From a virus, in IMG/VR virus record IMGVR_UViG_3300006947_000036, positions 1 through 35,713 of that record: DNA of 35,713 nt, one strand, 5' to 3'. Positions 1 through 35,713 of this stretch are shown here, in pieces. Position numbers and translations under genes: made by a program. Positions within the stretch are counted from its first letter, which is position 1. Every line of letters begins with the position of its first letter. Below the pieces are notes generated by a model. That model had not been told where the DNA came from. It was given only the letters and a program-made list of their open reading frames with translations, and did not search any database.

Positions 1-1
1 G

Positions 2-274
2 GCTATTGAGGCTCATAAGCGCCAGTTGATGGCCCTTGCGGTCGATGAAACGGATTGGCTCTTGGACCGGCTCAAAGTGGAGGCGTTGGACCCTGAGAAC
101 GGCGAGTCCACTCGCGTCAGGGCATTGGAAGTCATGGGTCGGATATACGGCTCTTATGCGCCGGAGAAGCAGCAGATCGAGACCGTTGGGAGTGGATTCT
201 TCGCCGATTTAAGCGCAGATGATGATGAAACGCCAGCCGGTGACAATATTATTCCTTTCGCATCAAGCACTTAG
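2..274 (+). CDS. Probable terminase small subunit, C-terminal part (5' end outside window)
   Basis: The reading frame is open from the first bases of the window (A-I-E-A-H-K-R-Q before the first Met at 29), so the gene starts upstream and only about the last 90 residues are here. The segment is acidic and helical, with a pattern of the type RVRALEVMGRIYGSYAPEKQ. That pattern resembles the C-terminal part of phage small terminases, which often carry an 'RVRALELLGK' stretch before an acidic tail. Small terminase recognises the viral DNA and hands it to the large subunit. Position supports this: it is the first packaging-module gene, about 1.4 kb before TerL. The DNA-binding N-terminal domain is not visible, so the family call is an inference. 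An internal TTG/ATG start at 26-31 is possible but has no clear ribosome binding site. Confidence 0.55.
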   Translation, partial: AIEAHKRQLMALAVDETDWLLDRLKVEALDPENGESTRVRALEVMGRIYGSYAPEKQQIETVGSGFFADLSADDDETPAGDNIIPFASST

Positions 275-556
275 CGGCGAGTACCACAGCATTGGGAGTG
301 CTGTGCTGCCATCATCCCGCCGTGCATGGGTGCATGAAAGGCCGCCGCGGCATGGTCCGGAGGGGGGGGGACGGAACCAGCAGCGAGGGCCGTCCGCGTC
401 ACTGGTTCCATAGGGACTATCTCACGACCTAGAGCAAAATAATGAAAACCCTTTTTTGTTGGGGGGGTATGCACCCTCAGATGGGGGGGGGTGCTTATGA
501 GGCTGGATATCAAAAAAATCGCGGGTGTATTTTTTCAAAACCGATTGGGGGCCACG
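275..556. other. Gene-poor region with three poly-G runs and inverted repeats
   Basis: About 280 bases without a convincing gene, in a window that is otherwise tightly packed. Runs of G lie at 362-370 (9), 461-467 (7) and 483-491 (9). Inverted repeats seen: CACAGCA/TGCTGTG at 285-291 and 299-305, GGAACCAG/CTGGTTCC at 373-380 and 402-409, and GCACCC/GGGTGC at 471-476 and 489-494. No T-tract follows any of them, so they do not look like standard terminators. Short ORFs on either strand have poor composition and no ribosome binding sites. A packaging (cos/pac) site or a structured RNA is possible given the terminase context, but nothing here proves it. Confidence 0.5.
373..409. repeat. 8-bp inverted repeat with 21-nt spacer
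   Basis: GGAACCAG at 373-380 is perfectly complementary to CTGGTTCC at 402-409. It sits just after the 9-G run in the non-coding stretch between the small terminase and the DUF5675 gene. The role is unknown: it could be a protein-binding dyad, RNA hairpin base or packaging-site element. Confidence 0.55.
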
Positions 557-763
557 ATGCCTACAGAAAAAAAGACCAAAAAGACATTCTCTCCGTGTAG
601 CACCTGTTCCAGCAGGCAGAAATGCATTGGTTCGGGTAGGTGTGCTGAAAAATCGCGGGGGACAAAACGCCCGTTTATTGATGTGTGGATTCCAAAAGTG
701 GTAGACAGATTCGTTTTGGCGGTTATATTTAATACCAGACACCTCTCAGCTGGACCGTATTAG
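557..763 (+). CDS. Small cysteine-rich protein (possible)
   Basis: A 68-residue ORF starting MPTEKKTKKTF, with cysteines at 14, 17, 23 and 29 (CxxC-x5-C-x5-C) after a lysine-rich N-terminus. Small phage proteins with this type of Lys-rich, four-cysteine knuckle are common, and the spacing would suit a structural zinc site. No function can be given. ATG 557 is chosen because the Cys cluster follows directly and a GGGG stretch lies upstream at 547-551, although this is a weak ribosome binding site. An in-frame GTG at 491 and ATG at 497 would add residues that partly translate the poly-G region and look non-coding. It is not clear whether this is a real gene. Confidence 0.4.
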   Translation: MPTEKKTKKTFSPCSTCSSRQKCIGSGRCAEKSRGTKRPFIDVWIPKVVDRFVLAVIFNTRHLSAGPY

Positions 764-849
764 GCTGTTGTGTGGTTAAGTGGGGTGATCCCCTGCAAAA
801 ATCTATCGTTGCTCTGCGAGCATTTGAGGGGGCTTAACAGGTGGACTGC

Positions 850-1269
850 ATGCAAGTGATTAATTTACGGCGCTTTAGCTATCACCCTACGGGTACTCTG
901 GGGGTGTTAACCATGCCCGACCCTACGATCAAGCCGTTCACAACGATAGAGCGCCCGTGGATGAATAACGTGCGTTTCCAAAGCTGCATCCCTGAAGGGG
1001 CATACGCGCTGGAATGGAAAGAGTCCCCGCGCTTTGGGATGACTTACGAGCTGTCGAATGTCGATGCTCGCGACCATATCCTGATTCATGCCGCAAATTT
1101 TTCTACTGATGTTGAGGGTTGCATCGGAATTGGCAGCGGGCTTTTAAAGGATCGTATGGGGGTGGCTCTCTCTCGGAAAGCCTTAAAGCGCTTTCATGAT
1201 GCCACGGAGGGCAAGCAATGGATTCTGCGAATCGCATTTGCAAAATTTGCAGCGATACCCAACCCCTAG
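850..1269 (+). CDS. DUF5675 family protein
   Basis: A 139-residue protein with the whole DUF5675 pattern: an N-terminal strand with GTLGVL, then 'TIERPWMNN', 'CIPEGAYALEW', 'SPRFGMTYEL', and the signature IHAANFSTDVEGCIGIG near residues 79-95. The family is widespread in phages and prophages, often near lysis genes, but its biochemical role is not settled. The conserved His80 and Cys91 (GCI) recall the His/Cys arrangement of L,D-transpeptidase (YkuD) active sites; this is an analogy, not proof. ATG 850 is preferred because AGGTGG (839-844) lies 5 bases before it; GTG 841, served by the GAGGGGG at 826-832, would add MDC. The last 52 bases overlap the HNH gene. Confidence 0.8.
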   Translation: MQVINLRRFSYHPTGTLGVLTMPDPTIKPFTTIERPWMNNVRFQSCIPEGAYALEWKESPRFGMTYELSNVDARDHILIHAANFSTDVEGCIGIGSGLLKDRMGVALSRKALKRFHDATEGKQWILRIAFAKFAAIPNP

Positions 1270-1703
1270 AGCAATTCGCGCTTATTCGGAAAGAGAAAGG
1301 TCGGGAGACACGGAGGCGCACTTGCGCCAAATGCCGAGCTGACCAGATTAGAGCTACGATTGCCAGCAGCCCCGAAAAATATCTTCAAAGCTGGCTTAGG
1401 CGCGGCACTGGCCCCAAAGAGCATAGGCAAGTAACGGTCACACTGGAGGAACTGGTGTCGATCTGGGTAGAACAGGCTGGCCGCTGCGCGGTTACCAGCA
1501 TGGCGATGACTTACGCCCCCAAGCTGTTAAAAAAATCAACAGGGTTAAACCTGTCGGTGGACCGCATTGACCCCGAAAAACACTACACCAAAAAAAATAT
1601 CAGGCTGGTCTGCCATAGAGTCAACATAATGCGAAGTGCTGGCGATGACAGCGAGCTTTTATGGTGGTGCAAACAGGTATCGACAGGGATAGAGAATGAC
1701 TGA
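1218..1703 (+). CDS. HNH endonuclease with N-terminal zinc ribbon
   Basis: 161 residues. The N-terminus holds two CxxC pairs (Cys8/Cys11 and Cys36/Cys39), a zinc-ribbon arrangement. The C-terminal half has the His-Me finger pattern typical of phage HNH nucleases: 'GRCAVTSMAMT' near residue 88, 'LSVDRIDP' at 113-119, and 'YTKKNIRLVCHRVN'. Known relatives nick or cut DNA; HNH proteins beside terminase are in some phages required for cos cleavage and packaging, whereas elsewhere similar genes are homing endonucleases. The gene overlaps the DUF5675 gene by 52 bases and TerL by 8 bases, so it is translationally embedded in the packaging operon. That argues for a packaging role over a recent insertion. 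GGAGGG lies just before the ATG. Confidence 0.85.
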   Translation: MDSANRICKICSDTQPLEQFALIRKEKGRETRRRTCAKCRADQIRATIASSPEKYLQSWLRRGTGPKEHRQVTVTLEELVSIWVEQAGRCAVTSMAMTYAPKLLKKSTGLNLSVDRIDPEKHYTKKNIRLVCHRVNIMRSAGDDSELLWWCKQVSTGIEND

Positions 1704-3285
1704 AGATGAATTAATTCATGTGGCTAAAAAATTCAAAGGGGACTTCCCGCTTTATGCCAAAAATGTTTTAAGAGTAGTGACAAAGGACGGGGATCTGGTC
1801 CCGTTTAAGCTCAATGAAGCGCAAAAACTTGTTCACGCCAAGCTGGATAAGCAGTTAAAAGAGACCGGCAAGGTAAGGGCGCTGGTGTTAAAGGCCCGAC
1901 AGGTTGGCATTTCCACCTATATTGAGGGTCGGTTGTTCTGGAGAACCACTCAAACCCGCAATGCCAATGCGTTTGTTCTATCGCACCTTGCGGAATCGAC
2001 CAACTCTATCTTTCAAATGGTCAGTACATTCTACGATAACGTACCGCATAAAGCGTTTGCACCGCTTCTTACCAGCAGATCCGCTCAAACTTTAGTGTTT
2101 CACGACATTAACAGCCGGTACAGGGTGGGTACAGCGCGGTCTGCCCAGACTGGGCGAAGCCAAACCAACCGATTTGTACATGGGTCCGAGGTTGCTTTCT
2201 ATCCACAGGGTCAAGATATTGTAGCCGGCTTACTTCAAAGTGTTGGTGAAAAAGATACGGAGGTAATTTTAGAATCAACGGCGAATGGCGCTGGTGGCTG
2301 GTTTTATGAACAGGTCATGAAGTCTCTGCGTGGCGAGTCAGAGTGGATTGTATGCTTTGTACCGTGGTTTTTAATGACCGAGTACAGGCGCAAGGTCCGC
2401 CCTTACTTTGAAATAACGGTAGACGAGCAGGCGCTGTCAGAAAAATACCAGCTTGATAATGAGCAGCTTCAGTTCCGCCGAGACAAAATTGACGAGCTGG
2501 GGGGCATTGATCTGTTCCGGCAGGAGTATCCATCAAACGAGCTTGAGGCTTTTCTTACGTCTGGCCGGTGCTTTGTCGAAGACGCCGTGCTGTCTGCTGC
2601 CGAGGAGGAGTGCTATACGCCAGATTTCGTGGGGGAATTTTCGCAACACCAGCTGCATGAAAGGCATAACGGCCCTTACCGAGAGTGGCACCCACCATCG
2701 CCGGATGAGTCATATGTCATCGGGGGTGACGTTGCGGAAGGTTTATTGCACGGGGACTATTCATGCGCCCAAGTTTTAGACAAGAGGGGCAGACAGGTTG
2801 CCTGCTATCACGGGCATGTAGACCCTTGGGAATTTGGCAACGTGCTGAAAGAACTGGGTCAAAGGTACAACAATGCTTACATGGTAGTGGAAAGAAACAA
2901 CCACGGACTTACCACCTTGCGCCGACTACAAGAACAAAACTACCCATCGATGTTTGTGGAAAGCTCGGTGGACGGAGCCTATGGCGACAAGATGACCAAG
3001 CGAGGAGGATTTCTTACCACAAGCAAAACGAAGCCGCTCATTATCGATAACCTTGCCGCACTTATCCGCCAGCATGACGCGGGGGTAGCTGACATTAATC
3101 TTATTTCTGAATTGCGGACTTATGTGATTAATGAGAAAGGGGCTACCAATGCACAATCTGGCTGCTATGATGACAGAGTGATGGCTTTTGCTATTGCTCT
3201 CCACGGATTGATCTCGATGCCGCGCCCAAGAGTCCATTTGGCTCCGCGCCGCTTCAAAACAGTTGACTCCGTGGCGGGCTATTGA
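1696..3285 (+). CDS. Terminase large subunit (ATPase and nuclease)
   Basis: 529 residues, the usual length for TerL, the motor that pumps DNA into the prohead and cuts it. The ATPase part shows a Walker-A-like loop KARQVGIST (residues 66-74), a Walker-B-like segment FVHGSEVAF with Glu165, and the coupling motif ESTANG (193-198). The C-terminal RNase-H-like nuclease shows VIGGDVAEG with Asp345, VVERNNHG with Glu399, and a DD pair at 492-493 before RVMAFAIAL. These three acidic positions match the metal-binding triad of the family. The start overlaps the HNH gene by 8 bases. The stop codon shares its A with the portal ATG (TGATG), indicating coupled translation. Terminase lineage (headful or cos) cannot be decided from motifs alone. 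Confidence 0.95.
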   Translation: MTEDELIHVAKKFKGDFPLYAKNVLRVVTKDGDLVPFKLNEAQKLVHAKLDKQLKETGKVRALVLKARQVGISTYIEGRLFWRTTQTRNANAFVLSHLAESTNSIFQMVSTFYDNVPHKAFAPLLTSRSAQTLVFHDINSRYRVGTARSAQTGRSQTNRFVHGSEVAFYPQGQDIVAGLLQSVGEKDTEVILESTANGAGGWFYEQVMKSLRGESEWIVCFVPWFLMTEYRRKVRPYFEITVDEQALSEKYQLDNEQLQFRRDKIDELGGIDLFRQEYPSNELEAFLTSGRCFVEDAVLSAAEEECYTPDFVGEFSQHQLHERHNGPYREWHPPSPDESYVIGGDVAEGLLHGDYSCAQVLDKRGRQVACYHGHVDPWEFGNVLKELGQRYNNAYMVVERNNHGLTTLRRLQEQNYPSMFVESSVDGAYGDKMTKRGGFLTTSKTKPLIIDNLAALIRQHDAGVADINLISELRTYVINEKGATNAQSGCYDDRVMAFAIALHGLISMPRPRVHLAPRRFKTVDSVAGY

Positions 3286-5279
3286 TGCAGGAAGAAATCG
3301 AAGAGCAGGGTATAGATGTCGAAAACCCTGACGGAAACCAAGAAACTGAGCTGATTAACATTGGTAATCGGCTCAGCACTCTATTTAGAGAATATAAAGA
3401 AGCTCGCACTGAAACTGAAGACGAGTGGATAGAGGACTTGCGCCAGTTTTCTGGACAGTATAGCCCTGAGATCCTTGCCCGACTCAACTCTGACGCCGGC
3501 ACCCGCAGTACAGTGTTCGTTGGCCTGACCAGAACCAAGGTTATGGCTGCGTACAGTCGCATTGTTGACCTTTTGTTCCAACAAAGTGACGCCTTTTTCT
3601 CTATTAAGCCTACCCCTAGGCCTAAAATAAGCGAAATAAAACGCACAAAAATGCAACAAAACCTAGTGCAAAACATGATGGCACTGGCTCAGGGACAGCC
3701 TCCAGAGGTAATTCAACAGGTTTTCTTAGAAAATGAAGACAAAATTGAAAAAGGTTTACAGAAACAGGAAGAAGATCTGGCCGAAGAAGCTGCAAAAGAA
3801 ATGCAGACTGACATCAGAGACCAGCTAGTTGAACAAAACGCAGACCAAAAACTAAAAGAAGCCATGCTTGAGGCCTGCATTTATGGGTCTGGGGCGCTTA
3901 AAAGCGGCACGATTAAGATTGATGTTACGCAATCCTACGAGCGCGTTCCAGATGAGATGGGTAATGAAACCTTTCAGATGTCTGAGCAAGAAGAGGTCAA
4001 GCCCGAAATAGAATCGGTGTCTATTTTTGATTTGTACCCTGACCCTTATTGCACTTCTCTTGAAGACTGTTCCGGTCTGTTCCGCCGGCACATATTAACG
4101 CGCCGTCAGTTTAGAGAGCTGGCAGATCTACCTTCGTTCGACACAGAAATTATTCTGTCAGTCTTAAAAGACAACCGAAAAGGAAATCACAGCGAGGAAG
4201 GCCATGAGCGTACTCGCCGAGAAATTGCAGGAATGCAACAGCAAACTGAATCTGGTCGTTTTGATCTTCTAGAATACTGGGGGTCCATTGACGGATATGA
4301 CTTACAGGACTCTGGCGTACAGTTGCCGGAAGGCGCTGACCCCTCAGAAGAATATGATGCCAACGTATGGCTTTCAGGTAATAAGGTTATTAAGGCTTCC
4401 CTGAATGTGGTCAAGGGATACCGCATTCCGTACCAAATTTTTCCTTACGAGCGTACCCCGCACCAGTTTTGGGGGGTCGGTGTTCCTCGCATGATGCGCG
4501 ACTCTCAAACGACCATGAACGCTGCCACAAGAATCTGGTTAGACAACATGGCGCTGTCATCTGGCCCAATGGTTGAAGTCAACACTGACTTGCTTGCAGC
4601 CGGCGAAGACCCAACAGACCTTCATCCTTGGCGGGTATTCTTGCGATCCGGTGGCGATGGGTCCATGCCGGCTGTTAGATATTATCAGCCAACTGCAAAC
4701 GCTAACGGCTTAAATCAAATCATTGAAATCTTTCGCCGGTTCGCGGATGAGACAACTTCGCTGCCTTCCTATACTCACGGCGAGCAATCTCAGGGATTAA
4801 ATAAAACAGCAACGGGCATGTCGATGTTAATGGGTGCTGCGAACGTGGCCCTTAAAAGCACTATCAAAAACATTGACGATTTCCTTATACGCCCTATGAT
4901 TGAATCAATGTTCCACTTCAATATGGAGTTTGGGACGAACGAGCGGGCTAAAGGTGATCTCAAGATCGTGGCCCGTGGTAGCACCGCTCTTATTCAGAAA
5001 GAAGTGCAAAGCCAGCGGCTATTACAATTCCTTTCGCTGGTATCAAACCCAATGGATGCAAGCCTTGTTGACCGCGCCAAGCTGTTGCGTGACATCGCTA
5101 CGAGCATGGAAATTGATGCGGACAAAGTCATTAAGACCGAGGAGCAAATCAATGCCGAGCAACAAGCAATTTTACAACAGCAATCTATGCTCGCCCAAGC
5201 AAGCGAGGGCAATCAAGATGCTGGCCCTGACGGAGGAATGGCAGTGCCTAATGGAGGTAGTGCAGGACCGTTTAGATGA
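3285..5279 (+). CDS. Portal protein (head-tail connector, podovirus type)
   Basis: 664 residues directly after TerL, starting at ATG 3285, which overlaps the TerL stop as TGATG; the preceding TTG at 3282 is less likely. The portal is the dodecameric ring at the unique capsid vertex through which DNA enters and leaves. The sequence fits large short-tailed-phage portals: an N-terminal helical part ('WIEDLRQFSGQY'), a long Gln/Glu-rich helical insertion (about residues 120-185), a central part with 'IFDLYPDP' and 'YEYWGS'-like strands, 'TGMSMLMGAANVALK' near residues 505-520 resembling the stem and crown region, and a Gln-rich C-terminus. Family assignment is from overall pattern and position rather than a single catalytic motif. 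Confidence 0.85.
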   Translation: MQEEIEEQGIDVENPDGNQETELINIGNRLSTLFREYKEARTETEDEWIEDLRQFSGQYSPEILARLNSDAGTRSTVFVGLTRTKVMAAYSRIVDLLFQQSDAFFSIKPTPRPKISEIKRTKMQQNLVQNMMALAQGQPPEVIQQVFLENEDKIEKGLQKQEEDLAEEAAKEMQTDIRDQLVEQNADQKLKEAMLEACIYGSGALKSGTIKIDVTQSYERVPDEMGNETFQMSEQEEVKPEIESVSIFDLYPDPYCTSLEDCSGLFRRHILTRRQFRELADLPSFDTEIILSVLKDNRKGNHSEEGHERTRREIAGMQQQTESGRFDLLEYWGSIDGYDLQDSGVQLPEGADPSEEYDANVWLSGNKVIKASLNVVKGYRIPYQIFPYERTPHQFWGVGVPRMMRDSQTTMNAATRIWLDNMALSSGPMVEVNTDLLAAGEDPTDLHPWRVFLRSGGDGSMPAVRYYQPTANANGLNQIIEIFRRFADETTSLPSYTHGEQSQGLNKTATGMSMLMGAANVALKSTIKNIDDFLIRPMIESMFHFNMEFGTNERAKGDLKIVARGSTALIQKEVQSQRLLQFLSLVSNPMDASLVDRAKLLRDIATSMEIDADKVIKTEEQINAEQQAILQQQSMLAQASEGNQDAGPDGGMAVPNGGSAGPFR

Positions 5280-5433
5280 GACTTTAGAAAAACTAGAGTC
5301 GGCAGACGAAAACAATTTTCGCCTTCAGCAAGGTCGAGCTTACGAGCTACGAAAAATGCTAGGGCTACAGAAAACCGCAGAAGCGGTCATTAATGCTGAA
5401 CGGACGCCTAAGCGAACTCACAGCATTGAATAA
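5218..5433 (+). CDS. Small helical protein overlapping the portal end
   Basis: A 71-residue ORF beginning MLALTEEWQ, starting inside the portal gene in another frame and ending 27 bases before the scaffold gene. A GAGGG at 5204-5208 precedes the ATG at a reasonable spacing. The sequence is a charged helix pair ('QDRLDETLEKLESADENNFR', then 'GRAYELRKMLGLQKTAEAVI'). Small helical proteins are common between portal and scaffold genes in podophages; their role is generally unknown. A second Met at 5251 is an alternative start. I cannot assign a function. Confidence 0.65.
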   Translation: MLALTEEWQCLMEVVQDRLDETLEKLESADENNFRLQQGRAYELRKMLGLQKTAEAVINAERTPKRTHSIE

Positions 5434-5460
5434 CGGACACCCTCAAAAAGGAACCGTAGT

Positions 5461-6357
5461 ATGGCAAAAATAGATCCAGAAGCACTTGAAGCGGAAGCTC
5501 AAGAGATGATGCGCGAGGCACAAGGACTTTTAGCGGAACCCGAAGGGGACACACCGCAAGAACCCGAAGCTCGCAGATCAACAGCCCCCAAAAAATCTGC
5601 GGATACGGCTGAATCTGAGCAAGAGATTTCCTTAGAAGATACAGGCGGCGATGTATCCGAAGAGGAGTTGGCCCAAAAAAAGGCCGATGACCGTTACAGG
5701 AATGCTCAACGGAAGATGACTCAAGCAACCACTGAGGCCAAAGAACTGCGAAGGCAAAACGAGCAGATCATGGCTGAGCTGGGAAACTTGAAAAATCAGC
5801 TTGCAGAAAAAGATGTCGATGTACAGGCGCTTAAACAGGTGAGGGAAGAATACCCCGATCTTGCGGCTCCTATACTTGATGAGATGGAAAGGACGCAAGC
5901 AAAGGTAGCAGAAGCTACAGGTGCATTAGAACAACTTCAGCAAATGAGGCATGACGAAGCCCAGCGTACAGCGCAGTCGGCTCACATGGACATCATACGG
6001 GAGTCCCACCCAGACCTAGACGCTATAGTCGGGACGGGAGACTGGGACGATTGGCTGGAGCTGCAAAATGGGCAAGTACATCAGTGGGTAGAGTCCGGCT
6101 CTAGCAACGATGTTATTGCAGTTTTGACAAAGTTTAAAGTGGACAGTGGTTACGCGCAGCCTACGGCGCAAGAGAGGGCGCTGGAAAAAGGACGAGCAGC
6201 GGCAGAGCCGAAGCTCCCAAAATCCAGAAAGCCCAATACAGGTTCCGGAAAACAAGCTTGGAGCGTGGCCGATATTACTAAAATGTCTAATATTGATTTT
6301 GAAAAAAATCAAGAGGCAATTTTGGCGGCTATGAGCAAGGGAGAGATCCGGCAATAA
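5461..6357 (+). CDS. Capsid scaffolding protein
   Basis: 298 residues, very acidic and charged, with long predicted coiled-coil (about residues 75-190, for example 'ELRRQNEQIMAELGNLKNQL'), an acidic disordered N-terminus, and a basic segment near residues 240-265 (KLPKSRKP) before a short C-terminal helix. Scaffolds in short-tailed phages are helical, low in aromatic residues, and use a C-terminal helix-rich end to bind the coat protein. Position between portal and major capsid gene is the classic place. AAGGA upstream of ATG 5461 serves as ribosome binding site. No protease motif is visible in it, so processing, if any, would need another enzyme. Confidence 0.8.
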   Translation: MAKIDPEALEAEAQEMMREAQGLLAEPEGDTPQEPEARRSTAPKKSADTAESEQEISLEDTGGDVSEEELAQKKADDRYRNAQRKMTQATTEAKELRRQNEQIMAELGNLKNQLAEKDVDVQALKQVREEYPDLAAPILDEMERTQAKVAEATGALEQLQQMRHDEAQRTAQSAHMDIIRESHPDLDAIVGTGDWDDWLELQNGQVHQWVESGSSNDVIAVLTKFKVDSGYAQPTAQERALEKGRAAAEPKLPKSRKPNTGSGKQAWSVADITKMSNIDFEKNQEAILAAMSKGEIRQ

Positions 6358-6382
6358 ACTATTGTCAGAAAGGTAATTTATC

Positions 6383-7255
6383 ATGGCTATTGGTGCAAAT
6401 GGATCGAGCGCAGCGTTTACTTACGCGGCCAACCAAGGCGGCTTCATACCCGAAGTCTTTTCAAAAATGTTGCAGGCGAAGTTTTATAAATCTTCAGTTC
6501 TTCCTGCTATTTCTAACACCGACTACGAAGGCGAAATCTCTGGTCAGGGCGACAAGGTACACATTCGTACCGTCCCCACTGTCACAGTTGCCGACTATAC
6601 TGGTACTGTCAGCTATACAAATCTGACTACCAGCACAGTCGAGCTGAACATTGATCAGGCTAAAAGCTACGCTTTTAAAGTTGATGATGTCCTGAAGGCT
6701 CAGGGTGACATGGATATGCTTGCTGCCGCATCTGGCGATGCTGCTGAGCAAATGCGTATTGCTGTTGAGACTCAAGTCCTGTCTAGCATAGTGACTGGAG
6801 CGACAACCATTCAAGCTCAGGCCACACAATCGTCTAGCAGCATACTCGCCTCAATTTTGAGCATGGGTCAAGCGCTTGACGAGCTGAATATTCCAGAGGA
6901 AGGTCGATTCATCGTTCTTTCGCCTGAGTTTATTTCGCTACTCAAGCAGTCTGAACTTCGACAAGCTTACCTGACAGGTGATAGCACATCACCACTGCGT
7001 AATGGTCAGGTTGGTGTGGTTGACCGCTTTAAGGTCTTCAGCAGCAACATGCTGTATACGCCAGCAGCAGGTGCAGACGCCGGCTATACACACGTTATGG
7101 CGGGACACCCCAAGGCGACTTGTTTCGCTTCTCAGTTTACTAACACTGAGACTGTGCGACTGGAAAGCACCTTTGGTGACGGCGTTCGTGGCCTCAAGGT
7201 TTACGGCTCTAAAGTCGTAGTGCCTGATGCGCTTGTTGTAGGTAAGTGGACTTAA
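6383..7255 (+). CDS. Major capsid protein
   Basis: 290 residues, the likely main coat subunit. It begins with an N-terminal helix-like stretch ('GGFIPEVFSKMLQAKFYKSS'), then 'GDKVHIRTVPTVTVADYTG', 'DDVLKAQGDMDMLAAASGDA' and a strand-rich C-terminus ending 'GLKVYGSKVVVPDALVVGKW'. This arrangement is typical of HK97-fold coat proteins of short-tailed phages (N-arm, E-loop, spine helix, A-domain); the fold is inferred from pattern. AAGG precedes the ATG. It follows the scaffold gene and is followed at once by a strong intrinsic terminator, which fits the most highly expressed gene of the module. Confidence 0.9.
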   Translation: MAIGANGSSAAFTYAANQGGFIPEVFSKMLQAKFYKSSVLPAISNTDYEGEISGQGDKVHIRTVPTVTVADYTGTVSYTNLTTSTVELNIDQAKSYAFKVDDVLKAQGDMDMLAAASGDAAEQMRIAVETQVLSSIVTGATTIQAQATQSSSSILASILSMGQALDELNIPEEGRFIVLSPEFISLLKQSELRQAYLTGDSTSPLRNGQVGVVDRFKVFSSNMLYTPAAGADAGYTHVMAGHPKATCFASQFTNTETVRLESTFGDGVRGLKVYGSKVVVPDALVVGKWT

Positions 7256-7273
7256 TAGGTCCAATCTTTAAGC

Positions 7274-7301
7274 GGGGGAGGGCAACCTCCCCCTCTTATT
7301 A
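7274..7301 (+). terminator. Intrinsic terminator after the major capsid gene
   Basis: A perfect 8-bp stem GGGGGAGG (7274-7281) / CCTCCCCC (7286-7293) with a GCAA tetraloop (GNRA type), followed by TCTTATTAT. It lies 18 bases after the capsid stop codon. The U-tract is imperfect, so readthrough into the tail genes, which have no obvious promoter of their own, is likely. Confidence 0.85.
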
Positions 7302-7321
7302 TCAGAATAACTGGATGCAAT

Positions 7322-7582
7322 ATGATTGATGCTCCAACAAAGAAAGACCAAATATTTGCTGAAGCCAAGAAGGATTTTGGCGTTCAGCTGGACCGCAGGA
7401 TGACCTGCGCTGACCTTTCCGATCAGCTGCAAAGGATGAAACAAGCAAAAGACACTCCTCAAAATGAGGTTACGTTTGCGGAAACACCTAAACGTGTTCG
7501 CAATATTATTACTGGTAACGAGTTTGATTACGACCCTATATGGGCCAACCATCCTGACTTGCTAATTATTGAATGGGAGTGA
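7322..7582 (+). CDS. Small structural-module protein, function unknown
   Basis: 86 residues between the capsid gene and the adaptor gene. The N-terminal half reads as a charged helix-turn-helix-like segment ('AEAKKDFGVQLDRRMTCADL'), similar in style to small SAP/LEM-like helical segments seen in small head proteins. The C-terminus is acidic and aromatic (FDYDPIWANHPDLLIIEWE). The position suggests a head accessory or head-completion protein, but no family is recognised. The start is ATG 7322 with only a weak purine stretch (GGA) upstream. The stop lies 4 bases before the GTG of the next gene. Confidence 0.7.
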   Translation: MIDAPTKKDQIFAEAKKDFGVQLDRRMTCADLSDQLQRMKQAKDTPQNEVTFAETPKRVRNIITGNEFDYDPIWANHPDLLIIEWE

Positions 7583-7586
7583 CCTA

Positions 7587-8264
7587 GTGGCGACAACTAA
7601 AGTTATTAGTCTTTTAGATCGTGCCAGCATTATTTTGCAAGACATATCGCATGTCCGCTATCCAAATGCAGAGTTGTTAAAGTTTTTTAATGACGCGCAA
7701 CGAGAGATTGCTCTTCATCGTCCAGACGCTAAGACATCTAGCCAGTCTTTTACCTGTGCCGCCAGCAGCAAACAAACAATACCTGCCACCGCCTTGAGAT
7801 TAATCGATGTGATCAGGAATGTTGATGGACGAGCCGTGACACAGATTGACAGAAAGATTCTAGATGAGACTCTTCCTGATTGGCACAACAGCGTAGCAGA
7901 CTCTACCAAAAAAATTGAACACTTTATTTACGACTCGGCAGATCCTAAGAATTTTTATGTGTACCCGAAGGCCACAGCCACAATGTTGCTAGAGGTAGTT
8001 TTTAGCGTGTCGCCTGCGGACATTGTTGTAAGCGACTTTGCCACTAATACTACCACTATTTCTGTAGATGACGTTTACGCTAACTGCTTGTTAGATTTTG
8101 TATTGTATCGCTGCTACCAAAAAGACAGTGAATACGCAGGCAACAGCGAGCGCTCGATGATGCACTATTCTGCGTTTGCTAATTCTTTGGGCATAAAAAC
8201 AAGAGCAGATGCGGCTGCCGATCCTATGCCTAATAACCCAGACAGAAATGCCCAAAGGGGATAA
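7587..8264 (+). CDS. Head-tail adaptor protein (DUF6682-like)
   Basis: 225 residues. The N-terminus 'LLDRASIILQDISHVRYPNAELLKFFNDAQREIALHRPDA' is the characteristic opening of DUF6682 proteins, phage adaptors that sit under the portal ring. The rest is mixed alpha/beta with 'YVYPKATATMLLEVVFSVSP' and a C-terminal helical region (DVYANCLLDFVLYRCYQKDS). GTG 7587 is preferred over the upstream TTG 7569 because GGGAG (7576-7580) lies at the right distance and the family usually starts close to this Leu-Leu-Asp. It is followed two bases later by the next connector-like gene, which also begins with GTG. Confidence 0.8.
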   Translation: MATTKVISLLDRASIILQDISHVRYPNAELLKFFNDAQREIALHRPDAKTSSQSFTCAASSKQTIPATALRLIDVIRNVDGRAVTQIDRKILDETLPDWHNSVADSTKKIEHFIYDSADPKNFYVYPKATATMLLEVVFSVSPADIVVSDFATNTTTISVDDVYANCLLDFVLYRCYQKDSEYAGNSERSMMHYSAFANSLGIKTRADAAADPMPNNPDRNAQRG

Positions 8265-8266
8265 AT

Positions 8267-8890
8267 GTGAAGTATTTAGATCTCGGCCCCTTTGTCCGCG
8301 TGGAAGCGCAGGGAGTCCCCGATTTTTTGTTAGAAAGGTCTGCAAGGGAGTCAGCAATTGATTTCTGTGTTACTACAGATGCTTACCGGCCTGAACCTGA
8401 AGACGTTACTGTCAGTAAAGGAATATCTGAATACGAAGTAACAATCCCTGCGGGGGCAGAATTAAACCATATCATTGACATCTTTCGAGACAGGGACCGG
8501 CTCACTCCGGTCTCTTATTCAAGATTGCTTGAGATAACCGGCAAAGGCACAATCCAGTCCTTGCCTACAAAATACTCTCAAAGAGACAACACCATTTTTT
8601 ACTTAGCCCCGATTCCTGCTTCATCAGAAGTACTTCGGGTGCTTTATTCTCTCAAGCCAAGCGCTACGTCCACGGCTATTCCAGATACCATCGGGAAAGA
8701 ATACAGAGAGGCCTTGGTCCACGGTACGCTATACCGATTGCAGATGATGCCCAATCAGCCTTGGTCTAGTCAATCCCAAGCTCAAAACAACAAAATGCTG
8801 TTTGACAAAAGAGCTACCGAAATAATGCGGCAAGTCCGCTACGGCTACGCCGGCGCAGCACTGACCGTGCGCTACAGAGGTTTTGGTTAA
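8267..8890 (+). CDS. Connector/tail adaptor-like structural protein
   Basis: 207 residues, starting with GTG 8267 after AAGGGG (8254-8260). It opens 'VRVEAQGVPDFLLERSARESAIDFC', a helix pattern found in phage proteins that follow the first adaptor, then a beta-rich centre and a helical C-terminus ('YREALVHGTLYRLQMMPNQPW', 'FDKRATEIMRQVRYGYAG'). It most likely forms part of the short-tail tube or the ring joining portal to nozzle, in the manner of T7 gp11-type proteins. This is inferred from gene order and secondary-structure pattern; no diagnostic motif is available. The stop overlaps the next ATG by one base. Confidence 0.6.
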   Translation: MKYLDLGPFVRVEAQGVPDFLLERSARESAIDFCVTTDAYRPEPEDVTVSKGISEYEVTIPAGAELNHIIDIFRDRDRLTPVSYSRLLEITGKGTIQSLPTKYSQRDNTIFYLAPIPASSEVLRVLYSLKPSATSTAIPDTIGKEYREALVHGTLYRLQMMPNQPWSSQSQAQNNKMLFDKRATEIMRQVRYGYAGAALTVRYRGFG

Positions 8891-9264
8891 TGGCATATTC
8901 ACAGACAATAAATTTAGTGGTTGGAGATACCTTGCCGGAGCTTGCGCTTGTTCTCCGAGACTCCAACAAAGCCGCAGATGGACAGGTTCTGGACCCAGAG
9001 AATACGAACACTTGGGCGGCGGTGAATATTACTAATGCGACAGTTAGATTGAGAATTAGAGAGGTAGGGGCAACCACTATTGCCTCTACGCTGACAATGG
9101 TAATACAGGACGGAGAAGGAGGACAGGCGTCAACTGACTTTCCCGATGGGACGTTAAATGCCGCTGGTCTCTTTGAGGGAGAGGTAGAGATTACTTACTC
9201 GAACGGCAGCAAGATGACAGTGCCTGACCTTTTAAAACTAAAAGTTAGAGATGATTTTGACTAA
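8890..9264 (+). CDS. Baseplate/tail beta-domain protein (BppU N-terminal-like)
   Basis: 124 residues. The pattern 'INLVVGDTLPELALVLRDSN', 'AAVNITNATVRLRIREVG', and 'GLFEGEVEITYSNGSKMTVP' matches the small immunoglobulin-like domain found at the N-terminus of baseplate upper proteins (BppU_N) and as separate small proteins in many phages. It probably anchors receptor-binding proteins to the tail. It is coupled by one-base overlaps (TAATG) to both neighbours, so the three connector and tail genes around it are probably translated together. Assignment is from motif pattern only. Confidence 0.6.
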   Translation: MAYSQTINLVVGDTLPELALVLRDSNKAADGQVLDPENTNTWAAVNITNATVRLRIREVGATTIASTLTMVIQDGEGGQASTDFPDGTLNAAGLFEGEVEITYSNGSKMTVPDLLKLKVRDDFD

Positions 9265-9725
9265 TGCTGAAAGCGGTCTGGACCATAGCCAATATACAGG
9301 CGTCTGCGTCACTGGCGCGATGGCGAGCGGAATTTGACTATCAAGATGCTCAGGCGATCTGGAGTCTTAAAACTCAAGCTGGGATAAAAAGGCTTGAGGA
9401 TGCCACTAACGCTGTAGACAGCGCCACGTTTTCCATGTCCATAAGCAAAGTAGACTCTGTAGGCTTTGCCGATAACCATGTTATTCAGCAAACAAAAACA
9501 GTTTCAGATCCAGCAACACTGCAAGACAGCTCAGTGTTTACTATTGAGAAAGTATTGTCAGATGAGATCTTAATGCTGGATGCCAGTAATGTCGTTTCTG
9601 CAACCACAAGATTGCAAAACGATGGGTTCAGCATGAACGACATATGTCTAACCTTTTTAAGCGCCGGCTTAGGCGGAAGCAAATTTAACGAAGCTGAGCT
9701 TAACGGCTTTACTTTCAACGAGTAG
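9264..9725 (+). CDS. Tail-module protein of unknown function
   Basis: 153 residues with no recognised domain. The N-terminal part is Ala/Trp-rich and helical ('ANIQASASLARWRAEFDYQDA'). The rest is rich in Ser, Val and Asp with short repeating strands ('DSATFSMSISKVDSVGFADN', 'DPATLQDSSVFTIEKVLSDE'), typical of fibrous or beta-helical structural proteins. The C-terminus has the near-repeat LNGFTFNE after KFNEAE. Its place between two small beta-domain proteins and before the large tail proteins suggests a virion component. One-base overlap with the preceding stop. Confidence 0.6.
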   Translation: MLKAVWTIANIQASASLARWRAEFDYQDAQAIWSLKTQAGIKRLEDATNAVDSATFSMSISKVDSVGFADNHVIQQTKTVSDPATLQDSSVFTIEKVLSDEILMLDASNVVSATTRLQNDGFSMNDICLTFLSAGLGGSKFNEAELNGFTFNE

Positions 9726-9736
9726 GAGATTGTCAC

Positions 9737-10168
9737 ATGATAGAAGAGCAATTAAAAATAACCGGAAGCCTTCGCGTTGAGCTGAACGGCGAGCTAGTCC
9801 GGAGCGTCCCCAATCTTATTGTTACGACTGGGAAAGGTTTTGTAGCAAGCCGGATGGCAGGCAACGGTGTGACCGCTATGACTCACATGGCTATTGGAAG
9901 CAGCTCCACAACCGCCACCCTTGCAGACACATCAGCCGGCTCAGAACAAGCAGTTGTAGCCCTTGGCTCAACTTCTCCGTCTGGGGCCAATGTCGTGTAT
10001 ACGGCTGTTTTCCCTGCTGGCACTCCATCAGGCGCAAGCTCAATTACCGAAGCGGTTATACGCAACGCTAGTTCAGGCGGCATTATGCTGTGTCGGACAG
10101 TATTTCCTGTGATCAATAAGTCAGCAACAGATTCTATGACTGTAATCTGGACCGTAACGGTGAGCTAG
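9737..10168 (+). CDS. Small beta-rich tail/virion protein
   Basis: 143 residues, nearly all predicted strand: 'LKITGSLRVELNGELVRSVP', 'NLIVTTGKGFVASRMAG', 'MTHMAIGSSSTTATLADTSA' and an Ala/Ser/Thr-rich C-terminus. Proteins with this 'NLIVTTGK..IA.RM' opening are frequent next to tail fibre genes and are generally annotated as virion structural proteins. No enzymatic residues are visible. Eleven bases separate it from the stop before it, with AGGAG upstream of the ATG, and eleven bases from the tail fibre gene. Confidence 0.6.
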   Translation: MIEEQLKITGSLRVELNGELVRSVPNLIVTTGKGFVASRMAGNGVTAMTHMAIGSSSTTATLADTSAGSEQAVVALGSTSPSGANVVYTAVFPAGTPSGASSITEAVIRNASSGGIMLCRTVFPVINKSATDSMTVIWTVTVS

Positions 10169-10179
10169 GAGGCTTTACA

Positions 10180-12906
10180 ATGGCTTTAAAATTTACTAAC
10201 AACGCTAGCGCCACCTTAGCGGCAAATCTTTCTGCTGGAGGACAAACAGTTACGGCTTCAAGCCTTGCGGGGTTTCCAGTGCTTGCTGCTGGAGATTACA
10301 CCTATGCGACACTTGCCAGCAATGCTGCCCCTGCTACAAATGAAATCGTAAAAATAACTGCCATAGTAGGAGCAGTCGCCACTGTTGTTAGAGCGCAACA
10401 AAATACAGCAGCAATCCCTTTTGTTATAGGCGATACTTTTCAGATTCGCGTAACAGCCGGCCTTTTAGATGAGGGATTAGAAGAAGCGTCTTTACCTGAT
10501 TTTTTCCAATCTATGGTTGGGGATAAAATATTTATTATTCAGACAGGGCAAAGCAATCCGCAAGGATATGAAGTCCGCTCTGTGTCAGCCACGACAGACA
10601 GTTGGTATAACACTAGAGTCTGGGATTATGCTGACCGAAGTACAAGTCCGCAAGATACGTCTGACCCTAGCGCCTCTGGCTGGGGATGGCGCAACCCCAA
10701 CCCGTCCGACACAGCCATAGTTAACGCTGCATTTGCTGCCGGCTACTTTGGCTATATGGGAGGGAATACCGGAAACCAAGTCTATGCTATGGCGAACGAG
10801 ATCCAGCTAGCAACCAACAAAGATGTGTATGTTTTGTCTCTGTGTCAGGGCGCAGCCGACATAAGTTTTTGGGAATCACTAGTCGGCGCACCAGACTATG
10901 TAGGGTTTTTGACAGCGTTTAGCGCATATATTTTAGCTGGCTCCACCGGCATAACATTTGAGCAGGATGGTCCAGAGGTATTGACATGGGGTCAAAGCGA
11001 ATCTAACGCTGACCCTCTCTGGCAGTCTGGCGCGGTGTATCTTCAGCCCGCTGCGTGGGCCACAAGAGCTTTAGCGGTCTTTGCTAGAGGAAAAACATCC
11101 GGATGGATTAAGGATGGATACACCAAGATCTTCCTGACCGAGCCAACACAAGCTGCCAACTGGGATAGCGCAACCACTCCTTATAGGTGGGAGGGCTGTC
11201 AAGCCTTAAACCGCATGAGTGGCGATGATGTGGCCTTGGTGAGCAGCATGGGCCTTCCTACTGGTGATGGTGTAACCGGCCCGCTTTCCATCAATGGGTT
11301 AGGGGGTAGTCTAGGTCGGTGTCCCACAGTTCACTTTACAGGCTTAGGCAATGACGCTTACGGTCGAAGAATTGCAGATGTTATTCTGGGCCGATCAGCT
11401 CATAAATCTTTCCCCAACCAGCAGCTCTATAGAGAGCTTCTTCCCGTGCTGGGTGGGAACTTAGATGTTAACGGAAAGTCTCTAGTTAACGGATCTTTAA
11501 CCTACACGTTCCCAGCGGCTAGCGGATTACTTGCTCTCAATGAAACGGTAGTGACCGTAGTCGGAAGTGTCCTCGCAAACGGGACTGCTATCTCAACTTA
11601 TAATACCGTAGCTCATACATATACAGCGGAACAAACCTTTAGCAGTGGCCTTGTTTCCAACGGCGCGGGTACTAATAGTTTCAGGGCAGGCTCTCAGGCA
11701 GGCGCAACCACGCAGGGGAATCAATCGATTGCCATTGGTTATCAATCTGGAAAAGCAGGGCAAGGTGATAATGGGGTTATTATTTCCGCTACCGGCGATG
11801 TTTTAAACGATGAAACTAACGGTCATATACATATTTCCTCTGATGCTGCGTCTTTAGACTATACCTCAGCTGCGGGCTGGAGCGTTAGTAACGGGGCGGT
11901 AGATATATTCTTTCCATCGTCAGCCGGAACATTAGCGCTAACCACAGATCTTCCTTCTGTAACAAATCTTCTGCCTATAGCGAATACATGGAGCGGGTTA
12001 AATACTTTTACTGGAGGTACTGCTTTTACTGGACCCTCATCAGGCGCTAACTCGACTGCCTTGGCAGGAGGAGCGGCTACATCGCAAGGCGATAACTCTA
12101 TTTGTATTGGCACAGAATCTGGACCGGAGGTTGGACTTAGTACTGTTGTGGTGGGGCCGTTTGCCGCACAGGGGCCGGATTGCACTTCCGTATCTGCATT
12201 CGGCTATCGGGCCGCTCGCCATCAAACGGGGAACCACTCTACAGCCATCGGATACCTAGCAGGCCAAGGCGTTGTAGGCACTTATGGACTTGGTGTCGGT
12301 GCTGTCGCAATAGGCTCAAATGCTTTGAAAAAAGGTTCTCTCGACTATGCAATAGGTATAGGGAGTAGAGCTGGGGAGGCGGCATCTGAACTCGGCCCCG
12401 AGGCAGGATCACACTCAGTTTGCATTGGCCGCCGCGCCGGCGATTTAGTAGTCCCAAGTAACTCTCTTGTTATCAGCACCAAAGGATCTTCAGTAAATGC
12501 ATCTGAAGTAGGTGAAGTTAAAATTTCAACTAGCGTTGCATATATTCATTATACGCCTTCCGCTGGCAAGTGGACTGCGTCTGGCGACCTACATTCGATG
12601 GGGTCTATTACCGCAGAGGGCAACATATCGACCCTTTCCGATGAGCGATCAAAGACACAGATATCTCCGATATCAAATGCGTTAGATGTCATAAACGGCA
12701 TTACTGGCATTAGGTATACAGACATTTCCACAGGCGAAAGACGTACCGGCGTTATTGCTCAAGCAGTTCAAGCAGTATTGCCAGAGGCAGTTGTAGAAGA
12801 CGAAGAAGGCAGGCTGTCTGTTGCTTACGGCAACCTCGTTGGCGTACTTGTAGAAGGGATCAAAGAACTAAGATCTGAAATAGCAGCCTTAAAGGCAGAA
12901 AGATAA
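10180..12906 (+). CDS. Tail fibre/spike with acetylesterase domain and S74 chaperone
   Basis: 908 residues. (1) Residues 1-105, an anchor-like domain common at fibre N-termini ('NNASATLAANLSAGGQTVTA', 'VVRAQQNTAAIPFVIGDTF'). (2) Residues about 110-405, a sialate O-acetylesterase-like SGNH hydrolase: QTGQSNPQG with Ser125, 'GGNTGNQVYAMANEI', 'TWGQSESNAD' and a late VHFTGLGNDAYGRRIAD with His385. (3) Residues 510-755, several [NS]xxxIGxxAG-type repeats (NQSIAIGYQSG, DNSICIGTESG, NHSTAIGYLAG) like trimeric adhesin heads. (4) Residues about 818-908, a peptidase S74 intramolecular chaperone beginning LSDERSK with Ser820, which in known members trimerises the fibre and then cuts itself off. It probably deacetylates host surface polysaccharide. 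The stop overlaps the next ATG by one base. Confidence 0.85.
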   Translation: MALKFTNNASATLAANLSAGGQTVTASSLAGFPVLAAGDYTYATLASNAAPATNEIVKITAIVGAVATVVRAQQNTAAIPFVIGDTFQIRVTAGLLDEGLEEASLPDFFQSMVGDKIFIIQTGQSNPQGYEVRSVSATTDSWYNTRVWDYADRSTSPQDTSDPSASGWGWRNPNPSDTAIVNAAFAAGYFGYMGGNTGNQVYAMANEIQLATNKDVYVLSLCQGAADISFWESLVGAPDYVGFLTAFSAYILAGSTGITFEQDGPEVLTWGQSESNADPLWQSGAVYLQPAAWATRALAVFARGKTSGWIKDGYTKIFLTEPTQAANWDSATTPYRWEGCQALNRMSGDDVALVSSMGLPTGDGVTGPLSINGLGGSLGRCPTVHFTGLGNDAYGRRIADVILGRSAHKSFPNQQLYRELLPVLGGNLDVNGKSLVNGSLTYTFPAASGLLALNETVVTVVGSVLANGTAISTYNTVAHTYTAEQTFSSGLVSNGAGTNSFRAGSQAGATTQGNQSIAIGYQSGKAGQGDNGVIISATGDVLNDETNGHIHISSDAASLDYTSAAGWSVSNGAVDIFFPSSAGTLALTTDLPSVTNLLPIANTWSGLNTFTGGTAFTGPSSGANSTALAGGAATSQGDNSICIGTESGPEVGLSTVVVGPFAAQGPDCTSVSAFGYRAARHQTGNHSTAIGYLAGQGVVGTYGLGVGAVAIGSNALKKGSLDYAIGIGSRAGEAASELGPEAGSHSVCIGRRAGDLVVPSNSLVISTKGSSVNASEVGEVKISTSVAYIHYTPSAGKWTASGDLHSMGSITAEGNISTLSDERSKTQISPISNALDVINGITGIRYTDISTGERRTGVIAQAVQAVLPEAVVEDEEGRLSVAYGNLVGVLVEGIKELRSEIAALKAER

Positions 12907-15242
12907 TGCCGGTGCCAACAGGGACAGTGTCCCTTTCTGATTTAAGGGCTGAGTTTAAGACGCCGGACCACCCTGCGCTTGTCGGGGGTGTTAAAGATTC
13001 ATTAAGAGATTTTCTTGCAGGTGGGCGGAATGTGCCTAGCGGATACAGTCAGCCAGAAGAATCGGTAGCCCCGAAAGCATTTTACAGTTGGGATGACCGG
13101 TTTCATGAAAATGTAGTGGACTACGCTCAGCTGACTTCCTCCTCTCTGCTCGGAAGTTTAACGGGATCACAGACTATGCCGACTGATTTTTCTGATGCCG
13201 GCTGTATTGTTGGAGGTAATGTTGACCTCGGTCCCCCATTAGTAGTTCCAACTTGGCTTGCGTATAGCCCCTCAGTTGTCGAAACTGCTCTCCGCGCACC
13301 CGACAGGATCTTAGAAGGTTTTGGGTTAGTTGAGCAGGTCGGAGACTTAATGGGCGGGTTTACTTTACACTATGAGATTGAAGTTTCAGCAATGGACCTC
13401 ACTACAACATTGGCAACCCGCACTGGGCCTACAAGTTTCGGTGGGTTATGGAGAGCAACCGCCTTTTCAGACATTACTCTGACGTTTAATCGCGACAGGA
13501 AGCCAGCCGGTGCAGACGGGGTATTGCCAGAGGACGCTTGGGCCTCCGGACCTATGACCGCAGAGAGCTATCAGGTACAGACCAAACATTCGCCTCAGAA
13601 TAAGGCGACTCATGCAGAGATCGACTTGTCGTTCACCTCGCTAAATTACGATACTGGTAAATATAGACTGGATGTTTATATTGATAAAACTTTGTGGTGG
13701 ACAGCAGAAGCCGATGGTTTTACAGCGGGTTCTCCACATTGTCTTTTAAGTGGGACAGGAGGAATCTTCGGCCCTTTAAACACCCAATCACGAATTCGTA
13801 ATGTTCTTCTGATTAGAGGGCCGGTCAATCTGACGATAAATCCGCAGCGCTGCATTACTATCGGCGACAGTAATCTCTGGTATATGACCCTCCAAACACT
13901 GGGCCAAGATCCACTTGTCAACAAGGCCGCAGTGACTGCAAGAAATTATGACAGAGATGGGGGTACAAGTTTTACCGATATAATCGCCGCCGGCGGTTCT
14001 TTAGCATCAGCAAATGAGGCTGGCAATGTCTTCTTGAATCAAGAGCTACTAAAGAAAGGGGTTACCCCCGTTGCTGGTGACGGCCAGTTTAAAGTAGACA
14101 ACTATTCGATAAGTGGGTGGACGATACAGACTCGAAACTTATCCGGCCTACCCCCCAGCGGACTTAAAATTATAGTTAATGAGGCTTTGACGCTAAGTCC
14201 TCTTCCAAAATATTGGTTTTGTAACATGGGAGTGAATGATGTTGGGGTTCGCGGTCTGGGTGCTGGGGACACAGAGATTGAGGGTGTCGATTATCCGGTA
14301 GAGTCTGAGTGGATCACAAAAATTATTGATCTGTATATTGTTCAAATTCAAAGAATACTTTCGGCATCTTCTGACACTAAGGTTTTTATAACTTCACCCG
14401 CGAGGCAATATGACATATACGGCAGATTCGGCCAAGCTTCTCCCGCAGAATTTGAGGATGCAGCCAACTATATTGAAACCGATAACTCAAAGAACCTAAC
14501 GCGAGCTTTTGTATCTGAGCTGGATGTTAGAATCCGTCAAGTCAATCCAGAACGAGTCTTCTACACTAACATTTACGCTGACTGGACACCGGATTATCAT
14601 GTTGCACCTTTAGGTGAAATTTATCTGCCTCAAGTCCACTACAACCTAGAAGGTTATCGTCAGGTCGCTAAAGCCTATGGGAGGATAATACCAAACGAAA
14701 GTTTACCCTTAGTGCCGCGCCGAGAGCGATTTTTGTCCAGCAGCAGCAATGCAACTAACTTGAACTGTTATAGAGGTCTTTCGCAGCACATGGCCCGCAA
14801 CGACTCTGCTTACCCTACTTCCGTGGCGGACACGGAGTTTCGATTATCTATGGTTAACTTTTATGGGCTAGGAATGGTCGGCTTGCTTGATCCGGATGTG
14901 ATGGCTAAATTCCCCGACAATCTCACAAGAAACTCCGTAATTAGGTATAGCGGCATTCCATTCCTTTGTGTTGGTTTGGTTTACCTCGACTACGCCAAAA
15001 CATTCAGCGTTGTAATATACGGGAACTGGTTGACGGGGCTGCTTGCTAGCGAGTACTCATTTACAAAAATTTATATATTGGGAATGGTTTTTGAAAGGAC
15101 GGACGCTGTCGCTCAAGTAACGGGCGAGGGTTTAGGCCAAGGCACAACGTGGACTTGGTCGGAGGTTGAAGGTGCAAAAACTGCGTTCTTTGAAAACACA
15201 AGGGCCAATAATCTTGCTACTGTTTATCCGGTGTTTTCATGA
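12906..15242 (+). CDS. Tail protein with SGNH/GDSL esterase domain
   Basis: 778 residues. Residues 1-70 look like a short anchor (SLSDLRAEF, 'DSLRDFLAGGRNVPSG') found on phage adhesins. Residues 75-310 are beta-rich, with a lectin-like jelly-roll feel. Residues about 315-605 show SGNH blocks: CITIGDSNLW with Ser322, NMGVNDVG with Asn444, and VHYNLEGYRQVAKAYG with His578. A late Asp (563 or nearby) would complete the set. The C-terminal 170 residues are unassigned and may form the receptor-facing or trimerisation part. It directly follows another esterase-bearing tail protein but has different blocks (GDS rather than GQSN), so the two are not simple copies. It probably removes acyl groups from capsule or LPS. 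Confidence 0.8.
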   Translation: MPVPTGTVSLSDLRAEFKTPDHPALVGGVKDSLRDFLAGGRNVPSGYSQPEESVAPKAFYSWDDRFHENVVDYAQLTSSSLLGSLTGSQTMPTDFSDAGCIVGGNVDLGPPLVVPTWLAYSPSVVETALRAPDRILEGFGLVEQVGDLMGGFTLHYEIEVSAMDLTTTLATRTGPTSFGGLWRATAFSDITLTFNRDRKPAGADGVLPEDAWASGPMTAESYQVQTKHSPQNKATHAEIDLSFTSLNYDTGKYRLDVYIDKTLWWTAEADGFTAGSPHCLLSGTGGIFGPLNTQSRIRNVLLIRGPVNLTINPQRCITIGDSNLWYMTLQTLGQDPLVNKAAVTARNYDRDGGTSFTDIIAAGGSLASANEAGNVFLNQELLKKGVTPVAGDGQFKVDNYSISGWTIQTRNLSGLPPSGLKIIVNEALTLSPLPKYWFCNMGVNDVGVRGLGAGDTEIEGVDYPVESEWITKIIDLYIVQIQRILSASSDTKVFITSPARQYDIYGRFGQASPAEFEDAANYIETDNSKNLTRAFVSELDVRIRQVNPERVFYTNIYADWTPDYHVAPLGEIYLPQVHYNLEGYRQVAKAYGRIIPNESLPLVPRRERFLSSSSNATNLNCYRGLSQHMARNDSAYPTSVADTEFRLSMVNFYGLGMVGLLDPDVMAKFPDNLTRNSVIRYSGIPFLCVGLVYLDYAKTFSVVIYGNWLTGLLASEYSFTKIYILGMVFERTDAVAQVTGEGLGQGTTWTWSEVEGAKTAFFENTRANNLATVYPVFS

Positions 15243-15463
15243 GTCTGCCAATTGAATATACAGTCAAGGATCGGACAGATGTTATTGACGGCCAGAATCA
15301 GACAAGTCAAGTAGCTATCTGTCAGCACTTAGACATGACGATAGAGGTTTATATCTACGGTAAAACTGATCAAGAAATTCAGGCCATTTTTGCTGAAGCA
15401 ATTAGCAATTATGGGCTTTCAATAATGGACCAATTGGTGGCTTTTAGAGAGGGTGGGGTATGA
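15239..15463 (+). CDS. Small protein of unknown function
   Basis: 74 residues, coupled by ATGA overlaps at both ends (with the esterase tail protein before and the membrane protein after). The sequence is soluble, with 'IEYTVKDRTDVIDGQNQ' and 'DMTIEVYIYGKTDQEIQAIF'. No family is recognised. Its place between a large tail protein and membrane proteins would suit a tail assembly factor or an accessory to the lysis set, but there is no direct evidence for either. Confidence 0.6.
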   Translation: MSLPIEYTVKDRTDVIDGQNQTSQVAICQHLDMTIEVYIYGKTDQEIQAIFAEAISNYGLSIMDQLVAFREGGV

Positions 15464-15756
15464 TTAACAAGTTTGTAGTTTGGTTTAAAAGCTTATTTAC
15501 ATCTAGCTATATTGGCAAAGATGGAATTGAGCGCAACTTGGGAAAACTGGGTGCTGAGTACCGAATACTAAAAGACGCTATGTCGCCTTGCTGGACAAGG
15601 TTTATGAACCATCCAGACACTCACAGCTACACGGACCTGTTTGTTGAATCCTGCCGCGCCAGCGCATATTTTATGGGACACGTTTACGCAGTATTGTTTC
15701 CGGTTGTAATAATTGGCATTCCGTTTTTTCTTGTCTGGTCTCACATAAGAAGCTAG
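15460..15756 (+). CDS. Small membrane protein, possible lysis accessory
   Basis: 98 residues with a hydrophilic N-terminal two-thirds and one clear transmembrane segment near the C-terminus, residues about 73-95 (YAVLFPVVIIGIPFFLVW). The last residues HIRS are basic, suggesting the C-terminus stays cytoplasmic. It starts in an ATGA overlap with the preceding gene and is followed by two more membrane-protein genes, so it is probably part of the lysis cassette. It lacks recognisable spanin or endolysin features. Function otherwise unknown. Confidence 0.6.
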   Translation: MINKFVVWFKSLFTSSYIGKDGIERNLGKLGAEYRILKDAMSPCWTRFMNHPDTHSYTDLFVESCRASAYFMGHVYAVLFPVVIIGIPFFLVWSHIRS

Positions 15757-15782
15757 AGCTGTAGAGGCCAAAGGGGAATTCC

Positions 15783-16046
15783 ATGCCAGAGTTTTATGAC
15801 CGAAGATCTACTGATGACCTTGAGGCTATCATACAGCGGGCGGCAAAAGCCGCAGCGAAGGAAGCCTTGCAAGACGTTGGCTTGCACGATGATGATGCCA
15901 TTCATGACCTAAAAGAGTTGCGCGGATTACTAGATTCTTGGCGTGAAGTCAGAAGGTCTGTGGCGCACACTATCATCAAGATATTTACAGTGGCACTACT
16001 TGGCGCTTTGGTGACAGGGGTTTGGTTTAAAAACTGGAGTCAATAA
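15783..16046 (+). CDS. DUF6127-like membrane protein
   Basis: 87 residues. The middle stretch 'VGLHDDDAIHDLKELRGLLD' followed by SWREVRRSV and a single C-terminal transmembrane helix (about residues 62-83, IIKIFTVALLGALVTGVWF) is the signature layout of DUF6127 proteins, which occur in phage lysis regions. The N-terminal part is an alanine-rich charged helix. Known members are small and have one TM segment; a holin-like or holin-regulating role is often suspected but not shown. AAGGGG lies upstream. The holin gene begins one base after its stop. Confidence 0.7.
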   Translation: MPEFYDRRSTDDLEAIIQRAAKAAAKEALQDVGLHDDDAIHDLKELRGLLDSWREVRRSVAHTIIKIFTVALLGALVTGVWFKNWSQ

Positions 16047-16047
16047 T

Positions 16048-16485
16048 ATGAGTTTTTTAGGAAAATTGTTTGGTTCTGATGACGCTTTAAGCAAAGTGGT
16101 TGATACGGCTAAAGACCTTATTGACGAGTCTTTTTATACAGATCAAGAGGAAGCCTCAGACAAAGCTTATGCAGCAGACAAAGCAAGAGGCATGGTCATT
16201 GATTGGGTAGCGGCATCCACCGGATCAAGGCTGGCCCGCCGGCTTATAGCGTTTTCCATCACAGGGACTTGGTTGGCAATGTACTGGCTGACAGCCCTAT
16301 CCGCTATTGCATCTATTTGGCTAGAAGACAAAGCCGATCAGCTCAAGGCGTCAGGATTAATTTTAGACGCGGCTGCCGATGTGATGATATCGCCGGTTAT
16401 GCTGATACTGGGATTTTACTTTGCCGCGCCTTATATGGGTGATCTGGCAGCGGGCGCACTTAAAAGGTTTGGCGAAAAAAGATAA
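16048..16485 (+). CDS. Holin, 3TM family
   Basis: 145 residues. A charged N-terminal half ('YTDQEEASDKAYAADKARGM') is followed by 'RLARRLIAFSITGTWLAMYW' and hydrophobic segments at about residues 68-92 and 108-135 (ISPVMLILGFYFAAPYMG), with a basic tail RFGEKR. This pattern and size fit the Holin_3TMs family known from phages and gene transfer agents. Holins make the inner-membrane lesion that lets the endolysin reach the wall or triggers lysis. The neighbouring DUF6127-like and TM-protein genes support a lysis cassette placed among the tail genes. Confidence 0.8.
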   Translation: MSFLGKLFGSDDALSKVVDTAKDLIDESFYTDQEEASDKAYAADKARGMVIDWVAASTGSRLARRLIAFSITGTWLAMYWLTALSAIASIWLEDKADQLKASGLILDAAADVMISPVMLILGFYFAAPYMGDLAAGALKRFGEKR

Positions 16486-16509
16486 TTTAATTCAGTGGAG
16501 GAATGCGGG

Positions 16510-16746
16510 ATGGAAGAGGGAAGCGATAAGATTCAAGGCCAAAGGTTAATTAATATTGATGGGAAAAACTATGACCTTAATAAATTAAGCGATAAGGCAA
16601 AATATCTTGTTCGTCAGATTGCTGATCTTTCGGGCAAGTCTGCTGAACACAAATTTAAACTTGATCAAATAAGTGTTGCTCAGGAAGTTTTTACTTCTAA
16701 CCTGATCGTTCAGCTAAAAGAAGAGAGCGCTAACATCATCATCTAG
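16510..16746 (+). CDS. DUF6447-like small protein
   Basis: 78 residues. The core INIDGKNYDLNKLSDKAKYL followed by a long helix ('DQISVAQEVFTSNLIVQLKE') matches the pattern of DUF6447 proteins: a short 'vDGkeYdl..LsdeAK' hairpin, then a helix with Q-x-A-x-x. The function of the family is not known. ATG 16510 is chosen because GGAGG (16497-16501) lies 8 bases before it; an upstream in-frame GTG at 16495 overlaps that ribosome binding site. It closes the lysis group and precedes the nozzle gene by 9 bases. Confidence 0.7.
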   Translation: MEEGSDKIQGQRLINIDGKNYDLNKLSDKAKYLVRQIADLSGKSAEHKFKLDQISVAQEVFTSNLIVQLKEESANIII

Positions 16747-16755
16747 GAAATTAAC

Positions 16756-18417
16756 ATGGTGGCAGTAAACACAAGTCTATTCCGTGGTATGTCGGAAAAA
16801 ATATCCCCTCGTCTTTTGCCGGAGGATATGGCGACCTTAACTATTAATGTTGATCTTGACTATGGCTCGCTACGCCCCATCAGAGGCTGGCTGAATACCA
16901 GTATAAATTTTACAGGAGGCATCGCCGGCGGTGGGGTACCAAACACCATATGGCAGTCAAATACAGGAAGGTGGTATGCGTTTGCCGGCGCTAAGAGAAG
17001 CCTAATAAACAGTCCTGTGGCGGAAGATGTCCACGCGAGAGTTTATCTGTCAACGGTAGATTCCGCTCCTCAAATAACTACCAACGCAGCGCCATTCATT
17101 TTTAAAAATCTAGGGCTAGAAGTCCCGCCTCCACTTTTTATCACCACTCCAAGCGTATCGCCGGCAACCTCCACTAAGGAGGATACGGAGGTGGCGCAAA
17201 GCCGATCTTATGTTGCGACTTATCTTACCCCCTTTGGTGAAGAGGGGCCGCCTTCTCAGCCTACCCCTATTGTTGAGGTAAGATCCGATCAATCTGTAAG
17301 AGTGAGTACCGGCTCAAGTAACCCCGCAGCCGTTAGTAGGAATGTAAGTTTGTGCAGAATTTATCGCACCGATTCCTCTGGTGTTTTTAGATTTGTTGCT
17401 CAGAGATCAACTTTGAGCGGTGTGTCTGTTGACGACACTGTACTTGATTCTGAACTAGGAGAGGAGCTGGTGACGCAAGAGTACCTTGCGCCCCCTAATA
17501 CAATGCAAGGCCTTTGTTCGATGACAAATGGAATTTCAGCTGGCTTTGTAGGCCAAACCGTTTGTTTCTCAGAGGCATTTCAACCACATGCTTGGCCTAC
17601 GAGATATCAACTGACAACCCAAGAGGCGATTAAAGCAATCCTTCCCCTCGAAACAGGACTGCTTATCATGACAGAAGGCAATCCTTACATTGCTCAGGGC
17701 GCAGATCCCAGCGGCATGGTGATGAGCCAGCTCAACGTCCCCTATCCTATCGCCAACCCAGAGTCCGCTGTCAATATTGGCGGTTCGGTTATTTATAGCA
17801 GCAAAGATGGTCTGGTCCAAGTGTCTTCGACCGGAGCTTCTCTGGTGACGGAGCAGACGTTTTCTTCGGAGCAATGGAATGCTGCAACATCGCCCGACAC
17901 CACCAAAGGATTCCTGTATGAAGGAAAATATATTGGAGCGCATGCCACTGTAGGGGCTGCAAACGGGTTTATTTATGACCCTCGCGGAGGCAAGTCAGCG
18001 TTTACCAAGACTTCAGCGGGAGTGGCAAGGACAGGCTTTACCTCGCCGCAAGATAACGCTCTGTATATCGTAAAGAACGCTGGAAACTACGCCAAATTTG
18101 GAGAAGGAGCATATCTAGCCGCCCACTGGCAGTCTCGGCATTATTACTCGCCAAGAGCTATTAATCTTGGGGTCATTGAAATTTCTTTTGGACTGGACCT
18201 TGGAGGCGGGAGTACCGCAGTCGTCCTGTACGCGGGGGATAATCTAGACGAATCGGCAGCCGCAGACGCTAAAAGTATTAAGGTTATTCTTCCGACCGAG
18301 CAAGTTGCCGTCTACAGACTGCCGAGCGGATATAAGGAGCATGTGTTTGAGATTACGATTGTAGGCTCCAGAGAGATTCACTCTATTACCATTGCAGAAT
18401 CTCCAGCGGAATTATAA
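16756..18417 (+). CDS. Tail nozzle/hub-like protein
   Basis: 553 residues, strand-rich throughout. The opening 'SPRLLPEDMATLTINVDLDY' with GSLRPIRGW (about residues 18-47) is a recurring pattern in proteins that follow head-tail adaptors in short-tailed phages ('LP...A..A.N..ld.G.LrP'). It is followed by WQSNTGRWYAFAG, 'ARVYLSTVDSAPQITTN', an Fn3-like middle (about 145-245), then propeller-like repeats with 'ILPLETGLLIMTEGNPYIAQ' and 'GGSVIYSSKDGLVQVSSTG'. This suggests a beta-propeller nozzle of the T7 gp12 type, through which DNA exits. The role is inferred. The gene touches the next ATG with no gap. Confidence 0.6.
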   Translation: MVAVNTSLFRGMSEKISPRLLPEDMATLTINVDLDYGSLRPIRGWLNTSINFTGGIAGGGVPNTIWQSNTGRWYAFAGAKRSLINSPVAEDVHARVYLSTVDSAPQITTNAAPFIFKNLGLEVPPPLFITTPSVSPATSTKEDTEVAQSRSYVATYLTPFGEEGPPSQPTPIVEVRSDQSVRVSTGSSNPAAVSRNVSLCRIYRTDSSGVFRFVAQRSTLSGVSVDDTVLDSELGEELVTQEYLAPPNTMQGLCSMTNGISAGFVGQTVCFSEAFQPHAWPTRYQLTTQEAIKAILPLETGLLIMTEGNPYIAQGADPSGMVMSQLNVPYPIANPESAVNIGGSVIYSSKDGLVQVSSTGASLVTEQTFSSEQWNAATSPDTTKGFLYEGKYIGAHATVGAANGFIYDPRGGKSAFTKTSAGVARTGFTSPQDNALYIVKNAGNYAKFGEGAYLAAHWQSRHYYSPRAINLGVIEISFGLDLGGGSTAVVLYAGDNLDESAAADAKSIKVILPTEQVAVYRLPSGYKEHVFEITIVGSREIHSITIAESPAEL

Positions 18418-20181
18418 ATGTCGATATTTCTGAAAGGTTCCAAACGAAAAAGCACTGCCGCTATTCCGCGAGAATATGCGGGGCAGGAAAGAAGTTTTGC
18501 TACATCTATAGTGGAAAGCGTAGACACGCTGGCCGGCAAGCGAGGCGATCTAATAGATAGGGCGGTAACTTTTAGAGATTTGCTTGATGCCAACATTTTG
18601 GCGAAGGCAGCAGGACGCAGCTTGACAGGTGGCGGTATTGTTTTGGTGAACCCCAACGATCCACAGGGTACACCTCAAGGGGGTGTAGAAATACCGCCGG
18701 CACCTGTCATCACTGCTGCGATTGGTTTCTTTGGAGGCATCAGAGTGTTATGGACTCTAGCCCAATACAGGGGCCACGGGTTTACTGAAATATATCGGCA
18801 TCCCTCAGACGACATTTCATCGGCTTTTGCTGCCGGCGCATATGCTGTATACACTCCGGCTGGCGGTGGCTTTTACTTTGACGTTAATGTCGGCTCGCAG
18901 AGTACCTTTTATTATTGGGTAAGAGCGGTCAACATTAATGGCGTTGCTGGACCCTTTAATGATCAAGCGGGAACATCGGCTACCACACCGTTAGATTACG
19001 AATTTATCTCTGGGAAAATTGATGAAATATTAGCAGACGATTTATCAAACCTCGGGTTAACGACGAGGCTCGATGGAGTCGATAGCAAAATGGAGCTGAC
19101 TGATACCAAATTTTCGGTAAAGATCGACTCTGCGGGTCATGTCGCAGGATTTGGTTTAATTGTGGATGATAACGAATACAGCGGGACATCGTCTGCCTTT
19201 ATTGTTGCCGCAGATAAATTTGCCATCGCCGCAGACGCAGATCCTACAACGAGCGAAAACAATACCGTAGGAACCAAGTTCCCATTTAAAGTAATCACTA
19301 CACCCTTCAATTTACTGGACGATTCCAACCAACCCGTAGTAGATGCGATTTCAGGGCAAAACATTGTAGTTCCAGCGGGCGTATACATTGATGATGCCTT
19401 TATACATAACGGACAAATCACAACCGCGACCATAGGCGTAGGAACTATAACTACCGCTCACATTGGGGACGCTCAGATTACAGATGCGACCATTGCTAAT
19501 AGTATCAGCAGTGTGGGCTGGAATTTATTTGGAGCACAGGCTGGAGGACACATGGCCGGCTGGGCGCTTTTTAAAGACGGAAACGGAGGCTCACTTTGGG
19601 CCGACAATGCCTACATTACTGGAGCTATAGTCGCAAATACCTTGACCCTTTCCGCTGGCGCAGAAATAAAAACCCTTCAAATTGACGGTAATGCAGTGAC
19701 GGTTCCAGTGTATACCGAATTTACCTTTCCTGATTATCAAATACCCAGTGCAACTCAATATAACACGCCCGTAGATGGCAGCAATAACCCCAATACACGG
19801 GGAGCCTATCGCGCATCAGGAGGAAGACTCCTGATTACTTGTACTTTTGGCGTAAGAACAAATACCAGCAGTCAGAATAATAGTCCAAATTTGTTCGCTA
19901 GGTTAACGGCTGGAACCGACTGGGTTTATTATAACAACGCTAACTTGGGGTCTTCAGAAATCGAAGTTGGTGTTCCACAAAACGGCGCAACCGAAGTTAA
20001 CATTAAGGTAACGTCTACACTGTCAGTGGCGACAAGCGCCAATCTTGGAACTCCAAATGCTGCTGGAGTTTATAACACCAACTTCTTCCCCAATGACTTT
20101 GTGGCTGTACAGCTTCAGGTTAAGGGGTCTTACGCCAAAATCATTTCCTGTAATTTCACAGTGATCAGTTGCAAGAGGTAA
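18418..20181 (+). CDS. Tail fibre protein with FnIII-like and DUF1983-like parts
   Basis: 587 residues, starting directly after the nozzle gene. Residues about 90-195 form a fibronectin-III-like unit ('PPAPVITAAIGFFGGIRVLW', then 'STFYYWVRAVNINGVAGPFN'). Residues about 220-345 show the DUF1983 pattern from the C-terminus of lambda-J-type host-specificity proteins: 'KFSVKIDSAGHVAGFGLIVD', 'SAFIVAADKFAIAADADP', FPFKV, VYIDDAFIHNGQI. Residues 345-400 are short hydrophilic beta repeats (ITTATIGVGTITTAHIGDAQ). The last 170 residues are a separate beta domain, probably the tip. Such proteins bind host receptors. A J-like fibre is more usual in long-tailed phages. Confidence 0.7.
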   Translation: MSIFLKGSKRKSTAAIPREYAGQERSFATSIVESVDTLAGKRGDLIDRAVTFRDLLDANILAKAAGRSLTGGGIVLVNPNDPQGTPQGGVEIPPAPVITAAIGFFGGIRVLWTLAQYRGHGFTEIYRHPSDDISSAFAAGAYAVYTPAGGGFYFDVNVGSQSTFYYWVRAVNINGVAGPFNDQAGTSATTPLDYEFISGKIDEILADDLSNLGLTTRLDGVDSKMELTDTKFSVKIDSAGHVAGFGLIVDDNEYSGTSSAFIVAADKFAIAADADPTTSENNTVGTKFPFKVITTPFNLLDDSNQPVVDAISGQNIVVPAGVYIDDAFIHNGQITTATIGVGTITTAHIGDAQITDATIANSISSVGWNLFGAQAGGHMAGWALFKDGNGGSLWADNAYITGAIVANTLTLSAGAEIKTLQIDGNAVTVPVYTEFTFPDYQIPSATQYNTPVDGSNNPNTRGAYRASGGRLLITCTFGVRTNTSSQNNSPNLFARLTAGTDWVYYNNANLGSSEIEVGVPQNGATEVNIKVTSTLSVATSANLGTPNAAGVYNTNFFPNDFVAVQLQVKGSYAKIISCNFTVISCKR

Positions 20182-20185
20182 CAAG

Positions 20186-20587
20186 ATGAGTTATTTGGTC
20201 ATTTATTGCTCAAATACTGGCGCAATCCATTCTTGTCAGTCTGGTCATGAGGAGGGTTCTGAGGATACAGGCTACCTACTTGATATAATGGTCAGCCCTC
20301 CAGAGTTGCAGAGCGATCACTTGTTTGCAGAGCAAGCACCGGACGGCAAAACTCAATGGGTTGAGGAAGGGGTGATTGTTGATAAGACACCTTTTTCCCT
20401 GACGGTTGAGGGTGCGGTTGTTTCTAATGTCCCTGCGAATACCTTGGTGAGCTGGCCGGACGGAGTGACCACTACCGAAAATGACGGTACGGTTGAGCTG
20501 GAGTCTAACGTGATGGGTTTTTTTAGTCTGACTTTTTGGCATGCCTCACACATTACCGAGACAGTTGAGGTAGAGTACAATGGCTAA
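20186..20587 (+). CDS. Small beta-rich protein after the tail fibre
   Basis: 133 residues. N-terminal 'YLVIYCSNTGAIHSCQSGHE' is followed by a beta-domain 'FSLTVEGAVVSNVPANTLVS', WPDGVTTTENDGTVELES and a C-terminal strand pair with THIS-type alternation ending VEVEYNG. The 'gT.V.WPDG' pattern looks like a small Ig- or Cna-like domain, as in fibre caps or fibre assembly proteins. No family can be named. AGGTAACAAG upstream gives a ribosome binding site. The gene overlaps the following one by 8 bases. Confidence 0.6.
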   Translation: MSYLVIYCSNTGAIHSCQSGHEEGSEDTGYLLDIMVSPPELQSDHLFAEQAPDGKTQWVEEGVIVDKTPFSLTVEGAVVSNVPANTLVSWPDGVTTTENDGTVELESNVMGFFSLTFWHASHITETVEVEYNG

Positions 20588-20774
20588 AAGAACTATTCAA
20601 ACGGACCCAGATCAGGCTCGCAAGAAGGCCTATTCGGCAATCGATGGAGATGCGCTTTCCGCGCTATGGGAAGTCATTTCTATACTGTCTGCCAGCGGCA
20701 CAGACATCGGCCCCAAGGCAACCGAGATGCTGGTTGCTCGCCAGTTAATCAAAAGCAACGCACCAAAAGGCTAA
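20580..20774 (+). CDS. Small helical protein, unknown
   Basis: 64 residues with 8-base overlap with the preceding gene. It reads as two short helices, RKKAYSAIDGDALSALWEVI and 'GPKATEMLVARQLIKSN'. No recognised family. It is the last gene before the candidate promoter and dyad at 20779-20813, so it probably ends the tail transcription unit, although I see no terminator after it. Confidence 0.6.
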   Translation: MAKRTIQTDPDQARKKAYSAIDGDALSALWEVISILSASGTDIGPKATEMLVARQLIKSNAPKG

Positions 20775-20778
20775 GCTA

Positions 20779-20806
20779 TTGCAACATCAAATAAGCGCGT
20801 TATGAT
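20779..20806 (+). promoter_or_regulatory. Candidate sigma-70-like promoter
   Basis: TTGCAA (20779-20784) and TATGAT (20801-20806) are separated by 16 bases, close to the TTGACA-17-TATAAT consensus. It lies in the 138-base gap between two convincing genes, the longest after the capsid gene, and upstream of the internal virion protein genes, where a promoter would be expected. The leader up to ATG 20913 would be about 100 bases. Confidence 0.55.
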
Positions 20807-20809
20807 GTT
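20783..20809. promoter_or_regulatory. Dyad overlapping the candidate promoter
   Basis: AACATCA (20783-20789) is the exact reverse complement of TGATGTT (20803-20809), with 13 bases between. The arms overlap the end of the -35 box and all but the first two bases of the -10 box. This placement suits a repressor or activator operator; it could also fold as an RNA hairpin with an inner TAA/TTA extension. No binding protein can be named. Confidence 0.45.
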
Positions 20810-20912
20810 ATAAGTGCCACCCCAATCCGAGGGATAGATCGGAAAAACTCTCTGTTATCAATGGACTGCATGTAACTTTCAGTTGCACCGGAAACCTATT
20901 GCGTGGAGAAAC

Positions 20913-21326
20913 ATGGCCCTCAAACCCACAGATATTAGAGATGTATGGCATATCGTGCGGACTGGTCTGGAAGAACTTCACGACAGCAGTTGTCAGCCTT
21001 GGATTCCTGAAGATATTTATGCAGCAGTAGTTAACCGCCAAGCCGTCTTATACATGGACCGCGTATCTTCACCTACAGGATTCGTGGTTGTGCAATCACA
21101 GGAATGCCCAATGGAGCGCGTTAAAAAGCTATTGCTCTGGGTTGCCTATGACCCTAAAGAATCGTCTGCATTACGCCTTGCGGGCGAGTGTGAATCCATA
21201 GCTAGGGACACAGGACACTCCGCCGTTGAGTTTGTGACTTCGATAGACAAAGTTGGCTTGTTGTCAGAGCAGTTTGGATATCAAAAAGTTTCCAGCTTAT
21301 ATCGTCTTAATTTTCAGGAGAAATAG
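20913..21326 (+). CDS. GNAT-like protein in the internal virion operon
   Basis: 137 residues starting at ATG 20913, with GGAG 20905-20908 upstream; a longer in-frame start at 20883 is less likely. The order of elements is acetyltransferase-like: an N-terminal helix 'DIRDVWHIVRTGLEELHDSS', a loop PWIPEDIYAAV, strands around 'AVLYMDRVSSPTGFVVVQSQ', LLLWVAYDP, a helix with 'LRLAGECESIARDTGHSAVE' and a terminal FGYQKVSSLYRL. A classical acetyl-CoA loop (Q/RxxGxG/A) is not evident, so it may be a degenerate GNAT fold with a structural role. Proteins of this kind often sit just before internal virion genes in marine and other podophages. Confidence 0.6.
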   Translation: MALKPTDIRDVWHIVRTGLEELHDSSCQPWIPEDIYAAVVNRQAVLYMDRVSSPTGFVVVQSQECPMERVKKLLLWVAYDPKESSALRLAGECESIARDTGHSAVEFVTSIDKVGLLSEQFGYQKVSSLYRLNFQEK

Positions 21327-21327
21327 A

Positions 21328-21891
21328 ATGTCAGGTGGCGGAGATCCAAAAACACCCAGTGAGTCAGGGGCTTATAAGGCTCTAGCCAAACAGTCGGCAA
21401 CGTACTTTAATCGTTATCAGGAAATATTTGTCCCCCTTGAAAACTCATATATCGATTCAGTGCTGGATATGGGCAGCAAAAATAATTACGACACAGCAGC
21501 CGGAACAGCTAACAGCACATTTACCGCTGCTTATAATCCAGAGATATTAAAACAGCAGCGCCAAATGCTGTCACAGGGCGTTGATCCTAGCTCAGGAAAA
21601 TTTCAAAGTGCTTCACAGCAAAGCTTTGGGAATTATGGACAGGCTATGGGTCTTGGTATGGCGGACGCCAGCTCCACCAATACTGACAGGATGTATGGAG
21701 GAATGACCAACTTAGTCAAGATGGGCCAAGGTCTATCTACAGAGGCCATACAGGGGCAAATCGGGGCCACCGCATCTTCTGAATCGAAGGCTCGCAGTGC
21801 TGCTCAGACAGACTTTGTAGGTTCTCAGGCAACCGAGTCAATGATCGGAACCGGCACAGGGATTGCTGCGGGCTACGGCTTTAACGCATAG
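21328..21891 (+). CDS. Internal virion protein, small (NRY...PLE type)
   Basis: 187 residues starting at ATG 21328 with CAGGAG upstream. The N-terminal motif 'YFNRYQEIFVPLENSYIDSV' (about residues 27-46) followed by a Gly/Ala/Ser/Gln-rich region suits the small ejected core proteins of short-tailed phages (T7 gp14-like position). The rest is low in aromatic residues: 'QRQMLSQGVDPSSGKFQSAS', YGQAMGLGMADASST, and a Gly-rich end. It shares motif order with the next gene, suggesting a duplicated pair. Its role in forming the trans-envelope channel is an inference from gene order. Confidence 0.65.
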   Translation: MSGGGDPKTPSESGAYKALAKQSATYFNRYQEIFVPLENSYIDSVLDMGSKNNYDTAAGTANSTFTAAYNPEILKQQRQMLSQGVDPSSGKFQSASQQSFGNYGQAMGLGMADASSTNTDRMYGGMTNLVKMGQGLSTEAIQGQIGATASSESKARSAAQTDFVGSQATESMIGTGTGIAAGYGFNA

Positions 21892-21899
21892 GAAAAGAA

Positions 21900-22448
21900 A
21901 TGGCCTATTTTGACAGCGCAACAGCTGGAAACCCGCAGTACAACCAATTTCTAACGACTCTATCTAACTCTAGTGATGTCGAAAGCTTTTATGGGGGGGA
22001 CGGTTTTACCAGAGAAATGCAATATGAGTCTTTAGATGTAGAAAAATACATGGGCGATGGCGATTTTGGCGGGCAACGATTGTTTGCCGATGTGATTTCA
22101 CGGCAGACAAATGATTATCTTAATCGCTTCGCACCACTGGAAGGGGCGCTTGCCGACTCAATAACCGCGACAGGTACGACTTCACTGGAGGGAGATTTAG
22201 AAAGGACTCGCACAGGAATTTCTGGCGGCATCACCAATGCCACCAATCAGTTTCGCCGGAACAGGAAACGGTACGGCGCAAGGACTGGGCCGGAAGAAGA
22301 TTTAAGCCAAGAGGGTATGAGCGCTATGGTTGGCGGATTAAACGATACGCGAACTAGAGATTCAGACCGAAGACTGGCGGTATTGCAAGGTGGTCTTGGC
22401 GACCTTGCACCTAAAGCTAGACAAACAAATTCAGGGCAGGTCAAGTAA
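21900..22448 (+). CDS. Internal virion protein related to the preceding gene
   Basis: 182 residues, 8 bases after the previous stop. The central part DYLNRFAPLEGALADSITAT (about residues 64-83) has the same NR[FY]...PLE...DS pattern as residues 28-45 of the preceding protein. A following segment 'NATNQFRRNRKRYGARTGPE' aligns roughly with its QRQMLSQGVDPSSGKF. Unlike its neighbour it has a longer polar N-terminus and a basic tail. It is probably a virion core or ejection component. The stop overlaps the next ATG by one base. Confidence 0.6.
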   Translation: MAYFDSATAGNPQYNQFLTTLSNSSDVESFYGGDGFTREMQYESLDVEKYMGDGDFGGQRLFADVISRQTNDYLNRFAPLEGALADSITATGTTSLEGDLERTRTGISGGITNATNQFRRNRKRYGARTGPEEDLSQEGMSAMVGGLNDTRTRDSDRRLAVLQGGLGDLAPKARQTNSGQVK

Positions 22449-23314
22449 TGACACTAATAGCTACAGGCGATAACCTCCGCCGCAATGCAATGATGGGCTT
22501 CCAAGCCATGTCAAAGGAAGATGCAGAACGTGAAGCTCTGTATGAGCAAATGAAGCAGGCACAATCTGCACAGGACGCTCAAACAAAAGGCACTGTCGGC
22601 GGTATAGGTGCAGCGTATATTGCCAAAAACGGGCTTCCTAATTTTGCGACAACTCAGGTTGCTTCTACTCCAATCTCAGGGTCTGCGTCCGGAGTAGGTT
22701 CGGCCTCGCAATCATCGACACTCATCAACCCAACCGCATTACAAGCCTCCATGTCTAAAGCGGCTACAGATGGGGCTGCGCTTGCGGAGCTGTCCTCGTC
22801 CGCTGGTGCTGCTAGTAGTACTGCCGGCACTACTGGGACCACGGCCAGTCTTGCTGGCACGGGAGGGACTACCGCAGCTGGCGGTCTGACCGGCGCTGGA
22901 GGTGGTGCTGGGGCTGCTGGTGCCGCTGGTGCTGGTGGCGCAGGTGCTGGCACTACCGCTGCGGGCATTACTGGTGCGGGTGCTGCTACTGGTGCAGGTG
23001 CTGCTGGAGCTGCTGGTGCTGGAGCTGCTGGTGCTACTGGTGCAGGTGCTGCTGGAGCTGCTGCTGGTACTGCCGCTGCTGGTACTGCTGCTGCTGGTAC
23101 TGCTGCTGCTGGTACTGCCGCTGCTGGTACTGCTGCTGCTGGTACTGCCGCTGCTGGTACTGCTGCTGCTGGTACTGCTGCTGGCACTGCTGCTGCTGGC
23201 ACTGCTGCTGGCGCTGGAGCTGGAGCTGCCGGTGCTGCTTCTCTTGCAGCCGTTGCTGGCCCACTTGCTATTGGCATTGGTGCAGCATTTTTACTTTCAG
23301 AATTGTTCGGCTAG
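22448..23314 (+). CDS. Gly/Ala/Thr-repeat internal virion protein
   Basis: 288 residues in three parts. Residues 1-65 are a helical N-terminus ('GFQAMSKEDAEREALYEQMK') as found in short internal proteins preceding coiled-coil core proteins. Residues about 118-262 are almost only Gly, Ala and Thr, ending in a tandem array of GTAAA pentapeptides (207-254). Residues about 262-288 are a hydrophobic segment (LAAVAGPLAIGIGAAFLLSELFG) that could insert into a membrane. The coding DNA of the array consists of 15-base units, so length probably varies between relatives by slippage. The position just before the coiled-coil protein suggests a role in the ejected channel. Other frames give Leu- or Gln-rich ORFs that are artefacts of the repeat. 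Confidence 0.7.
   Translation: MTLIATGDNLRRNAMMGFQAMSKEDAEREALYEQMKQAQSAQDAQTKGTVGGIGAAYIAKNGLPNFATTQVASTPISGSASGVGSASQSSTLINPTALQASMSKAATDGAALAELSSSAGAASSTAGTTGTTASLAGTGGTTAAGGLTGAGGGAGAAGAAGAGGAGAGTTAAGITGAGAATGAGAAGAAGAGAAGATGAGAAGAAAGTAAAGTAAAGTAAAGTAAAGTAAAGTAAAGTAAAGTAAGTAAAGTAAGAGAGAAGAASLAAVAGPLAIGIGAAFLLSELFG
23066..23209 (+). repeat. Tandem 15-bp repeat (GGTACTGCYGCTGCT) coding for GTAAA
   Basis: Unit starts at 23066, 23081, 23096, 23111, 23126, 23141, 23156 and 23171, exactly 15 bases apart. Then come a 12-base step, another 15-base GGCACT variant and a 12-base one. Copies alternate between TGCTGCTGCT and TGCCGCTGCT, showing third-codon drift. The array is in frame in the Gly/Ala/Thr protein. 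Confidence 0.95.
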
Positions 23315-23323
23315 GAGATTTCT

Positions 23324-24889
23324 ATGGCACGGTATTACGGACTTGGTCAAACAGCAGGATTTGCTGATGGACTTGCACAAGGTTTTGGGCTGGTCAATGA
23401 AGTCTATAACGACAAAGAAATTAACCGGCTAAAGCAGGAAGAGCTTGATGCAACTTCGGCATATCGCATGGCTGAAACCGAGGCCACATCTAAATACCGT
23501 GACCAGCAGTTTGGGCTTGAAACTCGCGGAGCTGATCTTGCCGATAAAGAGTTTGACTTAACGGAAGCAGAGTCGATTGCCACTAGGGCTAACCAAAAAT
23601 CACAAAGCGAAACCAACTTGCTAAACGCTAATACTGCTCGCACTAACGCTGAGACTGCTAACGCCCGCTCCGCCACTCAAGGCAGAACCGCAGACGAAGC
23701 CATCGCACAAGGGGAGTTTGATAGGAAAGAGGAAGAGAGAAAGCGCAGGAACACAGTAGGGGCAGAGTCTTTGTCGCTAATTTCCGACATGCTGAAGTCA
23801 GACAATTTTGACCCAGATGAGTATGATCGGCTTATTCAGCTCACCGAAGGTACGTCATTTGATGTGTCGAGATTGAGCGGCGACAGTTATGCCACTTTGC
23901 AGAGTGTGGCCGAGCAAAGATTGTCGGCAATGTTGCAGTCGGAAAATCCTGACCTTAATGATCCTGAGCTATTGGCGTCCGCTGGAAGCGTGATAAACGC
24001 TGGGGTCCGCAAAGGAGAGATCGTTGATGATAGTTTTGTAAATGCGCCAGAAGGGTTGAGAAACGGCGAATTCATCATGCACTCAAAAGACGTTTTGAGC
24101 TTAAAGGTGGACTTAAATGACGGCAATCCGTTTGTAGCGGGAACTGTTCGGGTGCATTTGCAGCATAAAGATAACCCCAATAATTTTGTCCACTATGACG
24201 CGCCCATGACTGGCGGCGGACGCTTATCCTCCACCAGTAATCCAGCACAGATTCCTGTACAAGATCTTTTAAACGGGATGAAAGGCATGAGTGCATTAAC
24301 ATCTCAGATACAGCAAGACATTGCTCCATCCCTCAAAGCGGCCAGAATTGAGCAGATGGGAGGCAGAGCAGCCTACCGTCAAGCAGTACAGAGCGACATT
24401 TTAGCTTTGAATACTTTTATTGAGAAAAGCCCAGAGGCTGGGTCTCTAATATCAGGCGTTAAAAACATCGACTTAACCCAAAAAGATATCGCCGGATTAG
24501 CCAGCGACAGAATGCTTGGCTTAGGTCACAACACAGAACCAGATCTCAGAGAAACAGCCAAGTCCACCATAATTAAAGTTCGCGATCAGATTGAAAACAG
24601 TAGCGTTTTTAACGCCGACTTAAACAAATTTTTTAAACAGGACACTACCGACCCACAAAACACCAAAAAGATTCGGATGACGCCAGCTGATTTAAGTGAC
24701 TCTCAGATACTTCTTTTAGCGTCACAGATGGACCAAGACGCCACAACACAGAAGTATTCGCGTAGGCCCGAATACTCTAGCGTTTTGGAATCCATGCTAA
24801 CGACTAATGGTTACGAAATGGACACCAGATCTAATATGAGCGGATTCTTTGACACCAAAAGGGCGCAACTGAAGGGTGATAAACCTTAA
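23324..24889 (+). CDS. Coiled-coil internal virion protein
   Basis: 521 residues. It opens GLGQTAGFADGLAQGFGLV, a Gly-rich amphipathic stretch typical of podophage internal proteins. Then comes a long charged coiled-coil (about residues 30-145: 'YNDKEINRLKQEELDATSAY' to 'EFDRKEEERKRRN'), with Asn/Ala-rich 'NLLNANTARTNAETANARSA'. The C-terminal 370 residues are globular, mixed alpha/beta. The likely role is a core protein beneath the portal, ejected with DNA. It ends sharing its last base with the start of the 3513-aa gene (TTAATGG), implying coupled translation and similar stoichiometric control. No enzymatic motif seen. Confidence 0.7.
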   Translation: MARYYGLGQTAGFADGLAQGFGLVNEVYNDKEINRLKQEELDATSAYRMAETEATSKYRDQQFGLETRGADLADKEFDLTEAESIATRANQKSQSETNLLNANTARTNAETANARSATQGRTADEAIAQGEFDRKEEERKRRNTVGAESLSLISDMLKSDNFDPDEYDRLIQLTEGTSFDVSRLSGDSYATLQSVAEQRLSAMLQSENPDLNDPELLASAGSVINAGVRKGEIVDDSFVNAPEGLRNGEFIMHSKDVLSLKVDLNDGNPFVAGTVRVHLQHKDNPNNFVHYDAPMTGGGRLSSTSNPAQIPVQDLLNGMKGMSALTSQIQQDIAPSLKAARIEQMGGRAAYRQAVQSDILALNTFIEKSPEAGSLISGVKNIDLTQKDIAGLASDRMLGLGHNTEPDLRETAKSTIIKVRDQIENSSVFNADLNKFFKQDTTDPQNTKKIRMTPADLSDSQILLLASQMDQDATTQKYSRRPEYSSVLESMLTTNGYEMDTRSNMSGFFDTKRAQLKGDKP

Positions 24890-27800
24890 TGGCGATTTCC
24901 TCGACAAGGTTTGGCGCTACTCCAAAACCTATTAATTCTGCTAAGCCAGACTACCCCGAAGAAGATATCTCACAATTTGGCGAAGGTCTTTCGGCGGGCT
25001 ATGAAACAACTATCGGCACTATCCAAGGTGTTCGCTCGCTATTTAATACTCTCACGGGTGATGATGAAGAAGCTGAAAAGTACATGCTGTACGCTCAGGA
25101 GCGCTTTCAAGCTGCCGGCGAATCCGGCGGAACGGTTACTAGCTACGATCAGATTGACGGTCTTGAAGACGCTGCAAGGTGGGCAAGTTATTCAATTGGA
25201 ACCGTACTTCCGTCAATTGCTGCCAGTGTTGTAAGTGGCGGAGTAGTCGGCGGTGCGGCATCTATTCTAGGAAAAAAGCTTGTCAGCAAAGCCGTACAAC
25301 GAGAAGTCAAAGATAAGGTTGAAGCGCAGGCATCCAAGGCTGTTAGAGATAGGATGGTGCGCGACATCACTACGCGCAAGTCCAGAGGCTTTCGCTCAGC
25401 GGGTCAGCTGGCTGGCACGATGGGCGCATCGATTGCACAGAACACTGGATCTACCTTTGTTGATGTGTATGAAGAAACTGGAATCATGGCCCCAGATGTT
25501 GCGCTGGCAGCTGGTGTTATGTCAGGTGCGCTGGATGCTCTGGCCCCTCTCAAGATCGCCAAGAAAATTATGCCTAACAAGGTCTTTACACAATTTAAAG
25601 ACAAGATGGCAGACAACCTTGTTAACAGCGGGGGTGTGGTTAAAAGAGCGCTGGTAGAAGGCTTTAAAATAGCGGGGCTTGAGGGTCCAACCGAAGCTAT
25701 GCAGGAGCTTATTCAGGCCTCTGCTGTCGGCATGATGAAGAATGACCCTAACGGTGGCTTCCAAGAATACTATGACGAGTTTATAAGCAACGCTTCTGGC
25801 GAAGACGAAGAGCTAAACACTCGCCTGATAAATGCGTTTCTAGTCGGCGCACTAGGCGGCGGAACTATTGGTTCAGTCACTGGCGCTGTATCTCCACAAA
25901 CTAAAGCGCCGGCCAAGGGTAAGAATAATCTTGAGCAGCCCCCAGCTGGACCCGATGATACACCTCCACCAGCCGGTCCTGACGGCACACCTCCACCCGT
26001 TGGCCCTGATGGATCAGCTCCAGACGCAGCGCCTGACCTAGACAACGAAGAAACTCTTGGGCTTCCTCTATTGGAAGACGAGGACATTGACCTCAAGCTG
26101 CGTGATGCCCGCGAGCGGCAAAAGCAGACAAGGGAAAAGCTGCAAGGTCTAGGCGGGGCAGAGCGACAAGGGCTTAGCCCGAAAGAAGCGCTAGACGCCC
26201 AGCGCGAACAGGAAGCGAAAACAGGAGCGATAGATCTTGAAGCCCCTAAAAAGTATGTTCTTAGTAAGGCATATGAGAACACTGCCCCTGAGATATCGCT
26301 CAACAATCTAGATTTAGAGAAAAGTGGGTTAGAAGAAGCTGACTTCCCTGCGGGGACAAAAGTTCGCTTGTTAGAAACTCGCGGTAGGAATAGGGACGGT
26401 AGGTTAGTTGGTACGGTTCAAATCAGAAACAAAGACTTCATTGACACATTTGAGGTGTTTTTTAATGAGCCTACGCCAACGCGACAAGGGCTTAGCCCTG
26501 AAGAAGCGCTTCTCCGCCAGCGCGAACAGGAGGCGGAGGGCGGTTTCGATAGGGCTTTGCCTCCTGAGCAGCGAGAACAAGAGCAGCGAGAAGACGCCGA
26601 TCTAGAAGCAAAACTTGCTGACGCAAGAGCCAGACAAAAAGCCGCACGGGAAAAAGTTGGCGGGCTGTCTGGCAGTCCTCAAGCATCACCCAATGAAGAT
26701 GCAGAGCTATCTGAGCTAGAGCGTAAAGTTGCAAGCGCACAAGAGCGCCGAAAGGCTGCTATCGAAAACTTGCAGGACGATCTGGACGGTGGCAAGAGAA
26801 GAGGCGTGACGCCAGAAGAGCAGCTGGCTAAGATTCGCGAAGACGAGCAACGTGCGCGTGAAGTTGCTAACGATGCTAAGTTTGATATGAACTTGCGTAG
26901 AACAGCGAAGGCTCAAAAGCTTCTTGAGCAGCTCATCCCTCCGTCTATGGGAGAGACAGGCAGATCTACACCAGAAGAAAATCAGGCGGCTAACAGGGCT
27001 ACTGAAAAAGAAGCAGCGGAGTCCGGCGAGCCTATTCTGCTGGGTCCAGACCGCTTCCTTAAAGATCTTGTCGGCCAGACTGTTGATTACGGTGGAATAG
27101 AAGGTGTACTGACAAAGCGCGACAACGGATACTTTGTTGTTACGGCGGATCAAGACGTTCTTGTTGAGAGCGGAGAAAACTCGGAGACCACCACAGCCGG
27201 TGAGCTAGGGGTTCGTCCAGTCGAGGTCGAAGTCGATGTGCCTCAAAAGCTTGCAACCTACAATCCAGAAGACAACTCCCTGACCTTATCCTACGAACAA
27301 AAGGACAAGAGCTTTAAAGAGGTCAAGCTGACCTATGTCTCTACGGATTTTGATGACGAAGGCAAGGCGGTTTCGGTTTCGGCCACGACACAGGATGGTG
27401 CCAACAGGAAAATTAAAAGCGATAGGATGGTCGCCGCTATTGAGTCTGCCAGAGCTGAGAGTCAGCTACAAGTTACAAGCAGCAACAGGGCGTCAGAGGT
27501 ACAGATTGAAAACCTTCCGCCCAAGGTTGCGCTGGCAGTTATAGATGGTCGCGAAGCATCTGGCGAAGATTCTGGTTCGTCTGTCGTATCAGAAGCCGAA
27601 GCAAACGCTGCCATTAGCAGCTTATCTCCAGCGGATCAGGCAGATCTTGCAAAAAGAACATTGGCTTTATTTGCTGAATCAGAGCTGGTTGATACTCCCG
27701 TACAAACCACGTTTACCGATAAAGATGAGTGGAGAGAGTTCAATGGCAAGACTATCGGTGCTGGAGAGGCCACACTAGAAGAGCGTCAGGCAGTGCTAGA

Positions 27801-30800
27801 TGATCTGGCCGGTCAGCCTGTCAAACAGAATAATGGTGAAGACGTTATCACCATGCCCAGCACGGGTATTGAGCAAATAGCTGAGCGCATTGCGCGGGCG
27901 ATGCGGCGCTCTATTCAAATGGGTAATCCGCTGTCAGGTGAAATCGAAGAGTTTGCCGGCATAGACAGCATCACCAAAATGGGTGGCGACACTGCTGTCG
28001 CGCTTACTGAAATTCAACATGCATTTTTCGATCTAATTGAAAGCGGTATGCCGGTTGAACTGATTGAGCAGATGGAAGCCATGTCGGTCCATACTTCAAG
28101 TTTGGACACTGTGCTAAAAGGAGCTGATGGGGCAGCGGTTAAAAGAGGGATGAGTCTAGATATAGGCGTTGTAGGCGCGTCACGCGAAATGTCCGGTGCA
28201 TCCGCGCTTCGATGGATTATGGCACATGAAGGTTGGCACATTCTTGATTTAAACAGTTCTATTTCTTCTGCAATTCCGGCGTTTAACTCAGAAGTGATAG
28301 TGGGCGCAGACGGTCTTACGCTTCGGGCGGGGGCAGTGGTCAATGAGCTGTATGAGAATTACCTACAAGGCACTGCTCTTGGCAAAGTTTTTCAATATCC
28401 TTTTGCATTGATTGAAGACCAAGCTCAGGCATCTATATATGGAACCGATTCTGACGGATTCAATTCTGACTTTGAAAGCATTGGAAACACTATTCGGCAG
28501 GAAGTTTTTGCTCAGTTGGGCGCTATATACTTGAGCGATCCAAAACTGCTAAAGTCACAAGCGCCGCAGGCATATGAAATTATTCGCACAATTCGCGACA
28601 ACCCAACTCTTAACGAGGACTTCTCAAATGACAACGCTAATCAAACTGGGCAAGCCGAAGCTCAGCCCGAAAGTGCAGGAGTACAGGGACAAGTTCGGAC
28701 ACCTCCCGTCAGCGGAAGCAATGAAGTGGAGGACAACGGAGGATCTGGAGATAATGGCGGAAGTAGCCCTGAGACAGGGCAGGCCGCGCAAGGACTGGTC
28801 GGAGAGACCCAACAAGGTGACGGGGACAGTGACGGACGGGTGGTACGCGAAGAAACCGAAGGCGTAACTCCTCCTGTCGCTCCGGTAGTTAGCGAGCAGC
28901 AGCCCCTCTTCACCCCGACCAGCGTTGAGCGCTTACGAGAAATTGACCCTTCCTTTAATCAGGCCAAGGTCAGGTCTCTCGCGCAACTTGACGAAAGAAT
29001 TCCCACAGAGGAAAGAATAGCTGGTCGTTATGTTAGCGGCGAACCTTTAGTCACAAACTCTGGCGGACAATTCTCAGATCTTGATTTGACGGCTCGCGGT
29101 GAAGGTCTTGATATTACTCAGGCTCAGCTTGAAGACATTTTCTCTGAGGCTATTAGGTTAACAGACACAAACGCTGACGGTCAGATCGGAGATCTCGCTC
29201 AGAAAACAATTGAGCGCTTAGGTATCAATCCGAATACGGTTGAGTTCTGGGACCGATCTTTACGGTTGACTGATAATGCGCGGTACTGGTACGAGGTGTC
29301 AGCGGAGGCAATGCGTAAGGTCTTGCCTGACCTATCTGATGCTGAGATCAAGCAGTTCATCTCTGTAGTTGCTGCAACCTCGCCGGTTGCGAATCCTTTC
29401 GTGAACATGCACAGGGCGCTGGCAAGCTTTTCTAACCATCTTCAGGGCAATCCGATAGACAATGATCTGGTTATCCAGAAGAGCGTTACAGATGCACTCA
29501 AGACCTCTGACCTAGAGGGTCTCAAGACCGGATCGTTTGGTGGGACCATGCAGCTGGTTCTGGGCATGAATAAGCCTACCTTATCGACCAATGACCGACA
29601 GGTCGCGGCAACCTTCAATACGGACGGTGAAGCGATTGGCAAGAACCCTGAGCTTTACGAGGTTATGTCTCGGTTCTACATAGGGATGAGAGATGTTCTT
29701 AACGCCAAGCTGCCAGAGGGCGCACAGCCCTATGAAACGTGGCAGCTACAGGCTCTTGGATGGGTTGAGCAGCGCTACAAAAACGAATTCCTGAAAGACA
29801 AAAAGACCGAGGGCGTCAAGGAGGAAGATGCCTTGGCCCTGTATGAAGCTGCCTCACCAGCGGAAAGAGCGAGCGGTGCTAATGATGTGGACGATTACAG
29901 CATGTCACTACTCCGCAGAGACAGCACTGGGGGACAGCCAAGAAAAGGCGCTATACAGGTGCTGGAAGAGGCGGGAATATCCGTCCCTAACGACAAGATC
30001 ACTAAAGAGATCCTGCTAGACCCACAGGTTCCAGCCGCGCTTAGCCCGACTACAGCGGGTTTCAAAGAAAAACGCATTATCACAGCCGAGATCAACAGCC
30101 AGCGGAACCCAATAGGGCAGTCCTCACGGGCGATTTATGATGCGGCAGTAGAGCAAGGTAACGACAAAGTCGCTAACGAGTATGCGAAAATCTTTGGCAC
30201 ACTGCTAAACAAAGCATCTAAGGGTGAAACTAATCCCTTCACTTTATACTTTTCGGCGCTTGGGCTACCAGAGGCGGCAGCTAAAACCACTAGAGTTGCC
30301 ATGCCCACAGGCGGTGTGCCGCTTGCGGTAGGTGGAACCTACCAAGGGGATGTATCTCCCAACATTCGGGTTCCGGTTCCTGCCTCTATCACCAGTGATC
30401 AGCTTGACATTCTTATGACCTCGCTGTCTAAGCAGTGGGACCAAGATGCTATCCCTGCATCCCACGTTATTGATATGACAGGCGGTCTCAGAGAGGGCTA
30501 CACAGAGACCAGTCAGGTGTTTGTCTCAACACTAGAGCCTTTGTCTAAAGAACAGATAGAGAGCTTTTATGCGGCCCTGCCCGAAGGGGCGGAAATTAAC
30601 TTTACTCGCTATCCGAATGGCTATGAGTTCAACGTCTTGATGTTTGATGCAGACAGTAACCCCATTACCGCTGACATGGATCAGGTAGCACTTGCGGCTG
30701 GTCAGATGCTAAAAATCAGCGATTCAAGCATAACTAATGTCAGTACCAAAGAGGCTCAGTTTACACCGGCTGGCTATTCTCAAATCGAAAACTATGACAA

Positions 30801-33800
30801 GCTCTTTGCAAGTTTCAAGGAATCTTTATATACTGCGAGGGCGAAAGACGAAATTGGCAAGATACAGAGGAAGAAAGATGGCCGACTCAAAGACCTCACC
30901 GAAAAGCAAATTGTTGCAGCCCTACGAAGGAAAAGTCCCCCAAGTGATCTTGCGGGGCAAGGAAGCGCTAGAATTCAACGAGCGCATGGGGCTATCCAGC
31001 AGCAGCTTAGTAGTTTCAAACAAGCTGAGCAAGTCGCCAAAAGCCTAGCGGAGTCTCGCGACACCAAGCTCAAGCTATTCGTCCAGAAAAACGCCAAGAA
31101 GGTTGGCGTCACCCTACCCGATAATAAGACAGATGCTGCCCCAGTAGAAAAGCCCCTTCTCATGAAGAGCGGGGATGACTCCAATGTTTCAGACCTATCT
31201 GCTCGCCGAGAGATGAACAACCTTAAAGAATTTAGAAGGGGGTTCATGGGTGGGCTGCAAGATAAGATTCAGCAGTCGAAAGAGTTTAATAAAGCAGCAG
31301 AAGCTGACGGACTCTTTGGATCTTTTGAGAAAGGCATGCGCTACGTCGCGACTCAAAAAAATAGTGACGGAAAGACCGTTTCATTTAAAAGCGAGATTCT
31401 TCTATTATCAATGAATAGGGTTAGCGCTCTGGACCGCTCTGGAAAGTACAGCCCTTTTGGTGCAATACCAGCAGACAAGATCATCAAAGGCCCAGACGGT
31501 AAAGATCATACTGCTACAGTTTGGACAAAAACGATTAACCCTAACGGGGAGGAAAGTACATCTACCGCATCATTATGGAAGCTAGAGCGGCAGTTGGCGG
31601 ATGGCAATCTAAAGTTCATGGGGGGATTGCGAGGAGTTCCAGCACAATCAGACAAGCCCCTGTTCATGAAGCGCAGTGGCGAAACTAGAAAGATTGAAGC
31701 TGGCGACACCGAGGGTCTTACCCGCAGAAAGTTTCTAAACCGAATCGCTGCTGCCGCAGTGCTGGGTGGCGCGGGCGCATATAGTGTCACGCCATCCTTA
31801 ACTAGCGGTCCTCTTGTGCGCGGCAAGGCGAAGCCACTTGATCAGTTTATAAACAACCCCCTATCTGAGGCATCCTTAGACGCATTGAGAAACAATGATT
31901 TAATTTCCGCAATTGACATCGCCCTTGAAGGTGCGCCTGCCGAAATTTTGCAGCTCGCGGAAGACATTAAAAAAACCCTACCCAAACAATCTACATATAC
32001 CACCGGCGTTGAAATGGGCATCTGGAATGTTGCTGGTGTGGTTAACCCTGAAGATCGCACATTAAAAATAATGCCAGAGAGCGATGGCAACCTTGCGACA
32101 CTGCTGCATGAAGCCATGCATATGTCTGTTGCTTCTAGATACCTATCGTTAAGCACGGCAACGTCTAGGAACTTTGACACCGTCAAGATCAGCCAGCCAC
32201 AAGCCAGAGAAGCTATTGATCAGTTTTACTCAATCTGGAAAGAGTTTGGGAAAGCGATTGACGCTAAGAGGGCAAACGGAGAGGAGATTACCTTTGCCGA
32301 AGAGACTGCGGCAGCAGATCCAGACGAGTTATTTGCGCGGTCCTTAACCAGTCCTGAGTTTCAGGAGTCATTGTATGCAATGAACTATCAGGGTAAAACT
32401 CTTTTAGAGCGATTTAAGGACTGGGTTAAGCAGTACCTGTTCGCAAGTGAAGGCACCACGCCAACATGGCTTGACGCAGCGCTCACTGGGTCTAGAGATA
32501 TTCTCAACGCAAGCGATACTGACAGCGCTAACTTTGATTTTACTGCTGCCATCAGCGCCAAGATAAAAGAAGGAAAAGCGCGGGCAAACCAAAAGCCTCT
32601 GTTCATGAAGCGACCATCGGGCCAGACTCAGTCTTATGAGGACGCATTAGAAACAAGGACTCTACTTAACGGGGAGCCAACGTCTAACGAGATTACTCTG
32701 GATGACGAGACTCGCATTGAAGCCAGCATCAGAAAGCTACAAGACAAGTACCTGACGCTTAAAAAGTTTCAGGTTAAGGCTGCTGAGTTTCTTGGAATCA
32801 ATGAGCTGCCACCTGAGCTGGACGCTTATATGGGCGAAGAGCTGATGTCCGGTAAGCTCAAGAGTGACTTTGACGGTCTAGAGTCTGATTTCGTTAAGCC
32901 CATTGGGGATATCCTCCGCGCTAACGACATGGATGTGGATGACGCTGGCCTTTATTTAATGGCGAAGCATGCGAGAGAGCGCAACGCGTATATAGCCTCT
33001 ATCAATAAAAGCATGCCTGACGGTGGCTCCGGCTTGACGAATGAGCAGGCTGATCAGGTTTTAAATGCGGCCCGCGAAGACGGTACTCTGGAAGCTAAGG
33101 AAGAGATAGCAGAGATTGTCTATGACATGCTTCAAAAGAACCGCGACAGGATGGCTGAATCTGGCTTGCTAGACGAAGGCACAGTTGATTCATGGAACGA
33201 AAACTATGACTACTATGTTCCTTTGAAGGGCTTTGCTGCCACTCAAGACGAAGATGGAAGGTTCATTGCCGCGAGAGGAATATCCAAAGGCTTCAACGTA
33301 TCCGGTAAGGAAGCAATGGCTGCGCTTGGACGAGAGAGCCAGTCTGACAATCCATTACTGTTCTCTTTGTTTGACGTTGAGAACAAGATGGTACGCGCCC
33401 GCCGCAATGAAGTCGGTCAGCGATTCCTGACAATGGCCGAGGCTGTTTCTGCTGCGGGCAGTAAGCAGTTTACTGTTTTCCGCGATGGGGACATGCCGAC
33501 TGAGCGCTTCACGGACCCAGCATCCGGTGAGGTTGGCCTGCGGGCCATGACTGCCGAATCTATTCGCAGTAAAATGCGTGATGACACTGGCGACAAGCAG
33601 TACATGGGCGTCAAGGTTGACGGTAAGGAAGTCTTTATTGAGATCAAGCATGCCGGATTAAACCGAGCCATGCACAATGTCGGCGCTGATTCGTTTGACA
33701 ATCTGGCGGGACTACTCGACAAGGGCGTTGGATTTTTGCAGAAATTTCAAAACTTCCGCCGCAACATGCTGATCAACTATAACCCAAGCTGGATGGTGAT

Positions 33801-35430
33801 TAACCCGTTGCGAGATGTTCAGACAGGCATCATGTATAACCTTGCAGAGGAGAGCAAAGAGGGCGGCAGGGTCTTCGGCGAAAATATGACTGCCGAAATT
33901 TTGGCTAACTATTTGCCGACCGGCAAGGCGTACTTTCAAAATGCTCGCGGCAACTCAAGCGGCAACCCTGAGCTTGACGCTTTCTATAAGGAGTATCAGG
34001 AAGCGGGAGCAGCAACAGGGCTGACTCTCACTAGAGATATTGACGAGCAGAAGAGGCGCTTAGCGTCTATGATTTCGGATGGGTCGATCAAGAATGGCAT
34101 CCGGTCTCTTGGCAAGCTCGTTGAAGATCTCAATGCTTCTTCGGAAAACGTGATCCGGTTTGCGACATTTGTTGCGGCTCGTAGAAATGATGTGACTCTG
34201 GAGAAGGCTGCGAGTCTGGCGAAAAACCTGACTGTAAACTTTACCCGAAAGGGCGAGCTGTCATCTGGCGTTAACTTGATGTATCTATTTTTCAACGCTG
34301 CTGTGCAGGGTACAGCCAACATCGCTCAGGCCATGTCTGGAAGGTCAGCGTCTGGCGGACCTACCAAAGCCCAAATAGCTGTCGCCTCGATGACGTTAAT
34401 CAGTTACTTGGTGACCGAGCATAACCTCATGGCGTCTGAAGAAGACGATGACGGGGCCAGTGTTTACGATGACCTGTCTGATTACGACAAGCTGATGAGC
34501 TGGAACATCGTGAAGGCGGACGGCAAGAGCTTCCACCAGATCCCCATGCCATACGGCTATGGATTTTTCCACACGATTGGCAGGCTTGGCGCTGAGTACG
34601 CAAACGAGTCGATTGATTTCGGAGATGTGCTGGCTACAACCACCGCGGCATTCGCCCACCATATGCTTCCGCCTCCGCTAGGGTTTGTGGGAGCAATCGG
34701 CAAGTCTGATGATGCTATGGATTTTGTCAGCAGGGCAGCTGTAGATCTGGCCCCTGATATTGTCGAGCCTGTTCTTGCACTTGCGGTGAACAAGAATCAC
34801 TTTGGGTCTCCCATTTATTTAGAGAGCAACCCTCTTATGACGCCCGCGCCTGACTCATCCAAGTCTAAGCGCTCCACCGAGAAGATTTACAAAGATCTAG
34901 CTCAGATAATGAACGATGCTTCTGGCGGCTCATTGTACAGAACGGGCGATGTCGATGTGTCTCCTGATGCGATGAAATATGCGGTGGAGTATCTAAGCGG
35001 AGGAGTGGGTAGGTTTGTGAGCAGGAGCATGGATGTCTCGTACAAGCTTGGCAATGACGTTCCAGCGGACGATGTACCTTTGGGGGAATACCCTATAGCT
35101 CGATACTTCAATGGTGAACCGAGCCACTACAACGATCAGATGGAGTATTACGAAAACATTGGAGATGCCCAGCAAATCTTTTTGGAGAACAAGGAGATCT
35201 CTGGACCAGAAAAAGTATTGTTCGCCAAGCAGAATGCGCCGGTCATTAAACTGGAAACACAATACAAGTCGGTGCAGAAACAGCTACGCGCATTAAGGAA
35301 ACAGAAGAAGCTCATAGAGAAGAATCAAACTAATCCGGTCAGGGCTTATGAGCTGATCACTCAGATTGAAGAAAAGATGCAGTTGCTGTTCGATCAATTT
35401 AACAAAAATTACAGGGCTGCAACCAAATAA
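24889..35430 (+). CDS. Giant polyvalent internal virion protein (two HExxH domains, Tat-like motif, LPD38-like end)
   Basis: 3513 residues in one frame. Order: residues 1-340, Gly/Ala-rich amphipathic segments ('TVLPSIAASVVSGGVVGG'; EGPTEAMQELIQ at 265) resembling ejected phage proteins; 345-378, Pro-rich repeats (PPPAGPDGT); about 395-670, repeated charged helices; about 715-870, small beta domains; about 1040-1220, metallopeptidase-like domain, HEGWH at 1113-1117 with EVFAQL Glu1205 as possible third ligand; 1247-1335, low-complexity linker; about 1340-2000, conserved unknown domains ('YWYEVSAEAMRKVLPDLSDA', SPVANPFVNMHRA); 2278-2300, Tat-like signal; about 2305-2520, second metallopeptidase-like domain, HEAMH at 2407-2411 with DELFARSL Glu2480; 2580-3513, LPD38-like end ('PDAMKYAVEYLSGGVGRFVS'). 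Known polyvalent proteins are packaged and injected to act early in the host. Peptidase activity and Tat function are inferred. Confidence 0.85.
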   Translation: MAISSTRFGATPKPINSAKPDYPEEDISQFGEGLSAGYETTIGTIQGVRSLFNTLTGDDEEAEKYMLYAQERFQAAGESGGTVTSYDQIDGLEDAARWASYSIGTVLPSIAASVVSGGVVGGAASILGKKLVSKAVQREVKDKVEAQASKAVRDRMVRDITTRKSRGFRSAGQLAGTMGASIAQNTGSTFVDVYEETGIMAPDVALAAGVMSGALDALAPLKIAKKIMPNKVFTQFKDKMADNLVNSGGVVKRALVEGFKIAGLEGPTEAMQELIQASAVGMMKNDPNGGFQEYYDEFISNASGEDEELNTRLINAFLVGALGGGTIGSVTGAVSPQTKAPAKGKNNLEQPPAGPDDTPPPAGPDGTPPPVGPDGSAPDAAPDLDNEETLGLPLLEDEDIDLKLRDARERQKQTREKLQGLGGAERQGLSPKEALDAQREQEAKTGAIDLEAPKKYVLSKAYENTAPEISLNNLDLEKSGLEEADFPAGTKVRLLETRGRNRDGRLVGTVQIRNKDFIDTFEVFFNEPTPTRQGLSPEEALLRQREQEAEGGFDRALPPEQREQEQREDADLEAKLADARARQKAAREKVGGLSGSPQASPNEDAELSELERKVASAQERRKAAIENLQDDLDGGKRRGVTPEEQLAKIREDEQRAREVANDAKFDMNLRRTAKAQKLLEQLIPPSMGETGRSTPEENQAANRATEKEAAESGEPILLGPDRFLKDLVGQTVDYGGIEGVLTKRDNGYFVVTADQDVLVESGENSETTTAGELGVRPVEVEVDVPQKLATYNPEDNSLTLSYEQKDKSFKEVKLTYVSTDFDDEGKAVSVSATTQDGANRKIKSDRMVAAIESARAESQLQVTSSNRASEVQIENLPPKVALAVIDGREASGEDSGSSVVSEAEANAAISSLSPADQADLAKRTLALFAESELVDTPVQTTFTDKDEWREFNGKTIGAGEATLEERQAVLDDLAGQPVKQNNGEDVITMPSTGIEQIAERIARAMRRSIQMGNPLSGEIEEFAGIDSITKMGGDTAVALTEIQHAFFDLIESGMPVELIEQMEAMSVHTSSLDTVLKGADGAAVKRGMSLDIGVVGASREMSGASALRWIMAHEGWHILDLNSSISSAIPAFNSEVIVGADGLTLRAGAVVNELYENYLQGTALGKVFQYPFALIEDQAQASIYGTDSDGFNSDFESIGNTIRQEVFAQLGAIYLSDPKLLKSQAPQAYEIIRTIRDNPTLNEDFSNDNANQTGQAEAQPESAGVQGQVRTPPVSGSNEVEDNGGSGDNGGSSPETGQAAQGLVGETQQGDGDSDGRVVREETEGVTPPVAPVVSEQQPLFTPTSVERLREIDPSFNQAKVRSLAQLDERIPTEERIAGRYVSGEPLVTNSGGQFSDLDLTARGEGLDITQAQLEDIFSEAIRLTDTNADGQIGDLAQKTIERLGINPNTVEFWDRSLRLTDNARYWYEVSAEAMRKVLPDLSDAEIKQFISVVAATSPVANPFVNMHRALASFSNHLQGNPIDNDLVIQKSVTDALKTSDLEGLKTGSFGGTMQLVLGMNKPTLSTNDRQVAATFNTDGEAIGKNPELYEVMSRFYIGMRDVLNAKLPEGAQPYETWQLQALGWVEQRYKNEFLKDKKTEGVKEEDALALYEAASPAERASGANDVDDYSMSLLRRDSTGGQPRKGAIQVLEEAGISVPNDKITKEILLDPQVPAALSPTTAGFKEKRIITAEINSQRNPIGQSSRAIYDAAVEQGNDKVANEYAKIFGTLLNKASKGETNPFTLYFSALGLPEAAAKTTRVAMPTGGVPLAVGGTYQGDVSPNIRVPVPASITSDQLDILMTSLSKQWDQDAIPASHVIDMTGGLREGYTETSQVFVSTLEPLSKEQIESFYAALPEGAEINFTRYPNGYEFNVLMFDADSNPITADMDQVALAAGQMLKISDSSITNVSTKEAQFTPAGYSQIENYDKLFASFKESLYTARAKDEIGKIQRKKDGRLKDLTEKQIVAALRRKSPPSDLAGQGSARIQRAHGAIQQQLSSFKQAEQVAKSLAESRDTKLKLFVQKNAKKVGVTLPDNKTDAAPVEKPLLMKSGDDSNVSDLSARREMNNLKEFRRGFMGGLQDKIQQSKEFNKAAEADGLFGSFEKGMRYVATQKNSDGKTVSFKSEILLLSMNRVSALDRSGKYSPFGAIPADKIIKGPDGKDHTATVWTKTINPNGEESTSTASLWKLERQLADGNLKFMGGLRGVPAQSDKPLFMKRSGETRKIEAGDTEGLTRRKFLNRIAAAAVLGGAGAYSVTPSLTSGPLVRGKAKPLDQFINNPLSEASLDALRNNDLISAIDIALEGAPAEILQLAEDIKKTLPKQSTYTTGVEMGIWNVAGVVNPEDRTLKIMPESDGNLATLLHEAMHMSVASRYLSLSTATSRNFDTVKISQPQAREAIDQFYSIWKEFGKAIDAKRANGEEITFAEETAAADPDELFARSLTSPEFQESLYAMNYQGKTLLERFKDWVKQYLFASEGTTPTWLDAALTGSRDILNASDTDSANFDFTAAISAKIKEGKARANQKPLFMKRPSGQTQSYEDALETRTLLNGEPTSNEITLDDETRIEASIRKLQDKYLTLKKFQVKAAEFLGINELPPELDAYMGEELMSGKLKSDFDGLESDFVKPIGDILRANDMDVDDAGLYLMAKHARERNAYIASINKSMPDGGSGLTNEQADQVLNAAREDGTLEAKEEIAEIVYDMLQKNRDRMAESGLLDEGTVDSWNENYDYYVPLKGFAATQDEDGRFIAARGISKGFNVSGKEAMAALGRESQSDNPLLFSLFDVENKMVRARRNEVGQRFLTMAEAVSAAGSKQFTVFRDGDMPTERFTDPASGEVGLRAMTAESIRSKMRDDTGDKQYMGVKVDGKEVFIEIKHAGLNRAMHNVGADSFDNLAGLLDKGVGFLQKFQNFRRNMLINYNPSWMVINPLRDVQTGIMYNLAEESKEGGRVFGENMTAEILANYLPTGKAYFQNARGNSSGNPELDAFYKEYQEAGAATGLTLTRDIDEQKRRLASMISDGSIKNGIRSLGKLVEDLNASSENVIRFATFVAARRNDVTLEKAASLAKNLTVNFTRKGELSSGVNLMYLFFNAAVQGTANIAQAMSGRSASGGPTKAQIAVASMTLISYLVTEHNLMASEEDDDGASVYDDLSDYDKLMSWNIVKADGKSFHQIPMPYGYGFFHTIGRLGAEYANESIDFGDVLATTTAAFAHHMLPPPLGFVGAIGKSDDAMDFVSRAAVDLAPDIVEPVLALAVNKNHFGSPIYLESNPLMTPAPDSSKSKRSTEKIYKDLAQIMNDASGGSLYRTGDVDVSPDAMKYAVEYLSGGVGRFVSRSMDVSYKLGNDVPADDVPLGEYPIARYFNGEPSHYNDQMEYYENIGDAQQIFLENKEISGPEKVLFAKQNAPVIKLETQYKSVQKQLRALRKQKKLIEKNQTNPVRAYELITQIEEKMQLLFDQFNKNYRAATK
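26163..26217 (+). repeat. Direct repeat, copy 1 (inside giant gene)
   Basis: A 55-base segment coding for RQGLSPKEALDAQREQEA. It matches 26481-26535 at 48 of 55 positions, including identical GCGACAAGGGCTTAGCCC and CAGCGCGAACAGGA blocks. This points to an internal duplication 318 bases apart within the coiled-coil part of the giant protein. Confidence 0.9.
26481..26535 (+). repeat. Direct repeat, copy 2 (inside giant gene)
   Basis: The second copy of the 55-base segment at 26163-26217, coding for RQGLSPEEALLRQREQEA at residues 532-549. A third, more diverged protein copy (RRGVTPEEQLAKIREDEQ) begins near residue 638, so the module was probably repeated at least three times. Confidence 0.9.
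28628..28867 (+). CDS. Nested small gene in another frame inside the giant gene
   Basis: A 79-residue ORF in the +1 frame relative to the giant gene, starting at ATG 28628 with GAGGAC (28615-28620) at ideal spacing. It reads as an ordinary folded small protein: KLSPKVQEYRDKFGHLPSAE, then MKWRTTEDLEIMAEVALRQG, a basic KDWSERPNK and a C-terminal TGTVTDGWYAKKPKA. In contrast, the giant protein over the same bases is an unstructured Gln/Gly/Ser/Asn/Glu-rich linker (about residues 1247-1327). That contrast suggests the nested frame is under protein-level selection, and the linker is what the other frame is forced to encode. It starts just where the first metallopeptidase-like domain ends. No family name can be given with confidence. 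Confidence 0.6.
   Translation: MTTLIKLGKPKLSPKVQEYRDKFGHLPSAEAMKWRTTEDLEIMAEVALRQGRPRKDWSERPNKVTGTVTDGWYAKKPKA
30878..31048 (+). CDS. Second nested small ORF inside the giant gene (possible)
   Basis: A 56-residue ORF in the other frame, beginning MADSKTSPKSKLLQPYEGKV at ATG 30878, with GAGG (30867-30870) 7 bases upstream. It continues VPQVILRGKEALEFNERMG and ends KLSKSPKA. As with the ORF at 28628, it lies in an inter-domain part of the giant protein and ends about 100 bases before a KPLLMK junction motif. The giant-frame sequence here is a basic helical linker of more ordinary composition, so the coding contrast is weaker. It may be a real overprinted gene or chance. Confidence 0.35.
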   Translation: MADSKTSPKSKLLQPYEGKVPQVILRGKEALEFNERMGLSSSSLVVSNKLSKSPKA

Positions 35431-35451
35431 ATTTTACAACAGGAGAAGCAA

Positions 35452-35691
35452 ATGGACATTTTTGGATCTAACAATGCAAACAAAAGGAAAATAGACAAGG
35501 CGCTTGAAGATGCTCAGAACCCTAAGCCTAAGCCTAAGCCAAAGACTCCACCCAAGCCAAAGGCTCAAGTTAAGCCTACCTCTGTGGCAGGATATGGCAA
35601 GCCTACCGCTAAGCCCAAGCCTAAGCCTAAGCCTAAGCCCAAGCCCAAGCGCACAGCACGATCAGGGAGCCGCAAGGGTAAGACGAAGTGA
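35452..35691 (+). CDS. Small Lys-Pro repeat basic protein
   Basis: 79 residues, with CAGGAGAAG ribosome binding site before ATG 35452, 21 bases after the giant gene. A short charged N-terminus (MDIFGSNNANKRKIDKALED) is followed by two KP-repeat tracts (about residues 24-42 and 52-66) and a very basic end (RTARSGSRKGKTK). The protein should be disordered and strongly positive, compatible with DNA or RNA binding inside the virion, or with ejection together with the giant protein. No family can be assigned beyond the histone-H1-like composition. Confidence 0.65.
   Translation: MDIFGSNNANKRKIDKALEDAQNPKPKPKPKTPPKPKAQVKPTSVAGYGKPTAKPKPKPKPKPKPKRTARSGSRKGKTK
35610..35650 (+). repeat. 6-bp AAGCCY tandem repeat coding for Lys-Pro
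   Basis: Seven consecutive AAGCC[C/T] units encode (KP)n in the small basic protein. A shorter run lies at 35523-35541. Such arrays change length easily by slippage, so the size of this protein is likely to vary among relatives. Confidence 0.9.
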
Positions 35692-35713
35692 AGGGCGCTA
35701 AGCACTATAAGAA

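Follow-up and report, generated by a model that had tools for sequence, protein, structure and literature searches.

Whether a short open reading frame lying inside a giant viral gene is a gene in its own right, and what it might do beside the domains that surround it, is the question raised by a locus in IMG/VR record IMGVR_UViG_3300006947_000036. The window, that is, the whole stretch of DNA analysed, comprises 35,713 nucleotides (positions 1 to 35,713 of the record). The features on which the question turns are the following.

24889 to 35430, plus strand: giant host gene of 3513 amino acids, resembling phage polyvalent proteins by its LPD38 domain and PHROG matches, its frame uninterrupted across the overlap in every distinct homologue.
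28069 to 28614, plus strand: zincin-type metallopeptidase domain of the giant protein, directly upstream of the nested start, with the motif HEGWH at 28225-28239 and invariant H, E, H and D plus a downstream E.
28615 to 28619, plus strand: Shine-Dalgarno element GAGGA, 8 nt spacer to ATG 28628, with pairing at nested starts far stronger than at out-of-frame ATGs of the giant genes.
28628 to 28867, plus strand: nested overprinted gene of 79 amino acids in the +1 frame relative to the giant gene, found in the same frame and position in 41 of 41 distinct complete homologues and under nested-frame purifying selection.
28628 to 28930, plus strand: low-complexity linker of the giant frame (residue 1247 onward), overlapping the nested gene and stop-free in 41 distinct homologues.

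The first-pass annotation had described a 79-residue ORF opening at ATG 28628 behind a good ribosome binding site, over bases that encode a low-complexity linker in the giant frame, and these particulars were borne out. The start codon occupies 28628-28630 and the stop codon ends at 28867; length, GAGGA element and spacer are those given above, and in the window the giant frame over the nested bases is rich in N, Q, G, S, E and D. The ORF lies wholly within another coding gene, on the same strand and in a different frame. Its start codon is kept in all homologues: ATG or GTG is present in 40 of the 41 as listed, and in the last (L105), with a listed start of GTC, the frame reads QMVK and places a Met one codon earlier. 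SD-like pairing of -5 kcal/mol or better precedes the start in 35 of the 41. The median pairing energy is -6.6 kcal/mol at nested starts, whereas for the 3931 out-of-frame ATGs that these giant genes contain it is -2.4 (p = 4e-20), a comparison that is somewhat flattered because the nested starts were partly picked by SD strength among nearby in-frame candidates.

The first searches with the nested protein alone gave no match. A 500-residue piece of the giant protein downstream of the linker, used as query, retrieved eight contigs, all eight of which carry the nested frame at 35-50% identity and in the same frame. A profile of the nested protein matched 36 contigs, these eight included, and in all 36 the ORF is nested within an open giant frame. 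A profile of the zincin domain directly upstream, in which the nested sequence was unused, yielded 53 loci. Nineteen new contigs came from this profile alone, and the nested ORF is present in 18 of them (in one case cut by the contig end); the nineteenth, L082, stops at the domain boundary. The nested profile also led to a Flavobacteriales MAG contig (L049) with a nested copy, and two further contigs came from the final scans. The total is 58 contigs including the window (57 besides it), with 41 distinct complete nested proteins; the carriers are read as a group of uncultured phages. In every homologue found the frame is +1 and the giant frame is open, and wherever its position could be checked the nested gene directly follows the HExxH zincin domain. 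The most divergent member (L098:10341-10553) is without the conserved C-terminal GT..D..Y part.

A stand-alone homologue, for which the first-pass annotation had hoped, did not appear: no copy outside the giant gene was found by tblastn of five members against phages, at E limits of 1 or 10, and of a single member against plasmids, or by profile or motif scans of viral and genome contigs. Homologues in which stops, or loss of the start or SD, accompany a preserved giant frame were also sought, since they would speak against a gene; no homologue had lost the frame, and the SD-like pairing is as widespread as given above. Weak T7-like matches of one member (L008) were dropped because their E values were 1-9 and one that was inspected (H7) ran antisense to an annotated internal virion gene. 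An HMM search for the nested family gave no match in the giant genes of a Stx podophage (L046) and a Vibrio phage (L047). In L046 the SD-preceded +1 or +2 ORFs are arginine-rich and composition-like, and L047 has none.

The annotation had further held that the nested frame is the conserved, selected one, and had proposed comparing constraint in the two frames on aligned homologues; the comparison upheld this. Across 11 close sister pairs, in which the opportunity for the two substitution classes is roughly equal, 117 differences change the giant protein but leave the nested one unaltered, versus 42 that change the nested protein and are silent in the giant frame (p = 4e-12). The mean identity among the 41 distinct complete nested proteins is 42.6%, compared with 31.0% for the giant frame over the same bases and 40.9% for the zincin domain, and in 98% of pairs it is the nested frame that is better conserved. 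Heterozygosity at the third position of giant codons drops from 0.636 in the zincin domain, where it is the most variable of the three positions, to 0.346 in the overlap, where it is the least variable because it coincides with the second position of nested codons. The giant frame is also under selection to stay open, since it survives without a stop in 0.1% of random shuffles that keep the nested protein unchanged, and yet it is stop-free across the overlap in 41 of 41 distinct homologues.

The reverse test is less telling. Giant-synonymous codon shuffles keep the nested frame open in 28% of cases for the window and 32% on average, so that openness of the nested frame says little by itself. 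Many alternative-frame ORFs of the giant gene also show shadow similarity; in a control covering all 70 alternative-frame ORFs, the nested gene alone has a mean ratio of alternative to host bits above 1 (1.24; next 0.83). A +1 ORF at 30737-31048 (103 residues) looks conserved by tblastn, but its ratio is 0.70 and the homologues examined have stops in it; it was set aside as shadow similarity. Antisense ORFs across the nested gene differ in length among loci, have mean ratios below 1 and were likewise treated as shadow. The nested ORF is more than a product of chance, given its intactness in 41 of 41 homologues, the strength of its SD and the purifying selection in its frame. From the sequence comparison it is nearly certain that the ORF is a gene, and very probable that it is a genuine overprinted gene with its own initiation.

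The host of this gene had been called a giant internal virion protein. Its giant size stood; the 'internal virion' label was refined to polyvalent-protein-like on account of its zincin and LPD38 domains. LPD38 (PF18857) lies at the C-terminus (E 6e-34), PHROGs 14770, 616 and 10691 match the C-terminal 900 residues, and the C-terminus is about 33% identical to giant genes of Stx podophages and Vibrio phages. The zincin assignment is made at superfamily level in Pfam (best E 7.8e-7), and tblastn gave no match for this domain in cultured phages. Of the characters of polyvalent proteins, the giant thus has an LPD domain and a zincin with HExxH and a downstream E, the latter placed at the level of the Pfam superfamily, and we regard it as resembling phage polyvalent proteins. 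A further domain follows the linker.

29188 to 30688, plus strand: next domain of the giant protein, swapped among contigs that all keep the nested gene; its identity is 71-78% in a few loci, and it was not detected in the others.

Contigs sharing this domain at 71-78% identity are about 27-39% identical to the window in their zincin and N-terminal parts, a pattern read as domain exchange. Elsewhere in the giant protein, an interdomain repeat (QPLFTPTS, KPLLMKSGD, KPLFMKRSG and KPLFMKRPSG at residues 1339, 2089, 2257 and 2570) is a candidate processing site; a scan of other giants showed no exact repeats of this motif. Residues 2278-2300 form a twin-arginine-like stretch, TRRKFLNRIAAAAVLGGAGA, and a second HExxH (HEAMH, residue 2407) lies about 110-130 residues downstream.

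The nested proteins range from 70 to 92 residues among homologues and are mostly basic, the median pI being 9.7. Positions holding Y, FGH, E, A, P, W, R, G and D are near-invariant. An AF2 model built from 23 sequences is helical, with a pLDDT of 71.5. Inspection by eye of the aligned members revealed no cysteine, no hydrophobic N-terminal segment and no Rz1-like lipobox. There was no accepted family match in PHROGs, Pfam or NCBIfam and none in the PDB by profile search, and no fold match for the model (best Foldseek E 0.5; no VIA Z of 2). DUF3046 (PF11248) was rejected as a family at a best score of 17.0 bits against a curated cut-off of 25, as were Xre antitoxin and ribosomal L47, the matches being below cut-off or from single members.

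In the account we prefer, the internal SD and ATG or GTG on the giant mRNA would start translation in the +1 frame and yield a mostly basic, helical protein of 70-92 residues, and other ribosomes would read through in the giant frame to produce a disordered linker from the same bases. The nested gene presumably arose de novo within that linker. For the zincins of polyvalent proteins, Iyer et al. propose a role in processing the polypeptide itself (PMC5512222). The small protein may work in trans on the neighbouring zincin, inhibiting, chaperoning or activating it and thereby timing the processing of the giant protein, and the two would be made together from one stretch of mRNA. That it is a trans-acting partner or inhibitor of the zincin, a link drawn from its position, is offered as a rather doubtful proposal; no fold or family match from PHROGs, Pfam, NCBIfam, PDB profiles or Foldseek pointed to an inhibitor. 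The composite picture, in which the same bases, read in two frames, specify both a phage polyvalent protein and a trans-acting regulator of its protease, must be considered unlikely as a whole.

The positional link itself is consistent: the zincin stands beside the nested gene in 41 of 41 distinct loci, and the sequence after the nested gene falls into eight unrelated clusters. This co-occurrence could be explained without a functional link, since adjacency alone gives co-inheritance, and HExxH motifs occur in other LPD38 giants that have no recognisable nested gene. An overprinted gene with an independent job, such as host takeover, counter-defence or a role as a virion component, has to be weighed, and its probability lies somewhat below an even chance, an estimate that lumps all such roles and that competes with the functional step rather than with the existence of the gene. 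Such a gene would stay by the zincin because it was born in the linker and could not move without breaking the giant gene. The lack of a stand-alone copy in the searches is what de novo birth in place leads one to expect, and pairwise identities of the nested proteins track the giant N-terminus (Spearman 0.76) as well as they track the zincin (0.74). Against an independent job, the nested gene was never seen apart from the zincin even though the sequence that follows has repeatedly been exchanged.

A programmed +1 frameshift would dispense with a separate start by fusing the N-terminal part of the giant (about 1,245 residues in the window) to the nested peptide. The nested frame is indeed +1 and begins just past a domain boundary, and the SD-like element is in principle capable of promoting a shift. 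However, the start codon is retained in all homologues and the SD spacing suits initiation. Moreover, in nine homologues, including L105 with its listed start one codon off, an in-frame stop precedes the listed start by 0 or 1 codon, so that a shift could occur nowhere but at the start itself. A non-systematic view of upstream sequences showed no slippery site common to them, and a frameshift origin appears very improbable. A chance ORF, or a shadow cast by conservation of either the giant protein or a DNA element, would accord with a frame that is open in about a third of synonymous shuffles and with the shadow similarity of other alternative frames, but it is refuted by the present results and retains scarcely any probability, as the nested frame outconserves the giant frame, substitutions are nested-synonymous and no homologue has a stop, whereas stops do interrupt the shadow candidate at 30737-31048 in the homologues examined.

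Taken as an independently initiated gene, the nested ORF has a familiar counterpart. In the lambda Rz/Rz1 pair, a small phage gene is embedded in another, in a different frame and with its own start. Rz1, which belongs to the lysis cassette, is a lipoprotein of the outer membrane (PMC5295617, PMC6139136). The likeness to these two-component spanins lies in the small nested phage gene, the other frame and the own start; unlike Rz1, the present product is basic and helical, without an evident lipobox or membrane segment (by eye), and its giant host is a non-lysis gene. With polyvalent proteins, as portrayed by Iyer et al. (2017, PMC5512222), the giant shares its very large size, multidomain and shuffled organization, and HExxH zincin together with LPD38, but the polypeptide does not include the nested gene; in a term search of that article, 'overlapping' did not occur. 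Nested overlapping genes as such are a known kind in viruses, as treated in PMC7017920 and PMC8227390, and the survey among these (PMC7017920) gives 30% as the share of viral gene overlaps that lie totally within another gene. The survey was built on reference annotations, whereas here selection was measured in both frames over 41 distinct homologues. What is new, as far as the collections searched show, is the protein family, together with its constant position after the zincin in giants of polyvalent type.

Genes wholly nested in large dsDNA phage genes are easily missed because annotators call the longest ORF. The present case indicates that there is room for compact genes in the disordered linkers of giant phage proteins, and it supplies a measured example on which ideas of gene birth through overprinting can be tested. 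It also brings forward a possible regulator of proteases thought to process injected phage proteins. If that role is true, the regulator would not be easily lost or separated from the protease under its control.
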